This document shows positions 1-29,963 of a DNA stretch of 29,963 nt, piece by piece (the stretch's first letter is position 1; each line of letters begins with the position of its first letter). The stretch comes from a virus, in IMG/VR virus record IMGVR_UViG_3300002488_000043, positions 1-29,963 of that record; one strand, 5' to 3'. The notes under the pieces are model-generated. The model was given only the letters and a program-made list of their open reading frames with translations, did no database searches and had not been told where the DNA came from. Position numbers and translations under genes: made by a program.

Positions 1-275
1 GCCATCTCTTTGTTATAGTTTGCACTCAGTCTATTAATTTCTTTAACAAGTCTAATGGTATCGTTCTTCATCACATGATAGAAGCTAATGACATCCTCAT
101 AATTATCATTAACTACATTGGTGTGATGAGCCAAATGTAACCATATAGCGCCGGCACCAACAAAAGGTTCATAGAAAGTATTAAAACTCTTTGGCTTTAG
201 TTTTTCAACTGTTGGTATTTCTTTTCTTTTGCCACCACTATACTTAAAGAAGGGCTTTAAAGGTTTAATACTCAC
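1..275 (-). CDS. dam: DNA adenine methyltransferase, Dam/D12 class (N-terminal part, runs off the window)
   Basis: Translating from a GTG at 275-273 gives about 91 residues that run off the left edge. The first residues read SIKPLKPFFKYSGGKRKEI, the opening of D12-class N6-adenine methyltransferases (KWxGGK). About 35 residues in comes FYEPFVGAGAIW, the FxGxG S-adenosylmethionine-binding motif I. The family methylates adenine in short sites such as GATC; the target cannot be told here, and the catalytic DPPY motif lies outside the window. The GTG shares one base with the TAG of the upstream nuclease candidate (TAGTG), so the two are probably translationally coupled. A GGAG sits about 8 nt before the GTG. 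The family call is firm; the biological role (self-protection or half of a restriction-modification pair) is inference. Confidence 0.8.
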   Translation of the reverse strand, partial: MSIKPLKPFFKYSGGKRKEIPTVEKLKPKSFNTFYEPFVGAGAIWLHLAHHTNVVNDNYEDVISFYHVMKNDTIRLVKEINRLSANYNKEM

Positions 276-889
276 TAATTGTTCTCCATTAATTTTTTCC
301 CAAAGCGTAGAAATATATCATAATATTCTTTTCTCTCTATGTCAACACCTAAAAGATCAAAAAGGTCTCTTGGGAACATAACATTTACTTTAGAGTTTTT
401 TGCAACCTGTAGTTTACTTTTATGCGGGCAATCTTCTTCATCATAAACAGCCCAGTTAAATAAGCTAGCCTCAACTTGATAATCTGGATATTGACTCTTG
501 CACCACTTTTCAATATGATTAATTTTATTTAATGTTGCTGGTAATTTCTCGGTATCTAGATCGATATTTCCTTTTAGTTCAGAATAGTATATCTTCTTTT
601 TAATGTCACTCTTGAAGAGAAAATCAACATCCTTCTTCTTGCCTCCCTTTCCAATGCCGGCAATAAGACCACTGGGCATATTGCTAAAACCACTGGCACG
701 GTCGACAAACAACATGAAAAACTTTTCAGCAAATCTTCCCATTTTAATACACGTTGATTGCTTTGAGGGTTGGTTTCTCCATAACAACCACTTAACACTT
801 CCAATTGATGTTTGTGTCACTCCATTGGCAACCATACTTTCTAACAAATTGTTTGCTTCCTGTTCAATGCTGCTGTCATATTGAATCAT
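275..889 (-). CDS. PD-(D/E)xK nuclease candidate, possibly a type II restriction endonuclease
   Basis: This 204-residue protein shows a plausible PD-(D/E)xK core: Asp87/Asp89 in KKKDVDFLF, then Glu104 and Lys106 in YYSELKGNIDLDTEK, with a possible helix Glu55 in GRFAEKF. The stretch ELKxNxxLDTEK resembles the active-site strand of several type II restriction enzymes as I remember them. It is the first gene after its own promoter and is followed, with a one-base stop/start overlap, by a Dam-type methyltransferase, which is how a compact restriction-modification pair is arranged. An AAAGGA ribosome-binding site sits just before the ATG. Phage enzymes of this kind can degrade host or competitor DNA while the methylase protects phage DNA (inference). 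I cannot name a specificity, and a non-restriction nuclease is possible. Confidence 0.5.
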   Translation of the reverse strand: MIQYDSSIEQEANNLLESMVANGVTQTSIGSVKWLLWRNQPSKQSTCIKMGRFAEKFFMLFVDRASGFSNMPSGLIAGIGKGGKKKDVDFLFKSDIKKKIYYSELKGNIDLDTEKLPATLNKINHIEKWCKSQYPDYQVEASLFNWAVYDEEDCPHKSKLQVAKNSKVNVMFPRDLFDLLGVDIERKEYYDIFLRFGKKLMENN

Positions 890-914
890 TTTTTTCCTTT
901 CTTTTTATGTTCTT

Positions 915-943
915 AATATAACAAAGCGGGAATGCTTTGTCAA
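915..943 (-). promoter_or_regulatory. sigma70-like promoter for the nuclease/methyltransferase pair
   Basis: Reading the minus strand, TTGACA (943-938) is a perfect -35 box, followed by a 17-bp spacer and TATATT (920-915) as -10. Transcription would start near 908, about 19 nt before the ATG at 889. The -35 lies in the loop of the hairpin at 923-957. Confidence 0.75.
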
Positions 944-957
944 GACATTCCCGCTTT
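923..957 (-). terminator. 12-bp hairpin after dnaE, overlapping the next promoter
   Basis: Perfect 12-bp inverted repeat (923-934 with 946-957, 11-nt loop), 55 bp after the stop of the DnaE gene. On the minus strand the stem ends in CGCTTT and continues GTTATATT, so the U-tract is weak. It may act as a terminator or as an mRNA 3' end stabiliser. The loop carries the -35 box and the 3' arm lies in the promoter spacer. Confidence 0.5.
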
Positions 958-1011
958 AAAAATCAAAATAAAATTGCTTTTGCGATTTGTAAAGCTTTTT
1001 TTGAACTTTTT

Positions 1012-4000
1012 TTAGCCCAATAATTTGAAGCCTGACGCGACCCTTCGACTGCTGAAACCCCACTGGGGAGAGTAGTCCAGCTTCGCCATGTAGGGTCTAT
1101 TCAAGTGAATGACATCTTTGCCTGGCCTGACACCCCAACACTTAATCGTATTGATCTCGCTATTACTATCAATCACCCTGACAATGTAATAATCCTTGTT
1201 ATTCTTTGTCTTCTTCTTGATGATCTCGCGAGGGATAAACCAAGTCACTTGAAGCTGTTGATCAAACTCGCTAATAGGCGGTATATACAGCTCCTCAAGC
1301 CTTCTTAGGGTATTCTCATCCATAACTAAGCTCATTGGAAACACGCCCGTTAAATCGACCAAATATTGAATTTTTTCTTCCTCTGTAAAGTCACCTTCAG
1401 GGCGATAAGTCTCAATATTCTCAACAAGATTCTTTTCCTTTCTTGGTCGATCAAGAGCCACCGCAGCATGAAAATGCTTAAGACCATCAAATCGATCATC
1501 CATTAGACAATTAAGTGTCTGGCTCCTGACGAGGGCATCGAGCGCTTTCTTATTGAGTTTGCTGTAAATAATTTCCTCATGAAATAAGAATTCTTCAATG
1601 GCATGGAAAGGTCGATGCAGCTTTATTTGTTCAATCGCCTTATCACCTAAGCCCTTGATAGATGTAAGTGGTTGAATTAGAGTTTTTCCATCATCAGATA
1701 TCTCCCACACGGTGCCTGAAGTATTGATATTTAAAGGTTCGATGTTAAAACCATAGCTCTTTGCAATATTAATTGCTCTCTCCTTGCGAGTATCAGGCTC
1801 CTTATCAAGGAAAGCAGCCATCCACTCAGCCGGATAATAGTTCAAGAGCCAGGCACACTGATAGGACAGGACACAATAAGAAACCGCATGAGATTTATTA
1901 AAGCCATATCCAGAAAAATATTCAAACTTTTCCCACAGCTCTTTGGCTTCGTGCTTTTTCATACCCTTCTCTAGACACCCAGCTTCAAACTTACACCATA
2001 TCTTATCTTTTTGTTCTTGTACCTCTCCAGTGCCCTTCTTTGTCAAGAGCTTTCGAAGTTTGTTGCCGTCATCCAGTGACAAGTCCTTACCCAACTTGTG
2101 TGCCAACATGGCGATCTGTTCTTGAAAAATAAGAAAGCCGTGAGTTTCTTGAGTTACTTCTCTGATTGTTTCGTTAGCATAGTCGACATCCATTGGATTG
2201 TGTTTGGCACTAACGTATATCTTATCCACTCCAGCGGAGAGAGGGCCAGGGCGGTATATACTAGTAATAGCAGCCAGATCAATGATATTATCTGGTTTAG
2301 CTCTTTTACAAAAGCTTTGAGCGCCTGCTTCTGTGAACTGAAAGATCCCTGCCCATTTTCCATTCTGAAATATATTCTCCCACACTTCTTTATTATCTAA
2401 TTCCAAAACGTCTGGATGTAAGTTTTCATCGTAATACTTCTTAACATCCTCGAACGATGGCTCTTCAATATCGTGATGCCTTCGCAGCACATGCTTGATT
2501 GCATCCTCAAGCATACGTAGTGAGGCAAGACCAAGAATATCAAACTTAATAAAACCCATCGGCTCTAGATGTCGAACATTCTGTCCTTCTGACCATGGAG
2601 TTTGCCTAACACCACCGCTGTTAATTAATGGCATCCACTCATCCAAGTTCTCACCAACCACAACACCGCCAGCATGACGAGATGCTGACCTCGTTTGACC
2701 GTAGAGAGCATTAACGTGAGTTTTAATATCTGGATACTTTTGAAGGAAAGCCTTGAGGCTTTCTGAATATTTCATTAACTCTTCAAAGGTTGGACTATAA
2801 ACACCAGCTGTAATTCCATGATCCTTCTTAGCTAAGGGTGTTGCTTCATAGATCATTTTACCTGTTACATTGTTAACCTCTGTAAAAGGAATTTGATAAA
2901 ACTTTGATATATCCTTTATCAGGGATCGCAGCTGCAGTGTATTCCAGTTTGTAATTGGGACGACCATGTTATCACCCCACTCATCAATTAGTTGTTCCTT
3001 CAAGGTCATGGGATCCGCAACGTCATAATCAATATCAGGATATCCGGAACCACCCTTTGTAAGAAACCTTTCAAACTGAAGGCCATACTTGATGGGATCA
3101 ACTTGCGTTATACCTAGAGCATACGCCACTAATGACCCTGCAGCTGATCCTCGACCAGGACCAACAAGCTGTCGCTTAAGAGCTTTATCTGATATTGCTT
3201 TCATCGTTAGAAAGTATTTACTAAATCCACGAGAATCAATGATGCTGACCTCTCTTTCTAAACGTTTGACATACTCTTTATTGTTCGCGAAGCCCAATCT
3301 ACGAGCACCCTCAATCGACAGTTTTGCCAGGGCAAGTCGGGGAGTTGTATCGGGCGGCACAACAAAATCAGGCAAGCGGACAGTGTTATCAGGCCAAAAC
3401 TTTTCAATTCTTTCGCTGGCGATTTGATGCGTCCTTTTAATAGATTCTAAAATCAAGTCATCATCATATTCAAAGTCAGTCATCTTCGAATACTTCTTAT
3501 ATGCCTCCCACATTTGATCGCCATTCTTAGGGTATAACTCATAACCAACCTCTTCAACGTCAACGGGCAGCTCCTCTGACATCCACTCTGGGCGCTTGCC
3601 TAGCCAGCCTAGTCGCTTGTACAGCTCCCTATCCTTCCAGGCGTCAGGACTGTAGTAGTGACTATCAGCAGTGGAAATTAGCTCTACACCAAACTCTCTA
3701 TGCATCTCGATGATGTATTGATTAAGTTCATTTTGCTCTGGGACGTTGTTCCATTGCAACTCACCATACCAACGATCACCGAAAATCTGCATCATCTTTG
3801 TGGTAACTTGCCTCATGGAGTTCAGAATGGCGTCTCTACCTTGGTCTCTGTTCTCCCAATAACAACCGGCATATACTCCCCCCAAGCATGCACTAGCCGC
3901 AATGATGCCTTCGTTGTGTTTACGCAGCATGGCATAATCAACTCTTGGAAATCTATAAAAGTTTTCTTTCTTGTAACTTGAAGAAATCAATTTAAATATA

Positions 4001-4467
4001 TTCTTGAGCCCTGTTGGGTTTTGAGCCAATAGTATTAAATGCCTTCTTCTATTTAGAAGATTTTTGATTTGCTTCTTTGATGCCTCATCTTCAACGGTTG
4101 CACCAGACTGAGCGCTCTCGCTTTTCTTCTTAGATTTCTCTTGCTTTTTTACATTATCGTACTCCTCTCTCCAATTTGCAATGGATGGTATAAAGTAAGC
4201 CTCAACACCATAAATTGGCTTAAAGTCCTTACCTTCTTTGTGCATCTTCTTAGCATGTAACACCTGGTGGGCTAGACCATTTGCATTGCCGTGATCAGTA
4301 AGAGCTAAAGCATCCATACCATTTTTGAAAGCAAAATCCATGTGTTCTTCGGGGTACCCCAAAGCATCAAAGATACTTCCTGCAACTGAATGTGCATGAA
4401 GGCCCACAAAAGGGATCTCGGAAACGGTTCTATCTTTAAAGGTCTTCAATGATCCCCTCCAATTCAT
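1012..4467 (-). CDS. dnaE: DNA polymerase III alpha subunit, DnaE type
   Basis: Family C replicative polymerase of 1151 residues, close to cellular DnaE length. The N-terminal PHP domain shows LHAHS (His24, His26), TDHGN (58-62), GVEAYF (87-92) and TADSHY (266-271). The palm has GPGRGSAAGSL (436-446), the catalytic PDIDYD (Asp478, Asp480) and the third carboxylate in FIKFDILGL (Asp643). RSASRHAGGVV (593-603) and YRPGPLS are also DnaE landmarks, and an OB-like region follows near 1060-1140. It should be the main genome-replicating polymerase; no clamp or loader is in the window. The first PHP motif lacks the usual Asp after HxHS, so PHP activity is uncertain. Start: the ATG at 4467 has poor ribosome-binding context (AAGG directly abutting). 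A TTG at 4449 sits 6 nt after GGAGG, is an attractive alternative, and would shorten the protein by 6 residues. Confidence 0.93.
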   Translation of the reverse strand: MNWRGSLKTFKDRTVSEIPFVGLHAHSVAGSIFDALGYPEEHMDFAFKNGMDALALTDHGNANGLAHQVLHAKKMHKEGKDFKPIYGVEAYFIPSIANWREEYDNVKKQEKSKKKSESAQSGATVEDEASKKQIKNLLNRRRHLILLAQNPTGLKNIFKLISSSYKKENFYRFPRVDYAMLRKHNEGIIAASACLGGVYAGCYWENRDQGRDAILNSMRQVTTKMMQIFGDRWYGELQWNNVPEQNELNQYIIEMHREFGVELISTADSHYYSPDAWKDRELYKRLGWLGKRPEWMSEELPVDVEEVGYELYPKNGDQMWEAYKKYSKMTDFEYDDDLILESIKRTHQIASERIEKFWPDNTVRLPDFVVPPDTTPRLALAKLSIEGARRLGFANNKEYVKRLEREVSIIDSRGFSKYFLTMKAISDKALKRQLVGPGRGSAAGSLVAYALGITQVDPIKYGLQFERFLTKGGSGYPDIDYDVADPMTLKEQLIDEWGDNMVVPITNWNTLQLRSLIKDISKFYQIPFTEVNNVTGKMIYEATPLAKKDHGITAGVYSPTFEELMKYSESLKAFLQKYPDIKTHVNALYGQTRSASRHAGGVVVGENLDEWMPLINSGGVRQTPWSEGQNVRHLEPMGFIKFDILGLASLRMLEDAIKHVLRRHHDIEEPSFEDVKKYYDENLHPDVLELDNKEVWENIFQNGKWAGIFQFTEAGAQSFCKRAKPDNIIDLAAITSIYRPGPLSAGVDKIYVSAKHNPMDVDYANETIREVTQETHGFLIFQEQIAMLAHKLGKDLSLDDGNKLRKLLTKKGTGEVQEQKDKIWCKFEAGCLEKGMKKHEAKELWEKFEYFSGYGFNKSHAVSYCVLSYQCAWLLNYYPAEWMAAFLDKEPDTRKERAINIAKSYGFNIEPLNINTSGTVWEISDDGKTLIQPLTSIKGLGDKAIEQIKLHRPFHAIEEFLFHEEIIYSKLNKKALDALVRSQTLNCLMDDRFDGLKHFHAAVALDRPRKEKNLVENIETYRPEGDFTEEEKIQYLVDLTGVFPMSLVMDENTLRRLEELYIPPISEFDQQLQVTWFIPREIIKKKTKNNKDYYIVRVIDSNSEINTIKCWGVRPGKDVIHLNRPYMAKLDYSPQWGFSSRRVASGFKLLG

Positions 4468-4642
4468 CCTTGAATTGATTCACGGAAGTCTTAACCTCTG
4501 ATAATGTGTCTGTTAAAGTTTCAAACAATAGTCTATCAAGAAATATCTCTTGTTCCTTTGTTAAGCTCATAAAGTTAATTGGAAATCCAACATCCTCTTT
4601 GACTGAGCTTGGTAAGTTATTGTATATTTTATGCATTCTCAT
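4436..4642 (-). CDS. small protein of unknown function (68 aa) before dnaE
   Basis: Not recognised. The product is small, acidic at its C-terminus and largely helical in appearance (LTKEQEIFLDRLLFETL, then SEVKTSVNQFKDELEGIIEDL). The start overlaps the stop of the preceding gene as ATGA, a G-rich ribosome-binding stretch (GGGGGTGG) precedes it, and its 3' end overlaps the 5' end of dnaE by 32 nt (14 nt if dnaE starts at the TTG). This packing supports a real gene that is translationally coupled to the polymerase. A polymerase accessory role is possible from position alone. Confidence 0.55.
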   Translation of the reverse strand: MRMHKIYNNLPSSVKEDVGFPINFMSLTKEQEIFLDRLLFETLTDTLSEVKTSVNQFKDELEGIIEDL

Positions 4643-5505
4643 TTTGCCACCCCCAAGTATTCATTTTTTTTAAACATCTTATCACTCGGTCTCATTATTT
4701 GCACCCTTTCTTTTGAAGAAATATATTCTGCATAGCTTTCCCAAGAATCAATTTTGAAATACCAATTTAGGTTTGCCACATTCGATTTATCCACTATAGC
4801 ATTTTTAAATATTTTGTCAAGACTAAAATGCCTAGAGGACCATCTTTCAGAAATCGTCAAACTTTTGTCACCGCCAGTACAAGAATTCTTAACATAGTTA
4901 ACATAAGACTTATATTCATTTCCATCCATTGAAAAACCTAAATATTCTCCATCCTTAACGGTCAAATTGTTGTGAGATAGAAAAAACGGTTTATTTGTAG
5001 ATATTTCTTTTCTGTGTTTTTTTACAATCTCTGGTGGATAAACACCATATGGGAAAGATACATAGTACCTGTTTGGTATCATCCACTTACTAATTTTATA
5101 GCTAATAATATACGCTGTTAAGGCACCATGCATTATTGACCAACCATAACTATCTCTACGATCACGGTCGCGAGGATGGATTGGGGTGTAAAAAATTGGT
5201 ATTTGACGACGATGTTCGCTGGGGTATTTAACAAATTTACTCTTTTCTAAGTGATACGGATCTTCAATGTAATCGCCCATCCTGTGCTTTATTAAGGGTT
5301 GCATATCATCATTGCAAACAATCCATATCGTTTCACAGCCTGCATATGCACACTCAACTACAGATCTTTCTATAGCTAAATAATTTTTTGCAATTGGCTG
5401 CAGACAATCATGCCAAGGAAACTGAAAATCTAATTCTTGACCTGCTACGGGAATAATACCTGCAAGGTGAAAGTTTCTTGTACTTTGTGGGGTTTCATTT
5501 ACCAT
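4639..5505 (-). CDS. nucleotidyltransferase-like (GT-A fold) protein
   Basis: About 288 residues from the ATG at 5505; the frame also opens with TTG codons at 5517 and 5514, but these lie further inside the upstream gene. The N-terminal part has the flow of sugar-phosphate nucleotidyltransferases: AGIIPVAG, then FPWHDCLQPI, then AIERSVVECAYAGCETIWIV followed by NDD. This resembles the nucleotide-binding loop, the pocket and the first Rossmann-like repeat of that fold. The canonical GxGTRxxPxT loop is missing (VAGQELDFQFPW instead), so substrate and even activity are uncertain. It overlaps the preceding gene by 11 nt and the following 68-residue gene by 4 nt, with no strong ribosome-binding site, so translation is probably coupled. 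Possible roles are modification of phage DNA bases or host surface sugars; neither is shown. Confidence 0.45.
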   Translation of the reverse strand: MVNETPQSTRNFHLAGIIPVAGQELDFQFPWHDCLQPIAKNYLAIERSVVECAYAGCETIWIVCNDDMQPLIKHRMGDYIEDPYHLEKSKFVKYPSEHRRQIPIFYTPIHPRDRDRRDSYGWSIMHGALTAYIISYKISKWMIPNRYYVSFPYGVYPPEIVKKHRKEISTNKPFFLSHNNLTVKDGEYLGFSMDGNEYKSYVNYVKNSCTGGDKSLTISERWSSRHFSLDKIFKNAIVDKSNVANLNWYFKIDSWESYAEYISSKERVQIMRPSDKMFKKNEYLGVAK

Positions 5506-6283
5506 ATTTTGCAACAATTTCGCCAGCTGACATGTTAATAAATTTAATACTTTTAGAATTCTTGTAGTATACTTTACTGATAGACCTAACCTCTCTGAAA
5601 TTTGCCTCGATCTTTATTGGAAAACGTTTTTGTTTCCCGTTACCATCAAAGCCGGATTTGGATCCCAATATTCCTTTTTCCCTCATTAATGATTCTATTT
5701 TGAACCTTGCCACTGTATCAGAGTAATCAAAATTATTTAATTGTTCATCATCCATGTATGAGATTGATACGAGGTCTTTTAGACCTCTATCACCATCAAT
5801 TCTTACGGAATTGTAAAAATATACATCTTTTACGAAGTCATCCTCCGTATTGATTACCTCTACATCATGAGAAGCTCCAGATCGCACATTAAACCAGTCC
5901 AATACCATATACTTGGGTTCTTCTTTCTTTAGGATTATATTGTCACAAATCACTTTGTCATTGTCAAATATATAACACTTTTTGAAACTAATAATTACTT
6001 TATCAGTTTGTTTCAAAAAAAGCGATATTTTCTTTTCTTCAATTCTCAGCGATGTTGCATTTTTGCTAAATGGCGCGAGGCCTTTCATGCTAAGCTCAAA
6101 AAGCAACAAAGACCAAATCTCATTTTTTTTTCGGCCAAAAAAATTTGGCAATTCGAAGTTTACGACTTCAAAAGGATACGGAGAATTTGTAGAGGTTACT
6201 ACTATTGGATATTCATTCAAGTATGAATACAGCACCGCTTCAATGCTGTGCCCAACAACAATGTTGTCGTAATGAAGCTCCAT
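5495..6283 (-). CDS. hypothetical protein with Rossmann-like N-terminus
   Basis: Not assigned to a known function. The first 30 residues (YDNIVVGHSIEAVLYSYL, then PIVVTS) look like a beta-alpha-beta start of a nucleotide-binding fold in which the usual GxGxxG is reduced to VVGHSIEA, so cofactor binding is doubtful. The remainder (262 residues in total) has alternating strands and charged segments with no motif I recognise and no signal peptide or membrane segment. The ATG directly abuts the TAA of the lipoprotein gene, and its 3' end overlaps the nucleotidyltransferase-like gene. The two adjacent alpha/beta proteins may work as a pair. Confidence 0.5.
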   Translation of the reverse strand: MELHYDNIVVGHSIEAVLYSYLNEYPIVVTSTNSPYPFEVVNFELPNFFGRKKNEIWSLLLFELSMKGLAPFSKNATSLRIEEKKISLFLKQTDKVIISFKKCYIFDNDKVICDNIILKKEEPKYMVLDWFNVRSGASHDVEVINTEDDFVKDVYFYNSVRIDGDRGLKDLVSISYMDDEQLNNFDYSDTVARFKIESLMREKGILGSKSGFDGNGKQKRFPIKIEANFREVRSISKVYYKNSKSIKFINMSAGEIVAKYGK

Positions 6284-8539
6284 TTAAAAAATACAAATTT
6301 GTAATTCAAAATTATATTTTGCTGACACCGTTTGGTAAAACCGTAGTTGGTTTTCTAAGCGCATGGCTTGTTCATCGGGGGCGCCTAGACATGCTTCGTC
6401 AATTATAGACATCAGGTTTTCATACATTTGGTTTTGATTCCATGTCAATTCAAACTCCCTACCTCCGGTTTGATTTGCCCAGTGTGCCCAATTACCACTA
6501 TTGTACGACGTTATAAAAGTATAAAGTTTAAATCTTGTTATTCCAGTTAAAGTATTAGTTATTACTTCTGGTTCAATTTCAGGACGCATCCATGATTGGT
6601 CTGGCTCATCAGTGAACACAATTACTATCTTGTCTACATTTTCTCTCCAGTTTATTTTAAACTCATCCTTGCTAGGTGTTGAAGCTGTATTGCAGCACCA
6701 ATCAGAATTATCAATATCGAAATCATCACTCGAAGAAATATTTTTAATAGAAAGATACAGAGCATCTCTAAGCATTTCAGTGCTTGTGTCCATTCTATCT
6801 GAATTTAAACCAACGAAAGCTGCTAAAAAATCCTCAAAGGGTGCAATGTCTGAAATTAGATATAATCTCTCTCTTTCTAGGTCGTCTGATCTAGGGCCAA
6901 CAACCAAACCCCACTGGAGCTTACCCTCGTCTTGAAATTGAGATGCAAACCTATTTAAAGCTGAGCGAACAGCTGCTATTTCATCGTCCATAGAACCGGA
7001 CCAATCAATAATAAATAAGATATCTGTATCTTTAATTTCTTCACCGTAGTCTGTAACACCATCGCAATCATTGTCTGCCCCATCGCATACCTCTTGAGAT
7101 GGAACAATCTCATCCTTACAGAAGTCTCTCTGAAACCTGTCCCACCTGTCCATGTTGCCCCATTGGCCCTGGTTGCAGATCATGTTTCCAGTCTTACAAA
7201 CTCCAACATCTAAAGTTTCAGTCGGGCCGGTGTAACAAGCAACTAGTAATTCTTCATCAACAGTTTGATCACAATCTTCATCAAAATTATTACAGATTTC
7301 ATTCTGCACCGTCATACCTGTATATGGATCACATTCTTGATTTGCTAACGTAGGCAATTGAGCGCAAAGTGCAAGACATTCAGACATAGTTAAATTAGTG
7401 CATTCAGGTGGGTCATTACACTCGCAAGTTTTAAAACCCTGACCGCATCTTAGTGGTGGCTCAGAACAAGGTATTAAAACCCCCACGTCTTGCACCGTAC
7501 ATTCACAATTTAGGCCCTCATCAATAAGCCCATCACAATCTTGATCTAGGCCGTCGCATGGGGCGACCTCCTCTGCTGGTTGAGGAACTGTACAGGATAT
7601 CCAGTTGCCAAAAGAGCAGGTCTCTAAGCCAACACCACAAGCTGTTTCGCACTCTCTAACCAGCTCTTCATCAATTTGACCATCGCAGTCATCATCGATG
7701 CCATTACATTCATCTGCTGGAACTGCCCCACACTTATCACATTCATTTCGCTGACCTTCGTCTATTCTTGTGTCGCAGTCATTATCCTCATAGTCACAAA
7801 CTTCTTCGCCAGGATGCGGAGCGTCACAGTCAATTATTTGAGCGTCGACACAGAAACCCCAGCCCATACCGCATTCATTTTCACAAAGAAACCTTCCCTC
7901 GTCTATTCTATCATCACAGTCGTTGTCTTCGCCATCGCAGGCCTCATCTCGACAAGGTTGGCAAGGGCCATGAATTAAGTTTCCTTTATTACAGACAACT
8001 CTCTGCATCCCAAAGCGACCATCTGCCAATTCGCAATCAAACCATTGAGTTTGATTAATCTCTGTATTAGGCGGACACTCAAAGGCTAGTTCACATTGTT
8101 CTCTACGGATAATTTGGGGTGGAGGACAGTCTTCGTCTAGACCAAAATCACAGGGCTGGTATGCGGCATCACAAACAGAGACGGTTACTCTTGAACGATG
8201 AATCTGATTGTCTGGGCGTGGCGGGCAGTACCACTGCTGTTGTTCACAACACTGTGGGTTGCAGCGACAATATAACTCAAAATCTGCTGGATTTTCATCA
8301 CCCTCGCATTCGCTAACAAAGCCAACTTCGGAGACCGGGGGCAAAGTTGCGCCGCCCTGATCAAAAGGAGTAAAAACATCAATTGGCACCGTGCCGCCCG
8401 TAATCTCCGAGGTTTGGCCACCAACAGCAGAGGTTACTAACGTTGGTTCTGGTTCTGGCTTTGATTTAGCGTATTCGCTTTCTGGTGTTTTATCATTACA
8501 AGAGAATAAAAAAATTAATAAAAATAATACATGCCTCAT
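6284..8539 (-). CDS. secreted lipoprotein with MopE-type metal-binding repeats and a VWA domain
   Basis: This 751-residue protein begins with a short lipoprotein signal: Met-Arg-His, a hydrophobic run, then LFSC with Cys14 as the probable lipidation site. A Pro/Thr-rich linker and a Cys-rich region follow. Six repeats of the form C-D/N-x-x-D-x-D-C-D-x-x-x-D-E (DNA 7047-7946) match the putative metal-binding MopE motif common in secreted proteins of Myxococcota and relatives. From about residue 505 comes a von Willebrand A domain with MIDAS residues: DILFIIDWSGSMDDE (DxSxS) and later FTDEPDQS. The many paired cysteines fit an oxidising, extracytoplasmic location. It starts 2 nt after the thyX stop with a GGAG site, so it belongs to the phage operon. 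It could alter the host surface during infection, for example adhesion or superinfection exclusion (inference). A virion role is less likely because of the export signal. Confidence 0.85.
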   Translation of the reverse strand: MRHVLFLLIFLFSCNDKTPESEYAKSKPEPEPTLVTSAVGGQTSEITGGTVPIDVFTPFDQGGATLPPVSEVGFVSECEGDENPADFELYCRCNPQCCEQQQWYCPPRPDNQIHRSRVTVSVCDAAYQPCDFGLDEDCPPPQIIRREQCELAFECPPNTEINQTQWFDCELADGRFGMQRVVCNKGNLIHGPCQPCRDEACDGEDNDCDDRIDEGRFLCENECGMGWGFCVDAQIIDCDAPHPGEEVCDYEDNDCDTRIDEGQRNECDKCGAVPADECNGIDDDCDGQIDEELVRECETACGVGLETCSFGNWISCTVPQPAEEVAPCDGLDQDCDGLIDEGLNCECTVQDVGVLIPCSEPPLRCGQGFKTCECNDPPECTNLTMSECLALCAQLPTLANQECDPYTGMTVQNEICNNFDEDCDQTVDEELLVACYTGPTETLDVGVCKTGNMICNQGQWGNMDRWDRFQRDFCKDEIVPSQEVCDGADNDCDGVTDYGEEIKDTDILFIIDWSGSMDDEIAAVRSALNRFASQFQDEGKLQWGLVVGPRSDDLERERLYLISDIAPFEDFLAAFVGLNSDRMDTSTEMLRDALYLSIKNISSSDDFDIDNSDWCCNTASTPSKDEFKINWRENVDKIVIVFTDEPDQSWMRPEIEPEVITNTLTGITRFKLYTFITSYNSGNWAHWANQTGGREFELTWNQNQMYENLMSIIDEACLGAPDEQAMRLENQLRFYQTVSAKYNFELQICIF
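7047..7946 (-). repeat. six MopE-type Cys/Asp protein repeats within the lipoprotein gene
   Basis: Six copies of a coding repeat, encoding patterns such as CDGEDNDCDDRIDE, CDYEDNDCDTRIDE, CNGIDDDCDGQIDE, CDGLDQDCDGLIDE, CNNFDEDCDQTVDE and CDGADNDCDGVTDY. They lie approximately at 7899-7946, 7759-7804, 7667-7711, 7519-7561, 7253-7299 and 7047-7092. The Asp spacing resembles a calcium-binding loop and each copy carries two Cys. The copies are diverged at DNA level, which argues against recent duplication. Confidence 0.85.
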
Positions 8540-8541
8540 GA

Positions 8542-9249
8542 TTACTCCATGTGAGCTTTTTTGTATGCTTGTACAGAGTTAGGAAAATGTTTACTAGCAA
8601 TAGAGAGACAAGCCTCTGCAACCCTTTGTATCTCCCATTGTGCGCCACCATGAGATCTTAAAGATACGAATTTCAATAGATTATGCAAATTAACAGTTCC
8701 ATAATATTCTGTATATAAGTTTTGAGGCAATATACCTCTAGCTTGCTCTCGGCATATGCCCGACTTAATCATAGATTCATACAGAGATAATGATATTGCA
8801 TGGTGGTTTTTGACCATGTTGCTGGTAGGTCCATTCATTTCAAAAGAGTGGTCCTTACCTGTACAATTAACTATCGGATCAACTAAACTATCAGTGCTAG
8901 CTTGTCTATTCGATTGGTGTTGTCCTCTGAACATTTCGGGTTCATAGAATTTCATATCGACTGAAGTATACCTTCTGCTAATCTCGTTATAGGCCCAGGT
9001 TCTATGTCGATGATGTTGAGATCTTATAAACAAAGGAACGACAAAACGCATAGTAATTGCACAGTGCTCAAAAGGACTGGTGTGATTATGAGACATGAGA
9101 TAGTTAATTAGTTTAGTATCTTTTTCATCTAGTTCCTGTTTCTGTGCGCCAAAACTTACACGTGCAGCATTAACCACAGATAAATCACTACCCATGTGAG
9201 AGATATACTCCACGGAACCAACTTTATCATCGTATAAATAAATCTTCAT
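8542..9249 (-). CDS. thyX: flavin-dependent thymidylate synthase ThyX
   Basis: ThyX converts dUMP to dTMP using methylene-tetrahydrofolate and FADH2, and acts as a homotetramer. The 235-residue length is typical. The signature RHRxxSxNExSxRY appears at residues 81-94 as RHRTWAYNEISRRY: RHR, Asn88, Glu89, Ser91, Arg93 and Tyr94 are kept, while the first Ser is Ala86. The C-terminal CREQARGILPQNLYTEYYGT and NLLKFVSLRSHGGAQWEIQ are the usual dUMP/FAD-binding segments. It follows the GroES-like gene directly, and the lipoprotein gene starts 2 nt after it. With the class II ribonucleotide reductase upstream it supplies dTTP for replication. Confidence 0.95.
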   Translation of the reverse strand: MKIYLYDDKVGSVEYISHMGSDLSVVNAARVSFGAQKQELDEKDTKLINYLMSHNHTSPFEHCAITMRFVVPLFIRSQHHRHRTWAYNEISRRYTSVDMKFYEPEMFRGQHQSNRQASTDSLVDPIVNCTGKDHSFEMNGPTSNMVKNHHAISLSLYESMIKSGICREQARGILPQNLYTEYYGTVNLHNLLKFVSLRSHGGAQWEIQRVAEACLSIASKHFPNSVQAYKKAHME

Positions 9250-9564
9250 TTAACCGTTGTTCTCTAAAATACCTAAAACGTGATTTTCTAAAACTAGAAA
9301 AAAAGTTTTATCACCATGTTTAACTTCCTCAATCATCGCTCGATGAACTATGATGTCGGAACTTTTGCCAGTGAAGGCTAACTTAAGTTCTCTAAATGTC
9401 TTATTACAGTCATCAGCAATATCCACAACAGTCGCTGGGATATACTTTTCTTCAACTGGTCGGTAATCCTCTGGTAGGAGAACCTGGCTATCTTCCTCTT
9501 TTCGAAAGTGTGGTACAACCAATATGTGTCGGTTCGTTGGTTTAAGATTATTAAATCTAGACAT
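9250..9564 (-). CDS. GroES-like co-chaperonin (Cpn10 / T4 gp31 type)
   Basis: The 104 residues from the ATG at 9564 follow the Cpn10 plan: LKPTNRHILVVPHF (first strand, compare IRPLHDRVIV), a loop in the mobile-loop position ending in LLPEDYRPVEEKYIPATVVDIADDC (compare [22 protein letters not shown]), and a C-terminal VLENHVLGILEN (compare ESDILAIVE). Phage co-chaperonins replace host GroES on GroEL to fold large capsid proteins. The mobile-loop hydrophobic triplet is not obvious (QVLLPED may serve). An in-frame TTG at 9567 immediately precedes the ATG; the ATG has AGGAGG 5 nt upstream and is preferred. It overlaps the preceding gene by 8 nt. No GroEL is in the window. An alternative is an unrelated small beta protein. 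Confidence 0.6.
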   Translation of the reverse strand: MSRFNNLKPTNRHILVVPHFRKEEDSQVLLPEDYRPVEEKYIPATVVDIADDCNKTFRELKLAFTGKSSDIIVHRAMIEEVKHGDKTFFLVLENHVLGILENNG

Positions 9565-9823
9565 CAATACCTCCTACACCTCGTTTGACTTGGTTAAAAT
9601 AATCAGTTAGTTGCTCAATATCCGTATCAGATTTCATTAATCTGTATGCCCTAATAGCCAATCTCATTTCCTCTTTTGAAAGCCATGAATTTTCATTGTA
9701 GCTTTCCCTAAGATCTCTCTTTTGCTCCTTGAAAGGCTCAATTGCCTCTTCTAGGGCGACAAAAGATTTAATAAAATTTAAGATGTGTTGCTCCTTGGTT
9801 AGCAACTGATCGTCTTCTTGCAT
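9557..9823 (-). CDS. small helical protein of unknown function, first gene of its operon
   Basis: Not recognised with confidence. The 88 residues are strongly helical and charged (HILNFIKSFVALEEAIEPFK, then EQKRDLRES, then KEEMRLAIRAYRLMKS). The pattern of an acidic/basic coiled helix followed by a short basic helix faintly recalls GapR/DUF2312 AT-rich DNA-binding proteins, but I would not assign it. It is the first gene after the promoter at 9852-9880 with an AAAGGAGT ribosome-binding site before the ATG, so it is probably expressed well and early. Its end overlaps the GroES-like gene. Confidence 0.6.
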   Translation of the reverse strand: MQEDDQLLTKEQHILNFIKSFVALEEAIEPFKEQKRDLRESYNENSWLSKEEMRLAIRAYRLMKSDTDIEQLTDYFNQVKRGVGGIDV

Positions 9824-9851
9824 TATAACTCCTTTTTTGTTTTGTTTTTAT

Positions 9852-9880
9852 ATAGTAAAATATTTTTTTTGAAAAGTCAA
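9852..9880 (-). promoter_or_regulatory. sigma70-like promoter for the small-protein/GroES-like/thyX/dnaE unit
   Basis: On the minus strand TTGACT (9880-9875), a 17-bp A/T-rich spacer and TACTAT (9857-9852). Start near 9845, about 22 nt before the ATG at 9823. It begins 2 nt after the stop of the DUF2061 gene; no terminator hairpin separates them, so read-through from upstream is likely. Confidence 0.7.
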
Positions 9881-9881
9881 G

Positions 9882-10085
9882 CTATTTTTTAATGCCAAAC
9901 TTAAATCTATACCAGGCTCTTTCATGCAAATAATAAAGCACTGTTTTTGTTACGATTTCTAGAGCACCCAGAGATGCACCAAGAGCCACATCACCCGTGA
10001 GCAGCCAACCTAGGCACATTGTGTCTATGGTGCCAACCACTCTCCAAGTAAAAGCTTTTGCAATATGTCTTTCGTGTCTTACCAT
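9882..10085 (-). CDS. DUF2061 small membrane protein
   Basis: The 67 residues match the DUF2061 pattern: RHIAKAFTWRVVGTIDT, TGDVALGASLGALEIVTK and YYLHERAWYRFKFG. Two membrane segments are apparent (about residues 13-30 and 35-53), with conserved His and Arg at each end. The family is widespread in bacteria without an established function. It follows the ribonucleotide reductase by 8 nt in the same transcription unit. A phage copy suggests an inner-membrane role during infection, which cannot be specified from sequence. Confidence 0.85.
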   Translation of the reverse strand: MVRHERHIAKAFTWRVVGTIDTMCLGWLLTGDVALGASLGALEIVTKTVLYYLHERAWYRFKFGIKK

Positions 10086-10093
10086 TTAAAATC

Positions 10094-11956
10094 CTATACA
10101 AATTTTACTTCACAAGCACCACCGGCACAGGCCAGCTCACCAGTTAAATCAGTGTTATCTTCTTCTTCGTTAACCATGGTTAAATCGATGTCACTCAAAA
10201 GATCAAACATGGCATCATATTTTTCTTTCGAGCAGTCTTCAAAAGGCGCTTGGACATAGCTCCCTCCATCGTAAGGCAATACCGATAAGCCATTGTAGCA
10301 ACCTCTATTATCCCACATCCATTCGCCTACGTCAAGCCATTCTGCATCTTTTATAGAAATTGTTGCAGAAACATTATGGGTATTTTGTCCCTTACTATGA
10401 CCTGGCTTAACCCAATTATCCGTAATGTGTTTAACGCGTTTCAATAATTGCAGTGCGGATTCTGTTCTCAGCATTGCTCCAGCTGGGGCTTTTTGTGGCA
10501 CGGATATCACAGCGGTGTCATGTGGTCTGAAGTATTCATCTTCTATTAAGTCTGGGCAGTTGTTTTTTAAATAACTGTAGATAGCTTCATTTTTTCCAAC
10601 TCTTAAGCGTCGAATATAATATTCAGAATGCCAAGCATGAATTCCAGAACTTGTCCCCAAAGTTAGTGAAGTTGTCCCGGCTGGCTTAACACATGTAGTT
10701 CTTGATGCTTTGTTTATACCTAACATTTTTGCAACTCTTTCATTTTCAAGCTTAACTTGTTTTGCTGCAGCTTTCATATCAAGTTCTGTAACCAACCCAG
10801 AAGCAATGCCTGTCATTGATACACCAACAAGTGCATCTTTTTCTGTTGTTCTTCTCCAGATATCTCTTAGATAGTGAAAGTCAGTATAGCTAGCTTGTAA
10901 AGTACCAATGAAAGCTGCACAACGAACACGATCTTCCAAATCTTCTTGACCCTCTACGTTAGAAACGTTAACCTCAGTAAGATTGCAAAATTGAAATGGC
11001 CGCAAAGCAATTTCGCAACATGGATTTGTACCCCAATCCTTATCGTTTGAAAAGTAAAAACCTGGCTCGCCGGCACCAGATGCTTTTACGCGATCCCATA
11101 AGCTCATAAAATATTCTTTGTTAATTTTATGTCTCAATAAGACAACAGAGTTATTTGCCCTGCCTCTTTGAGGATTTTTCTCGTACCAAGTACCCGATTT
11201 TGCAGAAATCATTTCTTGGTCAGACGCTGAAAATAGTGATATTAGAGCGGCTCGGCGGATACCTCCTGCTAAAACTGCATCTGCAATGTGACAAACAATA
11301 TCATGTACCTCGATGGGTGATAGCTTGTCACCGTTGTCCTTCTCAGAAAGCATGCCTTCAAGTTTTACCAAGCATTCGCGAAGTGGTTGTGGCCCAGGAG
11401 CTTTACCGCCAGAAGTTATCAACCTAGCACCCTTTGGTCTGATGTCTGAGTAGTCAAAGCGCAGTCTTGACCCACCATAAAAGTAAGTTCTCATCAACGC
11501 TTTCACTGCGTCGGCCCAGCCCTCAATTGAATCATTTACAAGAAATCTTCTAGTTCTTTTTGGGTTTGGCTTAAGTATTTCAGGCAACTTTTCAACATGA
11601 TGTTTTTGCACACTATAGCCAACTCCAGTTCCGCCAAGCAATAAGAACATCGCCTCTGAGAATGATCGCCAATCATCAATTGGCATGTACGCACAATTAA
11701 AAATTCTATTTGGAGCTACTTCTATCGGTTTACCGCCAAACTGCATTGATCTCATTGAAGGTAACACTTTCTTTTCTAAAACGAATTTATAATTTTTCCT
11801 AATTTGAAGCTCTAACTCTGGAAACTTCTTGATATGCATCGCCATATTACGATTTACTAATTCTTCCCAGTTTTCCCTTCTATTTTCGTCCTCTAAAAAT
11901 CTAGCGTATTTCATGTGAACAGTTATATCTGACAGTATTTTACTTGATAGCTCCAT
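10094..11956 (-). CDS. nrdJ: adenosylcobalamin-dependent (class II) ribonucleotide reductase, monomeric type
   Basis: Reduces ribonucleotides, probably triphosphates, to deoxyribonucleotides using a B12-generated thiyl radical. The 620 residues contain the expected catalytic set: Cys88 (FNCAY) and Cys324 (QFCNLTEVN) as the redox pair in the barrel, and NPCCEI at 311-316 with Asn311, radical Cys313 and Glu315. SDIRPKGARLITSGGKAPGP (170-189) is a class II landmark. The C-terminal tail CAGGAC (Cys610, Cys615) is the pair reloaded by thioredoxin. It is somewhat shorter than Lactobacillus RTPR, as phage versions often are. The gene overlaps the helicase by 17 nt and has AAGGAG before its ATG. Activity depends on host or environmental cobalamin, since no B12 gene is present. 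Confidence 0.93.
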   Translation of the reverse strand: MELSSKILSDITVHMKYARFLEDENRRENWEELVNRNMAMHIKKFPELELQIRKNYKFVLEKKVLPSMRSMQFGGKPIEVAPNRIFNCAYMPIDDWRSFSEAMFLLLGGTGVGYSVQKHHVEKLPEILKPNPKRTRRFLVNDSIEGWADAVKALMRTYFYGGSRLRFDYSDIRPKGARLITSGGKAPGPQPLRECLVKLEGMLSEKDNGDKLSPIEVHDIVCHIADAVLAGGIRRAALISLFSASDQEMISAKSGTWYEKNPQRGRANNSVVLLRHKINKEYFMSLWDRVKASGAGEPGFYFSNDKDWGTNPCCEIALRPFQFCNLTEVNVSNVEGQEDLEDRVRCAAFIGTLQASYTDFHYLRDIWRRTTEKDALVGVSMTGIASGLVTELDMKAAAKQVKLENERVAKMLGINKASRTTCVKPAGTTSLTLGTSSGIHAWHSEYYIRRLRVGKNEAIYSYLKNNCPDLIEDEYFRPHDTAVISVPQKAPAGAMLRTESALQLLKRVKHITDNWVKPGHSKGQNTHNVSATISIKDAEWLDVGEWMWDNRGCYNGLSVLPYDGGSYVQAPFEDCSKEKYDAMFDLLSDIDLTMVNEEEDNTDLTGELACAGGACEVKFV

Positions 11957-13328
11957 TGTTGTTCTCCTTCTTGTATGATTTATATTTTTCTTTCAAAGTC
12001 TGTAATTGTTCTTTAGCACTCTTCTCTACTATGTCCTCTACAGTGTCGCCGGTTGGTGGCAGCACTTTAATCTTAACACAACTAGTGTCCATGAAAATTG
12101 GATAGACTAATCCATCCGGCCCATTGCGGTTTTTTGCAATGAACACACGACCACCATTCGTATTTTTATCTTTTACGGTTCGCGATACAGAAAAGATAAA
12201 GTCCGCAACGAAACATTTATTAAATGCTTCAGATATAGACTCCATTGTAATTACTTCGGCATTCAATCCAGATCGATTTGTTTGAGATGCAGTCCAAAGT
12301 GGACACTCATTTATCTGTGCAATTCCTCGTAACTCCTCATAAATAGTCTCTAGTTGATGTCTTTTCTCCTCTTTTCTAGAAGAAAATGGTTTTATTAGAT
12401 CTCCATAATCTACAATGATTAAGTCGGGTACAAAATCTCTTGTTTTCATTTTTTCTAAATGCGTTTTAATTGTCTGAATAGATGCGGATCTGGTTGGATA
12501 TTCTTTTACAATAAGCCTACCTTTAACATCCTGCAGTTCTTCATATATCTTCTCTTTGAATACAGTAAGATTTTTTAATTCAACGCCTGTAATGGCACTG
12601 TCATACCTGCTAGCAACAACAGTATCTGCTAATTCTAGTGTATAATGTATAACATTCTTTCCCGCTAACAAGGCATGAGCCCCTAGGTGAACTAATACCA
12701 TAGACTTTCCAGCACCGGTGGGAGCTATCACCACACCAAGTTCACCTTTTCCTAGGCCACCTTTGTTGATGTCATCTATTTGTTGCCAACCGGTTGTTAC
12801 TGGGTTGCGTTCCTTAATTTGAAATCTTCTTTCAAAATCTTTAATATAATCGTAGCCAAAATTATTATCCGTACCCAACTTTATTGCATCATTAATAATC
12901 TTGCTAACTTCATCAAAAGAAGATCTTTTAATCAAATCAACCGACTTAATTAAAGCTTCTTTTAGTTTTTGTTTTTTGCAAAAGTCAAGGGCAGTGTTCT
13001 TTATATATTCTGAACCCTCTGGTTCTAGTCGACTTGCAAGAACTCTAGCATAATAATCTCTTATTCTAATTTGAATAGATTCATTTTCATTCTGAAACTC
13101 TGTTCTGATAATAGATTTCATTATTTTCTCTGTTGGGTGTACACCATACCTGTCGCGATAGTTTATAATCTTCTTGATAAAAACTCTTAAATACTTTAAT
13201 TCCAAGAAGTTAATGTCTAATACTTCAAACATTTGATCAGCGAATGGCCGATCAGTTAAAATTAATTGACAGAGATCCTCTTGAAAAGATTTTCCAAACT
13301 TAGAAAAATCTTCTCTATCTTGTTCCAT
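11940..13328 (-). CDS. dnaB: replicative DNA helicase, DnaB / T4 gp41 family
   Basis: Hexameric 5'-3' helicase that unwinds the fork for the phage polymerase. The 462 residues have a helical N-terminal domain (about 1-150) that would bind primase or a loader, then a RecA-like motor: TTGWQQIDDINKGGLGKGEL leads into Walker A APTGAGKS (202-209), HYTLEL (motif H1a-like), Walker B DLIIVDYGD (302-310) and ASQTNRS (motif H3). This order matches DnaB and T4 gp41. AAGGTGG precedes the ATG. It sits between the FEN nuclease and the ribonucleotide reductase. No primase is encoded in the window. Confidence 0.9.
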   Translation of the reverse strand: MEQDREDFSKFGKSFQEDLCQLILTDRPFADQMFEVLDINFLELKYLRVFIKKIINYRDRYGVHPTEKIMKSIIRTEFQNENESIQIRIRDYYARVLASRLEPEGSEYIKNTALDFCKKQKLKEALIKSVDLIKRSSFDEVSKIINDAIKLGTDNNFGYDYIKDFERRFQIKERNPVTTGWQQIDDINKGGLGKGELGVVIAPTGAGKSMVLVHLGAHALLAGKNVIHYTLELADTVVASRYDSAITGVELKNLTVFKEKIYEELQDVKGRLIVKEYPTRSASIQTIKTHLEKMKTRDFVPDLIIVDYGDLIKPFSSRKEEKRHQLETIYEELRGIAQINECPLWTASQTNRSGLNAEVITMESISEAFNKCFVADFIFSVSRTVKDKNTNGGRVFIAKNRNGPDGLVYPIFMDTSCVKIKVLPPTGDTVEDIVEKSAKEQLQTLKEKYKSYKKENNNGAIK

Positions 13329-13368
13329 GGTTTACCACCTTACATTTAATTTAGAATAACACGTGTGC

Positions 13369-14346
13369 TTAGAAAACAGAAGTAAAAAATTTAGATACCA
13401 TCTTATTAAAGCACTCATTAAGATCATTTAAGGTGACCTCACCAGCACCATCTTTAATCATCAGGGCCTTTAGCCCTGTTTTATTGAACTCCGGAACATG
13501 GTTTTCCATGGTTGTTTCAATCAGGGTCTTTCTTTGTACTGATATACAAGGAGAATAAAGCTGCATAATTTTATAGTTTTCTTTAATCAATTCTCTTTGT
13601 TCGATAACCTTGTCATAAATTTTTAACTTGCCTTTGTTCTCTTCTGAGTGAGAAATCAAATCCTCCAAGAAACATTCTTTTTCTTCAACAAGAAAGGGGA
13701 ATCTTTTGGATGCAGTCTGTAATCCTACTCCTGGAACACCTGGTAGGTTATCGCTTTTGTCACCGGCCATTGCCCGGGCTATTGCAAAGTTTGTTGGATG
13801 TATACCAAACTTATCAATCACAATTTTCTCAGTTAATATTTCATCTTGTGTGGGTCTGTATAGGATAGTCTTCTTGTTTAAGAGTTGAATAAAGTCCTTA
13901 TCACTAGACACGATCACTTTTTGCCAATCTGAAAAACTGGTTAAATTACAGACATACGATATCACATCATCTGCTTCAACTTGAGGCTCCATGAATTGTA
14001 TAATAGGAGTTTGGTTTAGGTAATCTATTACTCTTAATTGCTGCCAAATCTTATTTTCTGCTTCTTCATCTTCAGACAAGTGTCTGATATCCCTGTTAAG
14101 CCTCAGTGGTTTTCGACCTGCTTTGTAATCTTTATTAATTGCACGTCTTTTGTTTGATCCACCCTCACCATCCCAGACAACCACAATCATGTCTGGCTTA
14201 ATGTTTCTTGTCAGTTTATTAAGAATCTTCAAAAAACCTTTACAACCACCAATTGGTTGGCCATTTTGGGATAGGCTTGGATCAACTATATATGATCTTA
14301 AAAACTGGTTGTGAGCATCAACAACCATTAATCTATTATTTGACAT
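13369..14346 (-). CDS. 5'-3' exonuclease / flap endonuclease (Pol I N-terminal, T4 RNase H type)
   Basis: Removes RNA primers and 5' flaps on the lagging strand. The metal-binding acidic residues are in order: Asp10 (MVVDAHN), Asp59 (VVWDGEG), Glu124/Asp126/Asp127 (VEADDVIS), Asp149/Asp151 (SSDKDFIQLL) and Asp196/Asp199 (GDKSDNLPGVPGVG, which also begins the helix-hairpin-helix). The length of 325 residues is normal for stand-alone phage FENs. It is the first gene of its unit, with AAAGGA before the ATG and a strong promoter inside the upstream terminator. The compact family A polymerase in this window carries no such domain, so the two may act together in gap filling. Confidence 0.93.
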   Translation of the reverse strand: MSNNRLMVVDAHNQFLRSYIVDPSLSQNGQPIGGCKGFLKILNKLTRNIKPDMIVVVWDGEGGSNKRRAINKDYKAGRKPLRLNRDIRHLSEDEEAENKIWQQLRVIDYLNQTPIIQFMEPQVEADDVISYVCNLTSFSDWQKVIVSSDKDFIQLLNKKTILYRPTQDEILTEKIVIDKFGIHPTNFAIARAMAGDKSDNLPGVPGVGLQTASKRFPFLVEEKECFLEDLISHSEENKGKLKIYDKVIEQRELIKENYKIMQLYSPCISVQRKTLIETTMENHVPEFNKTGLKALMIKDGAGEVTLNDLNECFNKMVSKFFTSVF

Positions 14347-14360
14347 CTTTTTCCTTTCAT

Positions 14361-14395
14361 AAAAAAAGCGCTTTAAGTATTATAACCTAAAGCGC
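14361..14395 (-). terminator. intrinsic terminator after the recombinase gene
   Basis: On the minus strand GCGCTTTA (14395-14388), a 12-nt loop and TAAAGCGC (14375-14368) are followed by seven T (14367-14361), a textbook Rho-independent terminator 28 bp after the uvsX stop. The loop contains TATAAT, the -10 box of the next promoter. Confidence 0.85.
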
Positions 14396-14407
14396 ATTAG
14401 AGGTCAA
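14379..14407 (-). promoter_or_regulatory. sigma70-like promoter embedded in the terminator
   Basis: On the minus strand TTGACC (14407-14402), a 17-bp spacer and a perfect TATAAT (14384-14379). Start near 14372, inside the 3' arm of the hairpin, so transcripts made here lack the 5' arm and should not self-terminate. It drives the FEN, helicase and ribonucleotide reductase unit. Confidence 0.85.
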
Positions 14408-14422
14408 GAGTTTAGTTAGAAA

Positions 14423-15547
14423 CTAATCTTCTTCTGGTTTTTCAGATTCATAAAAATCTTCTGCTTTACCTTCACGATTTTTGAATTTTTTAATTACATC
14501 ATCGTCAATAATAGACAGAACACTTTCTCTGAAGTTTTCATTTTTGAGTTTTTGTGTCCAACCCTTTCTCTGAAATCTTTCTTCTGTGCCGTCATTCAAA
14601 ACCAGGGTAAACCAAGCACCAGACTGTTTAAGTCTTTCGGATATTTGAATTGCTTCAAACCAACTCTCTTCATCTTGAATACCAACAGTATCTGTGTTAC
14701 CCCAAAGAATTTTGAAATTGCAATGTCGACCAGCTGTTCCAAACCTAGACTTCTCTAGTTTTGCCTTAACTTCTGATCCTACCCTAAAGCCATTATCGTC
14801 CGTGACATAAGATGCCTTGGACTTTCTACCAGTTAGCCATACTCGCAAAGAATATGCGTAATGCATGGCCTTGCCACCAGGAGTAACCCATGGCGTAACC
14901 ATGGCTTCAGCTGGGGTTCTGGTAATGTTTGTCTTAAGCTGATTTAAGACAACAAATGTTGCTTGCTTGTTAGCAATGGGAACAGTTAGTTTTGACATGC
15001 CCTTTGATAAAATTCTTGGCTTAACTGCCATTGAAGATTGCGGATTGAAATCCCCTTCAATATCAGATATTGATGGTGTTAAGGCTAAAGAATCCCAGAT
15101 AAACAGCCATTTGTTATCTGTGCTTAATAATTCTTCAATTGTTTCAAGCACAAACTCAACACTCTCAGCTTGTAGATAAATTAATTTACTTAAATCACAA
15201 CCTGACTTTTGCAAAAAATCAGAATCAATAGCTGATTCGCTATCAAAATAAGCAACATCCATACCCATTTTTTGAGCATTAGCTGCTATTTGTGCCGCCA
15301 TAAAAGATTTACCTGTAGCCTCAAGTCCTGCAATTTCTGTTACCTTTCCAACCGGTACACCGGCTAGCTTACCTTTGCATATAATGGAATCCAACCAGCG
15401 TGAACCAGTTGAAATCCATTCTTTTACATCGGTAGGGTTTTCTTCTTCTAGGCTGTGGGCAATTTCTCTGCCTGTTTTCTTATTAATCAGCTTTCGAATA
15501 TCACCCAGCGATAATTTTCCGGTTCTTATTTTACTTACTTTTGCCAT
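14423..15547 (-). CDS. uvsX: RecA/UvsX-family recombinase
   Basis: Strand-exchange ATPase for recombination-dependent replication and repair. The 374 residues show Walker A GLEATGKS (74-81), the catalytic Glu in AYFDSESAID (99-108), Walker B LFIWDSL (148-154), the RecA-like VVLNQLKTNITR (199-210) around loop L2, and TPGGKAMHYAYSLR (222-235). The acidic C-terminal tail (YESEKPEED) matches RecA and UvsX. It follows the FKBP gene by 2 nt with a weak ribosome-binding site, so coupling is likely. A terminator ends the unit 28 bp later. Sharing a transcript with the gp32-like SSB fits T4, where gp32 and UvsX work together. The symbol is by family analogy. Confidence 0.92.
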   Translation of the reverse strand: MAKVSKIRTGKLSLGDIRKLINKKTGREIAHSLEEENPTDVKEWISTGSRWLDSIICKGKLAGVPVGKVTEIAGLEATGKSFMAAQIAANAQKMGMDVAYFDSESAIDSDFLQKSGCDLSKLIYLQAESVEFVLETIEELLSTDNKWLFIWDSLALTPSISDIEGDFNPQSSMAVKPRILSKGMSKLTVPIANKQATFVVLNQLKTNITRTPAEAMVTPWVTPGGKAMHYAYSLRVWLTGRKSKASYVTDDNGFRVGSEVKAKLEKSRFGTAGRHCNFKILWGNTDTVGIQDEESWFEAIQISERLKQSGAWFTLVLNDGTEERFQRKGWTQKLKNENFRESVLSIIDDDVIKKFKNREGKAEDFYESEKPEED

Positions 15548-15549
15548 GC

Positions 15550-15993
15550 TTACTCACTAATGTTCATAACTTCAATTTCAAAATTTAAGCTTTTACCAGC
15601 CATAGGGTGGTTCAAGTCTAGCTCAACATTTGAATCTGAAAAAGAATTGATAGTGGCAATAAATGGTCGACCCTCCATGTCCCTGCCCTGAATTACCTCA
15701 CCGATTTGAAAATTAAAATCCGGTGGGAATGCATTTTGCGGCACTGTTTGCACAAGTTCTGGATTTAGATCTCCATAAGCCTGCTCCGGGGAGAGTTTAA
15801 TATTTTTAACCTCACCCAACTTCATTCCAACAACTGCTGAGTCGAAACCAGAAATCATTTGTCCTGATCCAACCTCAAAAGTAATCGCCTCGTTACGTTC
15901 CCGGGAGCTATCAAACTGTGTACCGTCATCCAGTGTCCCAACATAGTGAACATCAACTGTCCTTCCGCTCAATACTTTTCTCAACTTACCCAT
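15550..15993 (-). CDS. FKBP/SlyD-type peptidyl-prolyl cis-trans isomerase
   Basis: Folding catalyst of 147 residues. The FKBP core is clear: VDVHYVGTLDDGTQFDSSRE, then ITFEVGSGQMISGFDSAVVGM and GEVKNIKLSPEQAYGD, and the closing LDLNHPMAGKSLNFEIEV as in SlyD and other bacterial FKBPs with an inserted flap domain. No signal peptide is present, so it is cytoplasmic. The SlyD His-rich metal tail is absent. Start: the ATG at 15993 has AAAGGAG 8 nt upstream; an in-frame upstream start at 16026 would lie in the terminator stem and is rejected. Its place between the SSB and the recombinase is unusual and suggests a chaperone for replication proteins or a need for high expression. Confidence 0.9.
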   Translation of the reverse strand: MGKLRKVLSGRTVDVHYVGTLDDGTQFDSSRERNEAITFEVGSGQMISGFDSAVVGMKLGEVKNIKLSPEQAYGDLNPELVQTVPQNAFPPDFNFQIGEVIQGRDMEGRPFIATINSFSDSNVELDLNHPMAGKSLNFEIEVMNISE

Positions 15994-16010
15994 TATATTC
16001 TCTCCTTTAT

Positions 16011-16043
16011 AAAAAATTAGAGGCACCTGTAACCCCGTGCCTC
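16011..16043 (-). terminator. hairpin with T-tract between SSB and FKBP genes
   Basis: Minus-strand GAGGCAC (16043-16037), a 10-nt loop, GTGCCTC (16026-16020), then TAATTTTTT (16019-16011). It lies 16 bp after the SSB stop and 18 bp before the FKBP start. It is probably a partial terminator giving more SSB than FKBP/UvsX transcript; the AA interruption makes it leaky. Confidence 0.65.
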
Positions 16044-16059
16044 CCTGCGGTGTAAAAAA

Positions 16060-16821
16060 CTATGAACCTAAAAGGTCATTGAAAGCGGCCTCAACAGCGT
16101 CGTTTGACGCACCCGACGTTGCATCGGTTGATCCCCCGTATTGCTCAACTTCTGACTGAGAAGTCTCAGCGTCTAGGAACGCATCAAGCATTGCCTGTGC
16201 TTCTTCTGGTGACTTTCTTTCAAACAATTCTTCAAAGTTGGGAATTGTTTCCAGAAGCTCAGCACATCGATCTTCGCCACCAACATTATCATCGCAAAGT
16301 ACTGTCTTGCGTGGTCGGGGACGAATATCGGTTCTAGGGAACCTTTCACCAGCTGGCTTACCATACATAACCTTGAGGTCATTACCCATGTCTGGGTCGG
16401 TAATGTCGCCGTAGTCCGGATCTAAGACAATGTTAAGGAGCTTCTCATAAGCCATCTTACCATAACCCCAAACTCTAATACCTTGATTTTCTTCACCTCT
16501 TACAAGAACAGGTGAAAAGAACCTTTGTTTGGCGAACATGTCTTTAGCCATCCTCTTACTTTCTTCTGTACCCTCATTCCATAGTTTGTTACCAAAATCA
16601 CAAACTGGACAACTGTCTCCAAAATTTCTCTTGGGACACAAGAAACCACCCGGCGCTACATTATAATGAAACCACTTCTCCTTAAAGGGATCACCATCAG
16701 CAGTTGGAACAATTCTTACATTATTCTCGCCATCTTGGGGTTTCCAAAAATCTGTTTTTGAACTATCCTTGCCGGATAGTGTATTCAATTTTGATCGCAT
16801 TCGATCTAGATCTAGAGCCAT
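16060..16821 (-). CDS. single-stranded DNA-binding protein, T4 gp32-like
   Basis: Coats single-stranded DNA at the fork. The 253 residues show the gp32 layout: a basic N-terminal segment (LDLDRMRSKLNTLSGKD), an OB-fold core with a zinc site His52-Cys62-Cys71-Cys74 (WFHYNV, FLCPKR, SCPVCDFG; spacing 10, 9, 3 against 13, 10, 3 in T4), and an acidic Ser-rich tail ending NDAVEAAFNDLLGS that would recruit partner proteins. Start: the ATG at 16821 has AAGGAGG 6 nt upstream; the longer frame from 16896 passes through the leader hairpin and is rejected. It heads the unit with FKBP and UvsX. Its leader resembles the structured gp32 operator, so autogenous control is possible. Confidence 0.9.
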   Translation of the reverse strand: MALDLDRMRSKLNTLSGKDSSKTDFWKPQDGENNVRIVPTADGDPFKEKWFHYNVAPGGFLCPKRNFGDSCPVCDFGNKLWNEGTEESKRMAKDMFAKQRFFSPVLVRGEENQGIRVWGYGKMAYEKLLNIVLDPDYGDITDPDMGNDLKVMYGKPAGERFPRTDIRPRPRKTVLCDDNVGGEDRCAELLETIPNFEELFERKSPEEAQAMLDAFLDAETSQSEVEQYGGSTDATSGASNDAVEAAFNDLLGS

Positions 16822-16864
16822 AATAAACCTCCTTATTTTGTTTTTTTGCTCATTGGCTATAGCA

Positions 16865-16884
16865 GGTCGGCAAATTTCCCGACC
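16865..16884 (-). promoter_or_regulatory. hairpin in the 5' leader of the SSB mRNA, possible autoregulatory operator
   Basis: Minus-strand GGTCGG (16884-16879), an 8-nt loop and CCGACC (16870-16865) in a leader of about 67 nt, followed by an A-rich run down to the ribosome-binding site. T4 gp32 binds its own leader through a 5' structure plus A/U-rich single strand. The loop UUUG could pair with CAAA downstream, but only for 4 bp. Function is inferred. Confidence 0.45.
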
Positions 16885-16894
16885 AACTTTATAC

Positions 16895-16922
16895 ACTATA
16901 ACATATCTGAAATTTAAATCAA
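16895..16922 (-). promoter_or_regulatory. sigma70-like promoter for SSB/FKBP/uvsX
   Basis: On the minus strand TTGATT (16922-16917), a 16-bp spacer and TATAGT (16900-16895). The -35 overlaps the stop codon of the FtsZ-like gene. Start near 16888. Confidence 0.6.
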
Positions 16923-17767
16923 GTCTTTTTTGAAGAATTTTGAATTTTTGTTGAATGAGCTAAAATATAACCACAATCTTCATCATAGTCTGTTGAATAA
17001 ATACCATAACTAACTTTTGTGTCGCTTAAAGTCTTTTTCTTAACTTGATCAACTATTTTTTTATGCAAACCTTTTTCATTCCTCAATTTTTTTTCAGGTA
17101 TGCCATAATAATACCGGGCATCTCGAATAAAGTCAAGAGGAAAAAATAATTTTTCTTGACCAGTTTTTGAATTTAAAATCCCAAAGGTTGAAATTTTTGC
17201 AAATTCTACTGGATCTGAAAAGGTATCTGAAACAGACTGGATATGATTGTAAACATTTATCATATGAAATGCTGAGACTATCGTTTCATTTATTCTTGGA
17301 TAATAATCAAAAACAGAAGCATCTTCAACCAGGCTACTTAAGCTGTCGTTTGAAGCAAGAAATATTCTATTAAAGACATTTGATCTTGCATATTCCTGGA
17401 AAATATTGAATGCGATTTTTTCTTGCAAAAATTTAGTTTCGCTTAACAATTCAACTTCTGGCTTTACATACAATATATTAATTTTACAATTTTTGTTTAG
17501 TTTTTCTAGAATGACCAAAGAGGCACCTGAAGTGATACTAGCTCCAGAGACGATAAACAAAATCCCTCCTTTTATATTCTTTAAAAAGTTAGCTATTTTT
17601 AAATCCTTGGTTTCATATTCTTCGGGATTAGAAAACTTTGGGATTTGTAAACAATCCTTATCTTTCTGAATTTCAGAATCTATTTTATATACTCTATATT
17701 GTGAGTATGCTTTAAATTTATCTGCTATTCGACATCCCACGCCACCTAACCCAATTACCGTTTCCAT
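16919..17767 (-). CDS. divergent FtsZ/tubulin-like protein
   Basis: No close match is recognised, but the 282 residues follow the FtsZ GTPase domain in order. The start METVIGLGGVGCRIADKF resembles the FtsZ opening (VIGVGGxGxN). GGILFIVSGASITSGASLVI occupies the place of the tubulin signature GGGTGTG. INILYVKPEVELL, a helix, then FNRIFLASNDSLSSL match the FtsZ segment VAVVTKPFxFEG to LIxIPNDKLL. DPVEFAKISTFGIL resembles the FADVRTVM region. The signature loop keeps only some glycines, so GTP binding and polymerisation are doubtful. A ThiF-like Rossmann protein is an alternative for the first 30 residues only. The gene overlaps the polymerase upstream by 13 nt and has AAGGA before its ATG. Position suggests a role in replication or DNA positioning. 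Confidence 0.5.
   Translation of the reverse strand: METVIGLGGVGCRIADKFKAYSQYRVYKIDSEIQKDKDCLQIPKFSNPEEYETKDLKIANFLKNIKGGILFIVSGASITSGASLVILEKLNKNCKINILYVKPEVELLSETKFLQEKIAFNIFQEYARSNVFNRIFLASNDSLSSLVEDASVFDYYPRINETIVSAFHMINVYNHIQSVSDTFSDPVEFAKISTFGILNSKTGQEKLFFPLDFIRDARYYYGIPEKKLRNEKGLHKKIVDQVKKKTLSDTKVSYGIYSTDYDEDCGYILAHSTKIQNSSKKT
17108..17136 (-). promoter_or_regulatory. possible internal promoter inside the FtsZ-like gene
   Basis: On the minus strand TTGACT (17136-17131), a 17-bp spacer and TATTAT (17113-17108). It is within coding sequence about 200 bp before the SSB promoter and could add to SSB expression. In AT-rich DNA this could occur by chance. Confidence 0.3.
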
Positions 17768-18954
17768 GTAAAGTCCTTCATCTGTCCAAAATTATTTCCA
17801 ACTTGCACGTTTGTTTTGAATTTACCAAACCTTGTATTTTCAAACAACGTTGCTATCTCATATATCTTATTAAAGTCCTGTCTCGCAAAATCTATAGTAA
17901 TTGAATCGTGCATTAAAAATGCAACCTTGCTCTGCCAACCCTGCAACATTTTAAAAACTTTGTATGCTTGCTCTAAGAATATATCACTTGAAGTCGATTG
18001 CAAAATATAATTTACACTGTGAAATTCATCAGACAATATCTCTCTATGAAATGGTGTTGAGACTTTTTCACCATCCCAGAATTTCTCTCTCAGCGCGTCT
18101 CTATTATAAAATTTATCAATCATGTGATCTTTTGAATTTGGATTGTAAAGCCATGCAAAAATTCTTTTCTTTGCCTCGGGCCTTGTTATAGATCCATTAA
18201 ATATATTTTTAATATTCCAGTCATGGATGTCAATGTCTGGTTGAGATTGATCGTTTAAAGCTAAAAATGTTCTTATCTCTGCTGCATTAAAATCTAGCTC
18301 CAAATAAACATCATTGGTGGGTTCTATATATTTTCTTAGATCTTTATCCAAAGTTAGTATTGGAAAAGATCTCTTTTGAGAACTTAATCTCCCTGTCTTT
18401 GTGCTGAACATTCTATATCTTATAAAGTTATCAAACTTGTTTTTATTTTTTAGAAAGTTTCTAGCTTTTGGAGCAAAAGAATCTTTCTTGAGAGCTTTGT
18501 AATTAATTTTGATTTCTTGAGATTTTATATCTTCAATCATTTTTGTAATCTTAAGCAGATGATCATAGTTTAGAGGCTTTTCGTGTGTATTAAAGACATG
18601 CTTGGTGATAGTGTTCTTTAATTCAAGATATGTTTTCAGGTTATTGTGAGGTATCAAGTCAAAAATACAGTTTTCTTTCAAATCAACTTTTGCAATTTTG
18701 AGAGATTTAATAAATGCTTTGATGTTATTTAATGTTTCAATATTATCTTGCTTTAAGCTTTCTGGGCACGCTTCGAATATTTCTTCACTTTGAGCATAAA
18801 GTTGTGCATATTCTATGGTTTCATATTCTTTAAGTGGCTTAGAGTATTTCCACGTTTTAGAAAATTCATCTAAACTATATTCATGGAACTGTAAGTTTCC
18901 ATTACAATAAACACCAACACATTCTTGTTTGTCGTCAATACTCTGAAAATACAT
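17755..18954 (-). CDS. compact family A DNA polymerase (no exonuclease domain)
   Basis: The 399 residues carry all polymerase motifs of the Pol I family and little else. TGRLSS (187-192) is followed by motif A LELDFNAAEIR with catalytic Asp221, Glu226 and Arg228. Motif B, RPEAKKRIFAWLY, keeps Arg258, Lys262, Phe266 and Tyr270 in the Pol I spacing but lacks both glycines. NYILQSTSSD (315-324) precedes motif C LMHDSITID with His349 and Asp350, where the usual Glu after Asp is Ser351. The first 175 residues show no 3'-5' or 5'-3' exonuclease motifs. AAAGAGG precedes the ATG. It may act in primer replacement or repair beside the DnaE polymerase. It begins 9 nt after a virion gene and overlaps the FtsZ-like gene. 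Confidence 0.85.
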   Translation of the reverse strand: MYFQSIDDKQECVGVYCNGNLQFHEYSLDEFSKTWKYSKPLKEYETIEYAQLYAQSEEIFEACPESLKQDNIETLNNIKAFIKSLKIAKVDLKENCIFDLIPHNNLKTYLELKNTITKHVFNTHEKPLNYDHLLKITKMIEDIKSQEIKINYKALKKDSFAPKARNFLKNKNKFDNFIRYRMFSTKTGRLSSQKRSFPILTLDKDLRKYIEPTNDVYLELDFNAAEIRTFLALNDQSQPDIDIHDWNIKNIFNGSITRPEAKKRIFAWLYNPNSKDHMIDKFYNRDALREKFWDGEKVSTPFHREILSDEFHSVNYILQSTSSDIFLEQAYKVFKMLQGWQSKVAFLMHDSITIDFARQDFNKIYEIATLFENTRFGKFKTNVQVGNNFGQMKDFTWKR

Positions 18955-18963
18955 TATACCTCT

Positions 18964-20382
18964 TTAGTATCCACCACCACCGCCACCTGAGCTGCCACCA
19001 CCGCCAGAGGACATACCACCGCCGCCATATGACATAGAGGAAACAGAGGGGGAAGCGGGAGCAGCGGTAGTAAGAGAGCCCTGTAAATTTGCACCTGTAG
19101 AGCCAAGTATCTCACTCGCCATTGCTAATCCGGCGCCGGGTCCGCCGGCTTCTAGGCCGTAAAGATCCGCTGCGGCCTCTGAAATAGAGGTTCCCAAAGA
19201 TCCGCCTTCGGGGTCAAAATTAATATTAAAATTTAGTTTTTTTAATAAATTTATATCGTAATTCATAACAAACAAGTTTACATAAAAATATAAATACGCT
19301 GTGGTTTTATAGTTCTTTAAAAGGTTTACTTTCTTTTTCAGATCGCGGATTTTATCTTTTGTAACTTTTGCTCCAATCTCTTTTAAGCGAATTTGTAAAT
19401 AAATATCTAACAAGTTTAACTCACTTATTTTAGAATTTAATTCATCTTTTGTCAATACTTTTCTGATGGAAGATTTCTTTTTTATAGTTTCACATATTTT
19501 CGTTTTTTGTCTGATTGGAAAATTAGTCATAAAAGTAAAATATATATCATAGATAAAAGATCGCAGATACTCCCTATCAGCGAGATATGTTGGGTAGCAA
19601 TAATCTGAAAAATAGTTATTTGGTTCAGTTAGGCCATACAACTTCATGTACTCTTTGAGTTGGGGTGAATTTAAATTTGCAACCAAAGTCCAAGGTGCGT
19701 TTTTGTTTATCATAAATCCAAACTTATTAGCGATATTAACTAAAGAGTTAAAATTTTCAGATTCAACTATTGTGTTTTTAATTTCATCATCGCCATGATC
19801 GGCTTCTAGTAATTCTATAGATAAGCCGCTTACTCTTCCCGGACAAAGAGGGGATGCTGTAAAGCCTGTCAAAGTTAATGGAAAATCACCGGCATGATTA
19901 TTTACAAAAGTATTAAATTTTTTAAGTATATCATCTAATCCTGAAATTGCATCACTGTTTGGAGCCAAATAAGTATTGATAAAATAATCTCTCATTTGTT
20001 CTGAGTGTCTATCATAATAATCGAACATACTTTCCCAAGCTCTTTTTGGAACAAGGTCGGTAACATCACCTGTTATGGGTAAAATTCTTTCTTTTGCGGC
20101 CTGATGATTATAAAATCTAACCATGTCCTGAAAAGCATCAACCACAAAATCAACAGCGAACATGTTTTGACCTTCGTTAAAGTAACCTAATCCAGATCTA
20201 GGTAATACAAAAACTGGATTTCCTAGTAAATCAACTCTACCATATAGTGGCTTTTTATACCAAAAATCTATTATTCTTTTTTTATCTCTAACCCTTTCAA
20301 CAGAATTTATCTTATATTCTTCTCGGGAATAGAAAGCGTGCTTTCCATTGATATTATTTTTTGCTGGTTCGTAGAAAGCCAT
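18964..20382 (-). CDS. probable virion protein with Gly-rich C-terminal tail
   Basis: Function not recognised. The 472 residues are mostly a folded, aromatic-rich protein (for example RVDLLGNPVFVLP and AFQDMVRFYNHQAA), with a lysine-rich helical part around 300-370. The end is a low-complexity tail rich in Ala, Ser and Gly (SYGGGGMSSGGGG to the final Tyr). No signal peptide or membrane anchor is seen. It starts 3 nt after the preceding large tail protein, so it is in the tail and baseplate operon. A structural or tail-completion role is likely from position. It is the last structural gene before the polymerase, with only 9 nt between them. Confidence 0.6.
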   Translation of the reverse strand: MAFYEPAKNNINGKHAFYSREEYKINSVERVRDKKRIIDFWYKKPLYGRVDLLGNPVFVLPRSGLGYFNEGQNMFAVDFVVDAFQDMVRFYNHQAAKERILPITGDVTDLVPKRAWESMFDYYDRHSEQMRDYFINTYLAPNSDAISGLDDILKKFNTFVNNHAGDFPLTLTGFTASPLCPGRVSGLSIELLEADHGDDEIKNTIVESENFNSLVNIANKFGFMINKNAPWTLVANLNSPQLKEYMKLYGLTEPNNYFSDYCYPTYLADREYLRSFIYDIYFTFMTNFPIRQKTKICETIKKKSSIRKVLTKDELNSKISELNLLDIYLQIRLKEIGAKVTKDKIRDLKKKVNLLKNYKTTAYLYFYVNLFVMNYDINLLKKLNFNINFDPEGGSLGTSISEAAADLYGLEAGGPGAGLAMASEILGSTGANLQGSLTTAAPASPSVSSMSYGGGGMSSGGGGSSGGGGGGY

Positions 20383-20385
20383 GGC

Positions 20386-22752
20386 TTATGATTCCTTCTG
20401 TGGCGCTGCGTCGACACTCTCAATACCTTCTCCACCCACGTTGGGTGATCTTCTTTTCTTTTTCTTGTTCTTTCGCACTGATGGTGAAGTTTGCCATAAA
20501 CCACGAACTGTGGTTTCAAAACCTGCTGGTGATACTGTAGAACTCATACCCTGAGTTAGATAGTAACCACCCAATCCTAGCTTCGAAGCTATAGCAGTTC
20601 CTCCACGTCCTGGCATTGTTGGCACCAAGTAGAAATACGTACCAGGTCTAAAGTAATTATTTCCTATCAAAGTTAAATCTACGTTATATGGTTCCCATGC
20701 TCTAGAAAAAGCATCTCCACTCTCTTTTACAATTCTAGATGCAACAAGATTAGGATCATTCATTTTGTTAAAAGATGCATTTTTTAATAGACCTCTATCC
20801 TGACCTAGCCGAAGATGTACAATTCCTAAGTCTTTATCTTTGTTTAGCTTTCCATCAAAATCTGGACTAGGATCATTATTACTGGAGATTACTATGTAAT
20901 TGAATTCTGTTTTTGCTAAATCACCTGAAGCGTTTCTACTTCGAAGTTTGCCATCTATCGCTGAAACGCTTTTTATCCTACCAGTGGGTATCTTGTTACC
21001 ACCCACCATGCTCAAAAACGAAACTCTATTTGATGCGCCTTTAGATATCATGTCTAGTCCGTCAAAGCACTCTTTTCCAAAAGCGGGAGTTATCAATTCG
21101 GTCATCATTCTAGTTAAAAACCTACTAAATGTTATTTTGGTTGCAATTCTCTTAACAAAGTTTTCATGAAACCAGGCCGAGAATCTGCTCACGGATATTG
21201 GAATATCCGCCAAGCTGACAATCTCTTCTTTTCCAGTTTGAAAATTTTCATAAATCATGGTGCCCAGTATAATTTTAATTTTATACTTTTTCAATTGATA
21301 GTCCAAAGCACCTAAAACCCCCTCCATTAAATCCCCTAAGAAGATAAAGGGTATATGGGTTTTTCCGCTTTCAGATGACGGTCTATCTACTCCTGTTTTT
21401 AAAGACCCTCCAGAACTCTTACTTAATCCAAGAGCACCAAGAAGTGCCGCTGGACGTATGGGTGGCGCTTGTGGCAAAATACTTGGTTTTGATTTTCCTC
21501 CAGAAGGCGGTTTTTTTGATTTTGTTTTGTAGCTTCCATACGTTTCAAAATAATCCTCTAAATCATCCTGAGAAACAGCCAGATTATAAATTCTATCTAG
21601 TTTTTCTATGCTATTGAGAATTCTTTGATACCTCTCTGTCGTTCTGGACTTTATAAAAGAACTCCTATACAATCTAGCTGCTTTTTGTTTTGCCTGATCT
21701 GGATCAGATGCTAGTATATCTGAAATTTTTTCATCAGCTCCTGGAAATTCTTCGCCTAATGCAATTTGTAATTCAGAAAGACTGCCGTCAATTTCTGATA
21801 TTCTATACGCGCTATCAGCATCTTCGTAAAAAGCGATATCGCTTACTTCTTGAGATTCGCCAAAAATAGTTGAAAAAGATTTTGGCTTGGTGGCCTGTTG
21901 TATGTCTTTTGCTTTTTGAAAAGCTAAATCTCCAGCAATTTCAGCACCTGTAACTAATCCTTTGTCGTCATCAACGTCTTGTCTTGCCTCTTTTTCAGAA
22001 CCAGGGCCTGTTAAGTTTATTTTTTCTAAAGCACTATCTATTGCACCTATATAGGATAAGGTTAGTTTAAAACTTCCATCCTGATTAAATGAAAAATTAT
22101 GCTTTGTTAATGTCATGACAAGAGTTAAGGTGTCGCTTTCAATCGCCCTTCTCAGCGCAGGGCTTATTATACCTGTCATATTAGACGATGGGACACTCCA
22201 GCCCACAATCACTTTTGTTTCTGACGCTATTCCTTTCACTGGAGAGCGTAACAATAACCGCTCATAATGTGGGTCTTCAAAAACTCTAAGGCTATCACCA
22301 AAAAGAGTTAAATCTGCTCCGATTGTTTTACCGGCTGTAAAAGCATCTGTCCCTAGAAAATCAAAATCAAATTTTTTAATGCCAATGTTCCTACCTCTAG
22401 AGCCGGGATCTTCAAGTATTGATTTCAAATTCATAAAACCACCTTGAAATTTATATTCTTTTTGTGTTCTCTCTCCCTTCTTGTCGACATCTATTGAGAA
22501 AACTCTTATCTTTGGCACAAGGGCAGCTATCTGTGCACTTGTAAGTTCTGTTAACTTGTCAAAATCTTTAAACTTCAACAAACGGTTAACTGTTTGACTG
22601 TTAGATATACCACCCAAAGCTGTAAATTTCTGATATTTAGTTTTTTGATTTTGTTTAACTAAATCTGGTAGTCTTGCTACAAGATAGCATTGCTCTCTAA
22701 AAGCGTGTCTAGACTGTAGTAATTCATTTTCTTTTTTTTCTTTATTAGACAT
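20386..22752 (-). CDS. large baseplate/tail protein, hub candidate
   Basis: At 788 residues this is one of the largest proteins of the tail module. It is rich in beta-type segments, with a central Pro/Gly/Ser-rich linker (about residues 415-465) separating two halves. The second half contains VDLTLIGNNYFRPGTYFYLV and GLGGYYLTQGM, and the extreme C-terminus is Lys/Arg-rich (KNKKKKRRSP). Its place after the LysM-like gp53 homologue and tape measure fits a baseplate hub or wedge protein, but I cannot match it to a named T4 protein. The start has only a weak ribosome-binding site and lies 2 nt after the preceding stop, so coupled translation is likely. Confidence 0.6.
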   Translation of the reverse strand: MSNKEKKENELLQSRHAFREQCYLVARLPDLVKQNQKTKYQKFTALGGISNSQTVNRLLKFKDFDKLTELTSAQIAALVPKIRVFSIDVDKKGERTQKEYKFQGGFMNLKSILEDPGSRGRNIGIKKFDFDFLGTDAFTAGKTIGADLTLFGDSLRVFEDPHYERLLLRSPVKGIASETKVIVGWSVPSSNMTGIISPALRRAIESDTLTLVMTLTKHNFSFNQDGSFKLTLSYIGAIDSALEKINLTGPGSEKEARQDVDDDKGLVTGAEIAGDLAFQKAKDIQQATKPKSFSTIFGESQEVSDIAFYEDADSAYRISEIDGSLSELQIALGEEFPGADEKISDILASDPDQAKQKAARLYRSSFIKSRTTERYQRILNSIEKLDRIYNLAVSQDDLEDYFETYGSYKTKSKKPPSGGKSKPSILPQAPPIRPAALLGALGLSKSSGGSLKTGVDRPSSESGKTHIPFIFLGDLMEGVLGALDYQLKKYKIKIILGTMIYENFQTGKEEIVSLADIPISVSRFSAWFHENFVKRIATKITFSRFLTRMMTELITPAFGKECFDGLDMISKGASNRVSFLSMVGGNKIPTGRIKSVSAIDGKLRSRNASGDLAKTEFNYIVISSNNDPSPDFDGKLNKDKDLGIVHLRLGQDRGLLKNASFNKMNDPNLVASRIVKESGDAFSRAWEPYNVDLTLIGNNYFRPGTYFYLVPTMPGRGGTAIASKLGLGGYYLTQGMSSTVSPAGFETTVRGLWQTSPSVRKNKKKKRRSPNVGGEGIESVDAAPQKES

Positions 22753-22754
22753 TT

Positions 22755-23096
22755 TTACAACTCATAAAATGATATAATCTTTTCAAGAGGGAGAGGAACA
22801 TAAATCATATCTCCAATCTCAAGGTGACCATCAGTGGGGGTCTTATTAAACCATGCAATAACCCACCATAATTCAGCATCACCGTAAAAATCGTGAGCTA
22901 TTTTAAAAAATTTATCGCCTAATTGCCACCTGACGGGCTCCAAAGTAAGTTGTGATATTTCCTCTGGCGTCGGGTGTCTAAACTCCGCTGTCTCGTACAT
23001 TACAATTTCACTTACGTTTCTATTCTTAAACAAAGTCTTTTTGTATCTTCCAAGACTGTTGCGTAGTTTTCTTCTTCTTAAATATCTATCAGACAT
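22755..23096 (-). CDS. LysM-like baseplate wedge protein, T4 gp53 type
   Basis: The 113 residues end in a LysM-like fold: VRWQLGDKFFKIAHDFYGD, then LWWVIAWFNKTP, then LEIGDMIYVPLP. Gp53 of T4-like phages has the same GD...YGDxxLWWVIAxxN...GDxIxIP pattern and joins the baseplate wedges around the hub. The basic N-terminus (RYLRRRKLRNSLGRYKK) may contact neighbouring subunits. It is 9 nt after the preceding gene without a canonical ribosome-binding site. A cell-wall hydrolase role is unlikely, since no catalytic domain accompanies the LysM-like part. Confidence 0.75.
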   Translation of the reverse strand: MSDRYLRRRKLRNSLGRYKKTLFKNRNVSEIVMYETAEFRHPTPEEISQLTLEPVRWQLGDKFFKIAHDFYGDAELWWVIAWFNKTPTDGHLEIGDMIYVPLPLEKIISFYEL

Positions 23097-23105
23097 AATT
23101 TATAT

Positions 23106-23939
23106 TTACCCGTCCATGAATGGCCTAAGTGCAATGATTGCCTGGGCATTACCTATGTTTCTATTTGTTTTAGATTTAGTTTTTCTGCCCTCCCTTTTAA
23201 ACAAGCCCTGTTTGCAAGTCGAGTGTGGACCAGTTAATTTGTGCTGTCCATATGGAAATTTATCATTTTTTGCCATCCACGCATTACTACTCTCCTTCCA
23301 GCCTAATTCATGTGTGTGCAAAACTGTGATTTGACAACTCACTGAATATTCTTTTGGTAAAAGGGTGCCTGGGCTTGGGCAAAAGAAGCCTTGATCTAAG
23401 TTTGGAGTTAGCGTAAACCCGTTTATCGCTCCCAGCAAGCCAGAATCAATAGCTGCAGGGCTGGGTGATCCAGCACTATTAGCATCTAATATTAAATTTG
23501 TAAATTTAACTCTCATAAGAGGCGATGCATTCATTGTTGGAGAACCAGCATTATTTTCTTTCTGTCTATCTTTATATGTTGGATAAAGCATGCTGGAGAG
23601 GTGTTCAAATTTGTGTAGATTTTTCTCTGCTTCGTGCTCGTCTGTAGATACCACAGTCCAACCAAGAGAAATTTTTCGTTGAGTGTTTTGGAAAGTCATT
23701 ATTGGATCCATTCTACCATAAACGCTTTCCTCGCTCCAGTTTGAAGTGAAAGAATCTGCAAATTCTGTGATAAAGGCGGCAAAATCAACACATTTGCCGG
23801 TTGCAACGTGAACAAAATCTATCATCCAGAGTTGAGAATTAACAAAGAGGTTTTCAGCTGCGTCGACGTAGCCTGTTTTCTTGTTATCTCCGCCGTGACC
23901 AACTTCGTTTAGTGAACTGTTCGCGTTTTCTGATGCCAT
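23106..23939 (-). CDS. baseplate / tail-tube initiator-like protein
   Basis: The 277 residues directly follow the tape measure, the position held in T4 by the tube cap and tube initiator genes (48 and 54). The segment SVYGRMDPIMTFQNTQRKIS followed by LGWTVVS is shared, as far as I recall, by tail-tube-like baseplate proteins of contractile phages, where it forms the tube fold. The N-terminus is polar (ASENANSSLNEVGHGGDNKK), and the C-terminus is basic. AGGAG lies 9 nt before the ATG and overlaps the end of the tape measure gene. Confidence in a virion role is good; the gp48/gp54 label is tentative. Confidence 0.6.
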   Translation of the reverse strand: MASENANSSLNEVGHGGDNKKTGYVDAAENLFVNSQLWMIDFVHVATGKCVDFAAFITEFADSFTSNWSEESVYGRMDPIMTFQNTQRKISLGWTVVSTDEHEAEKNLHKFEHLSSMLYPTYKDRQKENNAGSPTMNASPLMRVKFTNLILDANSAGSPSPAAIDSGLLGAINGFTLTPNLDQGFFCPSPGTLLPKEYSVSCQITVLHTHELGWKESSNAWMAKNDKFPYGQHKLTGPHSTCKQGLFKREGRKTKSKTNRNIGNAQAIIALRPFMDG

Positions 23940-23951
23940 TTTCTATTTCTC

Positions 23952-26912
23952 CTAAAAAGCATACGTGTCATTTATAGCCCGGGCTATCTCTCGACCGTTT
24001 ATTTCAACAACTGTATCTCCACTAGCATTCTTATTAACTAGCTCCGCCAATAATTCTACCATCTTTCCTAGTTTTTTATCTATTAAGCCACCTTCTTTTG
24101 CTCCAACTACTTGATCAGATGAGTTTGGCTTAATCACGGTAAAATCATCTGCTGTTATAGTTGTAGCTTTCACTTTCCCCATTCTTACCCCATATTCTCG
24201 GCGGGCTTTCGCCATTATGGATGCTTTTCGAGGACCACTTGGCACTTTTCCAGTTGCTTCATACATGGCTCTTATCTTATCTTGCGCTGCTTTGTCTTCA
24301 GGTGAGCCCTTAAAATCCATGCCCACAGTGCCGTCAAATATGGTCCTGGTCGCAGGAGGTGATGGAGGCGTTATTGTCTGCTCTGCTACAGCAGGGGCCG
24401 CAGGTGCAGCAGGAGCCGCAGGTGCAGCAGGAACTGGAGCGGAAGCGGGTGGTGCTATTGTTTTCTTTACTGGCGCTGGAGGCTTTATAGCTTTTATCGT
24501 TTTTTTAACTGGAGCAGGAGCAGGAGCGGGTGCAGGAGCGGGTGCTGGTGCCGGTGCTGCTATTGTAGCTGGAGCTGCAGGTGGCGGTGCTGGAGCTGCT
24601 ATTGTAGCTGGAGCTGGTGCTGGAGGTCCAACGGGAACACCCGCAGGGATAGGGTTCAATTGTACGGGACCTCTACCGCCCGCAAGAGAATCTTTTATCA
24701 TGGAGAAGGTGTTTTTTAATCCTGATCCAATGTCATCAGTCAATCGATCAACATCTTCACCAATGATGGTGCCAGCATCATTCCATATCTCTGCAAGGTT
24801 GTTGAGGGTGCCGGTTGTGACCGCTTTCTGGTCTTCTTTGGCTTTTTCTACATCTTCTGGATTGTCAAAAAGACTTATACCTGTAAAGTCCTTTATAAAG
24901 TTATTAATTCCCTCTAACTTATCGTAAAAGAATTGTACAGACGTTTCACCAATTTTAAAACTCGCAACAAAAAGGCCGACAGCAGCACTTAATTTTGTAA
25001 AGAGTGGCAACATAGGCGCTAGCGCAGATGTGATGGATCCAACAATACTCACGGCGCCTGTAAACAGTTTTGTAATGCCGGCCCACAAAAATTTAACTGA
25101 GGTGATTGGCTTCATTAGCGCAAAAGTTGCCGCTGTCAAAGAGGCAATACCTGCTCCAGCTGTTGTTATAGCTGCTGTAATTGTGCCAAAAGTATCATCC
25201 ATAAAATCATACAAGTCTCTAAAGAAGCCTATAACAGCTGCAACGCCTCTACTTAACGTAAACATTGTCCCTATGATATCTGTTGCTATAGCCTTTATCT
25301 CTATCATTGCGCTTTGTGAATCACCACCAAAGGCAGCTTTCATTGCCCGGGCAGCGATATCCTGCAATGCACGGGAGAACTGTTCCATAACACTTAGGTT
25401 ACTCATTATCTGTTTATTTAAATCTTGTTGCGTTTTTGCTGGGTCGTCTGCAGCTGCTTGGGCCATGGCTTCCTCAATACTACCAGCGGAAGTATTCATA
25501 ATTTTGCCAAGTTGCTCAACATCCATACCAATTGCACTTGCAATGCCTCTTCTTTGAAACTTGTCCATTTGATCAAACGTTAAGCCTTGAGCATCTAGTG
25601 TTGACTTTAACATTTCTAATCTTTCAGATTCTGTGGCTCCTAACAATTCCGTTGCATTTAAGAATGGCCCTCCTAACAAAGCATTTAGTTTACCAGCTGC
25701 AGTGGCAGATCCCTCAAAGCTATCAAACTGTTCTCCTAGTGTAGAAGTTAGCTTACCAACGTCCATATCTAGCACCTTAGAAGCCGCTGCAAGGCGTTTA
25801 AACTCTACAACCATACCTCGACCTAGGGATGCTAATTGCGTCCTTGCATTCGCGAATTCTCCGATGAATTCTGCTGGTGGTCGACCCATGTCCTGTGCCA
25901 GAGTTACTAGTTCGCGAGAGACCTCTTCTGCTTGCTGTGGAAGCATTCCTAAACTACTTATTAAAAATCCCTGAGAAGTTGCAGCGTCCCGTGTACTGAC
26001 CCCTAGTTGTTCAAACAGGGCGTTAGCCGAGACCAGAGTATTCCTATCTGCATCTGCTAAATCAGAAAAACCCTTGAAAGAGCCCTGTAAGGCAACAATT
26101 GATGATTCTAAGTTTTCAGAACTTGCTATCAATGTTGTGAAGCCTGTTGAAAGATCAGCAGCCATAAAGCCCATATTTTCAAGACCAGTAGATTGAAACA
26201 ATGCCGAGTTTAATTTATCTACTCTAAAAGCAGTTTCGACAATTTGTGTTGTGAGTGCGCCAAAAAGGGACAAAGGGTTCAGGAGTGTTCTTGTCATCCC
26301 CTTTCCAAAGCCCATTGCTATTTTACTTAATCCCTCAAGGGCATCACCATTCTTCATTAAGCCCGTTAACATGCCTGAAAAGCCTTGGGACGATACGCCA
26401 AAAGCTCCAGCTAAATTATCTGCTAAACCCTTGCCATAATCGGCAGAAGATTCTAAAAGCTGATTTGCCTCCGTCAGAAGCTTGACTGTCTTTTGTAGTT
26501 GCTTGTTGTTTTTTTCAGTGCCTTGGATAAAGCTTGTTAAAAATTCAAAACGTTGTCGTTCTGCCTCAGTTATAACTTCACCAGTAGCCCGTCTTTGCAA
26601 AAGGACATCTAGCTCTTGCCTAGCTATCGATACTCTTCTTTCGCCTAGCCTTAAATCCTCTAACTTTGTTTGCAATTGCCTGTTTTCATCATCGACCATG
26701 GACTTGGCAAGTTCCGCTCTCTGTTCTTCAATTTGAAGTAATCTATTGGTTCGATTTTCTATCTCTGCGATGCCGTCTGTTGTGGTGGGGCTAGCTGCAA
26801 CGGCGGCGGCTGCTTCGGATAATAGGCGAGCTAGTTCTCTTAAGTCTGCATCACTAGCAGAGCCGGCTCTAAGGCTTCTTAAAAGTTCTTCTATTCTTCT
26901 TGCATCAGCCAT
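23952..26912 (-). CDS. tail tape measure protein
   Basis: At 986 residues this is the longest gene of the tail module, between tube and baseplate genes. The N-terminal 170 residues are helical coiled coil (RRIEELLRSLRAG, QRAELAKSMVDDENRQLQTK). The middle has the small-residue helices of tape measures. Hydrophobic stretches at about 567-650 (AAITTAGAGIASLTAATFAL, GAVSIVGSITSALAPMLPLF) could cross the host membrane. Residues about 750-850 are a Pro/Ala-rich linker, followed by a compact C-terminal part ending INDTYAF. At roughly 1.5 angstrom per residue it would set a tail near 140-150 nm (inference). AGGAG is 12 nt before the ATG, a long spacing. The extended antisense frames here are composition artefacts. 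Confidence 0.88.
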   Translation of the reverse strand: MADARRIEELLRSLRAGSASDADLRELARLLSEAAAAVAASPTTTDGIAEIENRTNRLLQIEEQRAELAKSMVDDENRQLQTKLEDLRLGERRVSIARQELDVLLQRRATGEVITEAERQRFEFLTSFIQGTEKNNKQLQKTVKLLTEANQLLESSADYGKGLADNLAGAFGVSSQGFSGMLTGLMKNGDALEGLSKIAMGFGKGMTRTLLNPLSLFGALTTQIVETAFRVDKLNSALFQSTGLENMGFMAADLSTGFTTLIASSENLESSIVALQGSFKGFSDLADADRNTLVSANALFEQLGVSTRDAATSQGFLISSLGMLPQQAEEVSRELVTLAQDMGRPPAEFIGEFANARTQLASLGRGMVVEFKRLAAASKVLDMDVGKLTSTLGEQFDSFEGSATAAGKLNALLGGPFLNATELLGATESERLEMLKSTLDAQGLTFDQMDKFQRRGIASAIGMDVEQLGKIMNTSAGSIEEAMAQAAADDPAKTQQDLNKQIMSNLSVMEQFSRALQDIAARAMKAAFGGDSQSAMIEIKAIATDIIGTMFTLSRGVAAVIGFFRDLYDFMDDTFGTITAAITTAGAGIASLTAATFALMKPITSVKFLWAGITKLFTGAVSIVGSITSALAPMLPLFTKLSAAVGLFVASFKIGETSVQFFYDKLEGINNFIKDFTGISLFDNPEDVEKAKEDQKAVTTGTLNNLAEIWNDAGTIIGEDVDRLTDDIGSGLKNTFSMIKDSLAGGRGPVQLNPIPAGVPVGPPAPAPATIAAPAPPPAAPATIAAPAPAPAPAPAPAPAPVKKTIKAIKPPAPVKKTIAPPASAPVPAAPAAPAAPAAPAVAEQTITPPSPPATRTIFDGTVGMDFKGSPEDKAAQDKIRAMYEATGKVPSGPRKASIMAKARREYGVRMGKVKATTITADDFTVIKPNSSDQVVGAKEGGLIDKKLGKMVELLAELVNKNASGDTVVEINGREIARAINDTYAF
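24360..24640 (-). repeat. Pro/Ala-coding minisatellite-like tract in the tape measure gene
   Basis: Low-complexity tract with direct repeats: a 21-nt unit occurs at 24556-24576 and 24595-24615 (offset 39 nt). GCAGGTGCAGCAGGA also recurs near 24400-24435. It encodes repeated APATIAAPAP, a run of Ala-Pro pairs and two PAPVKKTI units. Such tracts change length by slippage. Confidence 0.8.
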
Positions 26913-26927
26913 TCAGAATGTCAACTC

Positions 26928-27242
26928 CTATTTGAATGGCCAGATCATTCCAGTATCTTTTTCAAATTTACTGACCGCCTGGTCCAGGACGTGCTTGCTT
27001 CTATATGTAGCGGCATTATTTAAGCCGTTGTTGTTGAAAGAGGTTATATATCTTTTTTCAGCTGATAAAGCGCGCATAAAACTATCAAATTGCGATTTGG
27101 TGCCTTTAACTCTAACCGGTAAATAACTACCCCTAAATAAAGCATTTAATAATAACTTTATTCCGGTGCCCATGGCTGTTAAATAGCTTTCATTTAAAGA
27201 TTGAGTTAAATCGATAACAATTTCTTGTTCTTGATCAGACAA
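26928..27242 (-). CDS. small tail-module protein of unknown function (104 aa), TTG start
   Basis: Not recognised. The 104 residues have an acidic N-terminus (SDQEQEIVIDLTQSLN), a hydrophobic helix (AMGTGIKLLLNALF) and a polar C-terminal half. The frame has no ATG before residue 24; the TTG at 27242 has GGAG 8 nt upstream and is the best start. It lies between the terminator at 27291-27321 and the tape measure gene, 15 nt before the latter, so it may be a tape-measure partner or assembly chaperone (inference from position). Confidence 0.55.
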   Translation of the reverse strand: MSDQEQEIVIDLTQSLNESYLTAMGTGIKLLLNALFRGSYLPVRVKGTKSQFDSFMRALSAEKRYITSFNNNGLNNAATYRSKHVLDQAVSKFEKDTGMIWPFK

Positions 27243-27290
27243 AGTTTGGTCTCCAAATACAATACTCTACGTAAATAGTCTCTACAAAGC

Positions 27291-27321
27291 AAAATAGGGC
27301 TGCGAAAACACAACCCTATTT
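27291..27321 (-). terminator. strong hairpin terminator in the tail operon
   Basis: On the minus strand AAATAGGGTTGTG, loop TTTT, CGCAGCCCTATTT form a 13-bp stem including two G-U pairs, then TTTTGCTTTG. The G-U pairs become C-A mismatches on the plus strand, so the hairpin is built for minus-strand transcripts. It starts 4 bp after the stop of the 65-residue gene. Confidence 0.75.
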
Positions 27322-27325
27322 AAGT

Positions 27326-27523
27326 TCATTTTTTGCGATTTGCTTTTTCCATTGCTTGTCGCTCATCATCAAATTGTTTTACTAGTCTCCTAAGAAACCA
27401 TCTTCTTATCTGGATGGGCAAATTATAGGCCTCGTAAAAGCCCCATCCACCATGCTGTTTAAGTAAGAAAAACTCCTCATAAACAGTCTGAATATACGAG
27501 TTATCCAGGCCAAAAAAACTCAC
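27326..27523 (-). CDS. small tail-assembly protein candidate (65 aa), overlapping the gp26-like gene
   Basis: The 65 residues (FFGLDNSYIQTVYEEFFLL, GGWGFYEAYNLPIQIRRWFL, then a basic-charged helix) resemble the short proteins found beside tape measure genes, which are often assembly chaperones. The only start is GTG at 27523, with GGAGG 12 nt upstream, which is a long spacing. The first codons overlap the last 23 nt of the gp26-like gene, and a run of seven T (27518-27512) lies in the overlap. A +1 or -2 ribosomal shift there would fuse the two products. A strong terminator follows immediately. Confidence 0.55.
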   Translation of the reverse strand: MSFFGLDNSYIQTVYEEFFLLKQHGGWGFYEAYNLPIQIRRWFLRRLVKQFDDERQAMEKANRKK

Positions 27524-28364
27524 CCGTTATAGGCACCTCCATTTCCGTTGTGTATCCACAATGTGGGCACTCCACGGCTTGGGACAGCTCCAAATTAGGA
27601 ACTGCATCTTGGTATGCTAGTCTAAGAAATCTAGAATCTAGCGCGGGCATGTTATCTACAAATTCAGATATTTGGGATCGATCATCAACTCCATTGATAC
27701 TAACAATCATCCTCTTAAACATATCAGTCAACTGAGAGCTTGGCAAATTATTTTTAACTTTCATCAATCTAGCTTTTGCCATTTGGTTTTCATCTCTACC
27801 ATTTAAAGGTCGAAACTCAACCATAAAACCTGTCTTTGGTAATTCGATTTGCAAGCTACCATTTTCTGTGATATTAAAAGAACCTTCTTCTGTTTCGTTC
27901 TTATAATACTGCTCATAGTCACCTAGGTCAAATTCATTATCATGAGTTTCACCACAAGATGGACAAGTTACATTAACTTCATAAGCTCTGCCATAGCCTG
28001 TAACTCTGGCAGCGACTAGAAGTGCATTTCTGTCACCGATCAATAAATCAGTTGGATTGATCGTTTTGTCGAGGATAATGTTTTCTAGCATTCTATCGAT
28101 TGCAACCCCTTTCTTCAACAACGAAGGAGAAGTAAGAATATCTTCATCCTTAGCTGTCATAAACTTAATCTCAATTGATTCTCTACCACTCAAAGTGCTA
28201 TTCTTGGGATAGAACATACCTTTTGATGGAAGATCCACGATTTCAGTGGGCATTGAGAAGTTTAGAAGAGAAGACTGTCCTGGCCCCTGAGTGGGGCCTG
28301 GGACGGGATTTTGCTCGGGAATGGCAGAAACGTTTTTTCGACGCGTATCGTTTCTATTAGCCAA
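27501..28364 (-). CDS. T4 gp26-like baseplate protein (or tail assembly chaperone) with zinc-ribbon Cys pairs
   Basis: The 287 residues contain MPTEIVDLPSKGMFYP, then ESIEIKFMTAKDEDILTSPS and ALLVAARVTGYGRAYEV, the core pattern of the T4 baseplate family (PF12322) as I know it. Two CxxC pairs (CPSC in the middle and CPHC near the end) suggest a zinc ribbon. The start is TTG at 28364: an in-frame TAA lies just upstream, and GAGG sits 8 nt before it. The Pro/Gly-rich N-terminus is probably flexible. Its position between tube and tape measure is also where tail assembly chaperones are encoded, so that role is an alternative. It overlaps the 65-residue gene by 23 nt. Confidence 0.65.
   Translation of the reverse strand: MANRNDTRRKNVSAIPEQNPVPGPTQGPGQSSLLNFSMPTEIVDLPSKGMFYPKNSTLSGRESIEIKFMTAKDEDILTSPSLLKKGVAIDRMLENIILDKTINPTDLLIGDRNALLVAARVTGYGRAYEVNVTCPSCGETHDNEFDLGDYEQYYKNETEEGSFNITENGSLQIELPKTGFMVEFRPLNGRDENQMAKARLMKVKNNLPSSQLTDMFKRMIVSINGVDDRSQISEFVDNMPALDSRFLRLAYQDAVPNLELSQAVECPHCGYTTEMEVPITGEFFWPG
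27512..27518 (-). other. T7 run, possible programmed frameshift site
   Basis: Minus-strand GAGTTTTTTTGG near the end of the gp26-like frame (GAG TTT TTT TGG). The 65-residue frame reads AGT TTT TTT GGC, reached by a +1 or -2 shift. A TAA in the second frame two codons before its GTG means a shift must occur in or after this run. Confidence 0.3.
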
Positions 28365-28448
28365 TTTTTAAACCTCACTTTCTTAAAATAAACTTAAACA
28401 AAACAACAATAACACGTTTCCGCATTAAATTAAAATTAACTTCTACCC
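28365..28448 (-). other. 84-bp AT-rich leader between tail tube and gp26-like genes
   Basis: No ORF, strong hairpin or convincing sigma70 promoter is visible. It holds TATTGT (28411-28406 on the minus strand), also present in two other tail-gene leaders, and the GAGG ribosome-binding site for the TTG start. Confidence 0.4.
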
Positions 28449-29048
28449 TTATTCGTTCCGATTGCCGCGAAGGTCAAAGGTTCTATCAGCAGTTATATCA
28501 ACTCGACCAGGTGCACCGCCGACTCCAGTCAAAGCTGCCCAATCATACCTAAAGGTTACTTCTAGGTTATTAATCTCTTCACTCTCATAATCCAACTCAT
28601 CAAAGCTAATACTTTTTATCCATGGATTATAAAGCTTCCATTCCTCTAGGGGTTTACCATCAGCATCAATTTGCTGAATATAAATTGCGCCGCCCACTGC
28701 TTCAACTGCACGTTGTTTCGAGATGGTTAACACGTTGCCAAGCGAGCGCTCATCGGTCAAAAAATTATGAGGAGAGACATATCCAGAATCTTTTAAAAGC
28801 TTCATCATGGTGGCTGAAGCGTCAGGATTTACAGGATCGGCCAAGGTCATGGTGATTTCATTCCACTCAACTCTACCTGGGTAGTAAAACTTATAATTAA
28901 CAAAGGTGTGTTCTGCTTCCGTAATAGAAATCGCAGGCTTAGTAACCTTCTTCAATATCCACTGTGGAATGCCTCTAAAACTTAAAAGCCACCTAAACTT
29001 TCTCTTTGGTTCTACACTAAAGTCTGACCAAAATCCTTCTAAAGCCAT
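28449..29048 (-). CDS. tail tube protein, T4 gp19 family
   Basis: Forms the inner tube of the contractile tail. The 199 residues contain FSVEPKRKFRWLLSFRG, then KPAISITEAEHTFVNYKFYY, PGRVEWNEITMTLADPVNPD and WIKSISFDELDYESEEINNL, followed by EVTFRYDWA. This is the order seen in gp19-type tube proteins. Start: the ATG at 29048 has AGGAGG 9 nt upstream; an in-frame TTG at 29054 is too close to that site and is rejected. It follows the sheath gene after a 66-bp gap containing a hairpin, the usual sheath-then-tube order. Confidence 0.88.
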   Translation of the reverse strand: MALEGFWSDFSVEPKRKFRWLLSFRGIPQWILKKVTKPAISITEAEHTFVNYKFYYPGRVEWNEITMTLADPVNPDASATMMKLLKDSGYVSPHNFLTDERSLGNVLTISKQRAVEAVGGAIYIQQIDADGKPLEEWKLYNPWIKSISFDELDYESEEINNLEVTFRYDWAALTGVGGAPGRVDITADRTFDLRGNRNE

Positions 29049-29067
29049 TATCAAGATCCTCCTAAAT

Positions 29068-29104
29068 AAGCTACGTACAATATTAAATAGTTAATACGTA
29101 GCTT
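29068..29104 (-). terminator. 10-bp perfect hairpin between sheath and tube genes
   Basis: AAGCTACGTA (29068-29077) pairs perfectly with TACGTAGCTT (29095-29104) around a 17-nt AT-rich loop. No clear T-tract follows on the minus strand (ATTTAGG, which runs into the ribosome-binding site). It may be an attenuator, an RNA processing or stability site for the abundant tube mRNA, or part of a promoter region. Confidence 0.45.
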
Positions 29105-29114
29105 TTATTATATT

Positions 29115-29963
29115 TTAATCCTCAAAAGATGCGCCAGTATTCGTGATTACAAAATCAATTGCAATAAATTCAATTGCTCTTGCTGGTTTCAGGAATATCT
29201 TTGCATACATAATATTTCTATCAACTAAATCAGGCGTTGTGGTGGTTTCATCCAATTTTACTTTAAAATCAGTTAAACCAAGTCTTGCCTTAACGCTATC
29301 TAGGAACGGCTCGACCTGTCCACGGAACCTATTCCAAGTCGCCTGAACATTCTGATCAAACAACAATCTAGAAGCAATTCTAGATATTTCTTTCTTAACG
29401 AAAATCATAAGTCTTCTAACATTGATACGATCAAGTGCTGAGCGTGTCTGTTGTAGTGTCTTCTGACCAAAGATCACGATACCCTCTGCAGGGAAAGTCG
29501 CGATTGGGTTGATGTTTTGCTCATACAAATCATCTCTCTCTTTTGACGTTAGTCTTTGAGAAACACCAACAACTGGTAGGCCGGCAGAACCCTCACTCAA
29601 GCCACCTCTGGTAAAACCAGCTGGTGCGAACCAAAGCTCGGAGTTTCTTTCGACTGATCCAAAAGTTCCGATTGCGACAACAGATGGCGGCACCCAAACT
29701 TGGGCATCGTTAACTGAGTCGTAAATCTTAACCCATGGAAAATAAGCACAACCATAACTGTTATTAAGATTTCTAGCCTTTATAGCAGTGACCGCTTCGG
29801 CAACAGAGTTGTTAGCAATTCTAGTCTTAAAATTACTAGTTGTTTCTGATGACGGTTGATAGCCGCCCTTTTCAATATCAATAACACCTAGAGCATCTGC
29901 TCTGCTTTCACAAACTTCAAGCACTCTGTTGGTGACAAGCGGCTGACGAACACCAGGAACAGA
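29115..29963 (-). CDS. tail sheath protein (C-terminal part, start outside the window)
   Basis: The frame is open to the right edge and gives 282 residues starting SVPGVRQPLVTNRVLEVCES, then RADALGVIDIEKGGY, typical of the middle of contractile sheath proteins. The C-terminal third has INVRRLMIFVKKEISR, then ASRLLFDQNVQATWNRFRGQ, LARLG-like linker residues and ARAIEFIAIDFVITNTGASFED, the sheath insertion-strand domain. NPIATFPAEGIVIFGQKTLQ is another sheath hallmark. A GTG at 29924 is internal and should not be taken as the start. The sheath surrounds the tube encoded next and contracts during infection. Confidence 0.92.
   Translation of the reverse strand, partial: SVPGVRQPLVTNRVLEVCESRADALGVIDIEKGGYQPSSETTSNFKTRIANNSVAEAVTAIKARNLNNSYGCAYFPWVKIYDSVNDAQVWVPPSVVAIGTFGSVERNSELWFAPAGFTRGGLSEGSAGLPVVGVSQRLTSKERDDLYEQNINPIATFPAEGIVIFGQKTLQQTRSALDRINVRRLMIFVKKEISRIASRLLFDQNVQATWNRFRGQVEPFLDSVKARLGLTDFKVKLDETTTTPDLVDRNIMYAKIFLKPARAIEFIAIDFVITNTGASFED

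Follow-up and report, generated by a model that had tools for sequence, protein, structure and literature searches.

The question raised by this locus is what a phage does with a tubulin-like protein whose GTP signature is degenerate and whose gene lies between those of a DNA polymerase and an SSB. The well-studied tubulin/FtsZ proteins of phages and plasmids, PhuZ and TubZ, are GTP-driven filaments, with the TubZ filament belonging to a DNA-partition system. PhuZ is also described as such a filament in the available part of PMC4244570, and the accessible text of PMC7824862 credits jumbo phages with two distinct FtsZ/tubulin representatives as self-organizing NTPases. The gene studied here lies in the window, by which we mean the whole 29,963-nt stretch analyzed (IMG/VR record IMGVR_UViG_3300002488_000043, positions 1 to 29,963), and we refer to its product as a pseudo-tubulin. 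A first-pass annotation, made from the letters alone, had read it as an FtsZ/tubulin-like protein translationally linked to a compact polymerase. In the literature covered, which was seen in part and had preprints and most subscription papers outside its scope, we found no description of this protein.

A large family with a predicted tubulin fold

The motifs quoted in the first-pass annotation were all found in the ORF (VIGLGGVG at the N terminus, SGASITSGA at residues 74 to 82, VKPEVELL, and ASNDSLSSL), and its two neighbors proved to be as named: it is preceded by a compact family-A DNA polymerase and followed by a gp32-like SSB (Table 1). Because the pseudo-tubulin ATG lies within the last codons of polA, with a 13-nt overlap, and an AAGGA stands six bases ahead of it, the description of the two genes as translationally linked was a fair one. 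The SSB starts with an ATG at 16821 after AAGGAGG, and is longer in the ORF list, where it begins at a GTG at 16896. The window matched the 192,821-bp contig IMGVR_UViG_3300025132_007963 at three probed points, with window base 1 at about contig base 33,779; this parent contig has no end repeats and may be incomplete.

Table 1. Positions of the genes and pseudo-tubulin elements discussed, in window coordinates
Feature	Coordinates	Strand	Basis or remark
DnaB-like helicase	11940..13328	-	PHROG 19 E 2.4e-70
5'-3' exonuclease	13369..14346	-	PF02739 E 3.3e-28
RecA/UvsX recombinase	14423..15547	-	PHROG 97 E 1.2e-53; PF00154 E 1.8e-35
FKBP-type peptidyl-prolyl isomerase	15550..16026	-	PF00254 E 4.3e-23; only in some loci
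gp32-like SSB, directly downstream	16060..16821	-	PHROG 1192 E 7.7e-25; PF08804 E 9.3e-12
Pseudo-tubulin gene (P0001)	16919..17767	-	ORF, ATG start, 282 aa
T7 loop/H8 place, residues 176-191	17195..17242	-	short loop without catalytic DxxD
H7 Asn160, presumed base contact	17288..17290	-	N in 154/187; aligned with invariant canonical H7 Asn
T6 Asn140, presumed base contact	17348..17350	-	N in 147/187; aligned with canonical DNE Asn
QEYARS, residues 124-129, H5 end, most conserved patch of the family	17381..17398	-	3.87 bits for 121-130
T4 loop SGASITSGA, residues 74-82, degenerate GTP signature	17522..17548	-	GGG[TS]G in 0/187 members
T1 loop GLGGVGC, residues 6-12	17732..17752	-	3.54 bits; family G-L-G-x-A-G-C
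Compact family-A DNA polymerase, 399 aa, directly upstream	17755..18954	-	PHROG 17 E 2.5e-11
Pseudo-tubulin Shine-Dalgarno-like site AAGGA	17774..17778	-	inside polA; read from sequence

The window's pseudo-tubulin matched no model in Pfam, PHROGs, or NCBIfam, and a search of PDB sequences was likewise fruitless. The profile of a 20-row family alignment (A1) gave three chance-level matches to PDB sequences and no tubulin or FtsZ. When the 20 members were searched, PHROGs returned 13 families (the best, at E 0.0062, being nameless) and Pfam returned weak matches to TrkA_N in 4 of the 20 (best E 0.0098), to DUF4527 in one (E 0.0019), and to saccharopine dehydrogenase in one (E 0.0095). A tblastn search of 50,697 GenBank phage records with two family members found no match. 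In IMG/VR, the single protein matched 28 of 67 pattern stretches (27 loci), and with A1 as the query 308 of 347 stretches carried relatives, the best 80 of which were kept. All loci fetched contained 192 distinct ORFs, with only identical C termini merged and loci overlapping between assemblies; residue counts below refer to 187 members. Pseudo-tubulins are a large family in uncultivated phages.

Among GTDB genomes, one relative was found (in one of four stretches, in one scan), in a WOR-3 metagenome-assembled genome (L283; CP070664.1). This candidate WOR-3 "chromosome" carries the gene block on an approximately 5-kb phage piece that lies between cellular genes with unread stretches on either side. 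As a piece bounded in this way is most likely a mis-binned scaffold, we rejected this relative as evidence for a host.

The AlphaFold2 model of the pseudo-tubulin, computed with A1 as input, had a pLDDT of 91.9 and a pTM of 0.91. A Foldseek search of the PDB placed FtsZ 4m8i on top (E 1.6e-13, probability 1.00, query-normalized TM score 0.71), and all 50 matches listed were to FtsZ or TubZ (E 1.6e-13 to 3.8e-11). With VIA-align, CetZ 3zid_B (Z 24.7, rmsd 3.0, 260 residues aligned, model residues 1 to 282) was followed by CetZ2 4b45 (Z 23.8), TubZ 2xka_C (Z 23.3, rmsd 2.9 over 275 residues), FtsZ 2r6r (Z 22.4), and, at up to Z 21.7, chains of microtubule entries that we take to be tubulin. The 50 matches listed comprised only CetZ, TubZ, FtsZ, and microtubule entries, most of them covering model residues 1 to 282. 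The likeness to FtsZ/tubulin that had been anticipated over residues 1 to 190 therefore extends over residues 1 to 282, with the C-terminal domain included, and the protein is predicted to have the two-domain tubulin fold over its full length, with helix H7 connecting the domains. In a viral structure library, FtsZ of an uncultured Caudovirales phage was the best match (6.2e-11), a "cell division protein" came next (3.2e-9), and PhuZ of Noxifer was fourth (E 1.2e-6); because the seven best rows were only 10 to 15% identical to the query, there is no close family member among them. With 192 distinct homologous ORFs, a model of this confidence, and Foldseek matches to FtsZ and TubZ, the ORF is more than a product of chance.

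A match over the full length to another Rossmann family, such as ThiF/E1, was not seen, as the structure matches listed all belonged to the tubulin/FtsZ group. With these full-length matches and with TrkA_N only weak in Pfam, we rejected a ThiF/E1 or dehydrogenase identity.

Canonical phage tubulins form a large family of uncultivated phages in their own right (L105, L106, and their relatives L107 to L266, in records of up to 280,913 bp). They are relatives of CetZ, FtsZ, and TubZ by sequence (CetZ E 4.7e-17). Pfam Tubulin (PF00091) was found elsewhere in 2 of 12 large pseudo-tubulin-bearing records, above the cut-off in L105 and below it in L106, and L187 fell just under the Pfam cut-off. When the profile of 187 pseudo-tubulins was run against 12,399 distinct ORF segments, all but one of the 50 best-scoring outsiders were canonical phage tubulins (49, best E 3.2e-7), the exception being a family member in truncated form. 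Among the 30 best outsiders of the canonical profile, E. coli FtsZ (2.6e-10) was joined by 29 pseudo-tubulins, with E values from 4.1e-6 to 0.065. Canonical phage tubulins are thus the closest relatives in both search directions; because those listed were of the L105 type, which share 88% or more identity with L105, they represent about one lineage. The pseudo-tubulin profile missed both E. coli FtsZ and 201phi2-1 PhuZ, and A1 reached the L105-type tubulin over residues 131 to 187 in four records (E 3e-5 to 1e-4). Comparison by hhalign with A3, an alignment of canonical phage tubulins from large uncultivated phages, gave weak scores (E 0.0012, probability 19%; second alignment, E 0.0056, probability 6.5%), and for this reason the case for descent rests on the fold comparison and the both-way profile search. 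Judged by sequence, those both-way matches show that pseudo-tubulins are related by descent to the tubulin/FtsZ superfamily.

Both kinds of tubulin were found together in 10 of 20 records carrying a canonical tubulin. Of 22 pseudo-tubulin records, many being fragments, only 2 yielded a canonical tubulin. The canonical profile found no canonical tubulin among the 718 ORF segments of the 192,821-bp parent contig, where its best match was the pseudo-tubulin itself (E 0.056) and the next stood at E 2.8. We rejected, as a rule, the idea that pseudo-tubulins pair with a canonical tubulin as second subunits in a common filament. With 20 of the 22 often fragmentary records yielding no canonical tubulin, serving as such a subunit is probably not their whole role.

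Kept and lost parts of the GTPase

Loop names follow general usage for the tubulin/FtsZ superfamily, in which the T6 and H7 Asn residues contact the nucleotide base. The degenerate GTP signature described for the window holds throughout the family, in that neither GGG[TS]G nor GGx[TS]G occurred at T4 in any of the 187 members. Gly75 was kept in 185 and Ser80 in 143, and residue 79, which aligned with a Gly of the canonical T4 loop in our alignment, was I or V in 160. The window's own loop reads Ile78-Thr79-Ser80-Gly81, and I or V stood at position 78 or 79 in 166 members. In our alignments, approximately 40 residues separate S2 from S4 in the pseudo-tubulin versus approximately 56 in L187, about 16 fewer, with no T3 glycine loop. 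The residues invariant in A3 include positions in T1, T3, T4, T6, H7, and T7, and two of them, G99 and K102, had no pseudo-tubulin counterpart.

At the T7/H8 place, the AlphaFold2 model contained no helix at residues 175 to 191, the span from 171 to 196 was 26 residues long in 185 of the 187 members, and a scattered D..D occurred in 8. Relative to canonical phage tubulins, this region lacks about five residues and has not been excised wholesale: in our alignment, the H7 Asn and the Phe of the T7 "TF" are 23 residues apart in L187 and the window's protein alike, and that Phe and the S7 Gly are 18 residues apart in L187 versus 13 in the window's protein. In protofilaments of phiKZ TubZ, FtsZ, and tubulin, T7, the H8 base, and S9 share one space at the subunit contact, according to the available part of PMC3678025. 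Canonical phage tubulins have GGGGTGS or SGGSGGG loops, a T3, and an FDxxD T7, all absent from pseudo-tubulins. The canonical polymerization and GTPase parts are therefore missing from the family, with T4 rewritten, T3 shortened, and T7/H8 reduced to a loop without DxxD.

What pseudo-tubulins mostly keep is T1 and the two probable base-contacting Asn residues. At T1, G8 was present in 186 and G11 in 173 of the 187 members, and in two family members the A3 profile aligned its GvGggGG here. Asn140 and Asn160 were present together in 147.

Conservation was computed in bits on 78 members (49 effective), with a mean of 2.64. The H5 end ranked first, with Q124 and R128 in all 187 members, S129 in 186, Y126 in 178, and E125 in 167. 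After T1 came the H7 end (3.12), S8 (3.11), S7 (3.03), the H1 end (2.97), T4 (2.9), and the T3-equivalent stretch (2.76), all above the mean; the H7 start (2.6), T5 (2.59), and T6 (1.98) lay below it. Helices H1, H5, and H7 of the tubulin fold have their ends directed away from the nucleotide, and the strongest conserved patch would therefore lie near the expected T7 contact. Conservation is not confined to this side, with T1, T4, S7, and S8 above the mean too. Because T1 and T4 are among them, some residual ligand use of the old nucleotide pocket is possible.

By these defining features, the pseudo-tubulin is a branch of the tubulin/FtsZ superfamily that is not FtsZ, TubZ, CetZ, or PhuZ. Archaeal CetZ (3zid, 4b45, 4b46) is the best structural match to the model, but the two are 12 to 19% identical in fold alignment, with no sequence match found among PDB sequences. 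CetZ 4b45 reads VGQAGG at T1, where pseudo-tubulins mostly read LGxAGC, and CetZ keeps the glycine-rich T4 that is degenerate in pseudo-tubulins (SGGTGSS in 3zid, GGGSGSG in 4b45). FtsZ shares the fold, but its GGGTGTG and catalytic T7 are absent from the pseudo-tubulin; TubZ of Bacillus plasmids also shares the fold, but the pseudo-tubulin is without the signature and T7/H8. PhuZ of nucleus-forming phages has a phage-borne tubulin fold in common with it. The initial distinction of the protein from PhuZ was borne out, as 201phi2-1 PhuZ has GGGSGS and was missed by the family profile. Single-sequence searches of the parent-contig ORFs with PhuZ and chimallin (gp105) gave nothing better than E 0.94, in a contig that may be incomplete and by a search that is insensitive. 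FtsZl1 and FtsZl2 (Makarova and Koonin 2010, PMC2875224) are bacterial and archaeal and are implicated in membrane remodeling, and the main text of that paper, as available, nowhere uses the word phage.

The replication-recombination gene block

The gene order in 103 loci, as far as the contigs reach, was tail genes, orf472, polA, pseudo-tubulin, SSB, (FKBP), recA, exo, dnaB, and RNR. In the window, one flank holds FKBP, RecA/UvsX, the 5'-3' exonuclease, DnaB, and ribonucleotide reductase, and the other holds unnamed genes and tail genes (sheath, T4-type baseplate). Within 2.6 kb of the gene, polA was present upstream in 182 of the 185 loci with at least 300 bases of room and SSB downstream in all 142 loci with at least 1,500 bases of room, counts that are not independent events because only identical C termini were merged. 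None of the 192 distinct ORFs was a fusion with polA or SSB. Three loci showed no polA upstream. In L435 and L457 the contig starts too near the gene, with a small inserted ORF in between, whereas L453 genuinely departs from the rule, having other genes upstream, including one that we read as NUDIX-like. In the reverse direction, among the 80 top-scoring polA relatives (out of at least 580), a pseudo-tubulin lay downstream of polA in all 74 loci with 900 bases of room, with other ORFs in between in a few (for example, L344, L353, and L370). Such additional ORFs were also seen between the two genes in some of the 103 loci. The pseudo-tubulin thus sits in a polA-pseudo-tubulin-SSB-RecA gene block, although operon position can reflect shared timing alone.

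Among the 20 canonical-tubulin records, presence of a pseudo-tubulin (10 records) coincided exactly with presence of a close polA (E below 1e-148); 7 of the others have only a distant polA (approximately 400 aa), and no polA was found in the remaining 3. In the slot after the distant polA (L392 to L398, no pseudo-tubulin found) is a protein of approximately 170 to 200 aa, with SSB and recA later. This protein might be a functional stand-in for the pseudo-tubulin; the one tested had no Pfam match. Four of the seven records then have a DEDD-type exonuclease (L394 to L397, of which L394 and L395 show identical proteins; PF00929 E 4e-11 for the one tested), and what we read as an HD-type protein follows in L392 and L393. 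L398 has neither beside its distant polA.

A distance-tree test on 26 loci gave the pseudo-tubulin partial correlations of 0.59 with RecA, 0.25 with orf472, 0.22 with PolA, and 0.04 with SSB. Its raw correlation was also highest with RecA (0.82), and PolA had a partial correlation of 0.59 with the exonuclease. This test favors RecA over PolA as the protein that covaries with the pseudo-tubulin.

The compact polymerase scored below the Pfam cut-off against PF00476 (E 1.4e-7, 31.3 bits versus 34.3), with its motif A, B, and C residues intact (D221, E226, R258, K262, Y270, H349, and D350, invariant in 20 rows). Its AlphaFold2 model (pLDDT 91.0) was Klenow-like and matched the 566-residue Bst PolI large fragment at Z 25.0 with 368 residues aligned. 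Because it is much shorter than the Klenow fragment, the proofreading domain would survive in it as no more than a remnant. In addition to the family-A enzyme, a DnaE-type DNA polymerase III alpha of 1151 aa is encoded in the window (positions 1012-4467; TIGR00594 E 7.8e-172).

Two further window genes drew our attention. A 751-aa protein at 6284-8539, which we read as lipoprotein-like from its N terminus, carries metal-binding motifs of the MopE type (E 8.3e-13), and its VWA-like match narrowly misses the Pfam cut-off; such a protein is odd for a phage. At 275-889, there is a weak, partial similarity to the HinfI restriction enzyme (E 9.4e-5 over 32 residues, far below the cut-off).

Proposed role and alternatives

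The best explanation in our judgment, held with about even confidence, is that the pseudo-tubulin is a tubulin relative stripped of its polymerization and GTPase parts that does not polymerize and has been recruited to phage replication-recombination. Produced in coupling with the compact PolA, it would act as a monomer or small oligomer, an accessory of the replication-recombination machine. The H5-end patch, together with the conserved ends of H1 and H7, would form a docking face for a replication partner, placed by fold topology, that replaces the longitudinal filament contact. The old pocket may be empty or may hold a purine moiety structurally, and canonical GTP hydrolysis would not be expected. 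We name the replication-recombination block, and not PolA alone, because the distance-tree test was highest with RecA. We infer from the whole that the protein is neither a GTPase nor a filament, that it docks through the H5/H7 ends, and that its partner belongs to this block. The most specific form of this proposal falls slightly short of even confidence: a tubulin-superfamily protein would have left the cytoskeleton, with T3, the phosphate loop, and T7/H8 lost, to become an obligate non-polymerizing subunit of the phage replisome or recombination machinery, with a new QEYxRS docking face at the former filament contact.

Three alternatives are each unlikely. The one that survives best would make the pseudo-tubulin a decoy subunit that caps or poisons host FtsZ or a sister phage tubulin, with its nucleotide-side face binding a protofilament end and the missing T7/H8 stopping growth so that division is blocked. 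A full-length tubulin fold without T7/H8 is the expected look of such a one-sided cap, and phage proteins acting on FtsZ are known from the available parts of the literature (lambda Kil, P1 Icd, and T7 Gp0.4). The conservation on the nucleotide side is divided, with T1 and T4 above the mean but T5 about at it and T6 well below, less than a binding face suggests, and the genomic linkage is with replication genes.

Ranking next is a role in recombination, in which the pseudo-tubulin would be a RecA/UvsX-SSB mediator that, for example, controls RecA filament loading. RecA gave the highest raw and partial distance correlations, and SSB and RecA lie downstream within the same block. However, only 26 loci entered that test, and RecA, which evolves slowly and aligns well, may simply follow the phage tree more closely than the other proteins do. 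Direct coupling is with polA, and the pseudo-tubulin is present in every polA locus with room among the 80 top-scoring ones, out of at least 580.

Least likely of the three is a new kind of filament with altered nucleotide use, the second idea in the first-pass annotation, or with none; it might, for instance, be a scaffold that holds phage DNA in position during replication. In its favor, polymerization is normal for tubulin-fold proteins and the gene sits among replication genes. PhuZ, moreover, is needed for mid-cell positioning of phage DNA in the available part of PMC4244570. Against it, T7 and H8, which contribute to the longitudinal contact, have shrunk to a loop, T3 is shortened, and the model has no long PhuZ-type C-terminal tail (last strand 265 to 272 of 282).

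We therefore favor a non-polymerizing, replication-linked role for the pseudo-tubulin over a filament. If this is true, the tubulin fold can be reused outside the cytoskeleton, with its engine lost and its gene tied to those of a DNA polymerase, SSB, and RecA, and the pseudo-tubulin would add an unrecognized part to phage replication. The family would then possibly represent a new use of the superfamily's fold.
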